A stretch of DNA of 64,000 nt from Clostridia bacterium (GTDB lineage: Bacteria; Bacillota; Clostridia; Oscillospirales; Acutalibacteraceae), in NCBI GenBank assembly GCA_017549565.1, contig JAFYUI010000004.1:1-64000 (forward strand). The letters are read 5' to 3'. How positions within the stretch are numbered: position 1 is the stretch's first letter; the number at the start of each line of letters is the position of its first letter. Below are positions 1-64,000 of the stretch, piece after piece. Under the pieces are notes generated by a model that did no database searches, was not told the origin of the DNA, and saw only the letters and a program-made list of their open reading frames with translations. The position numbers and the translations under genes are program-made.

Positions 1-371
1 CGGCTCCAGTCAAATGAGAAACCAAGTGATTTTAATTGCTTTTTAAAATTTGCAACGTTATTTTCGGTAACGATTGCAGGATGAATATGATTTTTAATAG
101 CAAAGTTTTCAGTAGGAAGACCGAAAGCGTCCCAACCCATCGGATAAAGCACATTAAAGCCCTGTAAACGCTTTTTACGGGCAACAATGTCAATAGCAGT
201 ATAAGAACGAGGATGGCCTACATGAAGGCCCTGACCTGACGGATACGGGAATTCAACAAGACCGAAAAATTTCGGTAAGGTGTAATCATTTTTTGCTTCA
301 AAGGTGTGGTTATCATCCCATACCTGTTGCCATTTCTTTTCAATGTTAGAATAATCGTAAATATTTGCCAC
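1..371 (-). CDS. leuS: Leucyl-tRNA synthetase, N-terminal part (runs off the left edge)
   Basis: Charges tRNA-Leu with leucine in the cytoplasm. Only the first ~123 residues are inside the window. The class I signature is present: [12 protein letters not shown] with the HIGH-type tetrapeptide HVGH at about residues 50-53, followed by [20 protein letters not shown], which is typical of LeuRS. The start is GTG at 371, preceded by GGGGG about 8 nt upstream; that purine run overlaps the last codons of rsfS, so the two genes are translationally close. No in-frame ATG lies upstream. The rsfS-leuS pairing is common in Clostridia. Confidence 0.95.
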
Positions 372-374
372 TTT

Positions 375-740
375 TTAGTCCCCCATTGCTTCAACTAAAA
401 TTTCATCTAAATCAACTGCGGGTGCATCTGCCCACATTTTATCAAGTCCGTAAAATTCACGGTCTTGACGTGAAAATACGTGAACAATTACCGATTCATA
501 GTCAAGCGCTATCCAACCGGTTGTTTTACCCTCAATATGATGGGGTCTTACACCCGCTTCTTCAAGCTTTGCTTCAACCTCATCAGCAAGTGCGCGGACA
601 TGGGTTGAAGAGGTTGCAGTCGCTATAACAAAATATTCGGTCAAAACGGTAAGCTCGTCCACCTTAACGGCCGTAAGCTCACGCGCTTTTTTAGAATTTA
701 GCGCATTAGCGGCAATTTTCATAATTTCAAAAGAATCCAA
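375..740 (-). CDS. rsfS: Ribosomal silencing factor RsfS (Iojap/YqeL)
   Basis: 121 residues, the usual length. Family knowledge: RsfS binds ribosomal protein L14 on the 50S subunit and blocks subunit joining under starvation. Family-typical segments are visible: EYFVIATATSSTHVRALAD near residues 36-54, the EGKTTGWIALDY stretch around residues 69-80, and VHVFSRQDREFYGLDKMW toward the C-terminus. Translation starts at TTG (738-740) with AGGAGG 7 nt upstream; the ATG at residue 7 has no such site. It lies between yqeK and leuS in one minus-strand run. Confidence 0.95.
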   Translation of the reverse strand: MDSFEIMKIAANALNSKKARELTAVKVDELTVLTEYFVIATATSSTHVRALADEVEAKLEEAGVRPHHIEGKTTGWIALDYESVIVHVFSRQDREFYGLDKMWADAPAVDLDEILVEAMGD

Positions 741-751
741 ACCTTTTCCTC

Positions 752-1315
752 CTAAACAAGTGTTACTGCTTCGTTATATGCAGCAACTGTATCTAAATGA
801 ACGGCTTTTTTGCTGTTCACTAAATCACAAATTGAATATTGCAAAGCATAAACAAACGCCTTTTCAAGCGATTCATCAACATACTGTCTAATAACATCAA
901 CATCGCTATAAGTTCGGTCAAGAGAGGTAAAATCGGCAAGATAGATGATTTTTTCAAATTTGCTCATACCCGCCCTTGCGGTTGTGTGATAACGGACAGC
1001 GTCGATAATATCGCGGTCAGAAATGTTTAAAATATGCTCAATATAAGCGGCACCCGAAATAGCGTGCCATAACTTTTTAGCGTTTTTTTCAATGTCGTTT
1101 AGCATTATACCAAACTGTGAAAAAATTTGCAAGTGTTCGTCCAAATCGGCATTTTTGGTTATGTCGTGTAAAAGCCCCGCAAAATATGCTTTTTCGGCAT
1201 CTTCGCCATATTTTAAAGCCAAACGCTTTGCTTCGTTAGCAACGCAAAGAGAATGTTTAAAACGATATTCATCAAGGCGGGTAGCTAATAAATCAATATA
1301 CTTTTTATAATCCAT
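752..1315 (-). CDS. yqeK: HD-domain hydrolase YqeK (diadenosine tetraphosphatase-type)
   Basis: About 187 residues. It has the HD-superfamily signature: a His near residue 21 (FKHSLCVANEA), the HD doublet near residues 50-51 (AGLLHDITKN), and later His residues (LWHAISGA, RYHTTA). Family knowledge: YqeK proteins are symmetrical Ap4A hydrolases. I chose the ATG at 1315 (MDYKKYI), which has AGGGGAC at good spacing, over an upstream start 15 codons earlier that would lie deep inside nadD. With this start it overlaps the 3' end of nadD by 11 bp, so translation is probably coupled. Confidence 0.93.
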   Translation of the reverse strand: MDYKKYIDLLATRLDEYRFKHSLCVANEAKRLALKYGEDAEKAYFAGLLHDITKNADLDEHLQIFSQFGIMLNDIEKNAKKLWHAISGAAYIEHILNISDRDIIDAVRYHTTARAGMSKFEKIIYLADFTSLDRTYSDVDVIRQYVDESLEKAFVYALQYSICDLVNSKKAVHLDTVAAYNEAVTLV

Positions 1316-1892
1316 AAAGTCCCCTGCCTTTAATAAATTCAAAAACCCTTTGCGGTACAAATTCCTCTAATGGTGTTTTTCTAAAATCGGTTGAAGAAAT
1401 ATTAGGAATTTCATTATCCATTAAAATAATTTGCATACCCTTTTCACTAAAACGCTTAATAGAACTGTTGAATTCATCATTATCGGTAGAAGTTCTTGAA
1501 AAAACAATAAACGGCAACATTTTCATAAGCTCATCGGCTTTATACCATTTATCAAAATAAACAAGCATATCGCCACCGCAAACAAAAGCAAAGTTTTCAT
1601 TTGGGTAAATTTCTTTTAAAAGGTTTACGGTGTCATAGGTATAACTTTTACCTTCTCTTTTAAATTCGATATCGCAAACCTGTGCCTTTGAAAAATCATT
1701 GGCCACAATTTCGCACATCTTAATGCGGTCGGCATCTTCTATAAGTTCATCCGCCGATTTATGTGGTGGGATTTTGTCGGGCATTATTAAAATTTTGCCA
1801 ATTTTTTCACTTTCATTAAGGGCTTTAAGCATCTCATAATGACCGTTATGAAACGGGTTAAAGGTGCCGCCAAAAATGGCTGTAAATAGCAT
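1305..1892 (-). CDS. nadD: Nicotinate-nucleotide adenylyltransferase
   Basis: Transfers AMP from ATP to nicotinic acid mononucleotide, the penultimate step of NAD synthesis. 195 residues. The nucleotidyltransferase motif GGTFNPFHNGH lies at residues 8-18 and the C-terminal ISSTDFRK motif (the ISSTxxR equivalent) is present, as is FVCGGDMLVYFDKWY for the nucleotide pocket. ATG start. It sits between yhbY (2 bp upstream) and yqeK, the standard Firmicutes arrangement. Confidence 0.96.
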   Translation of the reverse strand: MLFTAIFGGTFNPFHNGHYEMLKALNESEKIGKILIMPDKIPPHKSADELIEDADRIKMCEIVANDFSKAQVCDIEFKREGKSYTYDTVNLLKEIYPNENFAFVCGGDMLVYFDKWYKADELMKMLPFIVFSRTSTDNDEFNSSIKRFSEKGMQIILMDNEIPNISSTDFRKTPLEEFVPQRVFEFIKGRGLYGL

Positions 1893-1893
1893 A

Positions 1894-2187
1894 TTATTTC
1901 ACCAATTTAATTGTTTTATTATCTTTGCTTTCGCGGTAAAGTATAAAGCGTGAGCCAATAACCTGCACAACATCGCATTTAACCGCTACTGCTAATTCAT
2001 CAGCTGCCTCGCGCGAGGTTAAGGGACAGGTTTCCAAAACACGAAGCTTTATAAGCTCTCTGGCCTCCAAAGCGTCGTTAACCTGTTTAATAGTATTATC
2101 GGAAATACCCGATTTACCAATTTGTAAAATTGTTTCATAATCATTCGCCATACCGCGAAGTTGTGCTCTTTGTCTACTGTTAAGCAT
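1894..2187 (-). CDS. yhbY: CRM-domain RNA-binding protein YhbY
   Basis: 97 residues forming a single CRM (chloroplast RNA splicing and ribosome maturation) domain. The signature region LRGMANDYETILQIGKSGIS is followed by the ALEARELIKLRVLE segment, and the C-terminus VVQVIGSRFILYRES matches the family. Family knowledge: YhbY associates with pre-50S particles. It begins at an ATG and leaves a 1-bp gap before nadD. Confidence 0.94.
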   Translation of the reverse strand: MLNSRQRAQLRGMANDYETILQIGKSGISDNTIKQVNDALEARELIKLRVLETCPLTSREAADELAVAVKCDVVQVIGSRFILYRESKDNKTIKLVK

Positions 2188-2201
2188 TTATTTTTCCTTT
2201 C

Positions 2202-3062
2202 TTAAATAGGGCCCCAAAAACCAAGATTTTTAATTCTTTCACCAATTGGTGTGGGGTTTTTACCCTCAAAAATTTCTTGTGCATTATTATAAAAATCAAC
2301 AAATTCAAGTTGTCTGCGATTAATTGTTTTTGGCGCACCAAGACCCAATTCATACATCCAAACACCATTGTAATTTACACTTAAAAGTGCATTGTAAAGT
2401 GCTTGCCAGTCAATGTCACCCTCGCCGCAAAGCCAATGTCTTTCGTTAACAAAATCAAAATCAGAAACATGAAGTGTAATGATTTTATCAGAAACCTTTT
2501 TAATAAATTCAACAATATCTTCATTCAACAAATGGTTTGTATCAAAACAAACACGCAATTTATCATTAAATGATAATATCTGCAAAATTTCATCACTTGA
2601 ATTGCCAATACATGTTCTTGGCAAATCCTCAATTGCAATTACGGCACCATATTTGTCGGCTTCATCAGCAAGGCGTGAAAAAAATTCACCTGCGGCCTTT
2701 ATTTTTTTAGCTCTGTCTTTTTCATCAACCGGCTCTTTACTTGGATGAACAACAAATTTGTTGATTCCAATCGAGCTGCCTTTTTTAATCAAATCGACAA
2801 ATACATTAAAAGTAAATTCTCTTATTCCTTCATCTAAAGCAGATGGGTCGATTTCTTCAAAGGGTAAAAAAGGCAAATGCAAGGTCCAAATCTTCAAATT
2901 ATTTTCATCAGCCAAACACTTTGCGGTTTGAAAATTGAAATTTTCAAAATTTTCAAGTTCCGAAAAGCCAATTTCTATATTTTTTATACCCGCTTCGGCA
3001 ATTTTTTTCATTGCTTCATCATTGTTTGCTAAACTGCCAATTGAAATACCAACTTCAAACAT
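2202..3062 (-). CDS. Sugar phosphate isomerase/epimerase-like TIM-barrel protein
   Basis: About 286 residues with the AP endonuclease 2/xylose-isomerase-like barrel pattern: an N-terminal MFEVGISIGSL strand, IWTLHLPF, KFVVHPS, IAIEDLPR, LRVCFDTNHLL and ITLHVSDFDFVNERHWLCGEGDIDW. The metal-ligand positions (His in VHPS, Glu in IEDL, Asp and His in FDTNH, His in LHVSD, Glu in MYELG) are present. The substrate cannot be named. The start is ATG at 3062, with GAGGTG 6 nt upstream; an in-frame GTG three codons earlier is part of that ribosome site. It lies between yhbY and rdgB, where it is not a universal member. Confidence 0.85.
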   Translation of the reverse strand: MFEVGISIGSLANNDEAMKKIAEAGIKNIEIGFSELENFENFNFQTAKCLADENNLKIWTLHLPFLPFEEIDPSALDEGIREFTFNVFVDLIKKGSSIGINKFVVHPSKEPVDEKDRAKKIKAAGEFFSRLADEADKYGAVIAIEDLPRTCIGNSSDEILQILSFNDKLRVCFDTNHLLNEDIVEFIKKVSDKIITLHVSDFDFVNERHWLCGEGDIDWQALYNALLSVNYNGVWMYELGLGAPKTINRRQLEFVDFYNNAQEIFEGKNPTPIGERIKNLGFWGPI

Positions 3063-3072
3063 AAGAGACACC

Positions 3073-3663
3073 TCAAATATATTTTTTAAGTTCTTCCTTA
3101 AATTTCATCAGCGCTTTACCTCTGTGGCTTATTGCGTCTTTTTCTTCAGCAGTTAATTGACTAAACGGACCCTTTCCGCTTATAAAAAGCGGGTCATAAC
3201 CAAAGCCACCATTTCCCTGCTGTCTTTCAAAGGCGATATGGCCGTGACATTCACCCCTAACGGTAAACTGCTTGCCGTCGGGGAAAACACAAGCAATGGC
3301 TGCCACATAGTAAGCGGTGCGTTTTTCCATAGGCACACCCGAAAGTTCAGATAAAAGCTTATCATTGTTCATTTCGTCGTTGCCGTGCTCACCCGAATAT
3401 CTGGCCGAAAAAACACCGGGTCTACCATCAAGATAATCAACACAAATACCGCTGTCATCCGCAACCGAAATTAAGCCCGTTTGCAAAAGACCCGATTTTG
3501 CCTTTATAATGGCATTTTCTTCAAAGGTTTGGCCATCTTCAATAGCATCTTTAAAAGGAAAATCTAAATCAGCTTCACACAAAACCTCAAAGCCCATCGG
3601 AATTAAAATTCTTTTAAGTTCGCGAAGTTTCTTCTGATTTTTTGTTGCAATAAATACCTTCAT
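3073..3663 (-). CDS. rdgB: XTP/dITP diphosphatase (RdgB/HAM1)
   Basis: 196 residues. It removes non-canonical purine nucleoside triphosphates (ITP, dITP, XTP) from the pool. Visible family features: N-terminal KVFIATKNQKKLRELK, SVADDSGICVDYLDGRPGVFSARYSG with the conserved Asp-Asp-Ser-Gly, and GGFGYDPLF followed by SHRGKALMKF near the C-terminus. Its ATG overlaps the ftsY stop by one base, indicating coupling. Confidence 0.96.
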   Translation of the reverse strand: MKVFIATKNQKKLRELKRILIPMGFEVLCEADLDFPFKDAIEDGQTFEENAIIKAKSGLLQTGLISVADDSGICVDYLDGRPGVFSARYSGEHGNDEMNNDKLLSELSGVPMEKRTAYYVAAIACVFPDGKQFTVRGECHGHIAFERQQGNGGFGYDPLFISGKGPFSQLTAEEKDAISHRGKALMKFKEELKKYI

Positions 3664-4577
3664 TACATTTCACCATCAAAAATTCCGTTTACAAATTCGG
3701 TAGCAGTAAAGGGCTGTAAATCATCAATGCCCTCGCCCACGCCAACAAATTTAACAGGAATTTTAAGTTCGTTTTTAATTGGGATAATAATACCGCCCTT
3801 TGCAGTGCCGTCCAGCTTTGTAAGAACAATACCCGTAATGTCAGCAACACTTTTAAACTCGCGTGCTTGATTAACAGCATTTTGTCCAGTTGCGGCATCT
3901 AAAACAAGCAAGGTTTCAAGGGATGCATCAGGAAGCTCACGACCGATTACACGGTAAATTTTTGCAAGCTCATCCATTAAGTTTTTCTTATTATGAAGTC
4001 GACCTGCGGTGTCGCAAATTATAACATCGGCACCCTTTGATTTAGCGGATGCAATGGTATCAAAAACAACACTTGCGGGGTCAGTACCCTCAACGCTTTT
4101 AACCATTGTAACATCGGCACGCTCGGCCCAAACACCAAGCTGGTCAATAGCAGCCGCACGAAATGTATCAGCCGCGCCCAAAACAACCTTTTTGCCCTGT
4201 GATTTTAAAATGGCGGAAAGCTTGCCTATGGTTGTGGTTTTACCAACACCATTAACACCGATAACAAGGATAATTGAGGGGGTTGTGGTAAGCTTTAACC
4301 CCTCATCCTCGCCAAGCATTTCGGCAATTATTTCCTTCATCAGTCCCTTAATAACTGCAGGGTCAGTTATACCTTGTTCTTTAATTTTTTTGCGAAGTAA
4401 ATCACAAATTTCGGTAGCGGTTGTTACACCTATATCCGACATTACAAGCATTTCTTCAAGCTCTTCAAAAAGTTCTTCATCAATTTTTGTAAAGCTGTTT
4501 ACAATGCTTGTAACACCGTTTGCTATTGAATTTCTTGTTTTTTGCAGTCCTTGTTTAATCTTGCTGAAAAAACCCAT
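3663..4577 (-). CDS. ftsY: Signal recognition particle receptor FtsY
   Basis: 304 residues. GTPase receptor that docks SRP-ribosome complexes at the membrane. It has the N domain helical bundle (1-95) and the NG GTPase: P-loop GVNGVGKTTT at about 107-116, DTFRAAAIDQL, CDTAGR, and TKLDGTAKGG. The long acidic A domain of proteobacterial FtsY is absent, as is common in Firmicutes. The start codon overlaps the smc stop by 1 bp; smc-ftsY is a conserved pair. Confidence 0.97.
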   Translation of the reverse strand: MGFFSKIKQGLQKTRNSIANGVTSIVNSFTKIDEELFEELEEMLVMSDIGVTTATEICDLLRKKIKEQGITDPAVIKGLMKEIIAEMLGEDEGLKLTTTPSIILVIGVNGVGKTTTIGKLSAILKSQGKKVVLGAADTFRAAAIDQLGVWAERADVTMVKSVEGTDPASVVFDTIASAKSKGADVIICDTAGRLHNKKNLMDELAKIYRVIGRELPDASLETLLVLDAATGQNAVNQAREFKSVADITGIVLTKLDGTAKGGIIIPIKNELKIPVKFVGVGEGIDDLQPFTATEFVNGIFDGEM

Positions 4578-7500
4578 TAACCCACCTGATTTTCAAGTAA
4601 TTTCTTTTCAAGCTCTGAAACATTAAGTTCTAAAAGCTTGGTAATACCCTTTTCCTGCATTGTTACACCGTAAAGCATATCAGCAGCTTCCATAGTGCCG
4701 CGGCGGTGTGTAACGCAAATAAATTGGGTGTTAAATTCGCTCGACTTCATATAATCGGCAAAGCGTTCAACGTTAATATCGTCAAGTGCTGTGTCAACCT
4801 CATCCAAGAAGCAGAAGGGCGGTGCGCTAACACGCATAATTGCAAAATAGATTGAAAGTGCAATAAGCGCCTTTTCGCCACCCGAAAGACCGTCAAGACT
4901 TGGCACCTTTTTGCCCGGAAGCTTAACATCTATATCAATGCCGCTTTCCAAAATGTTTTCAGGGTCGGAAAGTGATAAAGATGCACTGCCGCCGCCGAAA
5001 AGCTCGGTAAAGGTTTTTGAAAAGTTTTGACTGATTTTTGTAAAGCCCTCGGCAAAGATTTCCTGCATTTGCGAGGTCAACTGATTTATAAGCTTATTAA
5101 GCTGAGCGCGTGATGCCTCAACATCCTCGATTTGAGCCGATAAGAAGTTATAGCGTTCGCTAACCTCTTTATATTCTTCGATAGCAGAAACATTAACATT
5201 TCCAAGTGCTCTAATCTTGTTTTTAATTTCAACAAGTGTCTTCTTGGCAAGTGTTGGATTTTCAATTTCAATACCAATCTTTTCGGCTTCGCTACGGGTA
5301 AGCTCGTATTCATCGTAAAGCTTTCTGATGACATCGTCATATTCGCGCATCATAACCTCTTTACGCTCTTGAAGTCTTGCAAGCTCACCGCTGATTTGTT
5401 CACGGCGAAGTGTGTTTTCGCGTTCGCTGTTACGAAGCTCAACGCCGTATTTTTCAGCGCCGTTTCTTTGCTCAATAAAGTCGGCAATATTCTTTTCGCT
5501 TGCCTCAATTTTTGCCGCCGCATCGCCGATATTATCGTTAATTTCATTGATTTCGGCCTTTAAGTTTTCGCACTTAAACTGTAATGTCGCAATTTCGCTG
5601 TCAATGGCAACCACACGATTTGCGCGGTCTTCAGCCATATTTTCAATCGCTTTTGCTGAAAGTATAAGCGCTTCTATATCCTTTTGTGCCTCAATTACCG
5701 AAAGCTTAACAGCGGTAATATCATCAGCAAGGGCTTCACGGGTTGCATTAAGTCCATCCCTATCGCCCGACATTTTGTCAATTTCCGCCCTAATTTCGGC
5801 TTTTTTAGCTTCAATTTCGGAAATTTCCTTTGCCGCCAAAACAGTAACCTGTTTTAATTCCTCCTGCTTTTGACTGCCAAGAGTTTGCTCATCAACAAGC
5901 TCTTTAAGCAAAAGCTTTGCATTATCTCGCAAATCGCCGATACGCTTAAGCTCGGCAACTGTGCGGATTTTATCCTCATTTGCGGTTAAAATATCGGCCT
6001 TAACGGCGGTAATATCGGCTTCAACCTCTGCTAAAGAGTTTTGTGCATCGGTTAATTTAGTTAAAATATCCTTTGCCTTTGATTTAAGGGCTTCAACCTC
6101 TTTTTCAATGGCGATAATATCATTGCCACGGCTTAAAATACCCGAATTCTTGATTACCGAGCCACCTGTTAGTGAGCCGCCGGGACTTACAACCTGACCG
6201 TCAAGGGTTACAACCTTTATTCTGTAACCAAACTTTCTCGCAATGGTAACAGCGCAGTCAATATCCTCGGCAACAACAGCCGCACCCAATAAATACTTTA
6301 CAATTTCATTATATTTGCTATCGCATTTTACAAGGTCACTTGCAATGCCAACATAACCAAGCATATCTTCAAAGCCGTGTTCTTTAAATTCACGGGCTTT
6401 AATGGTTGCAACTGGTAAAAATGTTGCACGGCCTGCTTTATTATTTTTAAGGAAGTTAATTGCATTTTTAGCATCAGCTTCGGTTTCGGTTACAATGTTT
6501 TGAATAGCATTGTTAAGTGCAGTTTCAATAGCAAGACTATACTTGCTTTCAACTGTTATAAGTGAAGAAACAGGGCCGCAAATACCACGCAAAATGCCCG
6601 TTTCCGCCTTTGACATAACAAACTTAACCGAATTTGCAAAACCTTCCATATTGTTTTGCAAATCCTTTAAAATTTGAATACGGCGGTTTTTTGCCTCAAT
6701 ATCCAAATTTATTGTATCAAGCTCTTGCTTTAAGCTGTCAACCGACTGCACTCTACCGCCTAAACGGAGCTCGTAACCTTTAAGCGAGTTATTATAGCTT
6801 TCAATATTTTCTTGAATTTTAGAAAGCATACTGTCGGTTTCATTAAATTCGGTATTAAGCTTTTCAATTTCACCCTCGCGGGCTGAAATTAAATCAACCA
6901 AAGCACCTTTTCTTGCTTCAATTTCTTCAATAGAGGTTTCGGCTGTAACAAGCTTAACCCTTGTGTCTGATGACTGTGAGGTTAAGGTGTTAAGTGTTCT
7001 GATTTTGTTTTCAATTTCACGACTGCTTAAATCGCTGTCGATAAGAAGCTGTGAAAGCTCGCTTTCTAATGCGCGAAGCTTTCCGTCAAGCTCTAACTTC
7101 TTATCTTCTAAAGCTTTAACCTCGTTATATTTTGCCTCAATTTCAAGCTTTGCATCGGTATCACTGGTTGAAAGTGACTTCTTTTCATCAGTAAGGCGTG
7201 CAATAGTTTCTTCATTGTGGGCAATATCATTGTTTAAAACGGTAATAACACCATTTGATTTAACAATTTCTTCATTAACAAGTGAAATATTAAGGCGTTC
7301 ACCCTCAATATCAGATGTAAGCTTTGCAAAAAGCGATGTGTTTTGTTCGGTTTTGCGGTCAAAGTCTTCAAGCATTTGCTCGATTTCCTTATACTGCCCC
7401 TGACAAACCATAATTTTGCTTTCTTGACTGCGAAGTGCATCTTTAGAATTATTAAGGGTATGAAGCCATAAGCCGATTTCAAGCTCTTTCTTTTCTTCCG

Positions 7501-8155
7501 CTAATTTTAAAAACTTTTCGGCTTTTTTACTTTGTTCTTCCAAAGGTCCAACGCGTGCTTCCAGCTCGTCAACAATATCGTGAAGGCGAAGCAAGTTTTC
7601 TTGTGCAGCGTTAAGTTTTCTTTCGGCCTCTAACTTGCGATAACGGTATTTTGAAATACCTGCCGCTTCTTCAAAAATGTCACGGCGTTCACTTGATTTT
7701 GAGCTTATGATATTATCGATTTTACCCTGACCAATCATTGAATAACCATCACGGCCAAGACCTGTATCCATAAACAATTCGTGAATATCTTTAAGGCGAA
7801 CAGACACATTGTTTATAGCATATTCACTTTCGTGTGAACGGTAATATCTTCTTGTAATTGACACAAAATCGTTGTCAAAGTTAAGTGAACGGTCGGTGTT
7901 GTTAATGTTTAAAGTAACCTCGCAAAAGCCGTGGGGACGGCGTGTTTCGGTACCGCCGAAGATAACATCCTCCATTGACTGACCGCGAAGACTTTTTGTT
8001 GACTGTTCACCAAGAACCCAACGAACCGCGTCGGAAATGTTACTTTTACCGCTTCCGTTAGGGCCAACAACTGCGGTTATACCCTTGCCGAATTTTAAAA
8101 CTGTTTTGTCGGCAAACGACTTAAAGCCCTGAATTTCTATCGAACTTAACAGCAT
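4577..8155 (-). CDS. smc: Chromosome condensation ATPase SMC
   Basis: 1192 residues, full length. Walker A GPNGSGKS is at 31-38, followed by a long coiled coil, a hinge around 510-660 (ILRGICGPVSSLITV ... GGSLTGG), a second coiled coil, then the ABC signature LSGGEKALIALS at about 1090 and Walker B FCFLDEVDTALDD at about 1115. It forms a homodimer with ScpA/ScpB and loads at ParB-parS to organise the origin region. It starts 2 bp after the radical SAM gene and overlaps ftsY by one base. Confidence 0.98.
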   Translation of the reverse strand: MLLSSIEIQGFKSFADKTVLKFGKGITAVVGPNGSGKSNISDAVRWVLGEQSTKSLRGQSMEDVIFGGTETRRPHGFCEVTLNINNTDRSLNFDNDFVSITRRYYRSHESEYAINNVSVRLKDIHELFMDTGLGRDGYSMIGQGKIDNIISSKSSERRDIFEEAAGISKYRYRKLEAERKLNAAQENLLRLHDIVDELEARVGPLEEQSKKAEKFLKLAEEKKELEIGLWLHTLNNSKDALRSQESKIMVCQGQYKEIEQMLEDFDRKTEQNTSLFAKLTSDIEGERLNISLVNEEIVKSNGVITVLNNDIAHNEETIARLTDEKKSLSTSDTDAKLEIEAKYNEVKALEDKKLELDGKLRALESELSQLLIDSDLSSREIENKIRTLNTLTSQSSDTRVKLVTAETSIEEIEARKGALVDLISAREGEIEKLNTEFNETDSMLSKIQENIESYNNSLKGYELRLGGRVQSVDSLKQELDTINLDIEAKNRRIQILKDLQNNMEGFANSVKFVMSKAETGILRGICGPVSSLITVESKYSLAIETALNNAIQNIVTETEADAKNAINFLKNNKAGRATFLPVATIKAREFKEHGFEDMLGYVGIASDLVKCDSKYNEIVKYLLGAAVVAEDIDCAVTIARKFGYRIKVVTLDGQVVSPGGSLTGGSVIKNSGILSRGNDIIAIEKEVEALKSKAKDILTKLTDAQNSLAEVEADITAVKADILTANEDKIRTVAELKRIGDLRDNAKLLLKELVDEQTLGSQKQEELKQVTVLAAKEISEIEAKKAEIRAEIDKMSGDRDGLNATREALADDITAVKLSVIEAQKDIEALILSAKAIENMAEDRANRVVAIDSEIATLQFKCENLKAEINEINDNIGDAAAKIEASEKNIADFIEQRNGAEKYGVELRNSERENTLRREQISGELARLQERKEVMMREYDDVIRKLYDEYELTRSEAEKIGIEIENPTLAKKTLVEIKNKIRALGNVNVSAIEEYKEVSERYNFLSAQIEDVEASRAQLNKLINQLTSQMQEIFAEGFTKISQNFSKTFTELFGGGSASLSLSDPENILESGIDIDVKLPGKKVPSLDGLSGGEKALIALSIYFAIMRVSAPPFCFLDEVDTALDDINVERFADYMKSSEFNTQFICVTHRRGTMEAADMLYGVTMQEKGITKLLELNVSELEKKLLENQVG

Positions 8156-8157
8156 TA

Positions 8158-9156
8158 CTATAACACTTCCCTTTCTATTTTAAAATCTAATTCTTCTATA
8201 TTTTCATCCGTTTTGACCTTGCAGTCAAAACCGCGTTTTTTAAGAAAAAGCAAATTGCTTTTTCTTTGCCCTGTCATAACCGATACCGATTTGGGATTAA
8301 CATATATAACATATTTACCCTCGGTAAAAAGGCAGGCAAGCACCTTTGTCAGCATTATTTGAGAATAGCAAAGCTCAGCAAATGCGGGGTGCCAAGGACC
8401 CGCAACATAAGAGCCCTTTTCTATTGAGTGAAGACCAAGGCGTATAACCTTTATGCCGGCTCTTGTTAACTGTAAATACAATTTACTTGCAAGCTTAACC
8501 GCATCGCCAAGAGGTTGCGGCTCGTAAACCTTGTCAAGATAAAGCGCCTCTAAATCAGTACCCTTTAAAACGATAGTTGGATAAATTCTAACCGTATCGG
8601 GTGCAATTTCAATGATTTTTTGCACTGTGCGAAGGGTTGAATCATTATCATCGGCATAAAGGCCTGTCATAATTTGAAGGCCAAGTTCAAACCCGTGCTT
8701 TTTAATAAGCATTGCCGCTTTTTCAACATCACGCGCCGAATGACCGCGATTGTTCATTTTTAAAACACGGTCGTTTAAGCTTTGTGCACCAAGCTCGATA
8801 GCTGTCACATTATAGCTTTTCAAAAGCATTAAAATTTCATCATCAATGGCATCGGGACGGGTTGAAATTCTAATTCCTGACACAATGCCAACATTAACAA
8901 AGTTTGATGCCGCCTCTAAAAGCGATTCCATATACACTCGGTTAATTGCAGTAAAACTGCCTCCAAAAAAGGCAATTTCGGTAGTTTTAGGGTCATATTT
9001 TTTAGACTTTATAGCAGTCATTACCGCTTTTTCAACATCCTCGGGGTGAGGTGCCTTCGAAGTGCCTGTTATGTACCTTTGGTCACAAAAGCTGCACTTA
9101 TTTGGGCAACCGATATGCGGCACAAAAACCGAAATATTTGAATGAATTTTACTCAT
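8158..9156 (-). CDS. Elp3-like radical SAM protein
   Basis: 332 residues. The radical SAM cluster motif CX3CX2C is at residues 17-24 (CPNKCSFC), followed by IAFFGGSFTAI, the glycine-rich SAM-binding stretch, and ELGAQSLNDRVLKMNNRGH typical of Elp3-type enzymes. The Elp3 acetyltransferase domain is missing; the C-terminus is a short TRAM-free tail. Family knowledge: related proteins sit between rnc and smc in many Clostridia, but their substrate (possibly tRNA or rRNA) is not something the sequence shows. Its ATG overlaps the rnc stop by 4 bp (ATGA). Confidence 0.88.
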   Translation of the reverse strand: MSKIHSNISVFVPHIGCPNKCSFCDQRYITGTSKAPHPEDVEKAVMTAIKSKKYDPKTTEIAFFGGSFTAINRVYMESLLEAASNFVNVGIVSGIRISTRPDAIDDEILMLLKSYNVTAIELGAQSLNDRVLKMNNRGHSARDVEKAAMLIKKHGFELGLQIMTGLYADDNDSTLRTVQKIIEIAPDTVRIYPTIVLKGTDLEALYLDKVYEPQPLGDAVKLASKLYLQLTRAGIKVIRLGLHSIEKGSYVAGPWHPAFAELCYSQIMLTKVLACLFTEGKYVIYVNPKSVSVMTGQRKSNLLFLKKRGFDCKVKTDENIEELDFKIEREVL

Positions 9157-9833
9157 ATTTCGGCACCCATAAGCAAAAGGGCCTCTTTTGCCGCCATTTG
9201 TTCGGCCTGCTTTTTATTTTTGCCCTTACCCTTACCAATTACATTTGAATTAAGATGAACCTCAACCTCAAAAATCTTGTCGTGGTCGGGTCCACTTTCA
9301 CCTGTTAAATGATAGGTTACAGTTTCTTCCGGGTTTCTTTGAATAATTTCCTGCAAGGTTGTTTTATAATCTTTAAAAACCTGTTCGTCACGGTGTGAAA
9401 GCTCAGGCAAAACAAACCTTAAAACAAACCTTTCGGCACATTCCATGCCGCCATCAAGATAAATTGCGGCCAAAACTGCCTCGAAAGCGTCAGCAAGAAT
9501 AGAATCTCGCTCTCTGCCGCCGCCTTTTTCTTCACCCTTGCCAAGGTGCAGAAATTCACCCAAGCCAATTTCACGCGAAAAACCGCAAAGCGACTTTTCG
9601 CACACCAAGGATGCACGAAGCTTTGTAAGTTCACCCTCGGGTATTGTCTTAAAGTTTTCGAACAAATAGCTTGCCACAATAACCGACAAAACCGAGTCGC
9701 CTAAAAATTCAAGGCGCTCGTTCGATTTTGTGCCGTTACGCACTTCATTAGCATAAGACGAATGATTAAGTGCATTTTCCAAAAGCTTTACATTATTAAA
9801 TTTATATTGGAGTCTTGCTTCTAAAACTTCCAT
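9153..9833 (-). CDS. rnc: Ribonuclease III
   Basis: 226 residues. Cleaves double-stranded RNA, including pre-rRNA stems. The N-terminal endonuclease domain holds the signature NERLEFLGDSVL at about 38-49 and the second acidic site DAFEAVLAAIYLDGG near 115-129; the C-terminal dsRNA-binding domain (about 155-224) contains VIGKGKGKNKKQAEQMAAKEAL. It lies 1 bp after plsX with no acpP between, which is unusual for the cluster. Confidence 0.97.
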   Translation of the reverse strand: MEVLEARLQYKFNNVKLLENALNHSSYANEVRNGTKSNERLEFLGDSVLSVIVASYLFENFKTIPEGELTKLRASLVCEKSLCGFSREIGLGEFLHLGKGEEKGGGRERDSILADAFEAVLAAIYLDGGMECAERFVLRFVLPELSHRDEQVFKDYKTTLQEIIQRNPEETVTYHLTGESGPDHDKIFEVEVHLNSNVIGKGKGKNKKQAEQMAAKEALLLMGAEI

Positions 9834-9834
9834 T

Positions 9835-10827
9835 TTAAAAATCCTTTAATGAATTAGTAATATTTTCTATAACATTATTTTCCGCAAATAAAACTGCTTG
9901 TTTAATTGCATTTTTAATGGCCTTTGCATCAGAATTTCCGTGTGCTTTAATAACCGGTTTTCTAACACCTAAAAGCGGCGCACCGCCAACCTCTGATGAA
10001 TCCATCATACTTTTAAGTGAGTATAAATCCTTTTTAATAACCAGAGCTGCAAGCTTGTTTTTTAAGCTTTTATAAAGTGAGTTTTTAATAAGCTTGAAGA
10101 AAGTAATTGCTGTGCCTTCGATAAGCTTTAATGCGATGTTGCCTGTAAAGCCGTCGGTAACGACCGCATCAACAACACCCTTTGGCATCTCGCGTGATTC
10201 AATATTACCGACAAAGTTAATTGGTGCTTTTTCTAAAAGCTTATACGCTTCCTTTTGAAGCTCGCCGCCCTTACTGTCCTCGGTGCCGATGTTTAAAAGG
10301 CCGATTGTAGCGTTTTCCTTACCCTCAACACCTTTTAAATAGGCCGATGCCATAATACCGAATTGGCAAAGCATTTCGGGGCGACATTCAGCGTTTGCAC
10401 CCATATCCAAAAGCATATAATGACCATCGGGTGAAGGTATCATGCCTGCAAGTGCAGGGCGTTTGATGCCTTTAATTCTTTTAACAATAAAAGTACCGCC
10501 AACAACAACTGCACCTGTTGAACCGGCCGACACAAATGCATCAGCTCTATCTTCGGCAAGCTCGTTAAATGCCAAAGCCATTGAAGATTCCTTATGTGCC
10601 TTTAAAAGACTTGTAGGTTCATCGTGCATATCAATAACATCATCAGTATGAACGATAACAAGCTCGCCATTAAATTTTAAGTTATTGTCAGTAATAACCT
10701 TTTCAATTTCGGCTTTATTACCTGCAAGAGTTATTTCTACACCATATTCATTTGAAGCAGCCGCCGCACCCTTTACAATTTCCAAAGGGGCGTTATCGCC
10801 GCCAAAAGCATCTACTGCTATACGCAT
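9835..10827 (-). CDS. plsX: Phosphate acyltransferase PlsX
   Basis: 330 residues. Makes acyl-phosphate from acyl-ACP for phosphatidic acid synthesis. The N-terminus MRIAVDAFGGDNAP is the family hallmark; SAGSTGAVVVGGTFIVKRIKGIKRPALAG and the VVTDGFTGNIALKLIEG segment follow. ATG start. In many Firmicutes plsX is followed by fabD, fabG or acpP; here it runs straight into rnc. Confidence 0.96.
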   Translation of the reverse strand: MRIAVDAFGGDNAPLEIVKGAAAASNEYGVEITLAGNKAEIEKVITDNNLKFNGELVIVHTDDVIDMHDEPTSLLKAHKESSMALAFNELAEDRADAFVSAGSTGAVVVGGTFIVKRIKGIKRPALAGMIPSPDGHYMLLDMGANAECRPEMLCQFGIMASAYLKGVEGKENATIGLLNIGTEDSKGGELQKEAYKLLEKAPINFVGNIESREMPKGVVDAVVTDGFTGNIALKLIEGTAITFFKLIKNSLYKSLKNKLAALVIKKDLYSLKSMMDSSEVGGAPLLGVRKPVIKAHGNSDAKAIKNAIKQAVLFAENNVIENITNSLKDF

Positions 10828-10829
10828 TT

Positions 10830-12131
10830 TTAAAGCTCCTTATTTTTAAAAAATTCAAGTGAACGCTGTGACAATGCCATATATCTTTCACGCTTGTCTC
10901 TTATATGATTTTCAAGCGGTGGAATAATACCAAAATTTGCACCCATTGGCTGAAAATTTGTCACCGTTTCATCGGTTATATAATTTAAAAGTGCGCCAAT
11001 CATTGTAAAATTCGGCAAAACAACGGGTGTAGTACCTTTTATCCTTGCAACCGCATTAAGACCTGCAATAATACCACTTGCCGCCGATTCCATATACCCT
11101 TCCACTCCCGAAAGCTGACCCGCAAAGAAAACATTTGGGTCAGATTTTAGAGAAAGGTCTTTATTTAAAAGCTTGGGCGAATTTATAAAGGAATTTCGGT
11201 GCATAACGCCATATCTTATAAATTCAGCATTTTCAAGCCCTGTAATTAGTGAAAAGACGCGCTTTTGTTCGGGAAATTTTAAATTGGTTTGAAAACCAAC
11301 CAAATTATAAAGTGTTCCCTCTCTATTTTCAGCGCGAAGCTGTACCACCGCCCAAGGTCTTTTATCGGTTCTCGGGTCCCTAAGTCCCACCGGCTTTAAC
11401 GGACCAAAACGGATTGAATCCTCACCGCGTTTTGCCAAAATTTCAATTGGCATACAACCCTCGTAAACATTTGGGGCTTTATCAAATTCGTGAAGCGGTG
11501 CACCCTCGGCCTTTATAAGCTCATTATAAAAGGCGGTGTACTCTTCCTTATTCATTGGGCAGTTGATATAATCCGCTGTACCCTTATCATAACGGGCAGC
11601 GTAAAACACCTTTGAAAAATCAATACTGTCCTTTGTCACAATGGGTGCCGCCGCATCGTAAAAGCTTAAATTACCGCCATCACAAAGCTTTGCAATGTCA
11701 CTTGCCAAATCACCGTCGGTTAAAGGGCCTGTGGCAATTACAGTCACACAGTCGGTTGGAATTTTGCTTACAACCTCGTTTATAACCGTAATATTTGGGT
11801 GATTTTTAATTTTTTCAGTAATATATTCGGCAAATTTTTCACGGTCAACAGCCAAAGCACCGCCTGCCGCAACTGCACAGCTGTCAGCCGCCGAAAGACA
11901 AAGGGATGAAAACTGCCGCATTTCCTCTTTTAAAAGACCTGCCGCCGAATCAACGCGGTTTGCCTTTAAGGAATTCGAGCAAACAAGCTCGGCAAAGTTA
12001 TTGTTTTTATGCGCGGGGGTTTTCTTCGTGGGCTTCATTTCATAAAGGTTTACCTTTATTCCGTTATTTGCGGCAATATAGGCCGCCTCACAGCCCGCAA
12101 GTCCTGCGCCAATAACATTGATTTGAATCAT
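10830..12131 (-). CDS. trmFO: Folate/FAD-dependent tRNA m5U54 methyltransferase TrmFO
   Basis: 433 residues. Methylates U54 in the T-loop of tRNA using methylene-tetrahydrofolate. The FAD-binding GxGxxG motif is at residues 8-13 (GAGLAG), followed by [37 protein letters not shown] and [19 protein letters not shown], all TrmFO-specific. It overlaps the topA stop by one base; topA-trmFO is a standard Firmicutes pair. Confidence 0.97.
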
Positions 12132-14215
12132 TATTTAGTTTCCTTTTTAGTTTTTGCGCGGCTTTTGCATTCAGAATTCATACAATACTTTTTGCCTTTC
12201 ATACCGCTTATGATATAACTGCCACATTCCTTACAAACCTCACCTGTTGGTATACCGGGGGATGCAAAGTCGCAGTTTGGATAGTTTGTACATCCGTAGA
12301 ATTTATTACCCTTTTTAGAAAGGCGTTTTACAAGCTTTCCGCCGCATTTTGGACATGGTTGCTTGATTTCATCCTCGGGTACGGGTTTTGTGTTTTTACA
12401 CTCGGGATAACCGGGACAAGCAAGGAATTTACCAAAACGGCTTGTTTTAACAACCATTTTTCTTCCACACTTGTCACAAATTACATCACTTTCAACCTCG
12501 GGCACCTTTACCCTTTTACCTGTAAGTGAGCTTTCGGCCTTTTGATAGTAATTATCAAAATCATCATAGAAATCGCGAATGGTTTCAACCCAATTTAAGT
12601 CGCCCACACCGATTTTATCAAGCTTAGATTCTAATCCCGCAGTAAATTTAACATCAAATATTTTATTGAAATATTGCACCATCAAATCAGAAATCACCTT
12701 ACCAAGTTCAGTTGGTTTTAATGATTTCTTTTCACGCACAATATAATCACGGTTCATAATATTTGAAATTATAGGCGCATAGGTTGAAGGGCGGCCAATT
12801 CCGTTTTCATCAAGCGCCTTAATTAAGGTTGCTTCAACATATCTTGCGGGTGGTTGGGTAAAGTGTTGGTTTGGTGACAAATCACGAAGCTTTAAAACAT
12901 CGTCCTTTGCCATTTCAGGAAGTGAACTTTCCTTGTCTACATCCTCATCATTACCCTCAACATACAAAACAGTAAAGCCATCAAACTTAACCGAATAACC
13001 GCTTGCCTTAAAGAGATAGCCGTTTGCGGTAATATCAACATTAACGGTGTCTTGAATTGAAGCCGCCATTAAGGATGCAATAAAGCGTTCCCAAATAAGC
13101 TTATAAAGCTTATACTGTTCAGCTGTCAAGGAGTCCTTAACCTGTTCGGGAGTTAAGTCAATAATAGTGGGTCTAATTGCCTCGTGTGCGTCTTGCGATG
13201 TGTTTTTAGTTTTAAAATAACGCGGTGATGAGGGCAAATATTTACTGCCGTAATTGGCACCGATAAACTTGCTTGCCGCTGCCCTTGCCTCTTCCGAAAT
13301 ACGAAGCGAGTCGGTACGCATATAGGTAATAAGACCTGTCGTACCGTGTCCCATTATATCAATACCTTCGTAAAGCTGCTGTGCAATTCGCATTGTGCGT
13401 TGACCTGTAAAGCCAAGCTTGCGTGATGCTTCTTGTTGAAGAGTTGAAGTAATAAAAGGAGGTGCGGGCTGGCGATTGCGCTTACCCTTTTTAACATCGG
13501 TTACGACATACTCGGCACCATTAAGATTTTCTAAAATCTCATTTGCAGATGCTTCGTTTTGAATAGAGTCAATCTTGCCGTTTTCATCGCCATAAAGCTT
13601 TGCAACAAATGTTTTACGACCTGCTGCAAGTTTTGCTTCAACTGTCCAATATTCTTCGGCAATAAATTTTTCAATTTCGCGTTCACGTTCAACCACAAGC
13701 TTTAAAGCAACAGTTTGAACACGACCTGCCGAAAGACCGCTTTTAACCTTTTTCCACAAAAACGGACTTAATTTATAACCAACAATTCGGTCAAGCACGC
13801 GACGAGCTTGTTGCGCGTCAACCAAATTCATATCAATTTTTCTGGGAGCTGCCATACCGCTTGTAACACCCGATTTTGTAATTTCGTTAAAGGTTACGCG
13901 GTTTAAGGAGTTCATATCAAGCCCTAAAATTTGTGCCAAGTGCCAAGAAATTGCCTCACCCTCTCTATCAGGGTCAGTTGCGAGATAAACCTCGTCACAG
14001 TCACTAACAGCATTTTTAAGGTCTTTAATCAAATCTTTCTTTTCAGCCATATTGATATATTGGGGCTGAAAATCGTTATTTATGTCAACACCAAGGCGTG
14101 ATTTTGGCAAGTCACGAATATGACCCTTAGATGCCATAACCTCGTATCCTGTGCCTAAATATTTCTTAATACTTTTTATTTTCGAGGGTGACTCAACAAT
14201 TAAAAGCTTTGACAT
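12131..14215 (-). CDS. topA: DNA topoisomerase I
   Basis: 694 residues. Relaxes negative supercoils by a type IA mechanism. The TOPRIM domain is at the N-terminus with DPDREGE at 81-87; the catalytic Tyr298 lies in [10 protein letters not shown]. Three C-terminal zinc ribbons are visible, each with paired Cys: CDKCGRK...CPGYPEC, CPKCGGK...CTNYPNC and CKECGSY...CMNSEC. It starts at an ATG with GGAGG upstream, about 20 bp downstream of dprA. Confidence 0.97.
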
Positions 14216-14233
14216 ATTATTCCTCCATTAGAG

Positions 14234-15349
14234 TTATTTGCAAATTTCGTACTGTCCGCCAGGGAGTGCACGAATGATAAATTCCATTTCAAGCTCGGTC
14301 AGTGCTGATAACAAATCCGACGGTGAAAGCCCCGAATTTAAATCATCAGGATAAAATTTTTGCTTATCTAAACAATTATACACTATTTTTGCAGAATTTG
14401 AAAGAGTTATCTGCAATGTTTTTTTATTATTTTTTTCTTTTTCGGGCTTTGGTACTTCTTTATATGCCTTTTCAATGTTAATTTTATCGGGAAAATGGAC
14501 AATATATTCACCAAAAACATCTGATGCATCTAAAAGTGGCTTTGCGCCGTCGCGAAGTAACGCATTTGAGCCCTTATATTGCTTCATATTTGGAAGCCCC
14601 GGAATTACAAAAACATCTTTACCTTGGTTAAGCGCGTGGTTAGCGGTAATAAGCGCACCGCTTCTTTGGCCTGCCTCAACCAAAATTGTACCCAATGTAA
14701 GACCTGATAAAAGTCGGTTTCTTACGGGAAAAGTAAATGAAGTTACCGGCATATCGGGTGGATATTCACTTATAAGGCACCCTTTGTTTGCAATATGTTC
14801 ACGCAAGGCGCGGTTTTCTTCAAGATAAGAAACCGAAAAGCCGCATGGCATTACTAAAACAGTAATACCGTCGGCCTTTAAAGCGCCGATATGGGCGAAG
14901 GTATCACTGCCAACAGCACCGCCGCTTACGACAACCATACCTGAACGAGCAAAGCGGTAACCCAAAGAATAGGCCGATTTTTTGCCAAAATCACTAACCC
15001 TGCGAGGACCCACAATGGTAACCGACGGGGTGTTTTCAAAATCGGGCATTTTACCCTTAACATAAAGCACTATCGGTGGGTTTTCAATTTCTTTTAAAGG
15101 GGTTGGATAACCTTCGCTGTGAAAGGTCACAACGCTAACGCCTAACCTGTTGCACTTTTCTAAAATTTCTTTTGCCTTTGTTAAAACAGAATTATCAAGC
15201 TTTGCCACAACGCTTTTTGGTAAAAGCTTTGTTCTTGTTAAATTATCAGTGTCATAAACCGCTTTAGCATCACAAAAGCTGTCAAAAATTCTATTTACAT
15301 AACGGTTGCCCTGCCCAAGACAAAGCTGTAACCAAATATAATATTCCAT
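14234..15349 (-). CDS. dprA: DNA-processing protein DprA
   Basis: About 371 residues from the chosen ATG at 15349 (MEYYIWLQL), which overlaps the stop of the upstream methylase by one base (TAATG). An upstream in-frame start would lie inside that gene. The Rossmann-like DprA core is clear: VTIVGPRRVSDFGKKSAYSLG, VVSGGAVGSDTFAHIGAL, LVMPCGF and the VEAGQRSGALITANHAL motif, then FVIPG. A C-terminal winged-helix-like region follows (about 300-371). DprA loads RecA onto incoming single-stranded DNA; no other competence gene is in the window. Confidence 0.95.
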   Translation of the reverse strand: MEYYIWLQLCLGQGNRYVNRIFDSFCDAKAVYDTDNLTRTKLLPKSVVAKLDNSVLTKAKEILEKCNRLGVSVVTFHSEGYPTPLKEIENPPIVLYVKGKMPDFENTPSVTIVGPRRVSDFGKKSAYSLGYRFARSGMVVVSGGAVGSDTFAHIGALKADGITVLVMPCGFSVSYLEENRALREHIANKGCLISEYPPDMPVTSFTFPVRNRLLSGLTLGTILVEAGQRSGALITANHALNQGKDVFVIPGLPNMKQYKGSNALLRDGAKPLLDASDVFGEYIVHFPDKINIEKAYKEVPKPEKEKNNKKTLQITLSNSAKIVYNCLDKQKFYPDDLNSGLSPSDLLSALTELEMEFIIRALPGGQYEICK

Positions 15350-16125
15350 TATTTCATCATTTCCCACATAGAAATTGCGGCGGCGGTTGCAGCGTTTAGC
15401 GACTCTGCCTTGCCACACATTTTAATGGTGATTTGCTCGTTAGAATTTGCTTTCATTTCATCGGTCAAGCCGTTTGCCTCGTTGCCGATAATTAAAACAG
15501 AACCATATGAAAACTTAATATCAGAGATAGATTTTGCATCCCTGTCAACAACACAGGCATAGGTTTTAAGACCTGAATTTTTAAGGTCATTTACAAAGTC
15601 GCTTAAAATGATAACCGGCATACGAAGTAAGGTGCCCATTGAAGCCCTTAATGATTTGGGTGAATAGGGGTCAACGCTGTCACTTGATAAAATAATCCCG
15701 CTTACCCCAAGCGCTTCAGCAGTGCGTGAAATAGCACCTAAATTCGACGGGTCATTAAGGTTTTCAAGGGCAATATACCTGCCGTTTTGTGAAATTTTTG
15801 CCGAAATTTCGGGAGTTTTTACAACTGCAATTATCCCTTGTGGCGAGGTGGTATCGCTTATTTTCGCAAAAAGCGAATCGGGAATTTTATAAATTTCATT
15901 AGCGTTTTTATAAAAGGCCGACAGCTCTTCCCCATGCTTTTCTTCGGCGGAATTTGAAATAATCAGTTTATCAAACCTAATTGAATTAGACATTGCATCA
16001 TCACAAATTCGAAGCCCCTCTAAAACAAAAAGGCCTTCATTTTTGCGGGATTTTGCCGATGTCTGTAAACCGCAAACAAGTTTGATAAGCGGATTATCTT
16101 TGCTGGTTATAACCTTAATTTCCAT
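15349..16125 (-). CDS. SpoU/TrmH-family RNA 2'-O-methyltransferase
   Basis: 258 residues. An N-terminal substrate-binding domain (1-95) is followed by the SPOUT fold with the three family motifs: ENLNDPSNLGAISRTAEALG, LIIGNEANGLTDEM and SLNAATAAAISMWE. Closest in style to the TrmH/RlmB group acting on rRNA; the exact nucleotide target cannot be read from the sequence. It lies between rplT and dprA on the same strand. Confidence 0.9.
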   Translation of the reverse strand: MEIKVITSKDNPLIKLVCGLQTSAKSRKNEGLFVLEGLRICDDAMSNSIRFDKLIISNSAEEKHGEELSAFYKNANEIYKIPDSLFAKISDTTSPQGIIAVVKTPEISAKISQNGRYIALENLNDPSNLGAISRTAEALGVSGIILSSDSVDPYSPKSLRASMGTLLRMPVIILSDFVNDLKNSGLKTYACVVDRDAKSISDIKFSYGSVLIIGNEANGLTDEMKANSNEQITIKMCGKAESLNAATAAAISMWEMMK

Positions 16126-16147
16126 TGATTTTTCACCCCAATAAAAA

Positions 16148-16185
16148 TGAAAAAGTCGCCCGAGAGATAAAATACCTCGGGCGAA
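16148..16185 (-). terminator. Intrinsic terminator of the infC-rpmI-rplT operon
   Basis: On the minus strand an 8-bp GC-rich stem (CGCCCGAG / CTCGGGCG) is followed by ACTTTTTC. It lies just after the rplT stop and before the methylase gene. Confidence 0.88.
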
Positions 16186-16190
16186 AATAA

Positions 16191-16550
16191 TTACTTTTCT
16201 AATGCCTTCTTAGCAGCTTTTACTAAGGTTTCAAAGCCCTTAGCATCGTTAACTGCAAGGTCAGCCAACATCTTACGGTTGATGTCAATATTAGCTTTTT
16301 TAAGACCATTCATAAATGATGAATAGTTCATACCGTTCATTTTGCAAGCAGCAGAAATACGGGTAATCCAAAGACGACGGAAATCGCGCTTTTTAAGACG
16401 ACGACCGATGTATGCATATTGACCTGATTTCATAACTGCTTCTTTAGCAGTTTTAAAAAGCTTGGACTTAGCGCCAAAATAGCCCTTTGCAAGCTTTAAC
16501 ACTTTATTTCTTCTTTTGCGTGTAGCTAACGCACCCTTAATACGTGCCAT
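16191..16550 (-). CDS. rplT: 50S ribosomal protein L20
   Basis: 119 residues, the usual length. It begins [24 protein letters not shown] and contains [21 protein letters not shown] and [17 protein letters not shown], all conserved L20 segments. Binds 23S rRNA early in 50S assembly. In Firmicutes L20 also represses its own operon through the leader RNA; the leader here is discussed upstream of infC. Confidence 0.98.
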
Positions 16551-16579
16551 TTCTTATACCTCCAATTTATAACTAATTC

Positions 16580-16777
16580 TTACTTGTAAGGGATTAACTT
16601 CTTAACGGTTGCGGTGTTTGTTACGTCAGCAACAACAACCTTGCGAAGATTTCTCTTACGTTTTGTGGTCTTTTTGTTGAGAATGTGTGACTTGAAAGCA
16701 TGTGCACGTTTTACTTTACCGGTTTTGGTAAGCTTAAATCGTTTCTTTGCGCCACTGTGTGTTTTAATTTTAGGCAT
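16580..16777 (-). CDS. rpmI: 50S ribosomal protein L35
   Basis: 65 residues. [20 protein letters not shown] and the basic [17 protein letters not shown] region are diagnostic. Middle gene of the infC-rpmI-rplT operon with short spacers on both sides. Confidence 0.98.
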
Positions 16778-16812
16778 TGTAATTCCTCCATACTAATATG
16801 TTTTTTAATTAT

Positions 16813-17328
16813 TTACTTTTTTACAGGAGCCAAGAACATAAGCATATTACGTCCTTCTAATTTAGCAGGTTTTTCAACACTGGCAACATCCTTGCAAAAT
16901 TCTGCAAAGCGGTTCATTGTATCAAGGCCAATTTCGGGATGTCCCATTTCACGGCCACGAAAACGAATAGAAACCTTTACCTTGTCGCCCTTTTGTAAAA
17001 ACTTAATTGCTTGCTTGCCTTTTGTTTCAAAGTCATGAACGTCGATGCTTAAACCTAAGCGAATTTCTTTTGTTTCAATAACCTTTTGATTTTTTCTGTT
17101 TTCTTTTTCACGCTTGGCCTGTTCAAAGCAATATTTACCATAGTCCATAATCTTGCAAACAGGCGGTTGTGCATTTGGTGAAATGCAGACTAAATCAAGG
17201 TCGGCTTTGTTTGCCGCGTCAAGTGCCTTGTCAATGGAAACAATACCCAACTGACTGCCATCCAGCGCGATAACGCGAACTTCCTTAAATTTAATACCTT
17301 CGTTTATAGCAACTTCTTTACTGCTAAT
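16813..17328 (-). CDS. infC: Translation initiation factor IF-3 with ATT start codon
   Basis: 171 residues from the ATT at 17326-17328 (ISSKEVAINEGIKFKEVRVI). GGAGGTG lies 7 nt upstream. Initiating at ATT is a classic infC feature, since IF-3 itself discriminates against non-canonical starts and so autoregulates. A longer frame open upstream (to 17475) would include the leader terminator and is rejected. Family features include LGIVSIDKALDAANKADLDLV, PPVCKIMDYGKYCFEQAKR, KEIRLGLSIDVHDFETK and KVSIRFRGREMGHPEIG. It prevents premature 50S joining and checks the start codon. Confidence 0.96.
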   Translation of the reverse strand: MSSKEVAINEGIKFKEVRVIALDGSQLGIVSIDKALDAANKADLDLVCISPNAQPPVCKIMDYGKYCFEQAKREKENRKNQKVIETKEIRLGLSIDVHDFETKGKQAIKFLQKGDKVKVSIRFRGREMGHPEIGLDTMNRFAEFCKDVASVEKPAKLEGRNMLMFLAPVKK

Positions 17329-17475
17329 GCTAACGCACCTCCAAACAATAAATAACAAAAGCGTGGACGCAATAACGCCCACGCATAAGAATACCAAAGA
17401 GATTTTGGAACTTATTAACCCTTTTAAACAAAATCTTAGGGTGAGGACGATATACGCACTACTTTGTTGTAACAA
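17329..17475 (-). promoter_or_regulatory. infC operon leader with attenuator hairpin (L20-leader type)
   Basis: A leader of about 145 nt separates the promoter from the infC ribosome site. It contains a strong terminator-like hairpin at 17361-17384 (GCGTGGGCG / CGTCCACGC on the minus strand) followed by a T-rich run ending just before the Shine-Dalgarno. Family knowledge: infC-rpmI-rplT operons in low-GC Gram-positives are controlled by L20 binding to such a leader. I can see the terminator but not the L20-binding pseudoknot with certainty. Confidence 0.7.
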
Positions 17476-17477
17476 TA

Positions 17478-17505
17478 ATTATACACAATTTTTCTATTTT
17501 GTCAA
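17478..17505 (-). promoter_or_regulatory. Sigma-A promoter of infC operon
   Basis: Reading the minus strand: TTGACA at 17505-17500, a 16-nt spacer, then TATAAT at 17483-17478. Both hexamers match consensus. Confidence 0.85.
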
Positions 17506-17512
17506 GTGTATT

Positions 17513-18115
17513 TTAAACATTTTCTTTATATTCAAACATTTTTCTGTTATAAACCAATGCAATGTTTTCGCCGCAAAGTACCAAATAGTGCTCATCCCCC
17601 GCTGACGCTCGGTTAAAAACACCTTGTTCATTCATTTCGTAAATTTGCGAACTGCCGTAATACTGACCGTTTAAAATTTTATATTCACCCAAACCGCCAA
17701 AAAGTAAACGGTAAGGTATTGGCTCAATAAAAACAAAAACCAAAACAGGATTTAAAAACAACCCCAAAAATAAAAACTTTAATCGTCTTTCTTTTTCAAA
17801 TGTGTTAACCACCTTTTCGGTTGTTACCTTGAAATCGCCGTTTAAAATTGCTTTTCTGATTTTAAATAGTTCAATTATGTTTTTTATGTAATACCATAAA
17901 ATATATACGCCTGTTGCCGCCAAAACAATATTGGAAATTATATTGATAAGTATAACGATAGGCACCAATGAAATCAGCCACGCCATAAAGGCGTAATACA
18001 CCGCAAAAATAAACAGCTTAATAAAGGAAGTGACTATTTTCTTTTTAAAAATCACCTCATAATCTTTTACGATATTTTCTTTTGTAAAGTTATAAATCTT
18101 ACTATTGTTTTCCAT
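17513..18115 (-). CDS. Multi-pass membrane protein of unknown function
   Basis: About 200 residues from the ATG at 18115 (MENNSKIYNF); an in-frame GTG three codons earlier is part of the ribosome site AAGGGGTG. It has a hydrophobic block at about 25-80 (probably two or more helices), a helix near 115-135 (LKFLFLGLFLNPVLVFVFI), and a polar C-terminal domain ending GDEHYLVLCGENIALVYNRKMFEY. I do not recognise the family. The C-terminal pattern resembles that of the protein at 40679-41236. Its ribosome site sits inside the hairpin that follows metK. Confidence 0.75.
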   Translation of the reverse strand: MENNSKIYNFTKENIVKDYEVIFKKKIVTSFIKLFIFAVYYAFMAWLISLVPIVILINIISNIVLAATGVYILWYYIKNIIELFKIRKAILNGDFKVTTEKVVNTFEKERRLKFLFLGLFLNPVLVFVFIEPIPYRLLFGGLGEYKILNGQYYGSSQIYEMNEQGVFNRASAGDEHYLVLCGENIALVYNRKMFEYKENV

Positions 18116-18121
18116 AAAAAA

Positions 18122-18162
18122 CACCCCTTTACATTGTTAATAATTATAACATAAAAGGGGTG
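18122..18162 (-). terminator. metK terminator hairpin containing the downstream ribosome binding site
   Basis: On the minus strand the arm CACCCCTTT pairs with AAAGGGGTG, extended by further A-T pairs across an AT-rich loop, and is followed by T6 and then ATG. The right arm is the Shine-Dalgarno of the gene at 17513-18115, so the stem would both terminate metK transcription and mask that site. Confidence 0.75.
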
Positions 18163-18178
18163 AAATTTCAATAATATT

Positions 18179-19360
18179 TTATTTTAAAAACGCCTTTAAT
18201 TCTTCTGCTTTATCGGTCTTTTCCCAAGGCAAATCAATATCAGTTCTACCCATGTGACCATAAGCTGCGGTTTGGCGATAAATAGGACGGCGAAGCTGTA
18301 ACGCATCAATAATTGCCGATGGTCTTAAATCAAACACCTTGTTTACTGCTTCAACAATTTTATCGTCAGCGATTTTGCCTGTCGTGAAGGTGTCAACCAT
18401 TACAGATACGGGACGTGCAACACCGATAGCATAAGCTAACTGAATTTCGCACTTGTCAGCAAGACCTGCGGCAACAATGTTTTTAGCAACCCAACGGGAT
18501 GCATACGCAGCGCTGCGGTCAACTTTGGTCGGGTCTTTACCCGAAAATGCACCGCCGCCGTGACGGGCATAGCCGCCATAGGTATCAACAATAATTTTAC
18601 GACCTGTAAGACCTGTATCACCCTGTGGGCCACCAACAACAAAACGGCCTGTGGGGTTAATAAAGAACTTGGTGTTTTCATCCAAAAGATTTGCAGGAAC
18701 AATGGGTTTAATAACCTTTTCCAAAAGGTCGGCGCGCAAGGTTTCAAGTGTAACATCTTCGGTGTGTTGGGTTGAAACAACAACTGTATCAACACGGGTA
18801 GGCACACCATCGTTATATTCAACGGTAACCTGTGTTTTTCCGTCGGGATTTAAGTAATCTAATTCCCCGCTTTTGCGAACATCGGTAAGGCGCTTTGCCA
18901 TTTTGTGAGCAAGTGAAATTGCCAAAGGCATAAGTTCTTCGGTTTCGTTGCAAGCATAGCCAAACATCATACCCTGGTCGCCCGCACCGTTCAAGTTATA
19001 AGCATCATCTTCGCCATCTTTAAGTTCAAAAGACTTATCAACACCCATTGCAATGTCAGGTGACTGCTTGTCAAGAGCAACCATAACAGCGCAAGTGTTA
19101 CCGTTAAAGCCCGCTTTTTCGCTGTTATAACCGATATCGCACACAACCTCGCGTACAATAGCAGGTATATCAACCTGTGCAGTGGTGGTAATTTCACCCA
19201 TTACATTTACAACACCTGTGGTGCAAAAAGTTTCACAAGCAACACGAGCATTGGGGTCTTGACTGAAAATCGCATCTAAAACCGCGTCTGAAACTTGGTC
19301 GGAAACTTTATCGGGATGACCTTCGGTAACCGATTCAGAAGTAAAAAGCATTTTTGCCAT
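18179..19360 (-). CDS. metK: S-adenosylmethionine synthetase
   Basis: 393 residues. Makes SAM from methionine and ATP. Family motifs: [17 protein letters not shown] at the N-terminus, [16 protein letters not shown], and [19 protein letters not shown] (the glycine-rich P-loop-like segment), with [17 protein letters not shown] before it. ATG start. It is preceded by a SAM-I riboswitch with terminator, so its product feeds back on its own transcription. Confidence 0.98.
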
Positions 19361-19398
19361 TTTTAAAATTCCTTTCTATTTTTAAAAACTTAAAATTC

Positions 19399-19540
19399 AC
19401 AAAAAAACACCGCCTACTTTCGAGGCGGTTTTTATAAAAACAACCTCATCTTTCGGATATCTCCGACGGATTTAGCACCTTGTAAAAACAGGTTGCCGGG
19501 TTTCATCGGGCCGTGCCCCTCCACCACTCTTGATAAGGAC
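19399..19540 (-). promoter_or_regulatory. SAM-I (S-box) riboswitch with terminator, controlling metK
   Basis: On the minus strand the aptamer runs about 19538-19441. It shows the S-box landmarks CTTATCAAGAG, GGTGGAGGG, the GGCCCGATGAAACCCGGCAACC core, AAGGTGCTAAATCC and the closing GAAAGATGAG. A terminator hairpin (ACCGCCT / AGGCGGT, about 19411-19431) with T7 follows. High SAM is expected to stabilise the terminator and turn metK off. Confidence 0.95.
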
Positions 19541-19590
19541 GATATTTAATTTGCGTTAATCATTGTAACATAAAATCGAAATTTGTCAAG

Positions 19591-20175
19591 TTATTTTTTA
19601 AGTATGGGTGAAAGCTTTTTATAAATCAAAAAGCAAATTGCCGCATCAATAATACCCTTTGCAAAGTTAAATGGTAAATTAAAAATAACAAGTGCTTCAA
19701 AAAGACCATCAACCGAAGGTAGAATTGCCTGATACATTCCAATAATGGCGGGCATTGGTAAACCGTAAAGCACCGAAAATGCTGGGTATACAATATAATA
19801 ATTGGATGCAATGCTTATTACCGCCATTACAAGCGCACCAACAAGTGAGCCAATAAACGCATATTTGCGGGTTTTATTATACTTATATATTGCACCTGCG
19901 ACACCCACAAAAATAGCACCAAGGATAAAATTAGAAACTTCACCAACACCTGCGCTTGTGGTAACAAAAAGGTGCAACAAATTCTTTAAAAGGCAAACCG
20001 CAATACCGTAAAGCGGGCCATAAACAAAGCTAACGATTAATGCAGGCAATTCCGAAAAATCAAATTTAACAAATGACGGAATTATCGGCAACGGAAATTC
20101 AAGCAGCATTAAAACAAAACCGAGTGCACCAAACAAAGCACAAAATGCAAGTTTTTTAATTTCTTCGCGACGCAT
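19591..20175 (-). CDS. ribU: ECF transporter S component for riboflavin (RibU)
   Basis: 194 residues, about six hydrophobic helices: near 8-30 (LAFCALFGALGFVLMLLEF), 45-70, 78-98, 104-130, 140-165 and 170-188. The KFDFSELPALIVSFVYGPLYGIAV segment is typical of RibU-type S components. The specificity assignment rests mainly on the FMN riboswitch directly upstream. It needs the shared EcfA/A'/T energizing module, which is not in this window. ATG start. Confidence 0.92.
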   Translation of the reverse strand: MRREEIKKLAFCALFGALGFVLMLLEFPLPIIPSFVKFDFSELPALIVSFVYGPLYGIAVCLLKNLLHLFVTTSAGVGEVSNFILGAIFVGVAGAIYKYNKTRKYAFIGSLVGALVMAVISIASNYYIVYPAFSVLYGLPMPAIIGMYQAILPSVDGLFEALVIFNLPFNFAKGIIDAAICFLIYKKLSPILKK

Positions 20176-20194
20176 AAAAACACCCCTAAAATAA

Positions 20195-20347
20195 AAATAA
20201 CGCCCTTAATACAATAAGGGCGTTAAAAGTTAAATATTAACTCTTCTTTCATCCAGACTATACTGTCGGCTTTGGAATTTCACCAAATCAGCCAAACGGC
20301 TCGCGGGCTTTACCGCCGGTGAGGAATTGCACCTCGCCCTGAAGATT
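20195..20347 (-). promoter_or_regulatory. FMN riboswitch (RFN element) with terminator, controlling ribU
   Basis: On the minus strand (about 20346-20238) the RFN landmarks are clear: TCAGGGCGAGGTGCAATTCC, CACCGGCGGTAAAGCCCGCGA, GATTTGGTGAAATTCC, GCCGACAGTATAGTCTGGAT and AAGAAGA. A terminator follows at about 20197-20226 (AACGCCCTTA / TAAGGGCGTT) with a T-rich tail before the ribU ATG. FMN is expected to shut off riboflavin uptake. Confidence 0.96.
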
Positions 20348-20384
20348 ATAAAAATATTATATGCCAAATTTCGACATTTGTCAA

Positions 20385-21503
20385 TCACTTAAAATACATA
20401 AATAACTGACATTTTATCATACCGTTATAAAGCTTTCGGCGTTTGTCAGCAGTTTTGCCGTAATGCTTTTCAAATTCGTCGTGTGGGCTTATGATAAAGT
20501 ACTTTCTTCCCTCACCCATTTCGAACTGTTTACCCATCACCTTATAAAGCTCTTCGGCGGCTTTAACATCTAAAAGTCGTTCGCCGTAAGGTGGGTTACA
20601 AATAGTTAAGCATCTCTTTTCGGGGGCTTTAAAATCCTTAACATCACCAAGGGATGCTTTAACATATTTTTCAACACCCGCTTTTTTAGCGTTTGCAAGG
20701 GTGAGTTCTACACAAGCGGGGTCAATATCAAAGCCCTGTGCCCTAAATTCAACATTTTTAAGTATTAAATCTTGTGCGCGGGTGCGTTCGTCCATCCAAA
20801 TTTTGCGGTCTAAAAAGCCAAAGCGTTCGGCCGCGAAAAATCGGCGAAGGCCGGGGGCGGTTTTGGTTGCCATAAGGGCCGACTCAATTAAAATTGTACC
20901 ACTTCCGCAAAATGGGTCAAAAAGCTGTGTATCGGGATAAATTCGCGCCAAATCACACATTGCCGCCGCCAAGGTTTCTTTAAGCGGTGCATCGTTTGAA
21001 TTGCGGCGATACCCTCTTTTATGAAGCCCGTCACCACTTGTATCTATCATCATTGTAACAACATTTTTGTGAATAGAAAAACGGATTTTATATTCACTGC
21101 CTGTTTCGGCAAAAATATTGATATGATAACGCATTTTAAGGCGCTCAACAATGGCTTTTTTAATAATTGACTGACAGTCAGGTATGCTGAAAAGCTGTGA
21201 ATTTATGCTCCAACCGTTTACAGGAAAAGCATCATCTTTACCGATATAATCTTCCCAAGGAAGTGCCTTTACACCATCAAAAAGCTCGGTAAAAGTGGTA
21301 GCTTCAAATTCACCCACATTTATCATAATTCTTTCCGCAAAGCGAGAGCATATATTAGCACGCGCCAACATATTTTCTTCACCGCTTAAAAGCACACGGC
21401 CGTTTTCGGCAGTTACATCCTCAAACCCCATTCGGCGAAATTCATCGGCGGCTATACTTTCCACCCCGAAAAGACATGGGGCAACTAAATTTATTTTGCT
21501 CAT
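20385..21503 (-). CDS. THUMP-domain class I SAM methyltransferase (RlmL-like, rRNA/tRNA guanine-N2)
   Basis: 372 residues. N-terminal ferredoxin-like plus THUMP region (1-155), then a methyltransferase fold with LFDPFCGSGTILIESALMA (SAM-binding motif I region) and the catalytic ICNPPYGERL motif near residue 303, the N/DPPY signature of amino methyltransferases. Resembles B. subtilis YpsC and the N-terminal half of RlmKL, which modify 23S rRNA; the target here is inferred. ATG start. Confidence 0.9.
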   Translation of the reverse strand: MSKINLVAPCLFGVESIAADEFRRMGFEDVTAENGRVLLSGEENMLARANICSRFAERIMINVGEFEATTFTELFDGVKALPWEDYIGKDDAFPVNGWSINSQLFSIPDCQSIIKKAIVERLKMRYHINIFAETGSEYKIRFSIHKNVVTMMIDTSGDGLHKRGYRRNSNDAPLKETLAAAMCDLARIYPDTQLFDPFCGSGTILIESALMATKTAPGLRRFFAAERFGFLDRKIWMDERTRAQDLILKNVEFRAQGFDIDPACVELTLANAKKAGVEKYVKASLGDVKDFKAPEKRCLTICNPPYGERLLDVKAAEELYKVMGKQFEMGEGRKYFIISPHDEFEKHYGKTADKRRKLYNGMIKCQLFMYFK

Positions 21504-21514
21504 ATTTTAAACCT

Positions 21515-21544
21515 CAAAAAAAGGCGAAACCTTGCCGTTTCGCC
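21515..21544 (-). terminator. Intrinsic terminator after the S1-domain gene
   Basis: On the minus strand GGCGAAAC pairs with GTTTCGCC (6-nt loop) and is followed by a run of eight T. It ends the yab/div transcript before the methylase gene. Confidence 0.88.
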
Positions 21545-21552
21545 CGTTAAAT

Positions 21553-22011
21553 TTATCTTGTTCTTCTTTTGGTGCGATTAGCTTCAGGATTTTTTCTCTT
21601 TAAATCCGAAAACTTTTCATCGCTTGTTTGCTTAAAGCGGTTCATCATTTCTTCAAAGCTTGCAGGTTCCTGCTTTTTAGGTGTCCAAGTAAATGAATTA
21701 GGTGCAGGTCTTTGTGCTTCGGTCGGACGGCGCTCCTGTCTTGGACGGCGCGGCGCAGCTTCAGTTTTTTCGGGCTCTAACGCGCGTTTAATGCTTAAAC
21801 TGATTTTTCCGTCATCGCTGACATTCATAACCTTTGCTTTAACAACATCGCCAACCTTAAAAAGTTCTGAAATGTCGTTAATATAAGTACGGGAAACCTC
21901 TGAAATATGTACCATTCCCGATTTGCCGTTGCCTAAATCCACAAATATACCAAAATTAGTTATTCCGGTAATTTTGCCTTCCACAATTTCTCCCACAGTG
22001 AGCTGCTGCAT
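21553..22011 (-). CDS. yabR: S1 RNA-binding domain protein (YabR-like)
   Basis: 152 residues. One S1 domain at 1-72: VGEIVEGKITGITNFGIFVDLGNGKSGMVHISEVS, then VGDVVKAKVMNVSDDGKISLSIKRA. The C-terminal half is low-complexity and basic (RRPRQERRPTEAQRP ... RTKRRTR), likely disordered RNA-binding tail. Position after divIC matches yabR of Bacillus. Confidence 0.9.
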   Translation of the reverse strand: MQQLTVGEIVEGKITGITNFGIFVDLGNGKSGMVHISEVSRTYINDISELFKVGDVVKAKVMNVSDDGKISLSIKRALEPEKTEAAPRRPRQERRPTEAQRPAPNSFTWTPKKQEPASFEEMMNRFKQTSDEKFSDLKRKNPEANRTKRRTR

Positions 22012-22039
22012 CTAAATTATTATCCCCCTAAATTTTTGC

Positions 22040-22330
22040 CTAATTGCCCGAAATGTCAACAAATATCTGTTCATCAGAATAGATATAGCCAAGTCTTTCA
22101 CGGGCAGCTTTTTCAATAATTTGTTTGTTTGATTCGTCAGACAGCATGGCTTTAAGCTCGGCAATGTCGTTTTGTGTTTTTGCGTACTCCTGCTTTAAGG
22201 CGTTAAGCTCACGCTGACTTTCATTAAGTGTAGACCAAAGATTAACAAGATTTGCGAAAACATAAACACAAACGAAAAGGCACAAAAGTTTTAAAATTAC
22301 ACTGCGTTGACGGCGTGGTTTACGCTTCAT
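22040..22330 (-). CDS. divIC: Septum formation initiator, DivIC/FtsB family
   Basis: 96 residues: short basic cytoplasmic start (MKRKPRRQRS), one membrane helix at about 11-30 (VILKLLCLFVCVYVFANLVN), then a coiled coil at about 32-70 and the family tail EKAARERLGYIYSDEQIFVDI. Partners with FtsL and DivIB/FtsQ, both encoded further along in the division cluster. It lies between yabQ and yabR, as in Bacillus. Confidence 0.92.
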   Translation of the reverse strand: MKRKPRRQRSVILKLLCLFVCVYVFANLVNLWSTLNESQRELNALKQEYAKTQNDIAELKAMLSDESNKQIIEKAARERLGYIYSDEQIFVDISGN

Positions 22331-22376
22331 AGCACTTTCCCTTTCTAATCTTTAATCTTTTGTTAGTATACAACAC

Positions 22377-22838
22377 CTAACCCTGTTTTTTCAAGTCCTT
22401 TTTAAATAAATTTTTTGTTTTATTTAATAATATAGTGCAATATTTTGCCCATTTTTTAATTTTTTCAAAAAGCCATATCAAAATGCGGTTTAAAAAGTCA
22501 ACAATTTTTGCTGAAATTTCGTTTAAAAACTTAAAAACCGCAAACAAAATTTTTACAAAAAAACGCGAAACGGTAAAATAACAAATAAGAAAACCGACTG
22601 CAATTCCAATAAGAATATATCCCCTGATTTCACCATTTGACAGCGACATTAAAAGTAAAAATGTCAAAATTGAAATTATTAAAAAATAAATTAAATCTTC
22701 AAAAAATACTGAAAAAGCGGTGGATTTATATAACTTTCTAAACGCTCTGAAAAGGTCATAAAAAAGGCAATAGCCCACACCAAATAAAACCGAATATAAA
22801 AACGAAACCGCTTGAAAAGAACTGTCAATTTCCCACAT
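22377..22838 (-). CDS. yabQ: Spore cortex biosynthesis protein YabQ
   Basis: 153 residues. Four predicted membrane segments in the first ~110 residues (about 9-28, 41-62, 70-90, 92-108), followed by a basic amphipathic tail. The FGVGYCLFYDLFRAFRKLYK segment is characteristic. Family knowledge: YabQ is a mother-cell membrane protein needed for the spore cortex. It lies 2 bp after yabP. Confidence 0.88.
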   Translation of the reverse strand: MWEIDSSFQAVSFLYSVLFGVGYCLFYDLFRAFRKLYKSTAFSVFFEDLIYFLIISILTFLLLMSLSNGEIRGYILIGIAVGFLICYFTVSRFFVKILFAVFKFLNEISAKIVDFLNRILIWLFEKIKKWAKYCTILLNKTKNLFKKDLKKQG

Positions 22839-22840
22839 AA

Positions 22841-23110
22841 TTATTTAAAAATTTTACCAAAAAACGAGCCACCGCTTTTTTGCGCTGTGTAAACAATAGC
22901 GTGAAATTTACCCTCTATCGAAATATCGCCCGTTTTAGTATCAAAATTTATTATATGCAACCTTTCACCCTTAAGGGTTAGAAGCCCCAAAGCAGTATCC
23001 AGCACAACCGTTTCATCATCAAAGGAAATACACTCTCTAATGCCTGAAGCGGTGAAGCTTTTGCGGTTTTCTAAAATAATATTGCTGTTTTGCTTAATAA
23101 TTTCTTCCAA
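22841..23110 (-). CDS. yabP: Sporulation protein YabP
   Basis: 89 residues. Matches the YabP/YqfC family: NRKSFTASGIRECISFDDETVVLDTALGLLTLKGERLHI, then DTKTGDISIEGKFHAIVY. Start is TTG at 23108-23110, with AAGGGGTG 7 nt upstream. That ribosome site is buried in the 3' arm of a hairpin (23117-23146). Forms a unit with yabQ; the pair is conserved in spore formers and implies this organism sporulates. Confidence 0.9.
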   Translation of the reverse strand: MEEIIKQNSNIILENRKSFTASGIRECISFDDETVVLDTALGLLTLKGERLHIINFDTKTGDISIEGKFHAIVYTAQKSGGSFFGKIFK

Positions 23111-23116
23111 AATTAA

Positions 23117-23146
23117 ACACCCCTTAAATATATATTTAAAGGGTGT
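23117..23146 (-). terminator. Hairpin after rqcP whose 3' arm holds the yabP ribosome site
   Basis: On the minus strand ACACCCTTTAAATA pairs with TATTTAAGGGGTGT (about 13-14 bp with one G-T pair), followed by TTTAATTTT. AAGGGGTG in the right arm is the yabP Shine-Dalgarno. Confidence 0.7.
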
Positions 23147-23151
23147 AAATG

Positions 23152-23394
23152 TTATTCAATAATTTTATACATTAAAGTTGCATCTTCTTTATGGATACTT
23201 TCCGCAAGGGTTAAAACCGTAACCCTAACAGTTCGTGTGCCGAAAGAAATTTCAATTTCATCATTTACTTTAACATCATAAGATGCACGGGCAACCTTGC
23301 CGTTTACAAGCACCCTGCCCGCGTCGCACGCTTCATTTGCAATGGTGCGGCGTTTAATAATTCGGGAAACTTTTAAATATTTATCTAATCTCAC
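23152..23394 (-). CDS. rqcP: S4-domain ribosome quality control protein RqcP (YabO)
   Basis: 80 residues, a single S4 domain: MRLDKYLKVSRIIKRRTIANEACDAGRVLVNGKVARASYDVKVND. Family knowledge: RqcP/YabO stabilises peptidyl-tRNA on the 50S subunit during RqcH alanine tailing. Starts at GTG (23392-23394) with AGAGG 6 nt upstream. It lies between hup and yabP, as in Bacillus. Confidence 0.92.
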   Translation of the reverse strand: MRLDKYLKVSRIIKRRTIANEACDAGRVLVNGKVARASYDVKVNDEIEISFGTRTVRVTVLTLAESIHKEDATLMYKIIE

Positions 23395-23408
23395 AATAAA
23401 CCTCTAAT

Positions 23409-23437
23409 AAAAATTAAGCCGTCTAAAAAGACGGCTT
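23409..23437 (-). terminator. Intrinsic terminator after hup
   Basis: On the minus strand TAAGCCGTCT pairs with AGACGGCTTA across a short T loop, followed by ATTTTTATT. Confidence 0.88.
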
Positions 23438-23445
23438 AAAATCAA

Positions 23446-23718
23446 TTATTTAATAGCAGCTTTTAATGCAGCGCCAGCCTTGAAAGCAGGAGCTTTAGAA
23501 GCAGCAATTTCAATCTTGTCGCCGGTCTTGGGGTTGATACCTGTGCGAGCTGCGCGTTCAGCAACCTTGAAAGTACCAAAGCCGATGAGTTGTACAGAGC
23601 CGCCTGCCTTTAATTCAGCAGCAACACTGTCAACGAAAGCTGCAAGAGCTTTTTCAGCGTCCTTTTTAGTAATACCAGCTTTTTCAGCCATTGATGCAAC
23701 TAATTCTGTCTTGTTCAT
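23446..23718 (-). CDS. hup: HU-family DNA-binding protein
   Basis: 90 residues, the usual length. MNKTELVASMAEKAGITKKDAEKALAAFVD forms the helical dimerisation part, and IGFGTFKVAERAARTGINPKTGDKI the beta arm signature. Nucleoid protein. Good ribosome site (GGAGG). The 168-bp gap upstream of it (23719-23886) is AT-rich; I could not identify a convincing promoter there. Confidence 0.97.
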   Translation of the reverse strand: MNKTELVASMAEKAGITKKDAEKALAAFVDSVAAELKAGGSVQLIGFGTFKVAERAARTGINPKTGDKIEIAASKAPAFKAGAALKAAIK

Positions 23719-23886
23719 AATAGAACCTCCAATAAATTTTTTAACGGTTTTACCGTTTTAATAACTTGTCCGTACTCATTATTGTACCTTATATTTGTAC
23801 CATATTTTTTTAAAAAAATCAATAGTTTTCTCGCATTTTTTATAAAAATTGTTAAAAATTTGATAAAATTTTGTGTAAAATTGTCG

Positions 23887-24594
23887 CTATCCTTTTAAGA
23901 TGGCTTTAATCACCTGCTCGATATAATCATAAAGAACGGTTTCATCTGATATGTTCATATCAGTATAAGCATCCTTTGCATCATTTCCCGCATCGTCAGA
24001 CACACGCCTTACAGCCAAGAAAGGCACATCAGAATAACTGCAAACATAAGCAATGGCGGCAGTTTCCATATCGCAGGACATTGCGCCAAACTGATTTGCT
24101 AATGCTTCCCTTACATTATCATCGCAAATAAATCTGTCGCCCGAAACGGCAGTGCCAACCTTTGCAGATGTTATAACGCCCTTTGCAATATTTAAAAGTT
24201 TTTCATCGGCATTATAAATATATGTTGGCTGTGCGGGCTTTTCACAGGGGGCATAGCCAATCATTGTTAGGTCAAAATCGTGCTCTAAAAAGCGGTTTGG
24301 CAAAGAAATTTCGCCACGCTTAATGTTTGAAACACCACCCGAAAGACCGTAATTTAAAATAACATCACAGCCCATACTTATAAGGCATACCGTTGCTGCT
24401 GCGGCATTAACCTTACCAATGCCGCACAATATTGAAATAACCTCAACAGCGCCATTTTCGGTATATATTTCAAATTTATGGGCTTCTCTTTTTAAAATTT
24501 CAAGTTCTTGGTAATTACCTGCTTCAACCCTGCTTCGTAATGCTTTATATTCGTCACCGTCGGCAACAACAATTCCTATTTTTTCAAAATTCAT
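23887..24594 (-). CDS. Phosphorylase superfamily nucleosidase (MTA/SAH nucleosidase-like)
   Basis: 235 residues. Nucleoside phosphorylase fold: ISILCGIGKVNAAAATVCLI, ILNYGLSGGVSNIKRGEI, SGDRFICDD, CDMETAAIAYVCSYSDVPFLAVRRVSDDAGNDA. The DMET segment (purine and ribose contacts) and the catalytic Asp region are present. Likely cleaves 5'-methylthioadenosine or S-adenosylhomocysteine, but the substrate is inferred from the family. It lies 11 bp from the zinc-ribbon gene upstream. Confidence 0.85.
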   Translation of the reverse strand: MNFEKIGIVVADGDEYKALRSRVEAGNYQELEILKREAHKFEIYTENGAVEVISILCGIGKVNAAAATVCLISMGCDVILNYGLSGGVSNIKRGEISLPNRFLEHDFDLTMIGYAPCEKPAQPTYIYNADEKLLNIAKGVITSAKVGTAVSGDRFICDDNVREALANQFGAMSCDMETAAIAYVCSYSDVPFLAVRRVSDDAGNDAKDAYTDMNISDETVLYDYIEQVIKAILKG

Positions 24595-24605
24595 AATTTT
24601 CCTCT

Positions 24606-24980
24606 TTATTCTTCGGTTGTAAATTCAAGCTTTGCACCGCAGTACGAACAAAAGATGGTATCCTCTTCAATAGCGGCACCGCAAGCGGCACAAATGCGCT
24701 TTGCCTTAGCGTTTTTAATTGCCTGTTTTATTTCATTTATCTCGTTAATTTTGGCATCAATGTCGGCTACAAGCTCGTTAATTTTTTCAAAGTCAATGTC
24801 CTCGCCCTTGTGCTTTTTATAGCAAAGCTCACCAAGTGCCTTATAGTCCTTTGAAATCTTTGTTTCAAGTGACACAACATTAAATTTTTGCTTTCCTGTA
24901 TCTACTGCCTCGCCTGTTGCTTTAAGTGCAACATCAAATGCATCCTTTGCCTTATCAAGCAAGTTTTCAAACATATCCAT
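24606..24980 (-). CDS. Coiled-coil protein with C-terminal zinc ribbon
   Basis: 124 residues. N-terminal amphipathic helix (MDMFENLLDKAKDAFDVALKATGEAV), central coiled coil at about 60-92, and a C-terminal ribbon with CAACGAAIEEDTIFCSYCGAKL, i.e. two CxxC pairs. GGAG 8 nt before the ATG. No catalytic motif is visible and I do not know its role. Confidence 0.8.
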   Translation of the reverse strand: MDMFENLLDKAKDAFDVALKATGEAVDTGKQKFNVVSLETKISKDYKALGELCYKKHKGEDIDFEKINELVADIDAKINEINEIKQAIKNAKAKRICAACGAAIEEDTIFCSYCGAKLEFTTEE

Positions 24981-24993
24981 AGCATATACTCCT

Positions 24994-26448
24994 TTAAAAT
25001 TTATTATAAAATTCAGTTATACCCTGTTTTCTGTCACAAATTTCAGAAAAACGGCTGATATATTCATACGGGTATTTAAAGTTAAAAATGCGCTCAATTT
25101 TGTCGCCGTTTGGCTCTCTAAGCTTTGTAACAGCCGATGCACCGCAAGCTAAAATTGAATGGGTTTCATCCATAATATAAACATTGTAAAGACATTCAAA
25201 GCCCTTTTTGGCATAGCCGACATTTTCAAGGTTTCCGACAGTTTTGCTTTGGCGGTACATATAATAGGGCAAAATTTCGTTTTCGCACAAATAATTATAA
25301 GCAAAATCAACCATATCCGATGCGGTTTTTCCCATTTCAATTTCGGGAAAATCACCATTTTTAGTAAGGTTTGATGCCCTTTTCATCGAGAGCGAGTGAA
25401 CAGTTACACTTTCGGGGTCAAGCTTAACTACTGATTTTACAGTATTTTTAAAGCTTTCAAAATCATCGCCTAAAAGCCCTGCAATCAGGTCCATATTTAT
25501 ATTATCAAAACCGCATTCACGCGAAAGTTTAAAGGCCGAAACGGTGTCATTTGCGGTATGTCGGCGGCCGATAATTTCCAAAACCTTATCGTTCATTGTT
25601 TGTGGGTTAATGCTAATTCGGGTAGCCCCGCCCTGTTTAATTGCCAAAAGCTTTTCCTTTGTAATTGTGTCGGGTCGGCCCGCCTCAACAGTATATTCTA
25701 ATACACCGCTCAAATCGAAATTATCGCTTACCGTTAGCATAATTTTTGTTAATTGCTCGGCCGAAAGGGTTGTCGGCGTGCCACCGCCGATGTAAACCGT
25801 CATAAGCTTTAAATAGTTAGCTTTGGCAATTTGTGCAGTAAGCTTAATTTCTTCACAAAGAAGCTCGACATACTGCGGAATATAGCCCTTTGCTTTTTCT
25901 ATTGAATGTGACACAAACGAGCAATAATTACATCTTGTTGGGCAAAAAGGAATTGAAATATATAAGCTAAAGCTATCGCCCTTCGAAAGCGAGGTTATAG
26001 CATTTTCTCCCTTTATAGTCTCCTTGCAAAGTGCAATTTTTTTATCGCTAACCATTAAATAATTTTTAAAGTAATTTTCAGCAAAATCAAGTCCCTTTGA
26101 TTTTGCAATTCTTGAAAATAGCTTTGCGGGGCGAACGCCTGTTAAAATGCCCCACTGCGGCAAATAGTTAAAGCAGTCGGTCAAGCAATTAAATAAGCAA
26201 ATCGCAAGAAACAGCTCGCTATCCTTTGAAAAATCATCGTTTACAGGGGTTATTTCACAACTTGAAACAAATTCCCTACCATTTAAACAAAGTGTCGCTT
26301 TGGCGGTTTTACCGCAAATTTCGGCAACTGCAACGGCATCACCGTTTTGAACAAAATCAAAAAACTCAATCTTTTCAAAGGGCAAAAAAATTCTTATTAA
26401 CTTTTCAAGCTCATATTTAAAGTCGTTATTTATTAAACAAAGCTTCAT
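24994..26448 (-). CDS. hemZ: Coproporphyrinogen III oxidase-like radical SAM protein HemZ
   Basis: 484 residues. N-terminal extension (1-155) typical of HemZ, then the radical SAM motif FCPTRCNYCSF (CX3CX2C) near residue 175, VYIGGGTPTTLS, EAGRPDTIT, RISINPQTMND and NMDLIAGLLGD. Family knowledge: HemZ-group proteins resemble HemN, but not all are true coproporphyrinogen dehydrogenases. No other heme genes are here, so the role in this organism is uncertain. ATG start, 1 bp from the MBL hydrolase upstream. Confidence 0.9.
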   Translation of the reverse strand: MKLCLINNDFKYELEKLIRIFLPFEKIEFFDFVQNGDAVAVAEICGKTAKATLCLNGREFVSSCEITPVNDDFSKDSELFLAICLFNCLTDCFNYLPQWGILTGVRPAKLFSRIAKSKGLDFAENYFKNYLMVSDKKIALCKETIKGENAITSLSKGDSFSLYISIPFCPTRCNYCSFVSHSIEKAKGYIPQYVELLCEEIKLTAQIAKANYLKLMTVYIGGGTPTTLSAEQLTKIMLTVSDNFDLSGVLEYTVEAGRPDTITKEKLLAIKQGGATRISINPQTMNDKVLEIIGRRHTANDTVSAFKLSRECGFDNINMDLIAGLLGDDFESFKNTVKSVVKLDPESVTVHSLSMKRASNLTKNGDFPEIEMGKTASDMVDFAYNYLCENEILPYYMYRQSKTVGNLENVGYAKKGFECLYNVYIMDETHSILACGASAVTKLREPNGDKIERIFNFKYPYEYISRFSEICDRKQGITEFYNKF

Positions 26449-26449
26449 T

Positions 26450-27064
26450 TTAACCTCTTATGTAGGGATTGTAATTTTTTTCATAACCAATGGTTGTATT
26501 TTCGCCGTGACCTGCCATAACAATGGTATCTTCGGGTAAGGTGTAAAGCTTTTTAACCGATTTTTCAATCTCGCCAAAGCTGCCGCCTAAAAAGTCGGTA
26601 CGGCCAATACTTTCCTTAAAAAGTGTGTCACCCGAAAAAAGCACATTATCCACTAAAAGTGAAACACTGCCAACAGTATGACCCGGGGTGTGTATAACCT
26701 TAAACTCTATATCACCCACCGCAAAGCCGTCGCCGTCCTTTAAAAGCAAATCGGCTAAAAATGGCTCTAATTCGGTGTGGAACATAACCGCTAAATTAAC
26801 ATAAGAATTTAAAAGTGCCTCGTTATCAAATTTACCGATAGCAATTTTTGTATCAGTTTGGCGTGAAAGCTCTAACGCATAACCAATATGGTCATAATGT
26901 GCGTGAGTTAAAATTATAAGCCGTTCTTTATTTTGGGCGTTTTTCAAAAAGTCCAAAGCTGCTTCCGACTCAAAACCGGGGTCAATAACCACCGCTGCTG
27001 TTTCGCTTAAAAGCAAATAACAGTTAACCGCAATATTTCCAAGTGTTAGGGTTTTAATTTCCAT
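26450..27064 (-). CDS. Metallo-beta-lactamase fold hydrolase (glyoxalase II-like)
   Basis: About 204 residues. The metal-binding motif THAHYDHIGYA (HxHxDH), then HTPGHTVGSVSLL, LFSGDTLFKESIGRTD and MAGHGENT supply the remaining His/Asp ligands. Resembles the YqgX/glyoxalase II-like group. I chose ATG 27064 (MEIKTLTLGN), which has GGAG 5 nt upstream; the longer frame begins within dtd. It overlaps dtd by 11 bp. Confidence 0.88.
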   Translation of the reverse strand: MEIKTLTLGNIAVNCYLLLSETAAVVIDPGFESEAALDFLKNAQNKERLIILTHAHYDHIGYALELSRQTDTKIAIGKFDNEALLNSYVNLAVMFHTELEPFLADLLLKDGDGFAVGDIEFKVIHTPGHTVGSVSLLVDNVLFSGDTLFKESIGRTDFLGGSFGEIEKSVKKLYTLPEDTIVMAGHGENTTIGYEKNYNPYIRG

Positions 27065-27518
27065 TTTTTCTCCAAATTTCTGTGTCAAATAAAATTGTTA
27101 CAGGTCCATCGTTTATAAGTGATACCTTCATATCGGCGCCAAAAATGCCTTTTGACACCTTTTTAACGCCAAGCTCCTTTAACTTTTCGCAAAAAATATC
27201 ATAATATTCGCTTGCAAGCTTTGGCTCCATCGCCTTTGTAAATGAGGGGCGGTTGCCCTTTTTAACATCGGCGCAAAGGGTAAATTGTGAAATCGCCAAG
27301 ATTTCACCGCTTACATCAAGAATTGATTTATTCATCTTGTCATTTTCATCATTAAAAACCCTTAAATTAACGGTTTTATGCGCTAAAATATCAATATCTT
27401 CCAGGGTGTCACCCTCTGCCGCGCCGAATAAAATCATATATCCGTTTTCACAGCTTCCGACAACATTGCCGTCAACTGCAACTGAGGCAAAGGACACCCT
27501 TTGAATAACTGCCTTCAT
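27054..27518 (-). CDS. dtd: D-aminoacyl-tRNA deacylase
   Basis: 154 residues. Hydrolyses D-aminoacyl-tRNAs and glycyl-tRNA-Ala. MKAVIQRVSFASVAVDG start, the SQFTLCADVKKGNRPSFTKAMEP motif and the C-terminal NDGPVTILFDTE Gly-Pro motif are all present. ATG overlaps the relA stop (TAATG); relA-dtd adjacency is a standard Firmicutes arrangement. Confidence 0.97.
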   Translation of the reverse strand: MKAVIQRVSFASVAVDGNVVGSCENGYMILFGAAEGDTLEDIDILAHKTVNLRVFNDENDKMNKSILDVSGEILAISQFTLCADVKKGNRPSFTKAMEPKLASEYYDIFCEKLKELGVKKVSKGIFGADMKVSLINDGPVTILFDTEIWRKNGN

Positions 27519-29719
27519 TACTGGTTTATCCTTTCTACGCTGAAAATACCGCCGATTTTTTCAATACGGGCAATAATGCTTTTTAGATGCTCAACACTTT
27601 CGGCGCTGATTGTCATTATAACAGTGCAGTTACCGTCTTTAAGCTGACGAGCATTTATGCTGTGAATAGGCACACGCATATTGTTAATGGCATTCATAAT
27701 GTCAATAACAATGCCCTGTCGGTCAATAGCCAAAGCGGAAAGTGTTGAAGTAAAGTTTTCCTTTTTCGAACCATCCCAATAAGCGTTAATCCAACGAGCC
27801 GGTTCATCACTTTCGGCAATATTTTTTGGCACATTGTTACAGTCCCTTTTATGAATTGAAACACCGTGACCTCGTGTAATATAGCCAATAATATCATCAC
27901 CCGGCAATGGGTTGCAACAGTGTGAAAACTTGATAAGACAGTTATCCACACCCTCAACTATAACACCGTCGGATGATTTTTTAGACATCATTTTGCTAAT
28001 CGGTACAATTTCGGGCAGCTTCTTTTCAGCGGCCTTTTTGTTGTAATCATCCTTAACACGCGGTATAACCTTTGAAAGTAAAATACCGCCATAACCGATT
28101 GCGGCATAAAATTCTTCGCCGTTTGCAAGCTTGTATTTTCTTGCCAAATCTTCAACATATTCATCCATTTCGCTGTCCGAAATGTTGATATTATTTCGGC
28201 GAAGCTCTTTTTCAAATTCGGCTTTACCTGTAATGATATTTTCGGGGCGTTTTTCCTTTTTAAACCAAGAACGAATTTTCGCCTTTGCCGAAGAGGTTAC
28301 TGCAATGTTAAGCCAATCACGGCTTGGGCCGTGTCCTGCCTGATTTGTGGTTAAAATTTCAATTACTTCACCGGTTTTAACCTCGTGGTCAATAGGCACA
28401 ATTTTACCATCAACCTTTGCGCCAACCATTCGTGTACCAACTGCCGAGTGAATTTGGAAAGCAAAGTCAACAATAGTAGCACCAAGCGGCAGATTTATAA
28501 CATCGCCCTTTGGGGTCACGGCAAAAACATCCTCTTGCGAAAGGTCAACCTTAATGTTTTGAATAAGCTCGGTCGAATCCTCGGCGGCCTCTTGGTTTTC
28601 TATAATTTGGCGTATCCAAGCAAGGCGGTCTTCAAGCTTTTTGTCGTTATCCTTTATACCCTCTTTATACTTCCAATGCGCCGCAATACCAAATTCGGCA
28701 GTGTGGTGCATTTCAAAGGTACGGATTTGAATTTCAAAAGGAATACCGCTGCGGCCGATAACCGTTGTGTGAAGCGACTGATACATATTGGGTTTTGGGG
28801 TTGAAATATAGTCCTTAAACCTGTTTGGAATAGGTCTGAACATATCGTGCATAATACCCAAAATGTTATAACAGTCAGCCACATTATCGGTAATTATTCT
28901 TATGGCATAAATGTCATAAATTTCATCAAAATCACGGTTTTGCACAAACATTTTGCGGTAAATACCGTGAACCGATTTTACACGACCTTGAAACGATAGT
29001 GTAACATTCGGCATTTCCTGTCTTAAACGCTCTTCTATGCGGTTTTTAATTTCGTTAAGGATTTGTTCCCTGTGCGCCTTGCGGTGTGTTAAAAGCTCTT
29101 CAATGTCGTGATAAGCTATGGGGTCAAGGTGCTTAATTGCCAAATCCTCAAGTTCTTCTTTAACGGGGCGAATACCCAAACGGTGTGCAATGGGGGCATA
29201 AATTTCAAGTGTTTCCACCGAAATGTCCCTTTGCTTTTGCTCGCGCATTGCATCAATGGTGCGCATATTATGAAGTCGGTCAGCCAATTTTATAATAATT
29301 ACACGGATATCCTGACCCATTGCGATAAGCATTTTGCGAAGACTTTCGGCTTGTTGCTGTTCTTTTGTAGAAAAATTAAGCTTACCGATTTTGGTAACTC
29401 CGTCAACCAAAAGCGCAACCTCAGCACCAAATTCACTTTTGATATATTCCAAAGAATATTCGGTGTCTTCAACAACATCGTGCAAGAGTGACGCCGCAAT
29501 TGACTGACTGTCCATACCAAGTGATATAACAATCTTTGCAACATTAAACGGGTGGTAATAATAATCCTCGCCCGAAATACGCTTTTGTCCCGCGTGGGCA
29601 GTAACGCAAAGTGTATAGGCCTTTTCCACCATTTCATAATCAAAATTGCCGCCAAAGTTTTCCATATGGCATTTAAGGTCGCTTAAATTTTTAAGTTCTT
29701 CATTTGTCAAGGCCTTCAC
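27518..29719 (-). CDS. relA: Bifunctional (p)ppGpp synthetase/hydrolase (Rel)
   Basis: 733 residues. Domains in order: HD hydrolase (about 25-180; HAGQKRISGEDYYYHP and LLHDVVEDTEYSLEYI), synthetase (about 235-350; RIITDNVADCYNILGIMH, STPKPNMYQSLHTTV), TGS (about 395-460; DVFAVTPKGDVINLPLGATI), the CC/zinc region FSHCCNPLPGDDIIGYITRGHGVSIHKRDC, and a C-terminal ACT domain. Both catalytic domains look intact. The start is uncertain: GTG at 29719 lies only about 1 nt after GGAG, while an in-frame TTG at 29710 has better spacing. It overlaps recJ by about 20 bp. Confidence 0.96.
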   Translation of the reverse strand: MKALTNEELKNLSDLKCHMENFGGNFDYEMVEKAYTLCVTAHAGQKRISGEDYYYHPFNVAKIVISLGMDSQSIAASLLHDVVEDTEYSLEYIKSEFGAEVALLVDGVTKIGKLNFSTKEQQQAESLRKMLIAMGQDIRVIIIKLADRLHNMRTIDAMREQKQRDISVETLEIYAPIAHRLGIRPVKEELEDLAIKHLDPIAYHDIEELLTHRKAHREQILNEIKNRIEERLRQEMPNVTLSFQGRVKSVHGIYRKMFVQNRDFDEIYDIYAIRIITDNVADCYNILGIMHDMFRPIPNRFKDYISTPKPNMYQSLHTTVIGRSGIPFEIQIRTFEMHHTAEFGIAAHWKYKEGIKDNDKKLEDRLAWIRQIIENQEAAEDSTELIQNIKVDLSQEDVFAVTPKGDVINLPLGATIVDFAFQIHSAVGTRMVGAKVDGKIVPIDHEVKTGEVIEILTTNQAGHGPSRDWLNIAVTSSAKAKIRSWFKKEKRPENIITGKAEFEKELRRNNINISDSEMDEYVEDLARKYKLANGEEFYAAIGYGGILLSKVIPRVKDDYNKKAAEKKLPEIVPISKMMSKKSSDGVIVEGVDNCLIKFSHCCNPLPGDDIIGYITRGHGVSIHKRDCNNVPKNIAESDEPARWINAYWDGSKKENFTSTLSALAIDRQGIVIDIMNAINNMRVPIHSINARQLKDGNCTVIMTISAESVEHLKSIIARIEKIGGIFSVERINQ

Positions 29720-31724
29720 ACTCCTTTACTAAGGCACTATATATGTCCGAATTTAATAAGTTTGTTTTTTCGGTGGTTTTATAAGAAAAATATTTAAAGT
29801 TTTCAAAGCCAATAAGCTTTAAATCACATAAAACATCCAAAGCGATTTTTGTTTTCGCATAACCCAAGGTGTTTAAGAATATGTTTATAAGCTTTTGCTC
29901 TAATACACCTTTTTGAGTAATTGCACGGTATACCTCACCCACTTCACTTCTTGTGGGGGTTAAAGCCGAAGCATCATATACTCGTGCCGATTTATATGCC
30001 TGATAATTGTCAAATTCCTTAAAGAAAATATCATCATCAAAGCCATTTTGACGCATTTCTTTAATAACAACACTAATTTCGTAATTACCGTTAAAATGGT
30101 TTGTTTGAACGGCAACCGCCAAATCAAGCACATCGCCGATATTATAGCAAAAGCTGTCGGTATTGGCACCAAAAAGCATTGCCTGAAAGGTATTTGTACC
30201 CTTTGTAAATAAAAGCTTTAAATGCTTGTTTTGGCTTAATGGTGTAATTCTTTGCAAGGTAACACCGCAAACCGCAAAAATGGGCTCGGGGTTTTCAAAG
30301 CCAAAGGGTTCAAGAATTTTTATGCTTTCAGCCAAATCAACAGTTAAGGCCGACGGGTTTATTTTACAGTCTAAATTAAGCACAGGCGGTACATATTCAA
30401 AACCATTTGCATAATCATTAACGGCTTTTCTAAAATCGGCAATATTTTCAGCTTTTAAGCTTATACCTGCCGCTTGTGAATGACCGCCGAATTTTGTTAG
30501 AAAATCTTTTGCGCTATAAATTGCATCATAAAGCGAAAAACCGTCATAGCTACGGCCCGAGCCGTGTGCATCCTCACCATCAACCGAAATCACAATGGCG
30601 GGCTTACCGTATCTTTCACAAATTCGTGATGCCACAATACCCACAACGCCGTGATGCCAATTTTCACCGTCCACAACAATTACGCGGTCAAGATTATATC
30701 CGTTTGCTTCAATTTTTAAAATTGCATCCTCGCAAATTTTCTTTTCGGTTTGTTGGCGAAGCGCGTTGTCGCAGTCAATTTCATTTGCAATTTCAAGCGC
30801 CTTTAACATATCGTTTGTTGTTAAAAGCTCAACCGCCCTTTTGGCATTACCCATTCGGCCTGCCGCATTTATACGGGGGCAAATTGCAAAAGCAATGCGC
30901 GAGGCATTTATTTGGCTTAAATTAACTCCTGCAACATTTAAAAGTGCCGAAATACCTACAAGGCAGTTTGACTTTTTAATCTTTTGGATGCCGTATTTTA
31001 CAATTATTCGGTTTTCAAGGGTGAGCGGCATAATATCAGCGATTACCGCAACCGATAATATGTCAGCATACTGTGGTAAAAGCTCTTCGGGTTCAGCCCC
31101 TTCCATAACGCAAATAAGCTTGAAGGCAACCTCAGCCCCGCAAATCGATTTAAAGCTTGAAGGACAGTCCCTTCGGTGCGGGTCAACAACTGCTGCCGCA
31201 TTTGGTAATTTTTCGGGCGGAAGGTGGTGGTCGGTTACCACAACGGTTATGCCCATTTGGTTTGCAAGTTCAATTTCTTCAAAGCAAGAAATTCCGTTAT
31301 CAACGGTGATTATAACCTCTACACCGTCATTTTTGAGTGACATTACTGCGTCCTTATTCATACCGTATCCCTCACTAAAACGGTCAGGTATGTAATAAAC
31401 ACAGTTTGCGCCACGCTCTTTTAAATAGTTATAAAGCAAAGCGGTTGCGGTAACACCGTCACAGTCATAGTCACCATATACCGCAATCTTTTTATTTTCA
31501 ACAATGCTTTTATTAACGATATCGGCGGCGTGCATTATGTCAGCCAGTTCATAAGCATCGGAAAAATATGGCTCGTCAGACAAAAATTGCTCTAAATCGG
31601 TGGGGTCGGTATACCCGCGGGACGCGGAAATTAAAGCAACAATGGGCTCAATTTCACATTCAAGAGCAAGCTCCTTTGCCAAAGCTTTATCAACACTTTT
31701 TACCTGCCACTTTTTATATGCCAT
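29700..31724 (-). CDS. recJ: Single-stranded-DNA exonuclease RecJ
   Basis: About 674 residues from ATG 31724 (MAYKKWQVKS); AGGCGG lies 8 nt upstream, and an in-frame GTG three codons earlier is part of that site. 5'-3' exonuclease in recombination and repair. DHH-family motifs: AVYGDYDCDGVTATALLY, ITVDNGI, VVTDHH, and DHHA1 features HHGVVGIVASRICERYGKPAIVI and KFGGHSQAAGISL. A C-terminal OB-like region of about 120 residues follows. Next to relA, as in many Firmicutes. Confidence 0.96.
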   Translation of the reverse strand: MAYKKWQVKSVDKALAKELALECEIEPIVALISASRGYTDPTDLEQFLSDEPYFSDAYELADIMHAADIVNKSIVENKKIAVYGDYDCDGVTATALLYNYLKERGANCVYYIPDRFSEGYGMNKDAVMSLKNDGVEVIITVDNGISCFEEIELANQMGITVVVTDHHLPPEKLPNAAAVVDPHRRDCPSSFKSICGAEVAFKLICVMEGAEPEELLPQYADILSVAVIADIMPLTLENRIIVKYGIQKIKKSNCLVGISALLNVAGVNLSQINASRIAFAICPRINAAGRMGNAKRAVELLTTNDMLKALEIANEIDCDNALRQQTEKKICEDAILKIEANGYNLDRVIVVDGENWHHGVVGIVASRICERYGKPAIVISVDGEDAHGSGRSYDGFSLYDAIYSAKDFLTKFGGHSQAAGISLKAENIADFRKAVNDYANGFEYVPPVLNLDCKINPSALTVDLAESIKILEPFGFENPEPIFAVCGVTLQRITPLSQNKHLKLLFTKGTNTFQAMLFGANTDSFCYNIGDVLDLAVAVQTNHFNGNYEISVVIKEMRQNGFDDDIFFKEFDNYQAYKSARVYDASALTPTRSEVGEVYRAITQKGVLEQKLINIFLNTLGYAKTKIALDVLCDLKLIGFENFKYFSYKTTEKTNLLNSDIYSALVKECEGLDK

Positions 31725-31806
31725 ACTTTTCACCGCCTTTTAAATATAATTATCCAATATAATATTATATAATATCACTTAAAAACATTTTTTTCAATAA
31801 TTATAT

Positions 31807-31830
31807 TAAAAAAACGCCCTTTCGGGCGTT
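31807..31830 (-). terminator. Intrinsic terminator of spo0A
   Basis: On the minus strand AACGCCC pairs with GGGCGTT around a TTTC-type loop and is followed by T6. It lies directly after the spo0A stop. Confidence 0.9.
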
Positions 31831-31834
31831 AATT

Positions 31835-32611
31835 TTAACCGATTTTAAGTTTTAACCGCAGCTTATCGCTTATCATTGCAATAAATTCAGAATTTGTGGG
31901 TTTTCCGCGTTGGCTTTGAATAGTATAACCAAAGTAAGAATTTAAAACATCAATGTCGCCTCTGTCCCACGCAACCTCAATAGCATGACGGATGGCTCTT
32001 TCCACTCTTGATGAAGTTGTGGCATGAAGCTTTGCAATTGTGGGATATAATAATTTAGTCACCGAATTTATAATTTCGCTGTCTTTAACCGCTAAAATTA
32101 TGGATTCACGCAAATAGTGATATCCCTTAATATGTGCAGGTACACCAATTTGGTGCATTATTTCGGTAACCAAAATTTCAAGCTCGTTATCACCAATGGC
32201 ATTGTTATTTACCAAAATGGGTGCTTTTTCATTTTTCCAACCCGAAAGCTTTATAATTCTTTCTGCCATTACATTAACATCAAACGGCTTTAAAAAATAA
32301 TAACAAGCACCCGCATTTAAAATTTCTTTTTCAATTCTTGGGTTTGCATAACCCGATGTAACCATAACAAGCGGTGCATCCTTTTTATCCATTTTGCCAA
32401 TAATATCCAAAACGCCCAAGGCATCAAGATTTGGCATAAAAATTTCGGTAAGTAAAACATCCGGCTTTTCTTTTTTAACAGCATCAATTACCTTTAAGCC
32501 GTCCTTGGCAATAATAATTACCTCCATACCATAGTTTTTAAGTACCTTTTCACAATTTTTTGAAAAATCATTGATATCATCCGCAATTACAATTTTTAAC
32601 TTTTTTTCCAT
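31835..32611 (-). CDS. spo0A: Sporulation master regulator Spo0A, with Glu at the phospho-acceptor position
   Basis: 258 residues. Receiver domain at 1-125: acidic pair D11-D12, MVTSG switch residue region, and YYFLKPFD with the conserved Lys. At the phospho-acceptor (Asp56 in B. subtilis) the sequence is [10 protein letters not shown]: residue 56 is Glu (codon GAA, 32444-32446). The usual MPxxDG is also MPNLDA. The DNA-binding effector domain (about 145-258) is well conserved: [51 protein letters not shown]. The family activates sporulation when phosphorylated by the phosphorelay; the Glu may alter or bypass that. No spoIVB lies upstream; tcdA is divergent. Confidence 0.95.
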
Positions 32612-32644
32612 AATATTTCCTCCGTTTTAATTGAATATGGCTAT

Positions 32645-32673
32645 ATATTACCATATTATGACATATAAATCAA
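32645..32673 (-). promoter_or_regulatory. Predicted promoter of spo0A
   Basis: Minus strand: TTGATT at 32673-32668, 17-nt spacer, TAATAT at 32650-32645; about 35 nt before the spo0A ATG, which has GGAGGA upstream. Sigma-A-like; a sigma-H contribution cannot be excluded. Confidence 0.6.
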
Positions 32674-32751
32674 GCAATTTGCCAAAACTTCCCATCAAAA
32701 AATGTAAATTTACATAAAAAGTGTAAATTCGCCATTTTTCAACAAAGCTTA

Positions 32752-32780
32752 TTGACAAAAAATTCGGTAGCATTTAAAAT
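32752..32780 (+). promoter_or_regulatory. Sigma-A promoter of tcdA
   Basis: TTGACA at 32752-32757, 17-nt spacer, TAAAAT at 32775-32780, about 30 nt before the tcdA start. Confidence 0.8.
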
Positions 32781-32810
32781 TAAAACATAAAACTTAAAAG
32801 GAAAATGTTT

Positions 32811-33500
32811 ATGAACAGCGAATTTTCTCGAACAGAAAATTTAATAGGTGCTAACGCCCTTGAAAAGCTAAAAAAATGTCACATTGCGGTTTTTGGCGTT
32901 GGCGGTGTTGGTGGTTTTGTTGTTGAGGCACTTGCCCGTGCAGGTGTTGGTACAATTGATTTAATCGACAGCGACTGTGTGGATATCACAAACCTAAACC
33001 GACAAATTATTGCTTTGCACTCAACAATTGGCAAACAAAAGGTTACGGTTATGCGTGACAGAGTTTTGGATATTAACCCCAACGCAAATGTTAATATATT
33101 TCCCCTGTTATTTTTGCCCGAAAATTCATCACAGTTTGATTTTTCAAAATATGATTATGTCATTGACGCGGTTGATAATGTTACTGCCAAAATTGAACTT
33201 GTGGTAAAATGTCAAGAAGCAGGCACACCAATTATCGCTTCAATGGGTACAGGCAATAAATTAGACCCTACAAAATTTGAAATCAGCGATATTTATAAAA
33301 CCAGCGTTTGCCCTCTTGCAAAGGTTATGCGGTACGAGCTTAAAAAACGCGGAGTTAAAAAATTAAAGGTGCTATATTCAAAAGAAAACCCAATAAAAAC
33401 TGCTGACCGCACCCCCGCAAGCATTAGCTTTGTTCCCTCTGCCGCAGGGCTTATAATTGCCGGCGAAGTAATTAAAGATATAATAAAAAAAGAGCCGTAA
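32811..33500 (+). CDS. tcdA: tRNA threonylcarbamoyladenosine dehydratase (TcdA/CsdL-like, ThiF/E1 family)
   Basis: About 229 residues. E1-like adenylating fold: NSEFSRTENLIGANALEKLKK, nucleotide-binding AVFGVGGVGGFVVEALARAGVG, LIDSDCVDITNLNRQ, DAVDNVTAKIEL, and the C-terminal ASISFVPSAAGLIIAGEVIK. Family knowledge: cyclises t6A to ct6A at tRNA position 37. I favour ATG 32811, with AAGGA at normal spacing; the ATG at 32805 is only about 3 nt from it. One of few plus-strand genes, divergent from spo0A. Confidence 0.92.
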   Translation: MNSEFSRTENLIGANALEKLKKCHIAVFGVGGVGGFVVEALARAGVGTIDLIDSDCVDITNLNRQIIALHSTIGKQKVTVMRDRVLDINPNANVNIFPLLFLPENSSQFDFSKYDYVIDAVDNVTAKIELVVKCQEAGTPIIASMGTGNKLDPTKFEISDIYKTSVCPLAKVMRYELKKRGVKKLKVLYSKENPIKTADRTPASISFVPSAAGLIIAGEVIKDIIKKEP

Positions 33501-33515
33501 CGGCTCTTTTTATTT
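33486..33515. terminator. Bidirectional terminator between tcdA and ttcA
   Basis: AGAGCCGTAACGGCTCT hairpin at 33491-33507, flanked by A-rich sequence on the left and a T run on the right, so it serves the two convergent genes. It overlaps the tcdA stop codon. Confidence 0.85.
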
Positions 33516-34358
33516 TTTCTCATTAAATTTCTCTAAAAACGAATGTACCTCGCCCAAATCACAGTCACGATATGCGGGCATTGTTGCAAGGTTTACATTA
33601 TGAAGACTTCTAAAAATATTATCATCTGCATGCGGGTTTATGGTCTTCATATACTTTATAAGCGCCTTGGTTTCCTTGCGTTTTGAAAGGTCTTCCCTGT
33701 CCTTACTGTCTTGAGTCAGCTTACAAGCGCATTGCAAAAAGCGAAGCCCGTTATAATTTGCCCAGGAAATAATATCGGCTTCCTTAACTCTATAAAGCGG
33801 TCTTATAAGCTGCATACCCTCAAAATTGGTGCTGTGAAGCTTTGGCAGCATTGTTTTAATTTCGCTTGAATAACACATGCTCATTAAAACGGTTTCAATA
33901 ACATCATCAAAATGGTGCCCCAAAGCGATTTTATTGCAGCCAAGCTCTTTTGCTTTACTGTAAAGACAACCGCGGCGCATACGGGCGCACAAATAACAAG
34001 GCGAACCGCCAACGCGGGTTGTAACATCAAAAATATCGCTTTCAAAAATTGTGACAGGAATATTAAGTGTTTTCGCATTTTCTTCAATAAGGGCACGGTT
34101 TTCGGGGGTATAGCCGGGGTCCATAACCAAGAAAATAAGCTCGAAAGGATAAGAACTGTGCTTTTGAAGTTGTTGCATACATTTTGCAAGTATCATCGAA
34201 TCCTTACCGCCCGAAATACAAACGGCGATTTTGTCGTTTTCCTGTATAAGTTCATATTCTTGCACAGCAGCAATAAAATTAACCCAAATTGTTTTGCGGT
34301 ATTTTTTTATTATACTGCGCTCAATTTCAATATGTTTTTCAAATTCTCTCTTAGCCAA
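33510..34358 (-). CDS. TtcA-type tRNA 2-thiolation PP-loop ATPase
   Basis: 282 residues. PP-loop motif AVCISGGKDSMILAKCMQ near 60, then GGSPCYLCARMRRGCLY (CxxC) and ALGHHFDDVIETVLMSMCYS, followed by a further Cys pair region FLQCACKL. This matches TtcA, which adenylates a cytidine in tRNA and inserts sulfur with an iron-sulfur cluster. Firmicutes homologues may act on other positions, so I leave the symbol blank. ATG start. Confidence 0.88.
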   Translation of the reverse strand: MAKREFEKHIEIERSIIKKYRKTIWVNFIAAVQEYELIQENDKIAVCISGGKDSMILAKCMQQLQKHSSYPFELIFLVMDPGYTPENRALIEENAKTLNIPVTIFESDIFDVTTRVGGSPCYLCARMRRGCLYSKAKELGCNKIALGHHFDDVIETVLMSMCYSSEIKTMLPKLHSTNFEGMQLIRPLYRVKEADIISWANYNGLRFLQCACKLTQDSKDREDLSKRKETKALIKYMKTINPHADDNIFRSLHNVNLATMPAYRDCDLGEVHSFLEKFNEKK

Positions 34359-34377
34359 AATAAACTCCTAAAAATAA

Positions 34378-34414
34378 AAATCCGTTACAAGTATAGTATA
34401 CCTGTAACGGATTA
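34378..34414. terminator. Terminator downstream of the lysine transporter gene
   Basis: Hairpin 34380-34413: ATCCGTTACA pairs with TGTAACGGAT across a short AT loop; on the minus strand it is followed by TTTTTATTTT. Confidence 0.8.
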
Positions 34415-34429
34415 AAATTTCAATATAAA

Positions 34430-36052
34430 TTATGCAGTTTTCTTATTGGTAATTGCTTTAATAACGAACAATGTACCAATGGTTAATACTGCAGAGAATG
34501 CGAGTGAAATCCAAGCATTTTGAACAAAGCCGGCAAAAATATAGGTTACAAACGAAATACCTGCAACTGTCAAAGCGTAAGGCAACTGTGTTGAAACATG
34601 GTTAATGTGGTCGCATTGTGCACCTGCGGATGACATAATTGTTGTGTCAGAAATTGGTGAGCAGTGGTCACCGCAAACCGCACCTGCAAGGCAAGCTGAC
34701 ATACCCATAATTCCAAGTGGTGTTGTGATGTCGAAAATGCTGGTAACAATTGGAATAAGAATACCAAAGGTACCCCAAGATGTACCGGTAGCAAAAGCAA
34801 TAGCACAAGCAACAACAAAGATAATTGCGGGTAAGAAATTGTTAAGTGCACTTGCGTTTGCCAAAGCACTTTCAACAAATGCGTCAGATTCCAAAAGACC
34901 TGTCATATTTTTAAGCGAGGTTGCCATTGTAAGAATAAGAATAGCAGGCACCATTGCGTTAAAGCCCTTTGGAATGCAAGCCATAGCATCCTTAAAGCTG
35001 ATAAGACGGCGTGCAACAAAGTAAATGATAACAAATATAAGCGCAATAAGACCGCCCCAAGGAAGACCAACGGTAGCATCGGTATTAGAGAAAGCGTCAA
35101 TAAAGCCCAAAGACTTATCGTAATTAGCAGAAGCGAATACCCATTCTTCACCCATACATCTACCAACATAGAAAAGTGCATATACACAAATGCCGATTAA
35201 AACAACAATGGGTAAAACAAGGTCAATTACCTTTGCTTTTGGATTTGCTTCTTCTTCATTTTCATCAGCGGTAACAGTGCCCGAAGTAAAGAGGTCACCG
35301 TTTTCAGCATTTAATTCGTGGAGCTTCATCGGGCCGTAATCAAACTTCATAAGAACAAGGGCAATGATGAAGACGAAGGTCATAAGTGAATAGAAGTTAT
35401 AAGGGATAGCTCTTACAAACATTGCTATACCGCTTACACCATCGGGTGCATATTCAGCAACGGCAGCAGCCCAAGAAGAAATGGGAGCAATCATACAAAT
35501 AGGTGCTGCAGTAGCGTCGATAAGGTAAGCCAATTTCGAACGTGAAATTTTTGCCTTATCGGTAACAGGGCGCATAACAGCACCAACTGTCAAGCAGTTG
35601 AAATAGTCGTCAATAAAGATTAAAACGCCAAAAATAAAGGTAGCGATTGAAGCACCGATTTTACCCTTAACATTTTTAGCAGCCCAACGGCCAAATGCCT
35701 GTGCGCCGCCTGCCTTATTTAAAAGGGCAACGATTACACCAAGACATACCAAGAAGATGAAGATACCTGCTGTACCGGAAACCGCCGAAATTAAGCCTTC
35801 GGTTGTAACTGCGTCAATGGTATGTATGGGGTTAAAACCAGTTGCAAGCAAGCCGCCTGCCAAAATACCAACGAAAAGTGAGGAATAAACCTCCTTAGTG
35901 AGAAGTGCTAATCCGATAGCAATTACGGGTGGGAAAAGTGACCAAAGTGTGCCAACAGGTTCTTTAATATCGCCTGTAAAAGCGCAAAGTACACCAAAGC
36001 CCAAAACGAATGCCACGATAAGCAATTTAGGGATAATTTGCTTTGCTTTCAT
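34430..36052 (-). CDS. lysW: NhaC-family transporter under lysine riboswitch (predicted lysine transporter, LysW-type)
   Basis: 540 residues, about 12 hydrophobic helices, a C4-dicarboxylate/NhaC-type antiporter fold. Family segments include LLNKAGGAQAFGRWAAKNVKGKIG, FIDDYFNCLTVGAVMRPVTD, ATGTSWGTFGILIPI and CLAGAVCGDHCSPISDTTIMSSAGA. By protein family alone it would be called a Na+/H+ antiporter. The lysine riboswitch directly upstream argues that the substrate is lysine, as was proposed for riboswitch-linked NhaC proteins (LysW) in Firmicutes. ATG start. Confidence 0.88.
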   Translation of the reverse strand: MKAKQIIPKLLIVAFVLGFGVLCAFTGDIKEPVGTLWSLFPPVIAIGLALLTKEVYSSLFVGILAGGLLATGFNPIHTIDAVTTEGLISAVSGTAGIFIFLVCLGVIVALLNKAGGAQAFGRWAAKNVKGKIGASIATFIFGVLIFIDDYFNCLTVGAVMRPVTDKAKISRSKLAYLIDATAAPICMIAPISSWAAAVAEYAPDGVSGIAMFVRAIPYNFYSLMTFVFIIALVLMKFDYGPMKLHELNAENGDLFTSGTVTADENEEEANPKAKVIDLVLPIVVLIGICVYALFYVGRCMGEEWVFASANYDKSLGFIDAFSNTDATVGLPWGGLIALIFVIIYFVARRLISFKDAMACIPKGFNAMVPAILILTMATSLKNMTGLLESDAFVESALANASALNNFLPAIIFVVACAIAFATGTSWGTFGILIPIVTSIFDITTPLGIMGMSACLAGAVCGDHCSPISDTTIMSSAGAQCDHINHVSTQLPYALTVAGISFVTYIFAGFVQNAWISLAFSAVLTIGTLFVIKAITNKKTA

Positions 36053-36073
36053 TTTAAATTCTCCTTAAAAAAA

Positions 36074-36291
36074 TAAAATAAAAAACCGTAACTGCATAAG
36101 AGCAATTACGGAAATTTAAAAAATAAATAACCGATAGCGCTCCACAAAAAAAGTGACAGTCAGCCCCATATTATGCAGGCAAACCAACAAAGCAGCTTGA
36201 CAGAGCATACTTTGTTTCGGCAATTTTCCCTTTCACACCTAAACTGTCATTTAAAAACAGTGCTACTGATGAAAACTGCACCTCTATCATA
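36074..36291 (-). promoter_or_regulatory. Lysine riboswitch (L-box) with terminator
   Basis: On the minus strand from about 36291 to 36131 the L-box landmarks appear in order: GATAGAGGTGCAG, TCATCAGTAGCACTGT, AAAGGGAAAATTGCCGAAAC, GGTTTGCCTGCATAATATGGGGCTGACTGTCA (read in pieces) and the closing TGGAGCGCTATCGG, which pairs with GATAG at the 5' end. A terminator hairpin (CCGTAACTGC / GCAATTACGG type, 36086-36111) with T6 follows before the ATG. Lysine is expected to cause termination. Confidence 0.93.
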
Positions 36292-36335
36292 CAAGGTTAT
36301 ATTAACACACTAAAGTGTTAAAGTCAATTAAAAGT

Positions 36336-38147
36336 TTACAATTTGTTAAAATATTCTACAATATCTACCGCATTTTGTTCGGTTATACCCTTAACAGACA
36401 CAAGTGACTGAATATCGGCATTTTTTATTTTTATCATACTGCCAAAATGCTTTAAAAGGGCGTTGGCCTTTTTGTCACCTATTCCCTTAATTTTTGTAAG
36501 CTCGCGGCCTAACATTTTCTTGCTTTGAAGCTGTTTTTGGAAGCTTATTGCAAAGCGGTGAACCTCATCTTGAATATTGGTTATAAAAGTAAACACACGC
36601 CTATTTGATTTTATAACAATATCTCCGCCGGTTGTAGCTATTGCGCGTGTGCGGTGCTTCGAATCCTTAACCATACCAAAAATGGCAATGTTGAGGCCAT
36701 ATTTTTCTAAAACAGGCAAAACCGCACCAATTTGACCCTTGGCACCGTCAAGCAAAATTAAATCAGGCAAGGTGTTAAAGCTTTCGTTTTCGCCGTTTTG
36801 ATACTCGTTAAAACGGCGGTCTAAAACCTCCGCCATTGAACGATAATCATCCTGTCCCAAAAAGCCCTTAATTTTAAAGCGCTTATACCCTGCCTTATAC
36901 GGCTTTGCATCCTTGAAAACAACCATACCCGCAACATTATTATCGCCCGACATATTTGAAATGTCATACGCTTCAATAATTTTTGGTACTTTTTCTAAAT
37001 TAAGCAATTCTTTAAGCTCATTAAGCACCGACATTTCACGGGTGGTTTTTTCGGTCTTTTCAGATAAGTTTTGCACCGCATTATTTTGGCACATTTCAAT
37101 AATTCGCTTTTGTTCGCCTTGTTTCGGCAAAATTATTGAAATATTTTTGTCCATCGTTTTAGAAAGCCAATTTTCTATTAAATCGCTTCCCTCAAATTCG
37201 CTGTCAACCAAAATTCGTGACGGTATATCGGTTTTACCCACATAATACTGCTGTAAAAATTCGGCATAAAAATCGGTCTTGTCGGTTACATCCTCAATAA
37301 AAAAGTGTTGCTTGTCCCACAGCTTAAAATTGCGGAATTTAAGCACCGCAACACAAGCCGTACCGTCAAAAATAACCGAAGCAAAAACATCTTGCTCTTT
37401 ATAGCTTATTTCAACAACCTTTTGCTTTTGCCTTATTTTGTTTATGGCATTTATGCGGTCACGAATCCGCGCCGCAAGCTCAAAATTAAGCTCTTCGGCG
37501 GCAGCTTCCATCTGCTTTGTTAAAGCACTAATTGAATTTTCGGCAATTTCACCGTTTTTAATATATTCCACCGCTGCTTGAACAGTTTTGTTATAATCGT
37601 TGGCTGAAATATTTGCCTTGCAGGGCGCATCACAAAGCCCGATATGATAATCGAGACACGGCTTTGTGGGTTTGTCAAAACTGCGGTTGCAACTTGGTAA
37701 TTTAAATATTTTTTGCACCTCGTCAACCGTTTGTGACACAATAAAGCCCGAATTATAAGGGCCGATAAATTCCCCCGTTTTATCAAGCGTTACCGCCTTT
37801 TTAATGCGTTTCCACTTTTCATCGGTGATTTTAATGTAAAAACTACCCTTGTCATCTTTTAGCAAAATGTTATATTTGGGCTGGTGCTGTTTTATAAGCG
37901 AATTTTCTAAAATTAGCGCTTCAAATTCGCTGTCGCAAACAATATATTCAAAATCATCAACATTTAAAACCATCCGTCGCACCTTTTCGGTGTGTTGGTT
38001 ACCAAGCCCGAAATATTGTGTGACGCGGTTTTTAAGGGCTTTTGCCTTGCCGATATAAATTACCTTGCCGCCCTTATCTTTCATAATATAAACACCGGGT
38101 TTAAGGGGCAAATTGTTGGCTTTTTGCTTTAACTGCCTTATTTCCAT
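36336..38147 (-). CDS. uvrC: UvrABC system protein C
   Basis: 603 residues from ATG 38147 (MEIRQLKQKA), with AGGAGGTG 6 nt upstream; a GTG three codons earlier overlaps the ribosome site. GIY-YIG nuclease at the N-terminus (PGVYIMKDKGGKVIYIGKAK), UVR motif near 200 (LTKQMEAAAEELNFELAARIRD), RNase H-like nuclease domain (about 370-530; AYDISNMSGDNNVAGMVVF, LDGAKGQIGAV) and a C-terminal double helix-hairpin-helix (LTKIKGIGDKKANALLKHFGS). Makes both incisions in nucleotide excision repair. Confidence 0.97.
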   Translation of the reverse strand: MEIRQLKQKANNLPLKPGVYIMKDKGGKVIYIGKAKALKNRVTQYFGLGNQHTEKVRRMVLNVDDFEYIVCDSEFEALILENSLIKQHQPKYNILLKDDKGSFYIKITDEKWKRIKKAVTLDKTGEFIGPYNSGFIVSQTVDEVQKIFKLPSCNRSFDKPTKPCLDYHIGLCDAPCKANISANDYNKTVQAAVEYIKNGEIAENSISALTKQMEAAAEELNFELAARIRDRINAINKIRQKQKVVEISYKEQDVFASVIFDGTACVAVLKFRNFKLWDKQHFFIEDVTDKTDFYAEFLQQYYVGKTDIPSRILVDSEFEGSDLIENWLSKTMDKNISIILPKQGEQKRIIEMCQNNAVQNLSEKTEKTTREMSVLNELKELLNLEKVPKIIEAYDISNMSGDNNVAGMVVFKDAKPYKAGYKRFKIKGFLGQDDYRSMAEVLDRRFNEYQNGENESFNTLPDLILLDGAKGQIGAVLPVLEKYGLNIAIFGMVKDSKHRTRAIATTGGDIVIKSNRRVFTFITNIQDEVHRFAISFQKQLQSKKMLGRELTKIKGIGDKKANALLKHFGSMIKIKNADIQSLVSVKGITEQNAVDIVEYFNKL

Positions 38148-38189
38148 TAAAATCACCTCCTATTAGATACATTTTATTATATTTTTTCC

Positions 38190-38217
38190 TTTACTTCAAC
38201 AAAAAGTTTTATATAAT
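38190..38217 (+). promoter_or_regulatory. Predicted promoter of the lipoprotein gene
   Basis: TTTACT at 38190-38195, 16-nt spacer, TATAAT at 38212-38217. A transcript from about 38224 would leave a very short leader before the ATG at 38236. Confidence 0.6.
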
Positions 38218-38235
38218 TAAATTATGGTGATTTGT

Positions 38236-38577
38236 ATGAAGAAAGTTTTAATTTTTGTGCTTTGCTTAAATTTAATATTTCTTGTTGGTTGCGGTAATGC
38301 AAAAGACAACAGCTCACGCAAGGAAATTGAGGTTTTACTGCCAAACGGTGAAACCGCAAAGGGTGAGCTGCCCGAAATTATTGACAAAGATAGCGTAACC
38401 ATTGCAAAGCCAAAGCCCGTGACTAAGGCCTATGTAGGCAGTAAATCAACAAAAAAGTTTCATCTTGCTGACTGCACCTGGGCACAAAAAATTGATGAAG
38501 ATAACAAGGTTTATTTTTCAAGCTATAACGATTTTATAAAAAACGGTTACAAGCCCTGCAAAAGCTGTAATCCATAA
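38236..38577 (+). CDS. Small lipoprotein with Ada-like Cys metal-binding domain
   Basis: 113 residues from ATG 38236 (MKKVLIFVLCL), favoured because it places a lysine pair right before the hydrophobic stretch and GGTG at good spacing. Signal peptide with lipobox LVGC (Cys at about 20) predicts surface lipidation. After a linker, the last ~50 residues (KFHLADCTWAQKI ... YFSSYNDFIKNGYKPCKSC) match the Ada-type four-Cys fold found at the end of many secreted Firmicutes proteins, though only Cys in ADC and CKSC are present here. Function unknown. Confidence 0.85.
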   Translation: MKKVLIFVLCLNLIFLVGCGNAKDNSSRKEIEVLLPNGETAKGELPEIIDKDSVTIAKPKPVTKAYVGSKSTKKFHLADCTWAQKIDEDNKVYFSSYNDFIKNGYKPCKSCNP

Positions 38578-38586
38578 TAAATTTAT

Positions 38587-38619
38587 AATTCCTCCATATA
38601 ATTTTAATATGGAGGAATT
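38587..38619 (+). terminator. Hairpin between two plus-strand genes containing the downstream ribosome site
   Basis: Perfect 13-bp stem: AATTCCTCCATAT (38587-38599), 7-nt loop, ATATGGAGGAATT (38607-38619), then TTTATT and ATG at 38626. GGAGGA of the right arm is the ribosome site of the next gene, so the stem masks it while also looking like a weak terminator. Confidence 0.75.
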
Positions 38620-38625
38620 TTTATT

Positions 38626-39126
38626 ATGAAGCTTAAAAATTTTATCTTTGCACTTATTTTTATCGGTGCATTGGGTGGTTTTGGCCACTTTTTCTATAAT
38701 TGGTCTGACAAAAACACAATTGTGGGTTATTTCTTTCCTGTAAATGAAAGCATTTGGGAGCATTTAAAGTTACTTTTCTTCCCCACTGTTTTATTTTCGA
38801 TAATTGAATATTTTGCAATTAAAGACAAGGTGTCAGGTTATGCGCCGTCGGTTGCAATTTCGCTTATGGTTGGGCTTATGACTATTGTAACCATATTCTA
38901 TACCTATTCGGGTGTGCTGGGCTTTAAAGTTGAATGGTTTAACATTGCAATTTATTATATTGCTTTAATCGTTATGTTGATTATAAAATGGTTATTGCTA
39001 AACAGCGGTATAATAAACGGCAAGCTTACCACAATACTGTCGCTCATTTGGTTTTTGGCAATGGCAATAATGTTTGTTGTTTTCACCTATAACCCACTTA
39101 AATATGGTATATTTAAAAAGCTGTAA
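38626..39126 (+). CDS. Four- to five-helix membrane protein (DUF6512-like)
   Basis: 166 residues. Hydrophobic helices at about 4-22, 42-62, 70-93, 103-122 and 130-158. The GHFFYNWSDKNTIVGYFFPVNESIWEHLKLLFFP segment (with conserved His, Trp, Glu and HLK) is recognisable from a widespread Firmicutes family of unknown function. ATG with GGAGGA 9 nt upstream, inside the preceding hairpin. Confidence 0.82.
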   Translation: MKLKNFIFALIFIGALGGFGHFFYNWSDKNTIVGYFFPVNESIWEHLKLLFFPTVLFSIIEYFAIKDKVSGYAPSVAISLMVGLMTIVTIFYTYSGVLGFKVEWFNIAIYYIALIVMLIIKWLLLNSGIINGKLTTILSLIWFLAMAIMFVVFTYNPLKYGIFKKL

Positions 39127-39130
39127 AATT

Positions 39131-39162
39131 TAAAACCGTCGGTTTTTGACCGACGGTTTAAT
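39131..39162. terminator. Bidirectional terminator between DUF6512-like gene and zupT
   Basis: TAAACCGTCGG and CCGACGGTTTA form an 11-bp stem around a TTTTTGA-type loop, with A and T runs on either side. Confidence 0.88.
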
Positions 39163-39163
39163 T

Positions 39164-39913
39164 TTATCCCAACAATAAATCAGTTATAAGCATTACGCAA
39201 AAGCCAACCAAAAGCGCGTAGGTTGCACCCCTTTGGTGACCGTGTGCGTGAGTTTCGGGTATCATTTCATCACTTATTACATAAAGCATTGTGCCGCCCG
39301 CAAAGGCAAGTGCAAAGGGTAAAATTGCGGTTGCAATACTTACGGCAAAATAACCGATTAAAGCACCAACCACTTCAACCGCACCTGTAACAAGCGCACA
39401 AACAAAGGTTTTTCGGGGTGATACGCCCGCCGCCAGCATCGGCCCAATAATAACCATACCTTCGGGTATGTTTTGAAGTGCTATACCGCCCGCAATTAAC
39501 AGTGCCTGTGTTGTGTCACCCGTACCAAAGCCAACGCCCGCGGCAATACCCTCGGGTAAATTGTGCAGAGCAATAGCCATTACAAAAAGTAAAACCTTGT
39601 TTAAATTTTCGTTGTTGTGGTCCTCGGCCTCAACACCTATAAGGCGGTGCAAATGCGGTACAAATTTGTCAAAAAGACTAAGTGAAGCCGCACCCGCAAA
39701 AATGCCGACAACAGTTACAATTCCGTAAAATTTGTCATATTCAAGCGACGGTAGGATTAAACCGATTACGGCCGCCGCCAACATAACACCCGCCGCAAAC
39801 GACAAAACAATGTCAGAAAATTTGTGCGACACTTTTTTAAATATAAAACCGATTAAAGCGCCGAAAACCGTCGCCAAACCAATTCCTAATGCAGTTAATA
39901 AAACAAGTTTCAT
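39164..39913 (-). CDS. zupT: ZIP-family metal transporter
   Basis: 249 residues, eight predicted helices. The two metal-site helices are clear: ALHNLPEGIAAGVGFG (HNxPEG) and ALQNIPEGMVIIGP. Most like the ZupT/GufA subgroup, which imports zinc and other divalent metals. A His-poor loop (FVPHLHRLIGVEAEDHNNENLN) separates helices 3 and 4. ATG start; no metal-regulator site was identified. Confidence 0.92.
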   Translation of the reverse strand: MKLVLLTALGIGLATVFGALIGFIFKKVSHKFSDIVLSFAAGVMLAAAVIGLILPSLEYDKFYGIVTVVGIFAGAASLSLFDKFVPHLHRLIGVEAEDHNNENLNKVLLFVMAIALHNLPEGIAAGVGFGTGDTTQALLIAGGIALQNIPEGMVIIGPMLAAGVSPRKTFVCALVTGAVEVVGALIGYFAVSIATAILPFALAFAGGTMLYVISDEMIPETHAHGHQRGATYALLVGFCVMLITDLLLG

Positions 39914-40018
39914 TTATATGCTTCCTTTGCGATATTTACAAAAATTCATTAAAAATATTATAACACACATATGATTATGGTGCAAGAAAATTAAATTGGA
40001 ATTTAATATGTACTTTAA

Positions 40019-40091
40019 GAGTTCAAATCTTCTTGATATATCCGTTAATTTTGCAAAAAAATAAAGACCTAACTTTTCAGTTAAGTCTTTA
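40019..40091. repeat. 73-bp direct repeat, copy 1 (distal copy of tRNA-Arg 3' flank)
   Basis: Matches 41546-41618 with one substitution (TTCAAATC here, TTCGAATC there). It contains a T-arm-like GAGTTCAAATCTTCTT, the block GATATATCCGTTAATTTTGC and the tRNA-Arg terminator hairpin AAAGACCTAAC / GTTAAGTCTTT. Confidence 0.9.
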
Positions 40092-40147
40092 TTTGTCTCT
40101 CGTGTACGAAAAAGAACTGGTCAAAACCGAGGATTTTCACAATTAAT

Positions 40148-40660
40148 TTACCATTTTAACAATTCAAAAAACATTTCTACAATTACCGCACTAGAAACCA
40201 AGCCAATAATTATTGAACTAACAAAAATTAACCACTTAATCCATTTTTGTTCAACCTTTTTAATATCACGAAACAACGTAATGCCAAAATTCAAAAACTC
40301 TGCACACAAAAGTATCATTGTAAAACAAATTGGAATTTTTAAGTTTATTGTATCGGCAAACAAATACAGCTTGTATGTATCAATTTCAAAGGGTTTACAA
40401 GAAATTTTTGGTAAAAACGAAAGAATTACCGACATTATAATAATAAAAAGATTGCACAAATAAAATATCAACCCAATAATAGACATTTTATTTCGGTCTT
40501 TTTGTAATGTTTTTTTACCTTTGTCAAAAAAGTGTTCATTTTCAATCAATAATTTCGCCAAAGTCTTATTTTTTATGGTTATATATTTGCCTTTTGAACT
40601 TCTGCTGTCATAAATTGTACAAATTCTTGCAAAAATGATAGTTAAAATCAGTATGTACAT
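40148..40660 (-). CDS. Unknown membrane protein A of the tRNA-Arg-flank patch
   Basis: 170 residues. Hydrophobic helices at about 1-12, 58-82, 100-128 and 142-166 with a basic stretch between the first two. No recognisable family. ATG start. It is 18 bp downstream of the next gene (40679-41236), likely the same transcript. Both sit between copies of the tRNA-Arg 3' flank and look AT-rich compared with neighbours. Confidence 0.65.
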   Translation of the reverse strand: MYILILTIIFARICTIYDSRSSKGKYITIKNKTLAKLLIENEHFFDKGKKTLQKDRNKMSIIGLIFYLCNLFIIIMSVILSFLPKISCKPFEIDTYKLYLFADTINLKIPICFTMILLCAEFLNFGITLFRDIKKVEQKWIKWLIFVSSIIIGLVSSAVIVEMFFELLKW

Positions 40661-40678
40661 TTCATCACCGCCTGTGAT

Positions 40679-41236
40679 TTATACTTTTTTGGGAATATAT
40701 TTACCGTCAACTAAATTAAAATCAAATTCAGATATTTTATAATATTTTGCATTAAAGCACTTTAAAATTATATCTTTTTCTTTGTCTTTCATCATAAGTA
40801 AATAAAACTTATCACCGGGGTTTGAAAAAAATATAGCTGAATAATCAGCTTCTATTTCCTCGGGTTCATCTTTGCTGTATAACAGCATATGATGTAGTCC
40901 GTTTCGAGAAAATTTTATATCAAATTCATAGTAAGCCCTATATCTACTGAAACGGTTTGCAAAGGCGCGCACCTCACGCACATTTATAAACACATCTTCA
41001 ACAATATAGAATTCATCATTCTTTTCGATTCCTTTAAATCTTTTGCGAAAGATAATATATGAAATAATTGCCATGAAAACAAAAATAGCAGTTACAAAAA
41101 TGCTCCACCAAATGCTATCTATTGTCATACAAGCACGAATAATAGCAAGAATCGACAAAATAATGATTAACACAAAAGCTGATTGCCATTTTGACTTTGT
41201 TTCGATCTTGCACATTTCTCGAGTAATTTCATACAT
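40679..41236 (-). CDS. Unknown membrane protein B of the tRNA-Arg-flank patch
   Basis: 185 residues. Two helices at about 20-38 and 43-64 (AFVLIIILSILAIIRACM, IFVTAIFVFMAIISYIIF) followed by a polar domain rich in beta strands (VEDVFINVREVRAF, YYEFDIKFSRNG, SAIFFSNPGDKFYLLMM, CFNAKYYKI). The C-terminal GDKFYLLM ... NAKYYKI pattern echoes GDEHYLVL ... NRKMFEYK in the protein at 17513-18115. Function unknown. ATG start. Confidence 0.7.
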   Translation of the reverse strand: MYEITREMCKIETKSKWQSAFVLIIILSILAIIRACMTIDSIWWSIFVTAIFVFMAIISYIIFRKRFKGIEKNDEFYIVEDVFINVREVRAFANRFSRYRAYYEFDIKFSRNGLHHMLLYSKDEPEEIEADYSAIFFSNPGDKFYLLMMKDKEKDIILKCFNAKYYKISEFDFNLVDGKYIPKKV

Positions 41237-41371
41237 TAAAAATCACCACCTTTGTATTTATTATAACACAGTACCACCGCAAGAACAAGATATTAAAAAC
41301 GGTTTATTGTTTTGATTTTATGATTTCAAATTATATTTTTTCTTTAACTTTTTCTTTCGAAAAAGTTAAAG

Positions 41372-41427
41372 AAAAAATAAAGACCTAACTTTTCAGTTAA
41401 GTCTTTACTTGGCGCGCTGAAGAAGAT
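41372..41427. repeat. 56-bp direct repeat, copy 2 (tRNA-Arg 3' end plus terminator)
   Basis: Nearly identical to 41583-41638. Includes the terminator hairpin and TGGCGCGCTGAAGAAGAT, which is the complement of the last 18 nt of tRNA-Arg including CCA; then the match stops. Confidence 0.9.
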
Positions 41428-41545
41428 ATAACCGCTTCGCGTTTATCGTGCTCGTCGACCGTTTTCGTTGCAAACAGTACCCGACCTCACACTTCGGCGC
41501 TAAAAACAATTATCCATTGTTTTCTTAACGCACCTCACCCTCTCA

Positions 41546-41618
41546 GAGTTCGAATCTTCTTGATATATCCGTTAATTTTGCAAAAAAATAAAGACCTAAC
41601 TTTTCAGTTAAGTCTTTA
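41546..41618. repeat. 73-bp direct repeat, copy 3 (adjacent to tRNA-Arg)
   Basis: Partner of 40019-40091. The terminator hairpin in it (41590-41618 region) is the natural terminator of tRNA-Arg on the minus strand. Its outer end GAGTTCGAATCTTCTT is an inverted copy of the tRNA-Arg T arm. Confidence 0.9.
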
Positions 41619-41620
41619 CT

Positions 41621-41697
41621 TGGCGCGCTGAAGAAGATTCGAACTCCCGACCTTCTGGTCCGTAGCCAGACGCTCTATCCAGCTGAGCTATCAGCGC
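41621..41697 (-). tRNA. tRNA-Arg (anticodon ACG)
   Basis: 77 nt including encoded CCA. Acceptor GCGCTGA pairs with TCAGCGC; D arm GCTCAGCTGGATAGAGC; anticodon stem TCTGG/CCAGA with loop CTACGGA; T arm GGGAG-TTCGAAT-CTTCT. ACG is modified to ICG and reads CGU, CGC and CGA. Confidence 0.97.
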
Positions 41698-41725
41698 AAA
41701 TCAGTCTTTTTTAGACCGCCATAGT

Positions 41726-41754
41726 ATAATAGCACATTAAAACAAAAAAATCAA
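41726..41754 (-). promoter_or_regulatory. Promoter of tRNA-Arg
   Basis: Minus strand: TTGATT at 41754-41749, 17-nt spacer, TATTAT at 41731-41726, about 30 nt before the tRNA. Confidence 0.7.
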
Positions 41755-41797
41755 GTATTATTTTCACTTTTTTAAAAACTTTTTTTAAAATTAACTC

Positions 41798-41826
41798 TTG
41801 ACTTTGAAGATAATATTATGTATAAT
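41798..41826 (+). promoter_or_regulatory. Promoter of tRNA-Thr
   Basis: TTGACT at 41798-41803, 17-nt spacer, TATAAT at 41821-41826, 20 nt before the tRNA. Confidence 0.85.
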
Positions 41827-41845
41827 AACAAAGTCGCGAATATTT

Positions 41846-41921
<76 letters not shown>

Positions 41922-41950
41922 AAAAAGACCATCAATTGATGGTCTTTTTT
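41922..41950 (+). terminator. Terminator of tRNA-Thr
   Basis: GACCATCAA/TTGATGGTC stem (41927-41944) followed by T6. Confidence 0.9.
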
Positions 41951-41969
41951 GTTTTCTATTTATTACAAC

Positions 41970-42001
41970 TTAAAAACCATCCTCATCATTAGAGGATGGC
42001 T
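41970..42001 (-). terminator. Terminator of trpB
   Basis: Minus strand CCATCCTC pairs with GAGGATGG (41977-41999) and is followed by T5. Confidence 0.85.
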
Positions 42002-42007
42002 TTTGTT

Positions 42008-43225
42008 TTATCTTATACCATAATTTTCAAGGATATAGTCCATATCCTTGTCGCCGCGGCCTGAAAGGTTGATAAGAATTGAGCCGTGCTTCATTTCTTT
42101 TGCCAAGCGAATTGCGTGTGCAACAGCGTGACTGCTTTCAATTGCAGGGATAATACCCTCCATACGAGAAAGCTTAAAGAAAGCGTCAACTGCTTCTTCA
42201 TCATCAACAACATCGTATTTAACACGACCTAAATCACGCAAGAAAGCATGTTCAGGGCCTGATGACGGATAGTCAAGACCACTTGCAACCGAATAAACAG
42301 GTGCGGGGTCGCCATTTTCGTCCTTGAGCATAATGCTGTTAAAGCCGTGCATAATACCCTCTTCACCGTACTGAAGACTTGCAGCGTGGTCGCCAAGCTT
42401 TGTGCCCTTACCAAGCGGTTCAACACCGTAAATTTCAACAGGGTCATTTAAAAAGCCCGAGAAGAAACCTGCCGCATTAGAACCACCGCCAACACAAGCG
42501 GTAATAATATCGGGCAAATGGCCGGTCATATCCAAAAACTGCTCGCGTGCTTCAATACCAACAACCTGCTGGAAGTCGCGCACCATCATTGGGAACGGAT
42601 GTGGTCCCAAAACCGAGCCAATGCAGTAAATAGAGTCTTTATATTCCTTACTATAAGCGTCAAAAGCGGCGTCTACGGCTTCTTTAAGGGTTTGAAGACC
42701 GTGTGTAACCTCAACAACATTGGCGCCTAAAATCTTCATTCTGGCAACATTGGGGGCTTGTTTTTTAATATCAACCGAACCCATATAAATATCACATTCA
42801 AGGCCAAAATATGCCGCCGCAGTAGCCAAAGCAACACCATGCTGACCTGCGCCTGTTTCGGCAATAATTTTTTTCTTGCCCATATATTTTGCAAGCAATG
42901 CTTCACCCATACAGTGATTAAGCTTATGTGCACCCGTGTGGTTTAAGTCTTCACGCTTAGCGTAAAGCTGAACATTGCCGAGCGAATTACTTAACCTTTC
43001 AAGGTGTGTAACAGGGGTTGGTCTGCCTTGAAATTCTTTTCTAACACGGCGAAGCTCGTTAATAAACTTGCGAGATTGGCAAATTGAAAAATATGCTTGT
43101 GTGATTTCTTCCATAGCAGCTTTAAGCTTTGGCTCAATATAACAACCGCCGTATTTACCGAAATAACCGTTTTGGTCGGGATAATTTTTAAAATAAGTAT
43201 CAAAATTTACATTGTTAAAATTCAT
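42008..43225 (-). CDS. trpB: Tryptophan synthase beta chain, orphan copy
   Basis: 405 residues. Converts indole and serine to tryptophan with PLP. The PLP-lysine lies in [18 protein letters not shown] (HK), followed by [32 protein letters not shown] (phosphate loop), [13 protein letters not shown] and [12 protein letters not shown]. These place it in the TrpB1-type family. trpA and the rest of the trp operon are not in the window, so it may serve indole salvage or partner a distant trpA. ATG start; controlled by a Trp-specific T-box. Confidence 0.95.
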
Positions 43226-43324
43226 TACTAAAACCTCTTTTTTATTTTTTAAAGTGTGTTAATTAGTAATTACACCATCGTTTTGTAAGTAAAAACATAA
43301 TAAATCGTACCTTTCAAAAAATAA

Positions 43325-43582
43325 ACAAAAGTCTTGCCCCATTCGGGACAAGACTTTTAAAATTAAATCCTGCGGTACCACCCGAGTTGCCGAAAATAAT
43401 CGACCTCTCAAAATTGCACAAAATGCAATTTGCCTTGGTAACGGGTGCAAATCCCGTCGACTGCTACTAACATAAAATGCTTTCGGTCGCCCTCATAAGT
43501 CCATTCACATAACCATCAGTTACGACATTTACACCGTCAGTCGCTCTCTATAAACGTTTGGAAATGTTACTTACTCTTAATC
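43325..43582 (-). promoter_or_regulatory. T-box leader with Trp specifier and terminator, controlling trpB
   Basis: Minus strand from about 43582: GTAAGT near the 5' end can pair with ACTTAT, placing GAA-TGG-A just above that helix, so the specifier codon is TGG (43503-43501), Trp. The conserved T-box sequence CGGGTGGTACCGCAGG lies at about 43369-43384. A terminator hairpin (AAAGTCTTG / CAAGACTTT, about 43327-43360) with T-rich tail follows. Uncharged tRNA-Trp should promote readthrough. Confidence 0.9.
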
Positions 43583-43608
43583 ATAGGTTTAATCTATAAA
43601 ATCAAATA

Positions 43609-44661
43609 TTAGTTGTTTTGGAAGAAGCTCATAACATCGTCATAGGTTTCATCATCATCTTTTGAATTGTTCATAAAAGATGAGAGAAGGTCTGACTTGT
43701 CGTCCTTCTTTTCATCGCCAAGACCTGTTGCAACAACAGTTACGCGGATAGTATCTTCGATGTTTTCATCAAGCTGAGCACCCCAAATGATTGTTGCATC
43801 GGGATGAGCCATTTCAGAAATGATGGTAGAAGCAAGTTCAACTTCTTCAAGACCGATATCAACAGAACCGGTGATGCTGATGATAACACCACGAGCATTT
43901 TCCATTGAGGTTTCGATAAGGGGACTTGAAATAGCAGCGCGAGCAGCTTGTTCTGCCTTGTCACGACCGGTAGCAACGCCAACACCCATATGAGCATATC
44001 CTGCATCAGCCATAATTGACTTAACGTCAGCAAAGTCAAGGTTAACAAGAGCGGTAACATTGATAAGCTCGGAAATGCTTTGAACACCTTGACGAAGAAC
44101 ATCATCAGCAATGTCAAATGCATTTTTGAAGGTAATCTTTTCAGCTGAAACGAACTTAAGACGTTCGTTGGGGATAACGATTAAGCTGTCAACATATTCA
44201 CGCAAAGCAGCAATACCTGCTTCTGCTTGAGTCATACGCTTTTTGCCTTCGAAAGCGAAGGGCTTGGTAACGATGCCAACAGTAAGGATGCCAAGTTCTT
44301 TAGCAATAGATGCAACAACAGGAGCAGCGCCTGTACCTGTGCCGCCACCCATACCTGCGGTGATAAAAATCATATCAGCATCGCGGATAGCTGCAGCGAT
44401 TTCATCGCGTGATTCTTCAGCAGCAGCATGGCCGTTATTGGGATTACCGCCAGCGCCCATACCTGCAGTTGTTTTGTCACCAATTTGAAGTTTTACATCT
44501 GCCTTAGATTTGATTAAAGCAGCCTTATCGGTGTTGATTGCAACAAATTCAACACCCTTAACGCCAGCGTCAACCATGCGGTTTACAGCGTTTCCGCCGC
44601 CGCCGCCAACACCAACAACTTTAATTTGTACTACGTTTTGTTCTTCTACGAATTCAAACAT
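43609..44661 (-). CDS. ftsZ: Cell division protein FtsZ
   Basis: 350 residues. Tubulin-like GTPase forming the Z ring. N-terminal [16 protein letters not shown], signature GGGTGTG at 105-111, T7 loop segment [16 protein letters not shown]. The C-terminal linker is short and the end reads [11 protein letters not shown], not the usual D/E-IPxFLR peptide that binds FtsA/SepF. ATG with GGAGG upstream. Last gene of the division cluster, with its own promoter. Confidence 0.97.
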
Positions 44662-44719
44662 TTTTATTCCTCCGTCTATGTAAAATGAGCATAATTAGAC
44701 TATTTTTTAAATATATTTA

Positions 44720-44748
44720 ATATTAACACATCTTTTTGCAAATTTCAA
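44720..44748 (-). promoter_or_regulatory. Promoter of ftsZ
   Basis: Minus strand: TTGAAA at 44748-44743, 17-nt spacer, TAATAT at 44725-44720; about 60 nt before the ATG. Confidence 0.75.
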
Positions 44749-44776
44749 CACTTTTTATTACAATTTTGTTATTTTT

Positions 44777-45568
44777 TCATTTTGTGTAATTTTCCACAAA
44801 AGTGCCGTCGGGTTTTTGTTGATTCCACATATAAAGTCTAATAAGACCTTTCTCCCCATTTTTCATTTCATTAACCATTGTTTTGAGTTGTTTTATCTTA
44901 TTTTCAATATCGTTTTGAGTGCCGAGCTCGACATCAAATCTGCCGTCAACACCAACCTTTAATGACACCGTATCAACAACATCGACATAATCAATTTTAA
45001 GTTCATTTTCTTCTAAAAGTGAAATTAAATTGTTTAAAATTTCGGTTTGATTTGGGTCGGAAAATTCAATAGGTTTTCCAACCTCTGCCTTAACGCCGCC
45101 CAAAATTATTTCAAATGCGGTATCGGGTTTTTCACTTGCCGTTTCAAGCACCCAACCGTTTTTGCTGACATTATAATAACTGTTGCCCTGCTTAAAGCAA
45201 TAATACGGCTTTGCATCGGTCACCTTTATAACAAGCTTGTCGGGTAATTTTCTTTCATACTTAATGCTTTCAATAAAAGGCAATTTGCTTTTAATATTCA
45301 GCGTTGCACGCTTTTCGCCAAAGGTGAAAATATTATCGCCAACACTTATTCCGCTTTGCTTAATAATTTCGGTGTTTGAATAAATTTTACTGCCTGTTGC
45401 TGTGATATTTTTAATTGGAAAAAAGATAGTAAGACAAAGTATAACCGCAGTTATAACCAAACAAATCATTAAGAAAATAAAGGTTGTTATTGCCCGTTTT
45501 TTGCGGGCTTTTCTTTGCCGCGCTTTTCTTTTTTCAAGAAATTCATCACGAATAGGTTCTTGTTTCAA
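44777..45568 (-). CDS. ftsQ: Cell division protein FtsQ/DivIB
   Basis: 263 residues. Basic cytoplasmic N-terminus (KRKARQRKARKKR), one membrane helix at about 27-50, then a POTRA domain (about 55-125; IKNITATGSKIYSNTEIIKQSG) and the FtsQ/DivIB beta domain. Starts at TTG (45566-45568) with AAGGA 8 nt upstream. It lies 4 bp after murA. Works with DivIC and FtsL, both in this window. Confidence 0.92.
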   Translation of the reverse strand: MKQEPIRDEFLEKRKARQRKARKKRAITTFIFLMICLVITAVILCLTIFFPIKNITATGSKIYSNTEIIKQSGISVGDNIFTFGEKRATLNIKSKLPFIESIKYERKLPDKLVIKVTDAKPYYCFKQGNSYYNVSKNGWVLETASEKPDTAFEIILGGVKAEVGKPIEFSDPNQTEILNNLISLLEENELKIDYVDVVDTVSLKVGVDGRFDVELGTQNDIENKIKQLKTMVNEMKNGEKGLIRLYMWNQQKPDGTFVENYTK

Positions 45569-45572
45569 AAAA

Positions 45573-46829
45573 TCATTCCTTAATATTTATATCTGCGCCG
45601 AGGTTTTGTAAAACCCCAACAATATCATCATAACCACGCTTTATGTGGGATATATTTTGAATTTCAGTGCTGCCGCCCGCCGCAAGACCACCGATAACAA
45701 GCGCCGCACCGCCACGAAGGTCGGGACAAACACAATTTGCACCCGAAAGGGCTTTAACCCCCTCAATAACGGCAACCTTACCCTCGGTTTTAATTTTTGC
45801 GCCCAAACGGTTAAGCTCGTCAATATACCTAAAACGGTTTTCAAAAATATTTTCAACAAAAACTGTTGTGCCCTTTGCAAGTGAAAGCATTGAAATAATA
45901 ATAGGTCCCGCATCGGTGGGAAAAGCGGGGTAAACCAAGCTTCTTATAGTAGGCACACGGCAAAGGTTTTTGGGTGCTGTTATAGTTAAAGACTTACCTG
46001 TAACATTTATGTCACAGCCGCTTTCACGAAAGGCAGAAAGCATTGCCACCATATGTGACGGCATAACATTTAAAAGCGTAATTTTTCCCTTTGTAACTGC
46101 GGCCGCCGCCATATAGGTTGCGGCAACAATACGGTCAGGTATTATTGTGTGGGTTGTACCGCTTAATTTATTTACACCGTGAATATAAATTGTATCCGAG
46201 CCACTGCCGTAAATTCTTGCACCCGCACTGTTTAAAAAGTCAGCCAAATCGCTGATTTCGGGTTCCTTTGCGGCATTATGAATAACCGTTACACCCTGTG
46301 CAGTGGCGGCGGTTAATATTATATTTTCGGTAGCGCCAACGCTTGGAAAAGCAAGGTGAATTTCAGTCCCCACTATTCCCTTTGTGGCATCGCAATACAA
46401 ATATCCGTGCTCTTCGGTAATATCAACACCCAGCTTTTTAAGTGAAGAAAGGTGTAAATCTATCGGTCTTGGTCCAAGCTCACAACCACCGGGACTACTA
46501 ATTACCGCTTTTTTTGTTCGGCCAACAATACCGCCCAAAAACACAACCGAGGAACGCATTTCGCGCATTAAGCTTTCGGGAATTTCATAATTTTCAATGC
46601 CTTTACTGTCAATCACCATTGTTTTGTCGCTGTAATCGACCTTTGCACCAAAATTTCGCAGAATTTTAATGGAGGTATCAACATCGGCTAAATCGGGACA
46701 GTTATGTATAACGCAAACCCCGTCACAAAGCACAGCCGCCGCCAAAATTGGTAAAACGCTGTTTTTAGCGCCCTGAACGGTTACCTCTCCCGTTAATCGT
46801 TTACCGCCATTTATAACAATTTTTGACAA
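45573..46829 (-). CDS. murA: UDP-N-acetylglucosamine 1-carboxyvinyltransferase
   Basis: 418 residues. First committed step of peptidoglycan synthesis. VQGAKNSVLPILAAAVLCDG, the catalytic loop SPGGCELGPRPIDLHL with the active-site Cys, and VEGVKALSGANCVCPDLRGGAALVI are diagnostic. TTG start (46827-46829) with GGGGTG 7 nt upstream; a hairpin (46844-46876) lies directly before that site. It stands between murG and ftsQ, where Bacillus has murB. Confidence 0.96.
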   Translation of the reverse strand: MSKIVINGGKRLTGEVTVQGAKNSVLPILAAAVLCDGVCVIHNCPDLADVDTSIKILRNFGAKVDYSDKTMVIDSKGIENYEIPESLMREMRSSVVFLGGIVGRTKKAVISSPGGCELGPRPIDLHLSSLKKLGVDITEEHGYLYCDATKGIVGTEIHLAFPSVGATENIILTAATAQGVTVIHNAAKEPEISDLADFLNSAGARIYGSGSDTIYIHGVNKLSGTTHTIIPDRIVAATYMAAAAVTKGKITLLNVMPSHMVAMLSAFRESGCDINVTGKSLTITAPKNLCRVPTIRSLVYPAFPTDAGPIIISMLSLAKGTTVFVENIFENRFRYIDELNRLGAKIKTEGKVAVIEGVKALSGANCVCPDLRGGAALVIGGLAAGGSTEIQNISHIKRGYDDIVGVLQNLGADINIKE

Positions 46830-46893
46830 TTAAAAGCACCCCACATAGCATAAATTATTTTACAACTTATACTATGCGAAAATGAAAAATCGG

Positions 46894-48006
46894 TCACGAA
46901 AAGTCGCAAATTTCGGTTAAAACATTATAAATTCTTTCATTTGCATCGATAATTGCATTTTCTTTTGCGGTTTTTTCCATTTTTAAAAGCTTTTCTTTAT
47001 CTTCAATTAAGCTTAAAACTGTTTCAATAATTTTATCTTTATTAAGGTCTTTTTCCTCAATAATTTCAGCCGCGCCGACCTTTTTAAGTGTCATTGCGTT
47101 ATGGAACTGATGATTTTCAGCAACATAGGGTGACGGCACCAAAATTGATGCCTTGCCGCAAGCCGCAATTTCCGAAAGGGTTATTGCCCCTGCCCTGCCT
47201 ATTACCAAATCAGCCGCCGCCATACACACATCCATATCGGTTATGTATTCACGAATTTCAATTCCATCGTGAAGCTTTTCACTTTCAAGCGACTTTATCA
47301 TATTGTCATATCCAACCTTGCCTGTTGCGTGGATATGGCAGTATTTTTCTGTTTTGTTGTGCCATTTAATAAGGTCGCAAATCGCCTCGTTTAAGTGCTT
47401 TGCACCAAGCGAGCCACCAAAGGACAAAATAAGTGGACGGTTATCAAGCCCCAAAATCTTTCGGGCTGTCTGTTTGTCCATTCTTAAAAGCTCTTGCCTT
47501 ACGGGGTTGCCTGTGATAATCGGCTTTTTGTTAAGCTTTAAATATTTTTCCGCTTCACCCATTGCAAGCATTACTCTGTCAGCATTTGGCGCCAACATTT
47601 TGGTTGTAACACCCGGGAAAGCGTTTTGCTCGTGAATGGCAGTTTTAATTTTAAGCGACTGCGCCGCCTTTAAAACGGGACCGCTTACATATCCGCCCGT
47701 ACCAATTACAAGGTCGGGTTTAATTTCCTTTAAAAGCTTTTTAGCCCTTATTGAAGAAGTCACCGCCAATTTTGCGGCGTTTAAATTATGGGCAATACCT
47801 TTAACCGATAAACGCCTTGAAAAACCCGCCACCTTTACGGGAAAAAATGCATATCCCTTTTCAGGAACGAGCTTTGCCTCTAATTTATCGGGGGTGCCGA
47901 TATAATATATTTCGGTATTGGGATGCTTTGATTTAATATAGTCGGCAATGGCAAGAGCAGGGTTTATGTGACCCGCAGTACCGCCGCCCGCAAATAAAAC
48001 TTTCAT
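46894..48006 (-). CDS. murG: UDP-GlcNAc:lipid-I N-acetylglucosaminyltransferase MurG
   Basis: 370 residues. Converts lipid I to lipid II at the inner leaflet. GGGTAGHINPALAIA at residues 7-21, VIGTGGYVSGPVL, HEQNAFPGVTTK, and the donor-site GRAGAITLSEIAACGKASILVPSPYVAENHQ. ATG start; 11 bp after ftsW. Confidence 0.97.
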   Translation of the reverse strand: MKVLFAGGGTAGHINPALAIADYIKSKHPNTEIYYIGTPDKLEAKLVPEKGYAFFPVKVAGFSRRLSVKGIAHNLNAAKLAVTSSIRAKKLLKEIKPDLVIGTGGYVSGPVLKAAQSLKIKTAIHEQNAFPGVTTKMLAPNADRVMLAMGEAEKYLKLNKKPIITGNPVRQELLRMDKQTARKILGLDNRPLILSFGGSLGAKHLNEAICDLIKWHNKTEKYCHIHATGKVGYDNMIKSLESEKLHDGIEIREYITDMDVCMAAADLVIGRAGAITLSEIAACGKASILVPSPYVAENHQFHNAMTLKKVGAAEIIEEKDLNKDKIIETVLSLIEDKEKLLKMEKTAKENAIIDANERIYNVLTEICDFS

Positions 48007-48017
48007 TTTTTCACCCT

Positions 48018-49157
48018 TTATGTTTTTTCAAGATTTGTACTTCGCGAAATAGACAGCACTATGCCCATTTCAGCAAGTAATATTAAAAGCGATGTACCGC
48101 CGTAGCTAAAGAACGGCAAGCTTATACCTGTGTTTGGCATTGTGTTTGTAACAACCCAAATATTTAAAAGTGCTTGAAGCCCAACCTGAAATGTTAAACC
48201 TATCGCCATTAAAGAGCCAAATTTGTCGTTTGCCTTCATTGCAATGGTGAATCCGCGCCAAACCAAAAGGCAAAACAGAATAATAATAACCATTGCACCA
48301 ATAAGGCCAAGCTCTTCACAAACTATTGAAAAAATAAAGTCATTGTGCGGTTCGGGCACCCATAAATGCTTTTGTCGTGACTGACCGATGCCTCTGCCCA
48401 AAATTCCGCCCGAGCCGATTGCCAAAAGCGACTGAATTGTTTGAAAGCCCTTGCCCGATGGGTCAAGCCAAGGGTTAAGCCAATATTGCAAACGGTCAGA
48501 AGCATAGCTTACCGCGCCCGACACAATAAGTGCCGCAACACCAACAACGCCAACGCCAATACCGCCAATTATATATTTTTTCGCAAGTCCGCCAACAATA
48601 AGCAAAACAATGCCAAGGCAAAATACCAAAACGGTTGCAGAAAGGTGTGGCTCTAAAACAATTAAGGCGCAAGGTACAGCCACAAGGCCTAATAAAAACG
48701 CCACAAAGCCGAATTTTTCCATTAGCTTATAATTTGCCGCAATAAGCGAGGAAAGCAATAAAACAACCGCAAACTTTGCAAATTCAGACGGTTGAAAGTT
48801 AATAGGTCCAATAACAAGCCAGCGCTTAACATCCATGCCTTTAAGCATTGGCGGCATTATAAGCAAGGCAATTAAAATTGCCATAACTATAAAGTAAAAA
48901 ATCCAAGCAAATTTACGGTAAATGCGATAATTTATGGTGGAAACCACAAGCATTACAATAACACCTGCAACCGCAAAAATTGCTTGTCGTGCAATAAAAC
49001 GGTAGCTATTGCCGTAATTTTCATAAGAAAAGGCATAGCTTGCCGAAAACAGCATTACAAGACCTATTGTTAATAAAATCAGTACCAAAGATAAAAAGGT
49101 GATATCCATCTTTCCGTCAGTATTGAAAAAAGACTGCTTTTTTCTTGACTTTTGCAT
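48018..49157 (-). CDS. ftsW: Lipid II polymerase FtsW (SEDS family)
   Basis: About 379 residues, ten hydrophobic helices. SEDS features: INFQPSEFAKFAVVLLLSSLIA (with the PSE/K region), VLEPHLSATVLVF, SLLAIGSGGILGRGIGQSRQKHLWVPEPHNDFIFSIVCEELGLIGA and the final GISLPFFSYGGTSLL. Polymerises septal glycan with a class B PBP (SpoVD/PBP2B type). Start chosen at ATG 49157 (MQKSRKK) with AGAGGTG 7 nt upstream. Could be the spoVE-type paralogue. Confidence 0.93.
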   Translation of the reverse strand: MQKSRKKQSFFNTDGKMDITFLSLVLILLTIGLVMLFSASYAFSYENYGNSYRFIARQAIFAVAGVIVMLVVSTINYRIYRKFAWIFYFIVMAILIALLIMPPMLKGMDVKRWLVIGPINFQPSEFAKFAVVLLLSSLIAANYKLMEKFGFVAFLLGLVAVPCALIVLEPHLSATVLVFCLGIVLLIVGGLAKKYIIGGIGVGVVGVAALIVSGAVSYASDRLQYWLNPWLDPSGKGFQTIQSLLAIGSGGILGRGIGQSRQKHLWVPEPHNDFIFSIVCEELGLIGAMVIIILFCLLVWRGFTIAMKANDKFGSLMAIGLTFQVGLQALLNIWVVTNTMPNTGISLPFFSYGGTSLLILLAEMGIVLSISRSTNLEKT

Positions 49158-49191
49158 AAATATCACCTCTTAAAGTTATTTTAAAATTTAA

Positions 49192-50220
49192 TTAAAACTG
49201 AAAAATTATAGGTAGAATTGCTAATATGCAACCCACAAATGCAACGGCTGAAAATACCAAAACGATTTTATCCTCTGACCAGCCGCACTTTTCAAAATGA
49301 TGATGAATTGGTGCCATTTTGAAAATACGCTTTTTGGTCTTTTTATAATACACAACCTGAATTATATCAGACAGTGCTTCGATTAAGTAAACAATACCCG
49401 CGGGGATAAGTAAAATAGGTCTGCCGATACCAAACGAAAGGGCTACAACCATTCCGCCAAGGAACATTGAGCCGGTATCGCCCATAAATACCTTTGCGGG
49501 ATGACCGTTCCAAAAAATGAAGCCAACCAAAGAACCCGCAACTGCGGCAGAAAGCACATTTGTTGTATGAAAGCCCATAAAGCCCGCAGCCATCATAAAG
49601 GCACAAGAAACAACAAGCGTTACACTTGAAGCTAAGCCGTCAATACCGTCGGTTAAATTAACCGCATTGGTAAAGCCGTAAATAAACATTAAAGCAATAG
49701 GCCAAAACAAAAGACCAACACCACTTGTTATAGAAACATCGCCCAAAAACGGAATATAGGTGGTTTTCATACCCGCAAGGCCGAGCACTGCCAAGTAAAC
49801 CGCAGAAGTAAGCAGTTGTAAAAAGGTTTTTTGACGGGCGGTAAGACCTAAATTACGCTTTTTAACAACCTTAATATAGTCGTCAAAAAAGCCGATAGCC
49901 GCCATACAAAGCGCCATAATAATACCCGCTAAAAATACTGTAAGCTTATATTTATCCTTGCAGTCTATAAAAAAGTTTTTATTAAATATTGCAGCATAAG
50001 AAAAGCCAAGCACAAGGGCGATAATAACACCGCCGATAAACATAACACCGCCCATTGTGGGTGTGCCCTGCTTTTCCTTGTGCCAATTTGGGCCTATATC
50101 AAGAATAGTTTGACCAAATTTAAGCTTTCTTAAAAAAGGAATAACAAATAGTCCGGAAGCGGCTGTTACTGCAAAGGCAATAAGCGCAACCAAAGGTGTG
50201 GTAAAATCCATTATTTTCAT
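49192..50220 (-). CDS. mraY: Phospho-N-acetylmuramoyl-pentapeptide transferase
   Basis: 342 residues. Ten helices; forms lipid I on undecaprenyl phosphate. GTPTMGGVMFIGG, FFDDYIKVVKKRNLGLTARQKTFLQ with the DD pair, TNAVNLTDGIDGLASS, FMGDTGSMFLGG and MAPIHHHFEKCGWSEDKIV are all hallmarks. The start may be ATG 50220 (spacing to AGGAG only 2-3 nt) or ATG 50211 (spacing about 11 nt). Confidence 0.97.
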   Translation of the reverse strand: MKIMDFTTPLVALIAFAVTAASGLFVIPFLRKLKFGQTILDIGPNWHKEKQGTPTMGGVMFIGGVIIALVLGFSYAAIFNKNFFIDCKDKYKLTVFLAGIIMALCMAAIGFFDDYIKVVKKRNLGLTARQKTFLQLLTSAVYLAVLGLAGMKTTYIPFLGDVSITSGVGLLFWPIALMFIYGFTNAVNLTDGIDGLASSVTLVVSCAFMMAAGFMGFHTTNVLSAAVAGSLVGFIFWNGHPAKVFMGDTGSMFLGGMVVALSFGIGRPILLIPAGIVYLIEALSDIIQVVYYKKTKKRIFKMAPIHHHFEKCGWSEDKIVLVFSAVAFVGCILAILPIIFQF

Positions 50221-50227
50221 AGCTCCT

Positions 50228-51625
50228 TTAAGACAAGCAGTTCTTTACAACCTCACGCTCGTCGAAATGTATTTTTTCTTTGCCTATAATTTGGTAGGTT
50301 TCGTGTCCCTTACCTGCTAATACTATTATATCATCTTTTTCAGCAAATGAAAGAGCGAATTTTATCGCATCAAGTCGGTTTTCAATAACCTTGTGCGATT
50401 TATACTTTGGAACACCCTTTAAAATATCCGAAATTATGCTTTTCGGGTCTTCGGTTCGGGGGTTATCGCTTGTAATAATCAGATAATCGGCATAAATCGA
50501 TGCGATTTCACCCATTAAAGAGCGTTTGGTTTTATCCCTGTCACCACCGCAGCCAAAAAGAACAATTAAGCGGTTTTTTGCACATGCTTTAAAGGTTTTC
50601 AAGATGTTTTTAAGCCCGTCAGGTGTGTGAGCATAATCAATTATAACGGTAAAATCTTTCGTGTTTTCTAAAACCTCTGCCCTGCCTTTTACACCCCGAA
50701 ATTCCGCAAGTGCTTTAACAGTTATTTCTTTTTCAACGCCAAGAAAATCGGCAACCGCAATGGCGCAAAGTGAGTTTGAAACCGTAAATTTACCCGGTAT
50801 TTTTAAAGAAATATGGTTTATTTTATCGGTAAAGAGCTTATAAGAAACTCCGCTTGAAAACAAATTTATTGACTTTGCAATATAATCGGCTTCACTATCA
50901 GCCGAAACTGACACCTTGTTACAGTCAATTTCATCAAAAAGGCGTTTTCCGTAATCGTTATCAATGCTTACAACCGCATTATCGCACATAGAAAAAAGCT
51001 TCTTCTTTGCAAGATAATAATTTTCCATATTTTCGTGATAATCAAGATGGTCTTGTGTAAGGTTTGTAAATACGGCTGTATCAAACCAAAGCCCCTCTAC
51101 CCTGCCAAGCGCCAACGCATGAGAAGAAACCTCAATTATTACATACTCACAATCGTTATCACGCATTAGCGAAAACAGTCGGTTAAGCTCGAATGCGTCA
51201 GGCGTGGTATTAAGGGTTTCAAATGCCTCACCGTTGATAACATTTTGAATTGTACCAATAACGCCAACCTTTTTACCGCTTTTTTCTAAAATTTCTTTTA
51301 AAAGATAGGTTATTGTGGTTTTTCCGTTTGTACCCGTAACACCGATTAGTTTTAAGCTTTTTGCGGGGTTATTAAACCAATTTGCCGACATTTCGGCATA
51401 TGCATTAACACAGTTTTTTACAACAATTTCATTTTTAAAATTCGCTTTATTTTCTAAAACCAGTGCAACCGCACCATTTTTAACGGCATCCGCCACATAT
51501 TGCGGATTATTGTGGGTGTCAACAAAGACAAAGCCGTCCCTTACCTTTTTTGAATTATCGGTAATACCCACAACATCTAACTGCCCAAGCTCAGACGAGC
51601 AGGCAATTAAAGCCCCAAGTTTCAT
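50228..51625 (-). CDS. murE: UDP-MurNAc-tripeptide ligase MurE (meso-DAP type)
   Basis: 465 residues. ATP loop GVTGTNGKTT near 96-104, YVIIEVSSHALALGRVEG, and TSDNPRTEDP near 392-401. DNPR is the known signature for meso-diaminopimelate specificity, predicting a DAP-type cell wall. ATG start with GGAGG. murF and murD, normally next, are absent here; mraY follows directly. Confidence 0.96.
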   Translation of the reverse strand: MKLGALIACSSELGQLDVVGITDNSKKVRDGFVFVDTHNNPQYVADAVKNGAVALVLENKANFKNEIVVKNCVNAYAEMSANWFNNPAKSLKLIGVTGTNGKTTITYLLKEILEKSGKKVGVIGTIQNVINGEAFETLNTTPDAFELNRLFSLMRDNDCEYVIIEVSSHALALGRVEGLWFDTAVFTNLTQDHLDYHENMENYYLAKKKLFSMCDNAVVSIDNDYGKRLFDEIDCNKVSVSADSEADYIAKSINLFSSGVSYKLFTDKINHISLKIPGKFTVSNSLCAIAVADFLGVEKEITVKALAEFRGVKGRAEVLENTKDFTVIIDYAHTPDGLKNILKTFKACAKNRLIVLFGCGGDRDKTKRSLMGEIASIYADYLIITSDNPRTEDPKSIISDILKGVPKYKSHKVIENRLDAIKFALSFAEKDDIIVLAGKGHETYQIIGKEKIHFDEREVVKNCLS

Positions 51626-51634
51626 TGTTTCCTC

Positions 51635-53875
51635 CTAATCAACTGCGCTCTCGTCACGGAAGTAAACCGTGACGATAGTACCAACCTCGACCGATGTATT
51701 TGCCGCAATGCTTTGGTTATATGCTTTAAGACCTGAAATTGCGGTATTGCCCGAAAATTCAACATTAAGTCCCAAACTTGCCGCCAAGGTATTAACCTCA
51801 GTTGCGGTATAACCCGTAAAGTTTGGCACTGTTACCTTACTGCCTGCGGTTTCGTCGGTATAAAGAATTACCACACCGCCTGTTGCAACCTTGCTACCTG
51901 CTTCGGGTAACTGGCGAACAATCTTTTCGCCACTGCCAATAATCTTATAATCTAACTTTGAATTAGTAATTTTTGCTTTTGCATCAGTTACAGTAAAGTT
52001 TGTAACATCCGGCACATCGACCGCAAGCTTTTTGATTTCTTCTTCGGTATAGCTCGGCTCATAGCCAAGGTAAGGAAGCACATCACCCATAATTTTTGAA
52101 TTTACAGGTGCCGAAATAACACCGCCGTAGTAGTTAGAGCCCTTTGGTTCGTCAAGCATTACCAAAACGGCAATTTCGGGGTTATCAATGGGGGCAACCG
52201 TTATACAAGAACCGATATAAAGGTAGGTATCGCCTGTTGCCTGAATTTTTGAAACCTTTTGCGAGGTACCTGTTTTTGTACCAATTCTATAACCGGGCAC
52301 CAAAGAGTTTTTGGCACCGTTTTTAGAAACAAACTCCATAAGCTCACGCATTGTGGCGGAGGTTGTTTCGGAAATTACCTGTCGCTTATAGGTTGTGGTT
52401 GTGGTTTTAACCACCTTGCCGGCATCATTAACAGTTTTAGCAACCAAATGCGGTTGAACAAGATATCCCCCGTTTACTGCAGCTGAAACTGCCGACATCA
52501 TTTGAATAGGGGTTACATTAAAGGTTTGACCGAATGAGGATGATGCCAATTCTACAACGCCCATATTTTCCTCTTTGTGATAGGTCGAGCGTGATTCACC
52601 CGGTAAATCTATACCTGTTTTTTCGGAAAAGCCAAATGCCTTAAAATATTTAGAAAATGTTGAAATGCCCGCAAGCTGACCAATGGTAATAAATGCAGGG
52701 TTGCAGGAATTTGAAATAGCTTGCTGTAAATTTTGTGTACCGTGACCACCATGCTTCCAACAGCCGTATCTTTGTCCCGCAACACTTGTGTGACCGTTAC
52801 AGAAAAAGCTGTTATTCTTATTTATCAAATTTTCTTCAATAGCAATAGATGCAGTTACAACTTTAAAAACCGAGCCCGGCTCGTAAGAGTCGGAAATTGC
52901 TTTATTACGCCATTGGCGGTTTAAAAGCTCGTTTTTAAGCTTTGATTTTGCCTCTTCGTTGGCTTCGGCATCAACCTTATCTTGGTCAACCTTTGACAAG
53001 GTAAAGGGGTCGTTTGGGTTAAAGTCGCCCTTAACCGCCATTGCCAAAATTGCACCTGTCTTTACATTCATAACCACCGCTGCGCCACGCTCGGCAACCT
53101 TGTTTTGTTCAATAGCGGTTTCAAGATATTTTTCACAAGTGTATTGAATATAAGAATCAAGTGTTAAAACAAGCGAATTACCTTTTATTGCCTCTTCAAC
53201 CTTTTCATAGGTAAAGGGCATATCGGTACCAAGGGCATTTTTTGCCGCAACAACTCTGCCCGCAATACCTGTGAGCTCGTTATCGTAATAGCTTTCAAGT
53301 CCTGAAAGGCCTTGCTCGTCAGAGCCAACAAAACCAAGCACAACCGATGCTAATGTATCATTTGGATAATATCTTTTTGTGGTTTCATCAAGGCCGATGT
53401 ATTTGGTTATTTCCAAATCCTTATTGTCACTTATAAATTTGCGGATTTCATCGGCAGTTGATTTTTCAATTTTCTTTTTAACAATTACATAATAAGAATT
53501 TTTATCGGTATTTTTATAAACCGTGTCATAATCGACATCTAAAATTTCCGAAAGACCCTTTGCAATGGTAACACGAACAGTTTCACGCTTTGCATTGTCT
53601 TTAATCTTTTTAATGCCATTAGGGGTTATATAAACAGTCCAAGCGGTTGAGCTTGTTGCCAAAACCTGCATATTACGGTCAAAAATATCACCGCGGGGAG
53701 CTGTCACAAGACTGTCATAAAGTTGTTGTTCTGATGCCTTGGTTTGATATTCTTCACCCTTTAAAATCATAATGTTTACAAGACTTGCGCCCGAAACACC
53801 CGAAAGCGCAACAATAAGAATAAGCATAATTACAAAAATGCGTCTTGCCATCATTTTACCCGGTTTTTTAGCCAT
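51635..53875 (-). CDS. spoVD: Class B penicillin-binding protein with PASTA domains (SpoVD type)
   Basis: 746 residues. Short cytoplasmic tail, one membrane helix (12-34), PBP dimer domain (about 55-220), transpeptidase (about 260-600) with SVFK at 335-338, SCN at 390-392 and KTGTS near 545, then two PASTA domains (about 620-745; VDVPDVTNFTVTDAKAKI and VTVPNFTGYTATEVNTLAASLG). Cross-links septal or spore-cortex peptidoglycan. The PASTA pair matches SpoVD/PBP2B; the specific role is inferred. Confidence 0.93.
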   Translation of the reverse strand: MAKKPGKMMARRIFVIMLILIVALSGVSGASLVNIMILKGEEYQTKASEQQLYDSLVTAPRGDIFDRNMQVLATSSTAWTVYITPNGIKKIKDNAKRETVRVTIAKGLSEILDVDYDTVYKNTDKNSYYVIVKKKIEKSTADEIRKFISDNKDLEITKYIGLDETTKRYYPNDTLASVVLGFVGSDEQGLSGLESYYDNELTGIAGRVVAAKNALGTDMPFTYEKVEEAIKGNSLVLTLDSYIQYTCEKYLETAIEQNKVAERGAAVVMNVKTGAILAMAVKGDFNPNDPFTLSKVDQDKVDAEANEEAKSKLKNELLNRQWRNKAISDSYEPGSVFKVVTASIAIEENLINKNNSFFCNGHTSVAGQRYGCWKHGGHGTQNLQQAISNSCNPAFITIGQLAGISTFSKYFKAFGFSEKTGIDLPGESRSTYHKEENMGVVELASSSFGQTFNVTPIQMMSAVSAAVNGGYLVQPHLVAKTVNDAGKVVKTTTTTYKRQVISETTSATMRELMEFVSKNGAKNSLVPGYRIGTKTGTSQKVSKIQATGDTYLYIGSCITVAPIDNPEIAVLVMLDEPKGSNYYGGVISAPVNSKIMGDVLPYLGYEPSYTEEEIKKLAVDVPDVTNFTVTDAKAKITNSKLDYKIIGSGEKIVRQLPEAGSKVATGGVVILYTDETAGSKVTVPNFTGYTATEVNTLAASLGLNVEFSGNTAISGLKAYNQSIAANTSVEVGTIVTVYFRDESAVD

Positions 53876-53990
53876 TTTGCGCCTTCCCTTTCTTTAAAAA
53901 ACTTAAACTTATAATACCCGAATACGAGAGCCGACATTTTTTCAGCTCTCGTACCCAATAATTAGTATATTAACTTTTATATATTATTTA

Positions 53991-54461
53991 TTACTCTGCT
54001 TTAAGCAAAGTACCGTCAGCAATTTTACAGGCATTGCTGTCATTAACCTTTATATATGTTACATCGTCCTTATCGGGCTTCTTCATACCAAGCTGCATTG
54101 CCTCAACCTCAAGGTTGGCATAGGAAATTCTACGCTCAAGCTCAACCTCTAAAACAGTTTTTTCGCTATCAAGCTCGGCAATAGCTGATTTAACATCGTT
54201 GATTTCGGCCTTAACCTCGTTAATTTTAAGGCGAATAGCCAAATTAGCACATACAGCCGATAAAGCAACTATTGTAGCTAATATTACCGAAACGGCAGGA
54301 GAAAGTCGCCTTGCAGCTGCTTTGCGTCTTGCCTTTGTTTTGCGAGCAGCTTTTGGCATAACAACAATATTATTTTGCTGCTCGGCATTTTTATTTTGCT
54401 TTGGCATAAACATTTCAAAATCATAAGCCAAGCTGTCATTATAATATTTAATGTTGTTCAT
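53991..54461 (-). CDS. ftsL: FtsL-like cell division protein
   Basis: 156 residues. Basic cytoplasmic region (TKARRKAAARRLS), one membrane helix at about 54-72 (VSVILATIVALSAVCANLAI) and a coiled coil at about 74-118. Identified mainly by architecture and position between rsmH and the PBP gene; sequence similarity within FtsL families is low. A longer cytoplasmic N-terminus than usual (about 50 residues) is notable. Confidence 0.8.
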   Translation of the reverse strand: MNNIKYYNDSLAYDFEMFMPKQNKNAEQQNNIVVMPKAARKTKARRKAAARRLSPAVSVILATIVALSAVCANLAIRLKINEVKAEINDVKSAIAELDSEKTVLEVELERRISYANLEVEAMQLGMKKPDKDDVTYIKVNDSNACKIADGTLLKAE

Positions 54462-54471
54462 TGCTCTCCTC

Positions 54472-55392
54472 CTAATTTTTTATTATTACCCTTAATTTTG
54501 CACTTCTGCTGCGTGGATTATTTTTAAGCTCCTCATCAGTTGGCTCAATAGGTTTTCGTGTAAGCAAATGACCGCGCGGTGTTTTACCACAAACACAAAC
54601 AGGAATATCGGGCGGACAGGTACAACCTGTGCAGTATTCCTTAAACCTGAGCTTAACCATTCTATCCTCTAACGAATGGAAGGTTATAATAGCCAACACA
54701 CCGTCTTTTTTAAGCAAGTCAAATGCAATGTCAAGCACCTCATTCAAACGGTCAAGCTCGCCATTTACGGCAATTCTTATTGCTTGAAAGCATTTTCTGG
54801 CCGGGTGTCCGTCACGGCGTGCCGCCGCAGGATAAGCCGATGCAATTATATCGGCAAGCTGTGTTGTGGTTGTAATTCTTGCCTTTTGGCGTTCAGCAAT
54901 AATTCTGTCAGCAATTCTTTTTGAAAACTTTTCTTCACCAAAGCGGAAGAAAATATCACTTAACTCCTGTGCGGTAAAATCATTTACCACATCTTCGGCA
55001 CTTAAACCGCTTTGACTCATACGCATATCAAGGCGAGATTCTTTATGATAAGAAAAGCCCCTTTCGGCAGTATCAAGCTGATAGGATGAAACCCCCAAAT
55101 CAAGCAATATGCCGTCTACCTTGTTAATGCCCTCGTTTTTGGCGACCTTGTCCATATCGGCAAAGTTGCTTCTTATAACCTTTGCGGGAAGACCATAAAG
55201 TCGCTCGGTTGCAATTTTTATTGCATCGGGGTCTTGGTCAAGCGCCAAAAGCAAACCGTTTTTAAGCTTTTTGGCAATTTCTTTTGAATGACCTGCCCCA
55301 CCGGCAGTACCATCAATATAAATTCCGTCCGCCTTAATATTGAGTGCGGAAATTGTTTCATTAAGTAAAACCGAAATATGATTAAATTCCAT
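54472..55392 (-). CDS. rsmH: 16S rRNA (cytosine-1402-N4)-methyltransferase RsmH
   Basis: 306 residues. HISVLLNETISAL, YIDGTAGGAGHSKEIA (SAM loop), LLDLGVSSYQLDTAERGFSYHKESRLDMRM and FHSLEDRMVKLRFK are the family signatures. ATG start. Second gene of the division cluster, 2 bp from mraZ. Confidence 0.97.
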   Translation of the reverse strand: MEFNHISVLLNETISALNIKADGIYIDGTAGGAGHSKEIAKKLKNGLLLALDQDPDAIKIATERLYGLPAKVIRSNFADMDKVAKNEGINKVDGILLDLGVSSYQLDTAERGFSYHKESRLDMRMSQSGLSAEDVVNDFTAQELSDIFFRFGEEKFSKRIADRIIAERQKARITTTTQLADIIASAYPAAARRDGHPARKCFQAIRIAVNGELDRLNEVLDIAFDLLKKDGVLAIITFHSLEDRMVKLRFKEYCTGCTCPPDIPVCVCGKTPRGHLLTRKPIEPTDEELKNNPRSRSAKLRVIIKN

Positions 55393-55394
55393 AA

Positions 55395-55820
55395 TTAGAA
55401 GTTCAGCTCCTCAACAATGGAAGCGATATTTTCGGGTGTGTATTTTTCGTTTTCCTCAGCCCAAAGCTCAGTATTCCAAATTTCAAGGTTAGAAGCCATA
55501 CCGATAATATGCGCTTCACCCTCTAAAAGAGAATATTCTCTAAGTCCGGCGGGAATTAAAATTCTGCCCTGACTGTCAAATCCGACAGTAAATGTACCAT
55601 CATATAAAAAACGCTTTAAGTCGTTTGATTTTGTATTTGGAAGGGTGCTGATTTGTTCAACAAGCTTGTCCCATTCTGCCTGTGAATAAACGCAAAGACA
55701 ACGCTTGCCAAAGATTGAACGGCAAATATAAAACTCTTCGCCCAATGCTTCGCGAAACTTTGCAGGAATGAAAACCCTGCCTTTTTTATCAATATTATGT
55801 TGGTAACCACCAAAAAGCAC
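55395..55820 (-). CDS. mraZ: Transcriptional regulator MraZ
   Basis: 141 residues, two AbrB-like SpoVT repeats: LFGGYQHNIDKKGRVFIPAKFREAL and TFTVGFDSQGRILIPAGLREYSLL, each with the DxxGRxxIP motif. Binds its own operator and controls the division cluster. Start is GTG (55818-55820) with AGAGGTG 7 nt upstream. Repeats fitting its operator are directly upstream. Confidence 0.97.
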   Translation of the reverse strand: MLFGGYQHNIDKKGRVFIPAKFREALGEEFYICRSIFGKRCLCVYSQAEWDKLVEQISTLPNTKSNDLKRFLYDGTFTVGFDSQGRILIPAGLREYSLLEGEAHIIGMASNLEIWNTELWAEENEKYTPENIASIVEELNF

Positions 55821-55842
55821 GGATTTTCACCTCTTTTTTCAC

Positions 55843-55890
55843 CACTTTGATGCACTTTAATGGTTTTTAGTGACACTTTGCACCACTACA
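55843..55890. promoter_or_regulatory. Putative MraZ operator (repeated AAAGTG boxes)
   Basis: On the minus strand AAAGTG occurs at 55879-55874, 55858-55853 and 55848-55843; the last two are 10 bp apart and a related GTAGTG lies 10 bp before the first. MraZ is known to bind short GTG-containing direct repeats with about 10-bp spacing. They sit between the -10 box and the mraZ start. Confidence 0.65.
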
Positions 55891-55895
55891 ATGTC

Positions 55896-55924
55896 ATTAT
55901 AATGCCCTAATTATAAAAAATCAA
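55896..55924 (-). promoter_or_regulatory. Promoter of the mraZ division cluster
   Basis: Minus strand: TTGATT at 55924-55919, 17-nt spacer, TATAAT at 55901-55896. Confidence 0.8.
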
Positions 55925-55949
55925 GTGTTTTTTTAGATTTTTTTGAAAA

Positions 55950-55988
55950 AATAAAAAAAGACAAGGAAATTTTCATTCCTTGTCTTAA
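55950..55988 (-). terminator. Terminator of the ctsR-clpC operon
   Basis: Minus strand AAGACAAGGAA pairs with TTCCTTGTC(TT) across a short loop, then T7. It separates clpC from the mraZ promoter. Confidence 0.88.
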
Positions 55989-56002
55989 AAAACATATATT
56001 TT

Positions 56003-58432
56003 TTATTTAAAAACAAACTCGTTTTCTTTAAATTCGCATACTACCCTATCGCCTTTTTTAATGCTGCCATCCAAAATCTTTTCGCTTAAAACATCTTCAA
56101 TTTTATTTTGAATTTCGCGTCTTAACGGCCTTGCACCGTAAACCTCATCAAAGCCCTTTGTGGCAAGCTCGGCTTTAACGCTGTCATCAAAGGTAATATC
56201 GATTTCAAGCGCCTTTGTGCGCTGACTTAAATTATCAAGCATTTTTTCGGCAATTTCTTCAATTTGCGGTTTGGTAAGCTTTGTGAAAACCACAATGTCA
56301 TCAACACGGTTTAAAAATTCGGGACGGAAGGTGTTTTTAAGCTCGTTTAAAACGGCCGTCTTAATATCGGCATTTCCATCGTCCCCGCCTTGTGAAAAAC
56401 CAAAGCTTACACGCTTTTCGGTTATAAGGCGTGCCCCCACATTTGAAGTCATAATGATAACGGTGTTTTTAAAGTCAACTCTTCTTCCCTGTGAATCAGT
56501 TAAAATACCATCCTCTAATATTTGAAGAAGTATATTAAACACATCGGGGTGTGCTTTTTCAATTTCATCAAACAAAATTACTGAATAAGGGTGGCGGCGT
56601 ACCTTTTCGGTAAGCTGACCGCCCTCATCAAAGCCGACATAACCTGGTGGCGAGCCAACCAAACGGGAAACTGTGTGCTTTTCCATATATTCCGACATAT
56701 CAAGTCGTATCATCATATTTTCATTGCCAAACATTGCGGTGGCAAGTGCCTTGCAAAGCTCGGTTTTACCAACACCTGTCGGACCCAAAAATATAAATGA
56801 CCCAATTGGACGCTTGGGGTCTTTAAGACCTACCCTGCCACGCCTTATTGCCTTAGCAACTGCGGTCACTGCTTCATCCTGACCGACAATTCGGTTGTGA
56901 AGCTCGGTTTCCATTTTTAAAAGTCGGTCGCTTTCCTCTTCGGTTAGCTGCGATACGGGCACACCTGTCCAGCTTGAAACGATTTGTGCAATTTCCTCAA
57001 CACCAACTGTGCCGTTTATATGTGCATTATCCTTTTTCCACGCTTCACGCTCGGCTTCAAGGTCGCATTTAAGGTTTGTTACCTCATCACGCAAAGCGGC
57101 GGCTCGTTCAAATTCCTGAGAATTTATTGCTTCCTCTTTTTCCTCATCAATTTCGGTAATCTTTTGTTCAAGCTCTTTAATTTTTTGAGGTATTGCCGAT
57201 GCATTAAGTCGCACTCGGGAAGCCGCCTCATCAATAAGGTCAATCGCCTTGTCGGGCAAAAAGCGGTCACTTATATATCGCGAAGACAGCATAACCGCCG
57301 ATTTTATCGCCTCATCGGTAATTGTAACCTTATGGTGCGCCTCGTACTTATCACGAATACCCTTTAATATTAAAACGCTGTCCTCTTCGTTTGGCTCGTT
57401 AACAGTCACAGGTTGAAAACGGCGTTCAAGTGCAGAATCCTTTTCAATATTTTTGCGGTATTCAGAAAGTGTTGTAGCCCCTATAAGCTGAAATTCGCCA
57501 CGCGCCAAGGACGGCTTTAAAATATTTGCAGCGTCAGTTGAACCCTCGGCCGAGCCGGCACCGATTATGGTGTGAATTTCATCGATAAATAAAATTATAT
57601 TGTCAGACTTTGTAACTTCTTCAATGATAGATTTTATTCTATCTTCAAAATCACCACGGTATTTTGTACCTGCAACCACACCTGTTAAATCAAGTGTGAA
57701 AATTCTTTTGTTTTGCAAAATTTCGGGCACATTGCCGTCACAAATTTGCTGTGCCAAACCTTCAATAATTGCGGTTTTACCAACACCCGGCTCGCCCACT
57801 AAGCAGGGGTTATTTTTAGTGCGACGGCACAAAATTTGAATTACACGCTCAACCTCTGCCTGTCGGCCGATTACGGGGTCAATTTTACCATTTTTAGCAT
57901 CCGTTGTTAAATCTCTGCCATATTTTAAAAGGGTTGGTATTTTATCGTTTTTGGCGCTCTCAGGCGGTTTTTCGGTCTTGGTGTTAATATCAACCCCCGT
58001 CGCCTCCAAAAGCTCACGGGTGAGGTTTGCAACATCCACATCCAAATCATTTAAAAAACGAATAGCAAAGTTATCACCCTCGCCAAGTATTCCAAGCAGT
58101 AAATGCTCAGTACCTACGAGCTGTTTGCCCGAATTTATCTTGCTAGACATTGCAAGCTCAATTACCTGCTTTGCGCGTGGTGTAAAAAAGTCGGGCGACA
58201 GTCGGGTTTTTGTGCCGCAGCCAATTTGACTGCGGATAAGGTTTTCAACATTGTCAGCCGTCACGCCATATTTTGTCAAAATAGCCGAAGCAACACCGCC
58301 GCCGACACGCAAAAGCCCTAAAAGCAAATGCTCACTTCCGACATAGGTGTGGCCTAAAATTTCGGCCGAATTTATTGCTTGGTTTAACGCCTCGTTAGAC
58401 TTAGCGGTAAAACCTTTAAAGTTATATTTCAT
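56003..58432 (-). CDS. clpC: ATP-dependent Clp protease ATPase subunit ClpC
   Basis: 809 residues. N domain with two Clp repeats (1-145), first AAA+ (Walker A GEPGVGKTA near 215), middle domain with a UVR-like coiled coil (about 400-470; EEAINSQEFERAAALRDEV), second AAA+ (GPTGVGKTE near 550), and C-terminal D2 domain. Hexameric unfoldase that feeds ClpP, taking McsB-arginylated substrates. Last gene of the operon, directly after mcsB. Confidence 0.97.
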   Translation of the reverse strand: MKYNFKGFTAKSNEALNQAINSAEILGHTYVGSEHLLLGLLRVGGGVASAILTKYGVTADNVENLIRSQIGCGTKTRLSPDFFTPRAKQVIELAMSSKINSGKQLVGTEHLLLGILGEGDNFAIRFLNDLDVDVANLTRELLEATGVDINTKTEKPPESAKNDKIPTLLKYGRDLTTDAKNGKIDPVIGRQAEVERVIQILCRRTKNNPCLVGEPGVGKTAIIEGLAQQICDGNVPEILQNKRIFTLDLTGVVAGTKYRGDFEDRIKSIIEEVTKSDNIILFIDEIHTIIGAGSAEGSTDAANILKPSLARGEFQLIGATTLSEYRKNIEKDSALERRFQPVTVNEPNEEDSVLILKGIRDKYEAHHKVTITDEAIKSAVMLSSRYISDRFLPDKAIDLIDEAASRVRLNASAIPQKIKELEQKITEIDEEKEEAINSQEFERAAALRDEVTNLKCDLEAEREAWKKDNAHINGTVGVEEIAQIVSSWTGVPVSQLTEEESDRLLKMETELHNRIVGQDEAVTAVAKAIRRGRVGLKDPKRPIGSFIFLGPTGVGKTELCKALATAMFGNENMMIRLDMSEYMEKHTVSRLVGSPPGYVGFDEGGQLTEKVRRHPYSVILFDEIEKAHPDVFNILLQILEDGILTDSQGRRVDFKNTVIIMTSNVGARLITEKRVSFGFSQGGDDGNADIKTAVLNELKNTFRPEFLNRVDDIVVFTKLTKPQIEEIAEKMLDNLSQRTKALEIDITFDDSVKAELATKGFDEVYGARPLRREIQNKIEDVLSEKILDGSIKKGDRVVCEFKENEFVFK

Positions 58433-59437
58433 TTATAAATCGCCTCTAATCATATTTGCACGGCAAATGTCACGGTCAAATGGCTCCATTACACCATACT
58501 TTTGCATCAGCATATATGGCTGTGCTTCAATTAAAATTTTAATGGGACTGCAATCTAAATCAATTATGCCCATACTTTTGCCAAGCTTAACACGCGAAAT
58601 TAAATTTATCATTTCCTCGCTTGTTAAAATTCTTGCGCTTTTAAGTGTGCCAACTGCACGCCAGCAAATATCTTCAAGCTTGATTTTATTGAGCGTTTCC
58701 CTTGCCTTTAATTCCTTTTCAATAAGCTGTGTTGTAATTATTTTAAGGTTTTCAAGGGCATTTTTTTCGCTGATTCCCAATGTGATTTGGTTTGAAACCT
58801 GATAAAGTGAAGCCAAGGATTTCGAGCCCTCGCCATACATTCCCCTAACAGTAAAACCAATTTTGCTTATCGAATCAATAAGCCCGCTAATTTCACCATT
58901 ATTTTCAAGAGCGGGTAAATGCAGCATTACCGAAGCACGAAGCCCTGTGCCCAAGTTTGTAGGGCATTCGGTTAAAAAGCCAAGCGCCGAATCAAAGGCA
59001 AAATTAAGTTGTACCGATAAAAGCGAGTCAACACTTTCAGCCAAATCATAGGCATCCTTCAAATTCATACCCGATTTTAATACCTGAATACGAATATGGT
59101 CCTCTTCACCTATCATAATACTTATGCTTTCATCCTCTGACAGTATGATAGCTGTATCCGCAGTCTTTGCGGCAAATTCGGGGCTTATAATATGTCTTTC
59201 GACCATTGCATAACGCTGAATTTCAGGTATGTCCGACATATTTATATATTTAAGGTTTTTGGCAAAGGGGGTGTTACTGTTTAAAACTGCCGATTTTACC
59301 TGCTCGTTAAGTGCTTTGCGGTCATCATCGGTCATTTTGCTTGGAAAAGGCAAATTTTCAATATTTCTTGCAAGTCGTATGCGGCAGCTTACCGCAATGT
59401 CGTTTTGTGCGGATAAATCGTTATACCATCTACTCAT
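58433..59437 (-). CDS. mcsB: Protein-arginine kinase McsB
   Basis: 334 residues from ATG 59437 (MSRWYNDLSA) with GGAGGGC 7 nt upstream; the longer frame starts inside mcsA. Phosphagen kinase fold: VSCRIRLARNIENLPFPSKM, ISIMIGEEDHIRIQVL, LTECPTNLGTGLRASVMLHLPAL with the active-site Cys. Phosphorylates arginines to mark proteins for ClpCP and inactivates CtsR. The C-terminal RDIxRA pArg-binding motif appears as FDRDICRANMIR. Confidence 0.96.
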   Translation of the reverse strand: MSRWYNDLSAQNDIAVSCRIRLARNIENLPFPSKMTDDDRKALNEQVKSAVLNSNTPFAKNLKYINMSDIPEIQRYAMVERHIISPEFAAKTADTAIILSEDESISIMIGEEDHIRIQVLKSGMNLKDAYDLAESVDSLLSVQLNFAFDSALGFLTECPTNLGTGLRASVMLHLPALENNGEISGLIDSISKIGFTVRGMYGEGSKSLASLYQVSNQITLGISEKNALENLKIITTQLIEKELKARETLNKIKLEDICWRAVGTLKSARILTSEEMINLISRVKLGKSMGIIDLDCSPIKILIEAQPYMLMQKYGVMEPFDRDICRANMIRGDL

Positions 59438-59438
59438 A

Positions 59439-59915
59439 TTATTTGCCCTCCATTTCCTTAATTTTATCACGAATTACTGCGGCTTGTTCGTACTTTTCTT
59501 CGGCAACAAGGCGGGATAATTCCTGTCTTAAATCGTCTATTGTTTTTTCCTTTGGTCTTACAACAAGCGGTGCACGGTTAGGTATTTTACCCGCGTGTGA
59601 TGAAGCACCGTGAATTCTTTTAATATAAGGTAACAGCTCTTCCCTAAAAGTTTTGTAACACTGACTGCAACCCATTTTACCGCTGTGTGCAATATCGGCA
59701 AAGGTGGTGCCACAAAGCGAGCATTGCTTTTGGTTTTTAAGGGTGGGCTGTGAAACCTCACCAAGAAGTGATGCCAACATACCTGTAATACCGGTCGAGC
59801 CATAACCACTTTCAGCGGCACAGGTGCTGCAAAGATTATATTCTTTAACTATTCCGTTAACCACAGTTTTGATATGGGTGGTTGCGTGATTTTTTCCACA
59901 TTTTTCACAAATCAT
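59439..59915 (-). CDS. mcsA: McsB activator McsA (zinc-finger UVR protein)
   Basis: 158 residues from ATG 59915 (MICEKCGKNHA); an ATG three codons earlier abuts the AGGAG site. Four Cys pairs (CEKC, CSTC, CSLC, CSQC) for zinc binding and a C-terminal UVR motif (LSRLVAEEKYEQAAVIRDKIKEM). Partners McsB. It lies between ctsR and mcsB. Confidence 0.94.
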   Translation of the reverse strand: MICEKCGKNHATTHIKTVVNGIVKEYNLCSTCAAESGYGSTGITGMLASLLGEVSQPTLKNQKQCSLCGTTFADIAHSGKMGCSQCYKTFREELLPYIKRIHGASSHAGKIPNRAPLVVRPKEKTIDDLRQELSRLVAEEKYEQAAVIRDKIKEMEGK

Positions 59916-59927
59916 AAATAACATCTC

Positions 59928-60380
59928 CTAAATTTGTGTCATAAGCATTTGCTTTAATATTACTGCACGGATATTATCCTTATACTGCGGCGGTATATTT
60001 TGCATTACCGAATTTGAAATCGCCGCCGCCATAACCTTGGCGACTTCACTTGAAACCACACCGCTTTCGATACAGTTTTCAAGCAAAACACGGGTTGAAA
60101 GCGCATCAATGCTGTCTCCTATCGCATTTATTATGTGCATAAGTGCCGAAGTATGATTCATCACAACACGCTTTATACGGATATATCCCCCGCCACCGCG
60201 ACGGCTTTCAATAATATAGCCGTGCTCAGGTGTGAAGCGGGATGATAAAACATAATTTATTTGACTTGGCGCACAGCCCATTAAATTTGCAAATTCATTG
60301 CGTTGAATTTCGGCAGTGTGTGCCTCCGATTCGTTTAACATTTTTATAATTTCTTTTGTAATTAAGTCACTTAATCTCAT
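59928..60380 (-). CDS. ctsR: Stress repressor CtsR
   Basis: 150 residues. N-terminal winged helix with the family signature LSDLITKEIIKMLNESE, EFANLMGCAPSQINYVLSSRFTPEHGYIIESRRGGGGYIRI (the RGGGGY wing). The C-terminal domain senses McsB/heat. Autorepressor of ctsR-mcsA-mcsB-clpC; matching operators lie upstream. Confidence 0.97.
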   Translation of the reverse strand: MRLSDLITKEIIKMLNESEAHTAEIQRNEFANLMGCAPSQINYVLSSRFTPEHGYIIESRRGGGGYIRIKRVVMNHTSALMHIINAIGDSIDALSTRVLLENCIESGVVSSEVAKVMAAAISNSVMQNIPPQYKDNIRAVILKQMLMTQI

Positions 60381-60403
60381 AAAATCACCTTTTGGTAAAA
60401 GTT

Positions 60404-60420
60404 TTTGACCTTCTCTGACT
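60404..60420 (-). promoter_or_regulatory. CtsR operator 1
   Basis: Minus strand AGTCAGA-GAA-GGTCAAA fits the heptad direct repeat (RGTCAAA-NAN-RGTCAAA) bound by CtsR. It lies just downstream of the -10 box. Confidence 0.85.
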
Positions 60421-60423
60421 TTA

Positions 60424-60451
60424 ATTATACACGAAAGTCAGGAAAAGTCAA
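60424..60451 (-). promoter_or_regulatory. Promoter of ctsR operon
   Basis: Minus strand: TTGACT at 60451-60446, 16-nt spacer, TATAAT at 60429-60424. Confidence 0.85.
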
Positions 60452-60452
60452 A
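60436..60452 (+). promoter_or_regulatory. Possible CtsR operator 2, opposite orientation
   Basis: Plus strand AGTCAGG-AAA-AGTCAAA also fits the heptad repeat. It covers the -35 and spacer of the ctsR promoter. Confidence 0.65.
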
Positions 60453-60532
60453 TACTTTTTAAAAACTTTTTTGTAACACCTTGAATTATTTTACATAGTA
60501 TGTAACGAAAACCAAAAAGGAGGTTATTCAAT

Positions 60533-60652
60533 ATGTGTAATAATGGTTGTTCTTGGATTATCATTTTAATCCTCATCCTCTTCTGCTGCGGCGGTTGGGG
60601 CAACGGCGGTTGCGGCTGTGACAACGGCTGTGGCAATAACGGTTGCTGCTAA
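60533..60652 (+). CDS. 39-residue Cys/Gly-rich membrane peptide
   Basis: Starts at ATG 60533 with AGGAGG 8 nt upstream and ends at TAA 60650-60652. Short head (MCNNGCSW), one hydrophobic stretch (IIILILILF), then a tail of alternating Gly, Asn and Cys (CCGGWGNGGCGCDNGC ...), nine Cys in total. The strong ribosome site and dedicated terminator argue it is real. It resembles tiny sporulation/coat peptides of the YjcZ type in architecture only; no family is recognised. Confidence 0.75.
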   Translation: MCNNGCSWIIILILILFCCGGWGNGGCGCDNGCGNNGCC

Positions 60653-60665
60653 TCCATAAGCAAAA

Positions 60666-60705
60666 TAAAAAATCGGTACCCAATAGGGTGCCGATTTTTT
60701 AATTA
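60666..60705. terminator. Bidirectional terminator between the small peptide gene and glnN
   Basis: AAATCGGTACCC and GGGTGCCGATTT form a stem around a short loop, with A and T runs on both sides. Confidence 0.88.
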
Positions 60706-60708
60706 TTT

Positions 60709-62793
60709 TTAAATTTTGAAAAGCAAATCACCATAGCTTGGATATGGCCAATCACTTTCGGGAACAACACTTTCAGCCGAATCGGAATATTTACGAATGT
60801 CAGCCATAATTTTTAAAATTGTGTCGTGATATTCGGTGGCTTTTTTAAGTATATCCTTTTCCCTTTCAGCCGATGCAACCGCCATTTTAAGCGCGGAAGA
60901 AAGACTGAAAAGCTCTTTATTTACGGCAGTAAGGCGGCTTAAAAGCTCGCTTTCAACACTGCTGTCCACACGGATAGAATTTTTATTATTTATGGTTTCA
61001 CACAAAACATTTGAATACCTTGTAATTGCGGGGATAACACCTCGATTTATCATATCAAGAAGTGTTAATGCCTCAATATGTATTACCTTGGTATAATTTT
61101 CAAGAATAATATCAACACGCGAATTTATTTCAGCACGGTTTAATACCCCGTGACGCTCAAACAGTGAAATATTTTCCTCGGTTTTCAAAAGTGGCAAAGC
61201 ATCTACCGTACTGCGAAGATTTAAAAGACCGCGTTTTTCGGCCTCTGCCTCCCATTCGGCTGAATAACCATCACCATTAAAGATAATGCGCTTGTGGTTT
61301 TCCATAACCTCTTTAACAATAAGGTTAATTTCGGCGGATACATCCTCTGCTTTTTCAAGTCGGTCTGCATAGTCTTCAAACACATCTGCCACCATTGTGT
61401 TAATCATAACATTGGTGTCGGAAATAGATGAAGCTGAGCCAAGCATTCTAAATTCAAACTTATTACCCGTAAACGCAAAGGGCGATGTGCGGTTGCGGTC
61501 GGCATTATCCTTTTTAAATTCAGGGATAATTTCGGCGGCAATTTTCATTTTAACACGTTTTGCATTGTCGTGGTGGTTGCCATTTGCAACTGAATTAAGC
61601 AAATCGGTAAGTTCTTCACCAAGGAAGATTGAAATAATTGCAGGAGGTGCTTCGTGACCGCCAAGGCGGTGGTCATTACCCGCAGTTGCAACAGCAATTC
61701 TTAATAAATCCTGATGCTTGTCCACCGCTTCAATAACAGCCGCCATAGTTAAAATAAACAACTTATTATCGGCAGGGTTTTTGCCCGCTTTTAAGAAGTT
61801 TACACCTGTGTCGGTTGAAATTGACCAGTTGTTGTGCTTGCCGCTGCCGTTTACTCTATCATATGGTTTTTCGTGCAAAAGACAAACAAGACCGTGGCGA
61901 AGCGCTGTTTTCTTCATAAATTCCATTGTAAGCTGATTATGGTCAGCCGCAATATTGGTAGTAGTAAAAATAGGTGCTAATTCATGCTGTGAGGGAGCCG
62001 CTTCGTTATGTTCGGTTTTTGCCAAAACACCAAGACGCCACAATTCCTTATCAAGCTCACGCATAAATGCGGCAACTCGCGGTTTTAAAACACCAAAATA
62101 ATGGTCATCCATTTCCTGACCCTTTGGTGGCATTGCACCAATTAAGGTGCGGCCGCAATAAATTAAGTCGGGGCGTTTATCATAAAGGGCTTTGTCAACC
62201 AAAAAATATTCTTGTTCCGGACCAACCGTTGTGGTAGTGCGTTTAACATCATTAAAGCCAAGCGCATTTACAATACGGAGTGCCTGCTTATTTACTGCCT
62301 CCATACTGCGAAGCAAGGGGGTTTTTTGGTCAAGCGCTTCGCCTGAATAAGAGCAAAATGCAGTTGGTATACAAAGAGTTTCATCCTTTATAAAGGCGTA
62401 AGAACTCGGGTCCCACGCTGTGTATCCACGCGCTTCAAATGTGGCGCGAAGTCCACCCGATGGGAATGACGAAGCATCAGGTTCACCCTTAATAAGCTCC
62501 TTACCCGAAAATTCCATAATTATATGGCCATCTTCAGTTGGAGAAATAAACCCGTCATGCTTTTCAGCGGTAATACCTGTAAGTGGCTGGAACCAATGTG
62601 TATAATGCGTTGCACCCTTTTCTATGGCCCAGTCCTTCATAGCGGATGCAACAGCATCAGCAATACTGCTGTCAAGACCTTTTCCCTCTTTAATTGAACT
62701 TTTCAAGATTTCGTAAGTATCGGCGGGCAAACGCTCCTTCATGACTAAATCGTTAAATACGTTTGTGCCGAAAATTTCATAAACCTTTTCCAA
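60709..62793 (-). CDS. glnN: Glutamine synthetase type III (GlnN)
   Basis: 694 residues, the length of the large type III family, not the ~450 of type I. Features: [95 protein letters not shown] and [24 protein letters not shown]. Assimilates ammonium. Starts at TTG (62791-62793) with a GGGGGGA site 5-6 nt upstream. Confidence 0.96.
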
Positions 62794-62822
62794 AAATATC
62801 CCCCCAATATATACCTATAATA

Positions 62823-62851
62823 AATATACTTAAAAACGCACTATTTGTCAA
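62823..62851 (-). promoter_or_regulatory. Promoter of glnN
   Basis: Minus strand: TTGACA at 62851-62846, 17-nt spacer, TATATT at 62828-62823. Confidence 0.85.
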
Positions 62852-62859
62852 TGATAATA

Positions 62860-63456
62860 TTAGTTATTTAAAAAGTTAACATTGCTTGCGATTTTATCTA
62901 TTTTATCTTTCCAAAAATAACAGTCGGGCATTTTTAGGTTGGTCTTACTGTTTATTATTATCATATTAAAAAAATCAACCCCCACCCCTTGCTCTTTAAT
63001 TTTTGAAAGAACCGATAAAACAATACTTTGTCGAAGACTGCTATCATTATTTGTTGATAATAAATCTACAACCTGACCGCCCGTATAACGCAGTGTTTCA
63101 CCTTCTATTTCAAGGTTTATGCCTTCAAAATAGTCAACCATTTTTGCTATAAGGTTATAATCGGCATTAACAACAAAATCCGCCTTATATCCCTTGCTTT
63201 CGGTTTCTTGTGGGTTAATCATAACCGTAATAGAAGAATTTTCAAAATCTAAATAGGTATAAACGCACCTTGTACCGAAATTAAACATTACACCCTTGCT
63301 TTCGGGAATATAGTCGTAATACGGCACAGATTCATTTTCAATTTCTGCGGGTGTAGTAGTTTGGCTTTGGATATAATAATACCCCGCCCCAATAAAAAAT
63401 GCCACACACCAACCGCTTATAACAAAGGTTTTTAAAAATATCTTAAAGCTTGACAC
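62860..63456 (-). CDS. Membrane-anchored protein with degenerate LCP-like domain
   Basis: About 198 residues from GTG 63456 (VSSFKIFLKTF) with TTGGTG upstream; a longer TTG frame exists. One membrane helix near 5-25, then an extracellular domain. VNADYNLIAKMVDYFEGINLEI and GGQVVDLLSTNNDSSLRQSIVLSVLSKI follow the order seen in LytR-CpsA-Psr proteins (the DY..IxxxVD..GG and GEQAL..R..RQ regions), but the catalytic arginines are missing. Lone gene with terminators on both sides. Identification is tentative. Confidence 0.5.
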   Translation of the reverse strand: MSSFKIFLKTFVISGWCVAFFIGAGYYYIQSQTTTPAEIENESVPYYDYIPESKGVMFNFGTRCVYTYLDFENSSITVMINPQETESKGYKADFVVNADYNLIAKMVDYFEGINLEIEGETLRYTGGQVVDLLSTNNDSSLRQSIVLSVLSKIKEQGVGVDFFNMIIINSKTNLKMPDCYFWKDKIDKIASNVNFLNN

Positions 63457-63485
63457 ATAAATCACCAATATGATTATGCCCAAAA

Positions 63486-63525
63486 AATTAACGGAGATAA
63501 CACTTTAAAAGATTATCTCCGTTAA
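63486..63525 (-). terminator. Terminator of ftsH
   Basis: Minus strand AACGGAGATAA pairs with TTATCTCCGTT, followed by AATTTTTT. Confidence 0.9.
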
Positions 63526-63530
63526 AAAAA

Positions 63531-64000
63531 TTATTCTTCTATTTCAAGTGGCTTATTTTCCATAAGTGCCAAGAATTCGTTACCTTCAACCTTTTCATTT
63601 TCGAAAAGAATTTTTGCGGTTTCGTGAAGCTTTGGCATTGCGTTTTTAAGAATTTCAAGCGCTCTGTTATACTGTTCCATAACTATCGCTTCAATTTCAT
63701 CATCAATTAAAGCAGCAGTCTTTTCGGAATAGTTTGGTGTAGATGAGAAATCGCGTCCCAAGAACACTTCATTATTGTCATTACCATATTTAACAAGGCC
63801 TAACTTTTCACTCATACCATAGCGTGTAACAATTTGTCTTGCTAAATCGGTTGCGCGTTCAATATCATTTGAAGCGCCTGTGCAAATATCATTCTGTGTC
63901 AACTGTTCAGCCGCACGGCCACCCAAAAGCGAGCAAATTTGTTCCAAAAGCTGATTGCGTGAAACATGGCCCTTTTCTTCGTTTGGAAGATACATTGTAT
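63531..64000 (-). CDS. ftsH: ATP-dependent zinc metalloprotease FtsH, C-terminal part (5' end beyond right edge)
   Basis: About 156 C-terminal residues. TMYLPNEEKGHVSRNQLLEQICSLLGGRAAEQL and GASNDIERATDLARQIVTRYGMSEKLGLVKYG belong to the M41 peptidase domain; the third zinc ligand region is in ASNDIERAT. The frame continues through the window edge, so the AAA+ domain and HEXXH motif are outside. Membrane-bound quality-control protease. Confidence 0.96.
   Translation of the reverse strand, partial: TMYLPNEEKGHVSRNQLLEQICSLLGGRAAEQLTQNDICTGASNDIERATDLARQIVTRYGMSEKLGLVKYGNDNNEVFLGRDFSSTPNYSEKTAALIDDEIEAIVMEQYNRALEILKNAMPKLHETAKILFENEKVEGNEFLALMENKPLEIEE

Follow-up and report, generated by a model that had tools for sequence, protein, structure and literature searches.

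Glutamate at the phosphoacceptor position of a clostridial Spo0A and repeated change of this position across its family

Phosphorylation of Spo0A is treated as the general trigger of endospore formation. In the available parts of four papers, activation of the regulator is described as phosphorylation (PMC6136694, PMC11210211, PMC11115286, PMC3533761), and in the accessible text of another the presence of spo0A serves to single out putative spore formers from metagenome genomes (PMC11536998). Our literature search, outside whose scope most subscription papers lay, found no paper on a natural Spo0A without the acceptor Asp56.

Receivers in which the acceptor aspartate is replaced are found in RitR and ChxR, which are regulators of other processes. 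The Spo0A described here shares the receiver fold with both, and in ChxR the replacing residue is also Glu (PMC4395418, available part); unlike them, it is a sporulation regulator and has near relatives with Asp56. Truncated Spo0A carried by phages has already been described (PMC10294663, available part) and resembles our protein in being a Spo0A effector that would work without phosphate control, but the phage form is reported there to lack a receiver, whereas our protein has a complete, conserved one. With the Spo0A of Bacillus and Clostridium the protein has in common the domain order, the match to TIGR02875, the effector, the receiver fold and most residues of the phosphorylation site. It differs from them in its Glu56, and in that neither Spo0E nor an unpaired HisKA kinase was found in its genome.

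The spo0A gene of the window and its phosphorylation pocket

The window analysed is a stretch of 64,000 nucleotides (contig JAFYUI010000004.1, positions 1 to 64,000) from a Clostridia bacterium whose genome, G000 below, measures 1.49 Mb and is 96% complete. The features of its spo0A gene are as follows.

31835..32611, minus strand: spo0A, 258 aa (open reading frame with TIGR02875 and domain matches)
31844..32179, minus strand: Spo0A_C DNA-binding effector domain, about residues 145-256
32255..32593, minus strand: receiver domain PF00072 (profile match; predicted (beta-alpha)5 fold)
32288..32290, minus strand: Lys108 of FLKPFD, kept
32354..32356, minus strand: switch Ser86, kept
32423..32425, minus strand: D63, invariant in 150/150 family sequences
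32444..32446, minus strand: codon 56, GAA, encoding Glu in place of the phosphoacceptor (codon reading and alignment)
32576..32581, minus strand: acidic pair D11-D12, kept

The gene product contains both the receiver and the Spo0A_C domain, with PF00072 and PF08769 above their cut-offs, and scored 293 bits with TIGR02875 (spore_0_A), an equivalog model with a cut-off of 200, in agreement with its being a Spo0A orthologue. The effector domain is well conserved, as an earlier note made from the sequence had stated (150 bits with PF08769; 61% to 1fc3). When the whole genome was searched with PF08769, the window gene was accompanied by one 42.7-bit match and no further full-length Spo0A. A hidden canonical copy, which that note had named as a refuting finding, is rejected on this search: the window gene is the single full-length Spo0A found in a genome that is 96% complete. 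The 42.7-bit match is a 100-aa open reading frame without a receiver, located in phage-like surroundings on contig C31 (L002:1429-1728), and we take the frames beside it to encode single-strand-binding and recombination proteins.

Alignment to solved Spo0A receivers, ungapped across the stretch, placed Glu56 on the acceptor Asp of LDIIMPHLDG. Asp56, a mark of phosphorylation control and not of descent, is thus replaced by Glu through the codon GAA, and the protein has the composition of an aspartate-less receiver, keeping the receiver fold but not the acceptor Asp. The rest of the site (D11, D12, S86 and Lys108 of FLKPFD) is intact. All this agrees with the earlier reading of the sequence, and no other Asp occupies the acceptor position. 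D63 can be discarded as a replacement acceptor, because it occupies the same place in proteins with Asp56. A base-calling or read error is likewise ruled out, since 7 of 61 members of the genus carry Glu at this codon, every time as GAA. The note had further pointed to an Ala in place of the Gly of MPxxDG. That substitution is real, but it is a family trait (Ala in 96 and Gly in 25 of 150 sequences) and no part of the change at residue 56.

The structure predicted from 42 sequences reached a mean pLDDT of 85.8, with receiver blocks at or above 85, and its strand 52-56 ends on Glu56. It matched Spo0A effector and receiver structures, including the phosphorylated receiver 1qmp. The receiver of the Glu clade is therefore predicted to fold normally, a prediction that is silent as to active versus inactive state.

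In seven pairs of the Glu clade, dN/dS was 0.07-0.13 for the receiver and 0.007-0.055 for the effector, which shows that both domains are under purifying selection. Ten usable Asp pairs gave receiver values of 0.01-0.085, an eleventh pair being identical. Constraint on the Glu-clade receiver is slightly below that of the Asp pairs, and some relaxation is possible.

Residue 56 in the genus and the family

Spo0A was sought in 70 genomes of the genus and read at full length from 61, the nine with partial or no matches being left uncounted. Residue 56 was Asp in 54 and Glu in seven (G000, G263, G215, G207, G241, G242 and G264), and three extra Spo0A copies in the genus (L121-L123) all had Asp. The D11, D12, S86, K108 pocket is kept throughout the Glu clade apart from a Glu at residue 11 in L037. 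Tree reconstruction from Spo0A placed G264 (L038) apart from a group that unites the remaining six Glu species with four Asp sisters (support 99/90). On this tree, two changes at residue 56 are needed within the genus, and a single origin of Glu56 is not supported. A kinase tree of 15 genomes did not decide between one and two origins, and Glu may have been gained twice, or once with one return to Asp.

A wider sample comprised 200 genomes of the family, a large group of bacteria chiefly from gut and rumen that is probably, as we take it, GTDB Acutalibacteraceae; almost all are drafts or were assembled from metagenomes, while G054, G173 and G103 are in one or two contigs. The best Spo0A match was read for 150 of them. 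Most proteins (139) keep Asp56, and the other 11 carry Glu (6), Asn (3) or Trp (2). The rest of the site varied as well: Asp was found at residue 11 in 77 sequences and at residue 12 in 73, and Lys at residue 108 in 116. A complete site, defined as D/E at 11 and 12, D56, S/T86 and K108, was present in 70 of the 150. G38, D63, G101 and P109 were invariant in all 150, residue 56 being less conserved than these. In Clostridium sporosphaeroides DSM 1294, for example, Spo0A has Asp56 but Asn11 and Ile108. Strain HV4-5-B5C is a bearer of Asn56.

A set of 80 named relatives, which overlaps the family sample (judged by length, L220 and L314 represent one contig), had Asp in 70, Glu in 7, Asn in 2 and Gly in 1 (10/80 non-Asp). 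The genome with Gly56, G273, was ruled out as a case of Asp56 loss, because a second copy, L456, carries Asp56.

The best tree of 222 Spo0A rows, computed with column 56 masked, required 12 changes between Asp and non-Asp; masking all five site columns gave 11, and well-supported branches alone gave nine independent contrasts, the direction of change in this outgroup-free tree resting on Asp as the majority state and the known state elsewhere. Residue 56 and other residues of the phosphorylation site have thus been altered many times in the wider family. All five Asn56 and Trp56 proteins of the family sample lack Lys108, as do three of the six with Glu56, the other three keeping it. Proteins without Asp56 also tended to be without Lys108 in the raw data (Fisher p 0.001), but the significance vanished when only independent pairs were used, and co-loss was dropped.

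Several unusual copies were met in these searches. G273 (L250, L456) holds four Spo0A_C proteins, including the Gly56 and Asp56 copies. Four second Spo0A_C copies were read: that of G273 with Asp56, a degenerate one in G269 (L457), and two without a receiver (L459 and the C31 copy of G000). G268 also gave a weak second match. Several genomes of the family encode Spo0A_C proteins of about 114-135 aa that stand alone and have no receiver (L459, L129 and the second matches of G095 and G054). In Eubacterium coprostanoligenes ATCC 51222 (L267), the spo0A frame is broken at aligned residue 64, and the open frame bearing the effector measures 192 aa.

Phosphate input, sporulation genes and the control of Spo0A

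Two HisKA kinases are encoded in G000, both immediately next to a regulator, and on contig C3 a further kinase-like gene also adjoins a regulator; including Spo0A, the genome has four receivers. No unpaired HisKA kinase was found in this genome, where five other HATPase-domain matches were taken, from their length, as gyrase/MutL-like and anti-sigma proteins. Control of this Spo0A by kinases is unlikely, in line with a suggestion of the earlier note. HisKA kinases of the remaining Glu genomes were paired, by sequence or by neighbouring coordinates, with few exceptions: in G263 a kinase fragment where a contig ends, and in G215 and G207 a 615-aa kinase with its regulator at the margin of the stretch (partly visible in G215, not visible in G207). 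The HisKA kinases of the Asp56 relatives G208, G214, G210 and G256 were all paired too. Hybrid kinases, with kinase and receiver in one protein, were found in G240, G066 and G237, and in two of these a receiver protein of 575-613 aa adjoins a hybrid kinase. A model search for Spo0E, positive with the B. subtilis control, found none in 16 genomes.

Absence of an unpaired kinase and of Spo0E does not track Glu56, since several Asp56 relatives share it. Kinase loss as the cause of Glu56 was accordingly set aside for want of a one-to-one link; loss of the dedicated phosphate input appears to be an event separate from the change at residue 56, perhaps an earlier one. On contig C4 of G000 (L126:3807-8001), a response regulator, a kinase and what we read as an HtrA-like protease lie directly before spoIIGA and sigE; in G263 and G208, regulator, kinase and a sigE-like match keep this order on a single contig.

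Three genes of the sporulation type lie in the window.

22380..22844, minus strand: yabQ-type spore cortex gene
22844..23155, minus strand: yabP-type sporulation gene
51638..53893, minus strand: spoVD/ftsI-type penicillin-binding protein

Two of them scored below their NCBIfam cut-offs (YabP, 74.6 versus 75.4 bits; SpoVD, 598 versus 688). A sigma-factor search of G000 gave nine matched stretches, among which sigA, sigE, sigF, sigG, sigK and others were named from length and neighbours and not by model call; sigF sits behind spoIIAB- and spoIIAA-like frames, and sigE behind spoIIGA. All 16 genus genomes had SpoIVA above the cut-off and SpoIIE-type matches, none of the latter above the cut-off of its own model, with SpoIIE split across two contigs in G264 alone. 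Sporulation genes are thus present in G000 (SpoIIE, YabP and SpoVD below their cut-offs), and the view of the earlier note that sporulation is retained holds at the level of genes. To our knowledge, neither a sporulation phenotype nor biochemistry has been reported for any Glu56 species.

Each of the 11 family-sample genomes without Asp56 had a sigma-F/G-type match at E < 1e-80, although the cut-off of the sigF model itself was reached by none of the 200; that of G076 is listed with an internal stop. Among the 150 genomes read, such matches were missing from G093 (98% complete) and G109 (69%), both of which have Asp56, the Spo0A of G093 being L351. Loss of Asp56 does not accompany loss of sporulation genes. 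In the family sample, the presence of Spo0A was associated with that of sigma F/G (Fisher p 1e-7). Among genomes at least 90% complete, sigma F/G was missing in 8 of 15 without a full Spo0A versus 3 of 143 with one; the other 7 of those 15 well-assembled genomes still carry it. Spo0A therefore tends to accompany sporulation genes in this family, and the tie is not strict.

We conclude that the window gene encodes a working Spo0A, probably uncoupled from Asp phosphorylation, and we favour, with moderate confidence, the view that it is the genuine Spo0A of G000, regulating sporulation without aspartate phosphorylation at residue 56. Dedicated phosphate input would have disappeared in this lineage, where neither an unpaired kinase nor Spo0E was found, and this loss would have left the acceptor residue free to change. 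The receiver may now serve to form dimers or to bind a partner and have some basal activity, to which a charged Glu56-Lys108-Ser86 pocket could contribute, and the decision to sporulate would be set by the amount of Spo0A or by a bound partner, plus later checkpoints. More tentatively, the sporulation switch may have been freed repeatedly from two-component phosphorylation in this family, Spo0A acting by dose or partner and Asp56 being, in many species, a residue on its way out. Repeated change of the site with sporulation genes kept provides natural experiments on the role of a receiver without phosphate, and the family also bears on the way in which bacteria that lack evident sporulation kinases commit themselves to sporulation.

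The earlier note had proposed that Glu may mimic the active state and make Spo0A constitutively active. Glu56 would then act as a specific mimic together with D11, D12, S86 and K108, locking Spo0A as an active dimer that is always on. The pocket kept in the Glu clade (Glu at 11 in L037) is consistent with this, and the available part of a review gives Glu as the most frequent substitute in aspartate-less receivers, at 26%, and cites it as activating NtrC (PMC4395418). Against it, Asn (three proteins) and Trp (two) occupy the position elsewhere in the family, all without Lys108, which half of the Glu proteins also lack; a mimic is thus unnecessary in general. Moreover, Asp-to-Glu is a single-base change, and its recurrence may be mutational. 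The same review states, in the part available, that Asp-to-Glu alone did not suffice in Spo0A (PMC4395418). Because of the Asn and Trp lineages and this statement, we rank the mimic second and consider it unlikely as a full account, although some constitutive activity could come from Glu56 where the pocket is intact.

Less likely still, Spo0A and sporulation could be decaying in a small-genome lineage, with Glu56 as an early mark. The genome size of 1.49 Mb and the slightly weaker constraint on Glu-pair receivers point that way. Sigma factors, SpoIIE and SpoIVA are nevertheless present in the Glu clade and receiver dN/dS is still near 0.1; the two genomes read that have no sigma F/G match, G093 and G109, keep Asp56, and sigma F/G is missing mainly where a full Spo0A is missing too (8/15 versus 3/143).

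Phosphorylation of another residue, such as Thr/Ser55 beside Glu56, or of Glu56 itself, appears very improbable. Phosphorylation of a neighbouring residue is known for a CheY mutant, and residue 55 is T/S in five of the seven Glu species, being A or C in the four nearest Asp species; against this, residue 55 is Ala in the two remaining Glu species, G207 and G241, and every HisKA kinase of G000 has its own regulator. That Spo0A here regulates something instead of sporulation is hardly credible: Spo0A elsewhere also controls other stationary-phase genes and sigma F/G is retained in 7 of the 15 genomes that lack a full Spo0A, but direct support is nil, and both the association of Spo0A with sigma F/G and the strongly conserved effector (61% to 1fc3) speak against it.

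Candidate regulatory elements at spo0A and other sporulation genes

Upstream of spo0A, two sequences were compared with TGNCGAA, which we take to be the 0A box consensus.

32728..32734, minus strand: TGGCGAA, candidate 0A box (match to TGNCGAA)
32738..32744, minus strand: TGTTGAA, candidate with one mismatch to the 0A box (aligned position)

At the aligned position of the second, G215, G241 and G229 have TGTCGAA. The spo0A locus contains three matches to TGNCGAA versus 2.2 expected, which is chance level, and none was found in a stretch of 310 bases around the spoIIAA start of G000. The motif GACAAA/TTTGTC was present at spo0A in 11 of 11 genomes examined, at spoIIE in 10 of 10 and at spoIIA in 8 of 9, above the level in resampled sequence. 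It was set aside as 0A-box evidence, since at spoIIE and beside spo0A it lies within a TTGACA resembling a sigma-A -35 sequence; the conserved GACAAA may be a -35 element. Between spoIIAA and the gene that precedes it, a GGACAAG...CTTGTCC hairpin followed by a T-rich stretch was observed in both Glu and Asp species (L177 and relatives).
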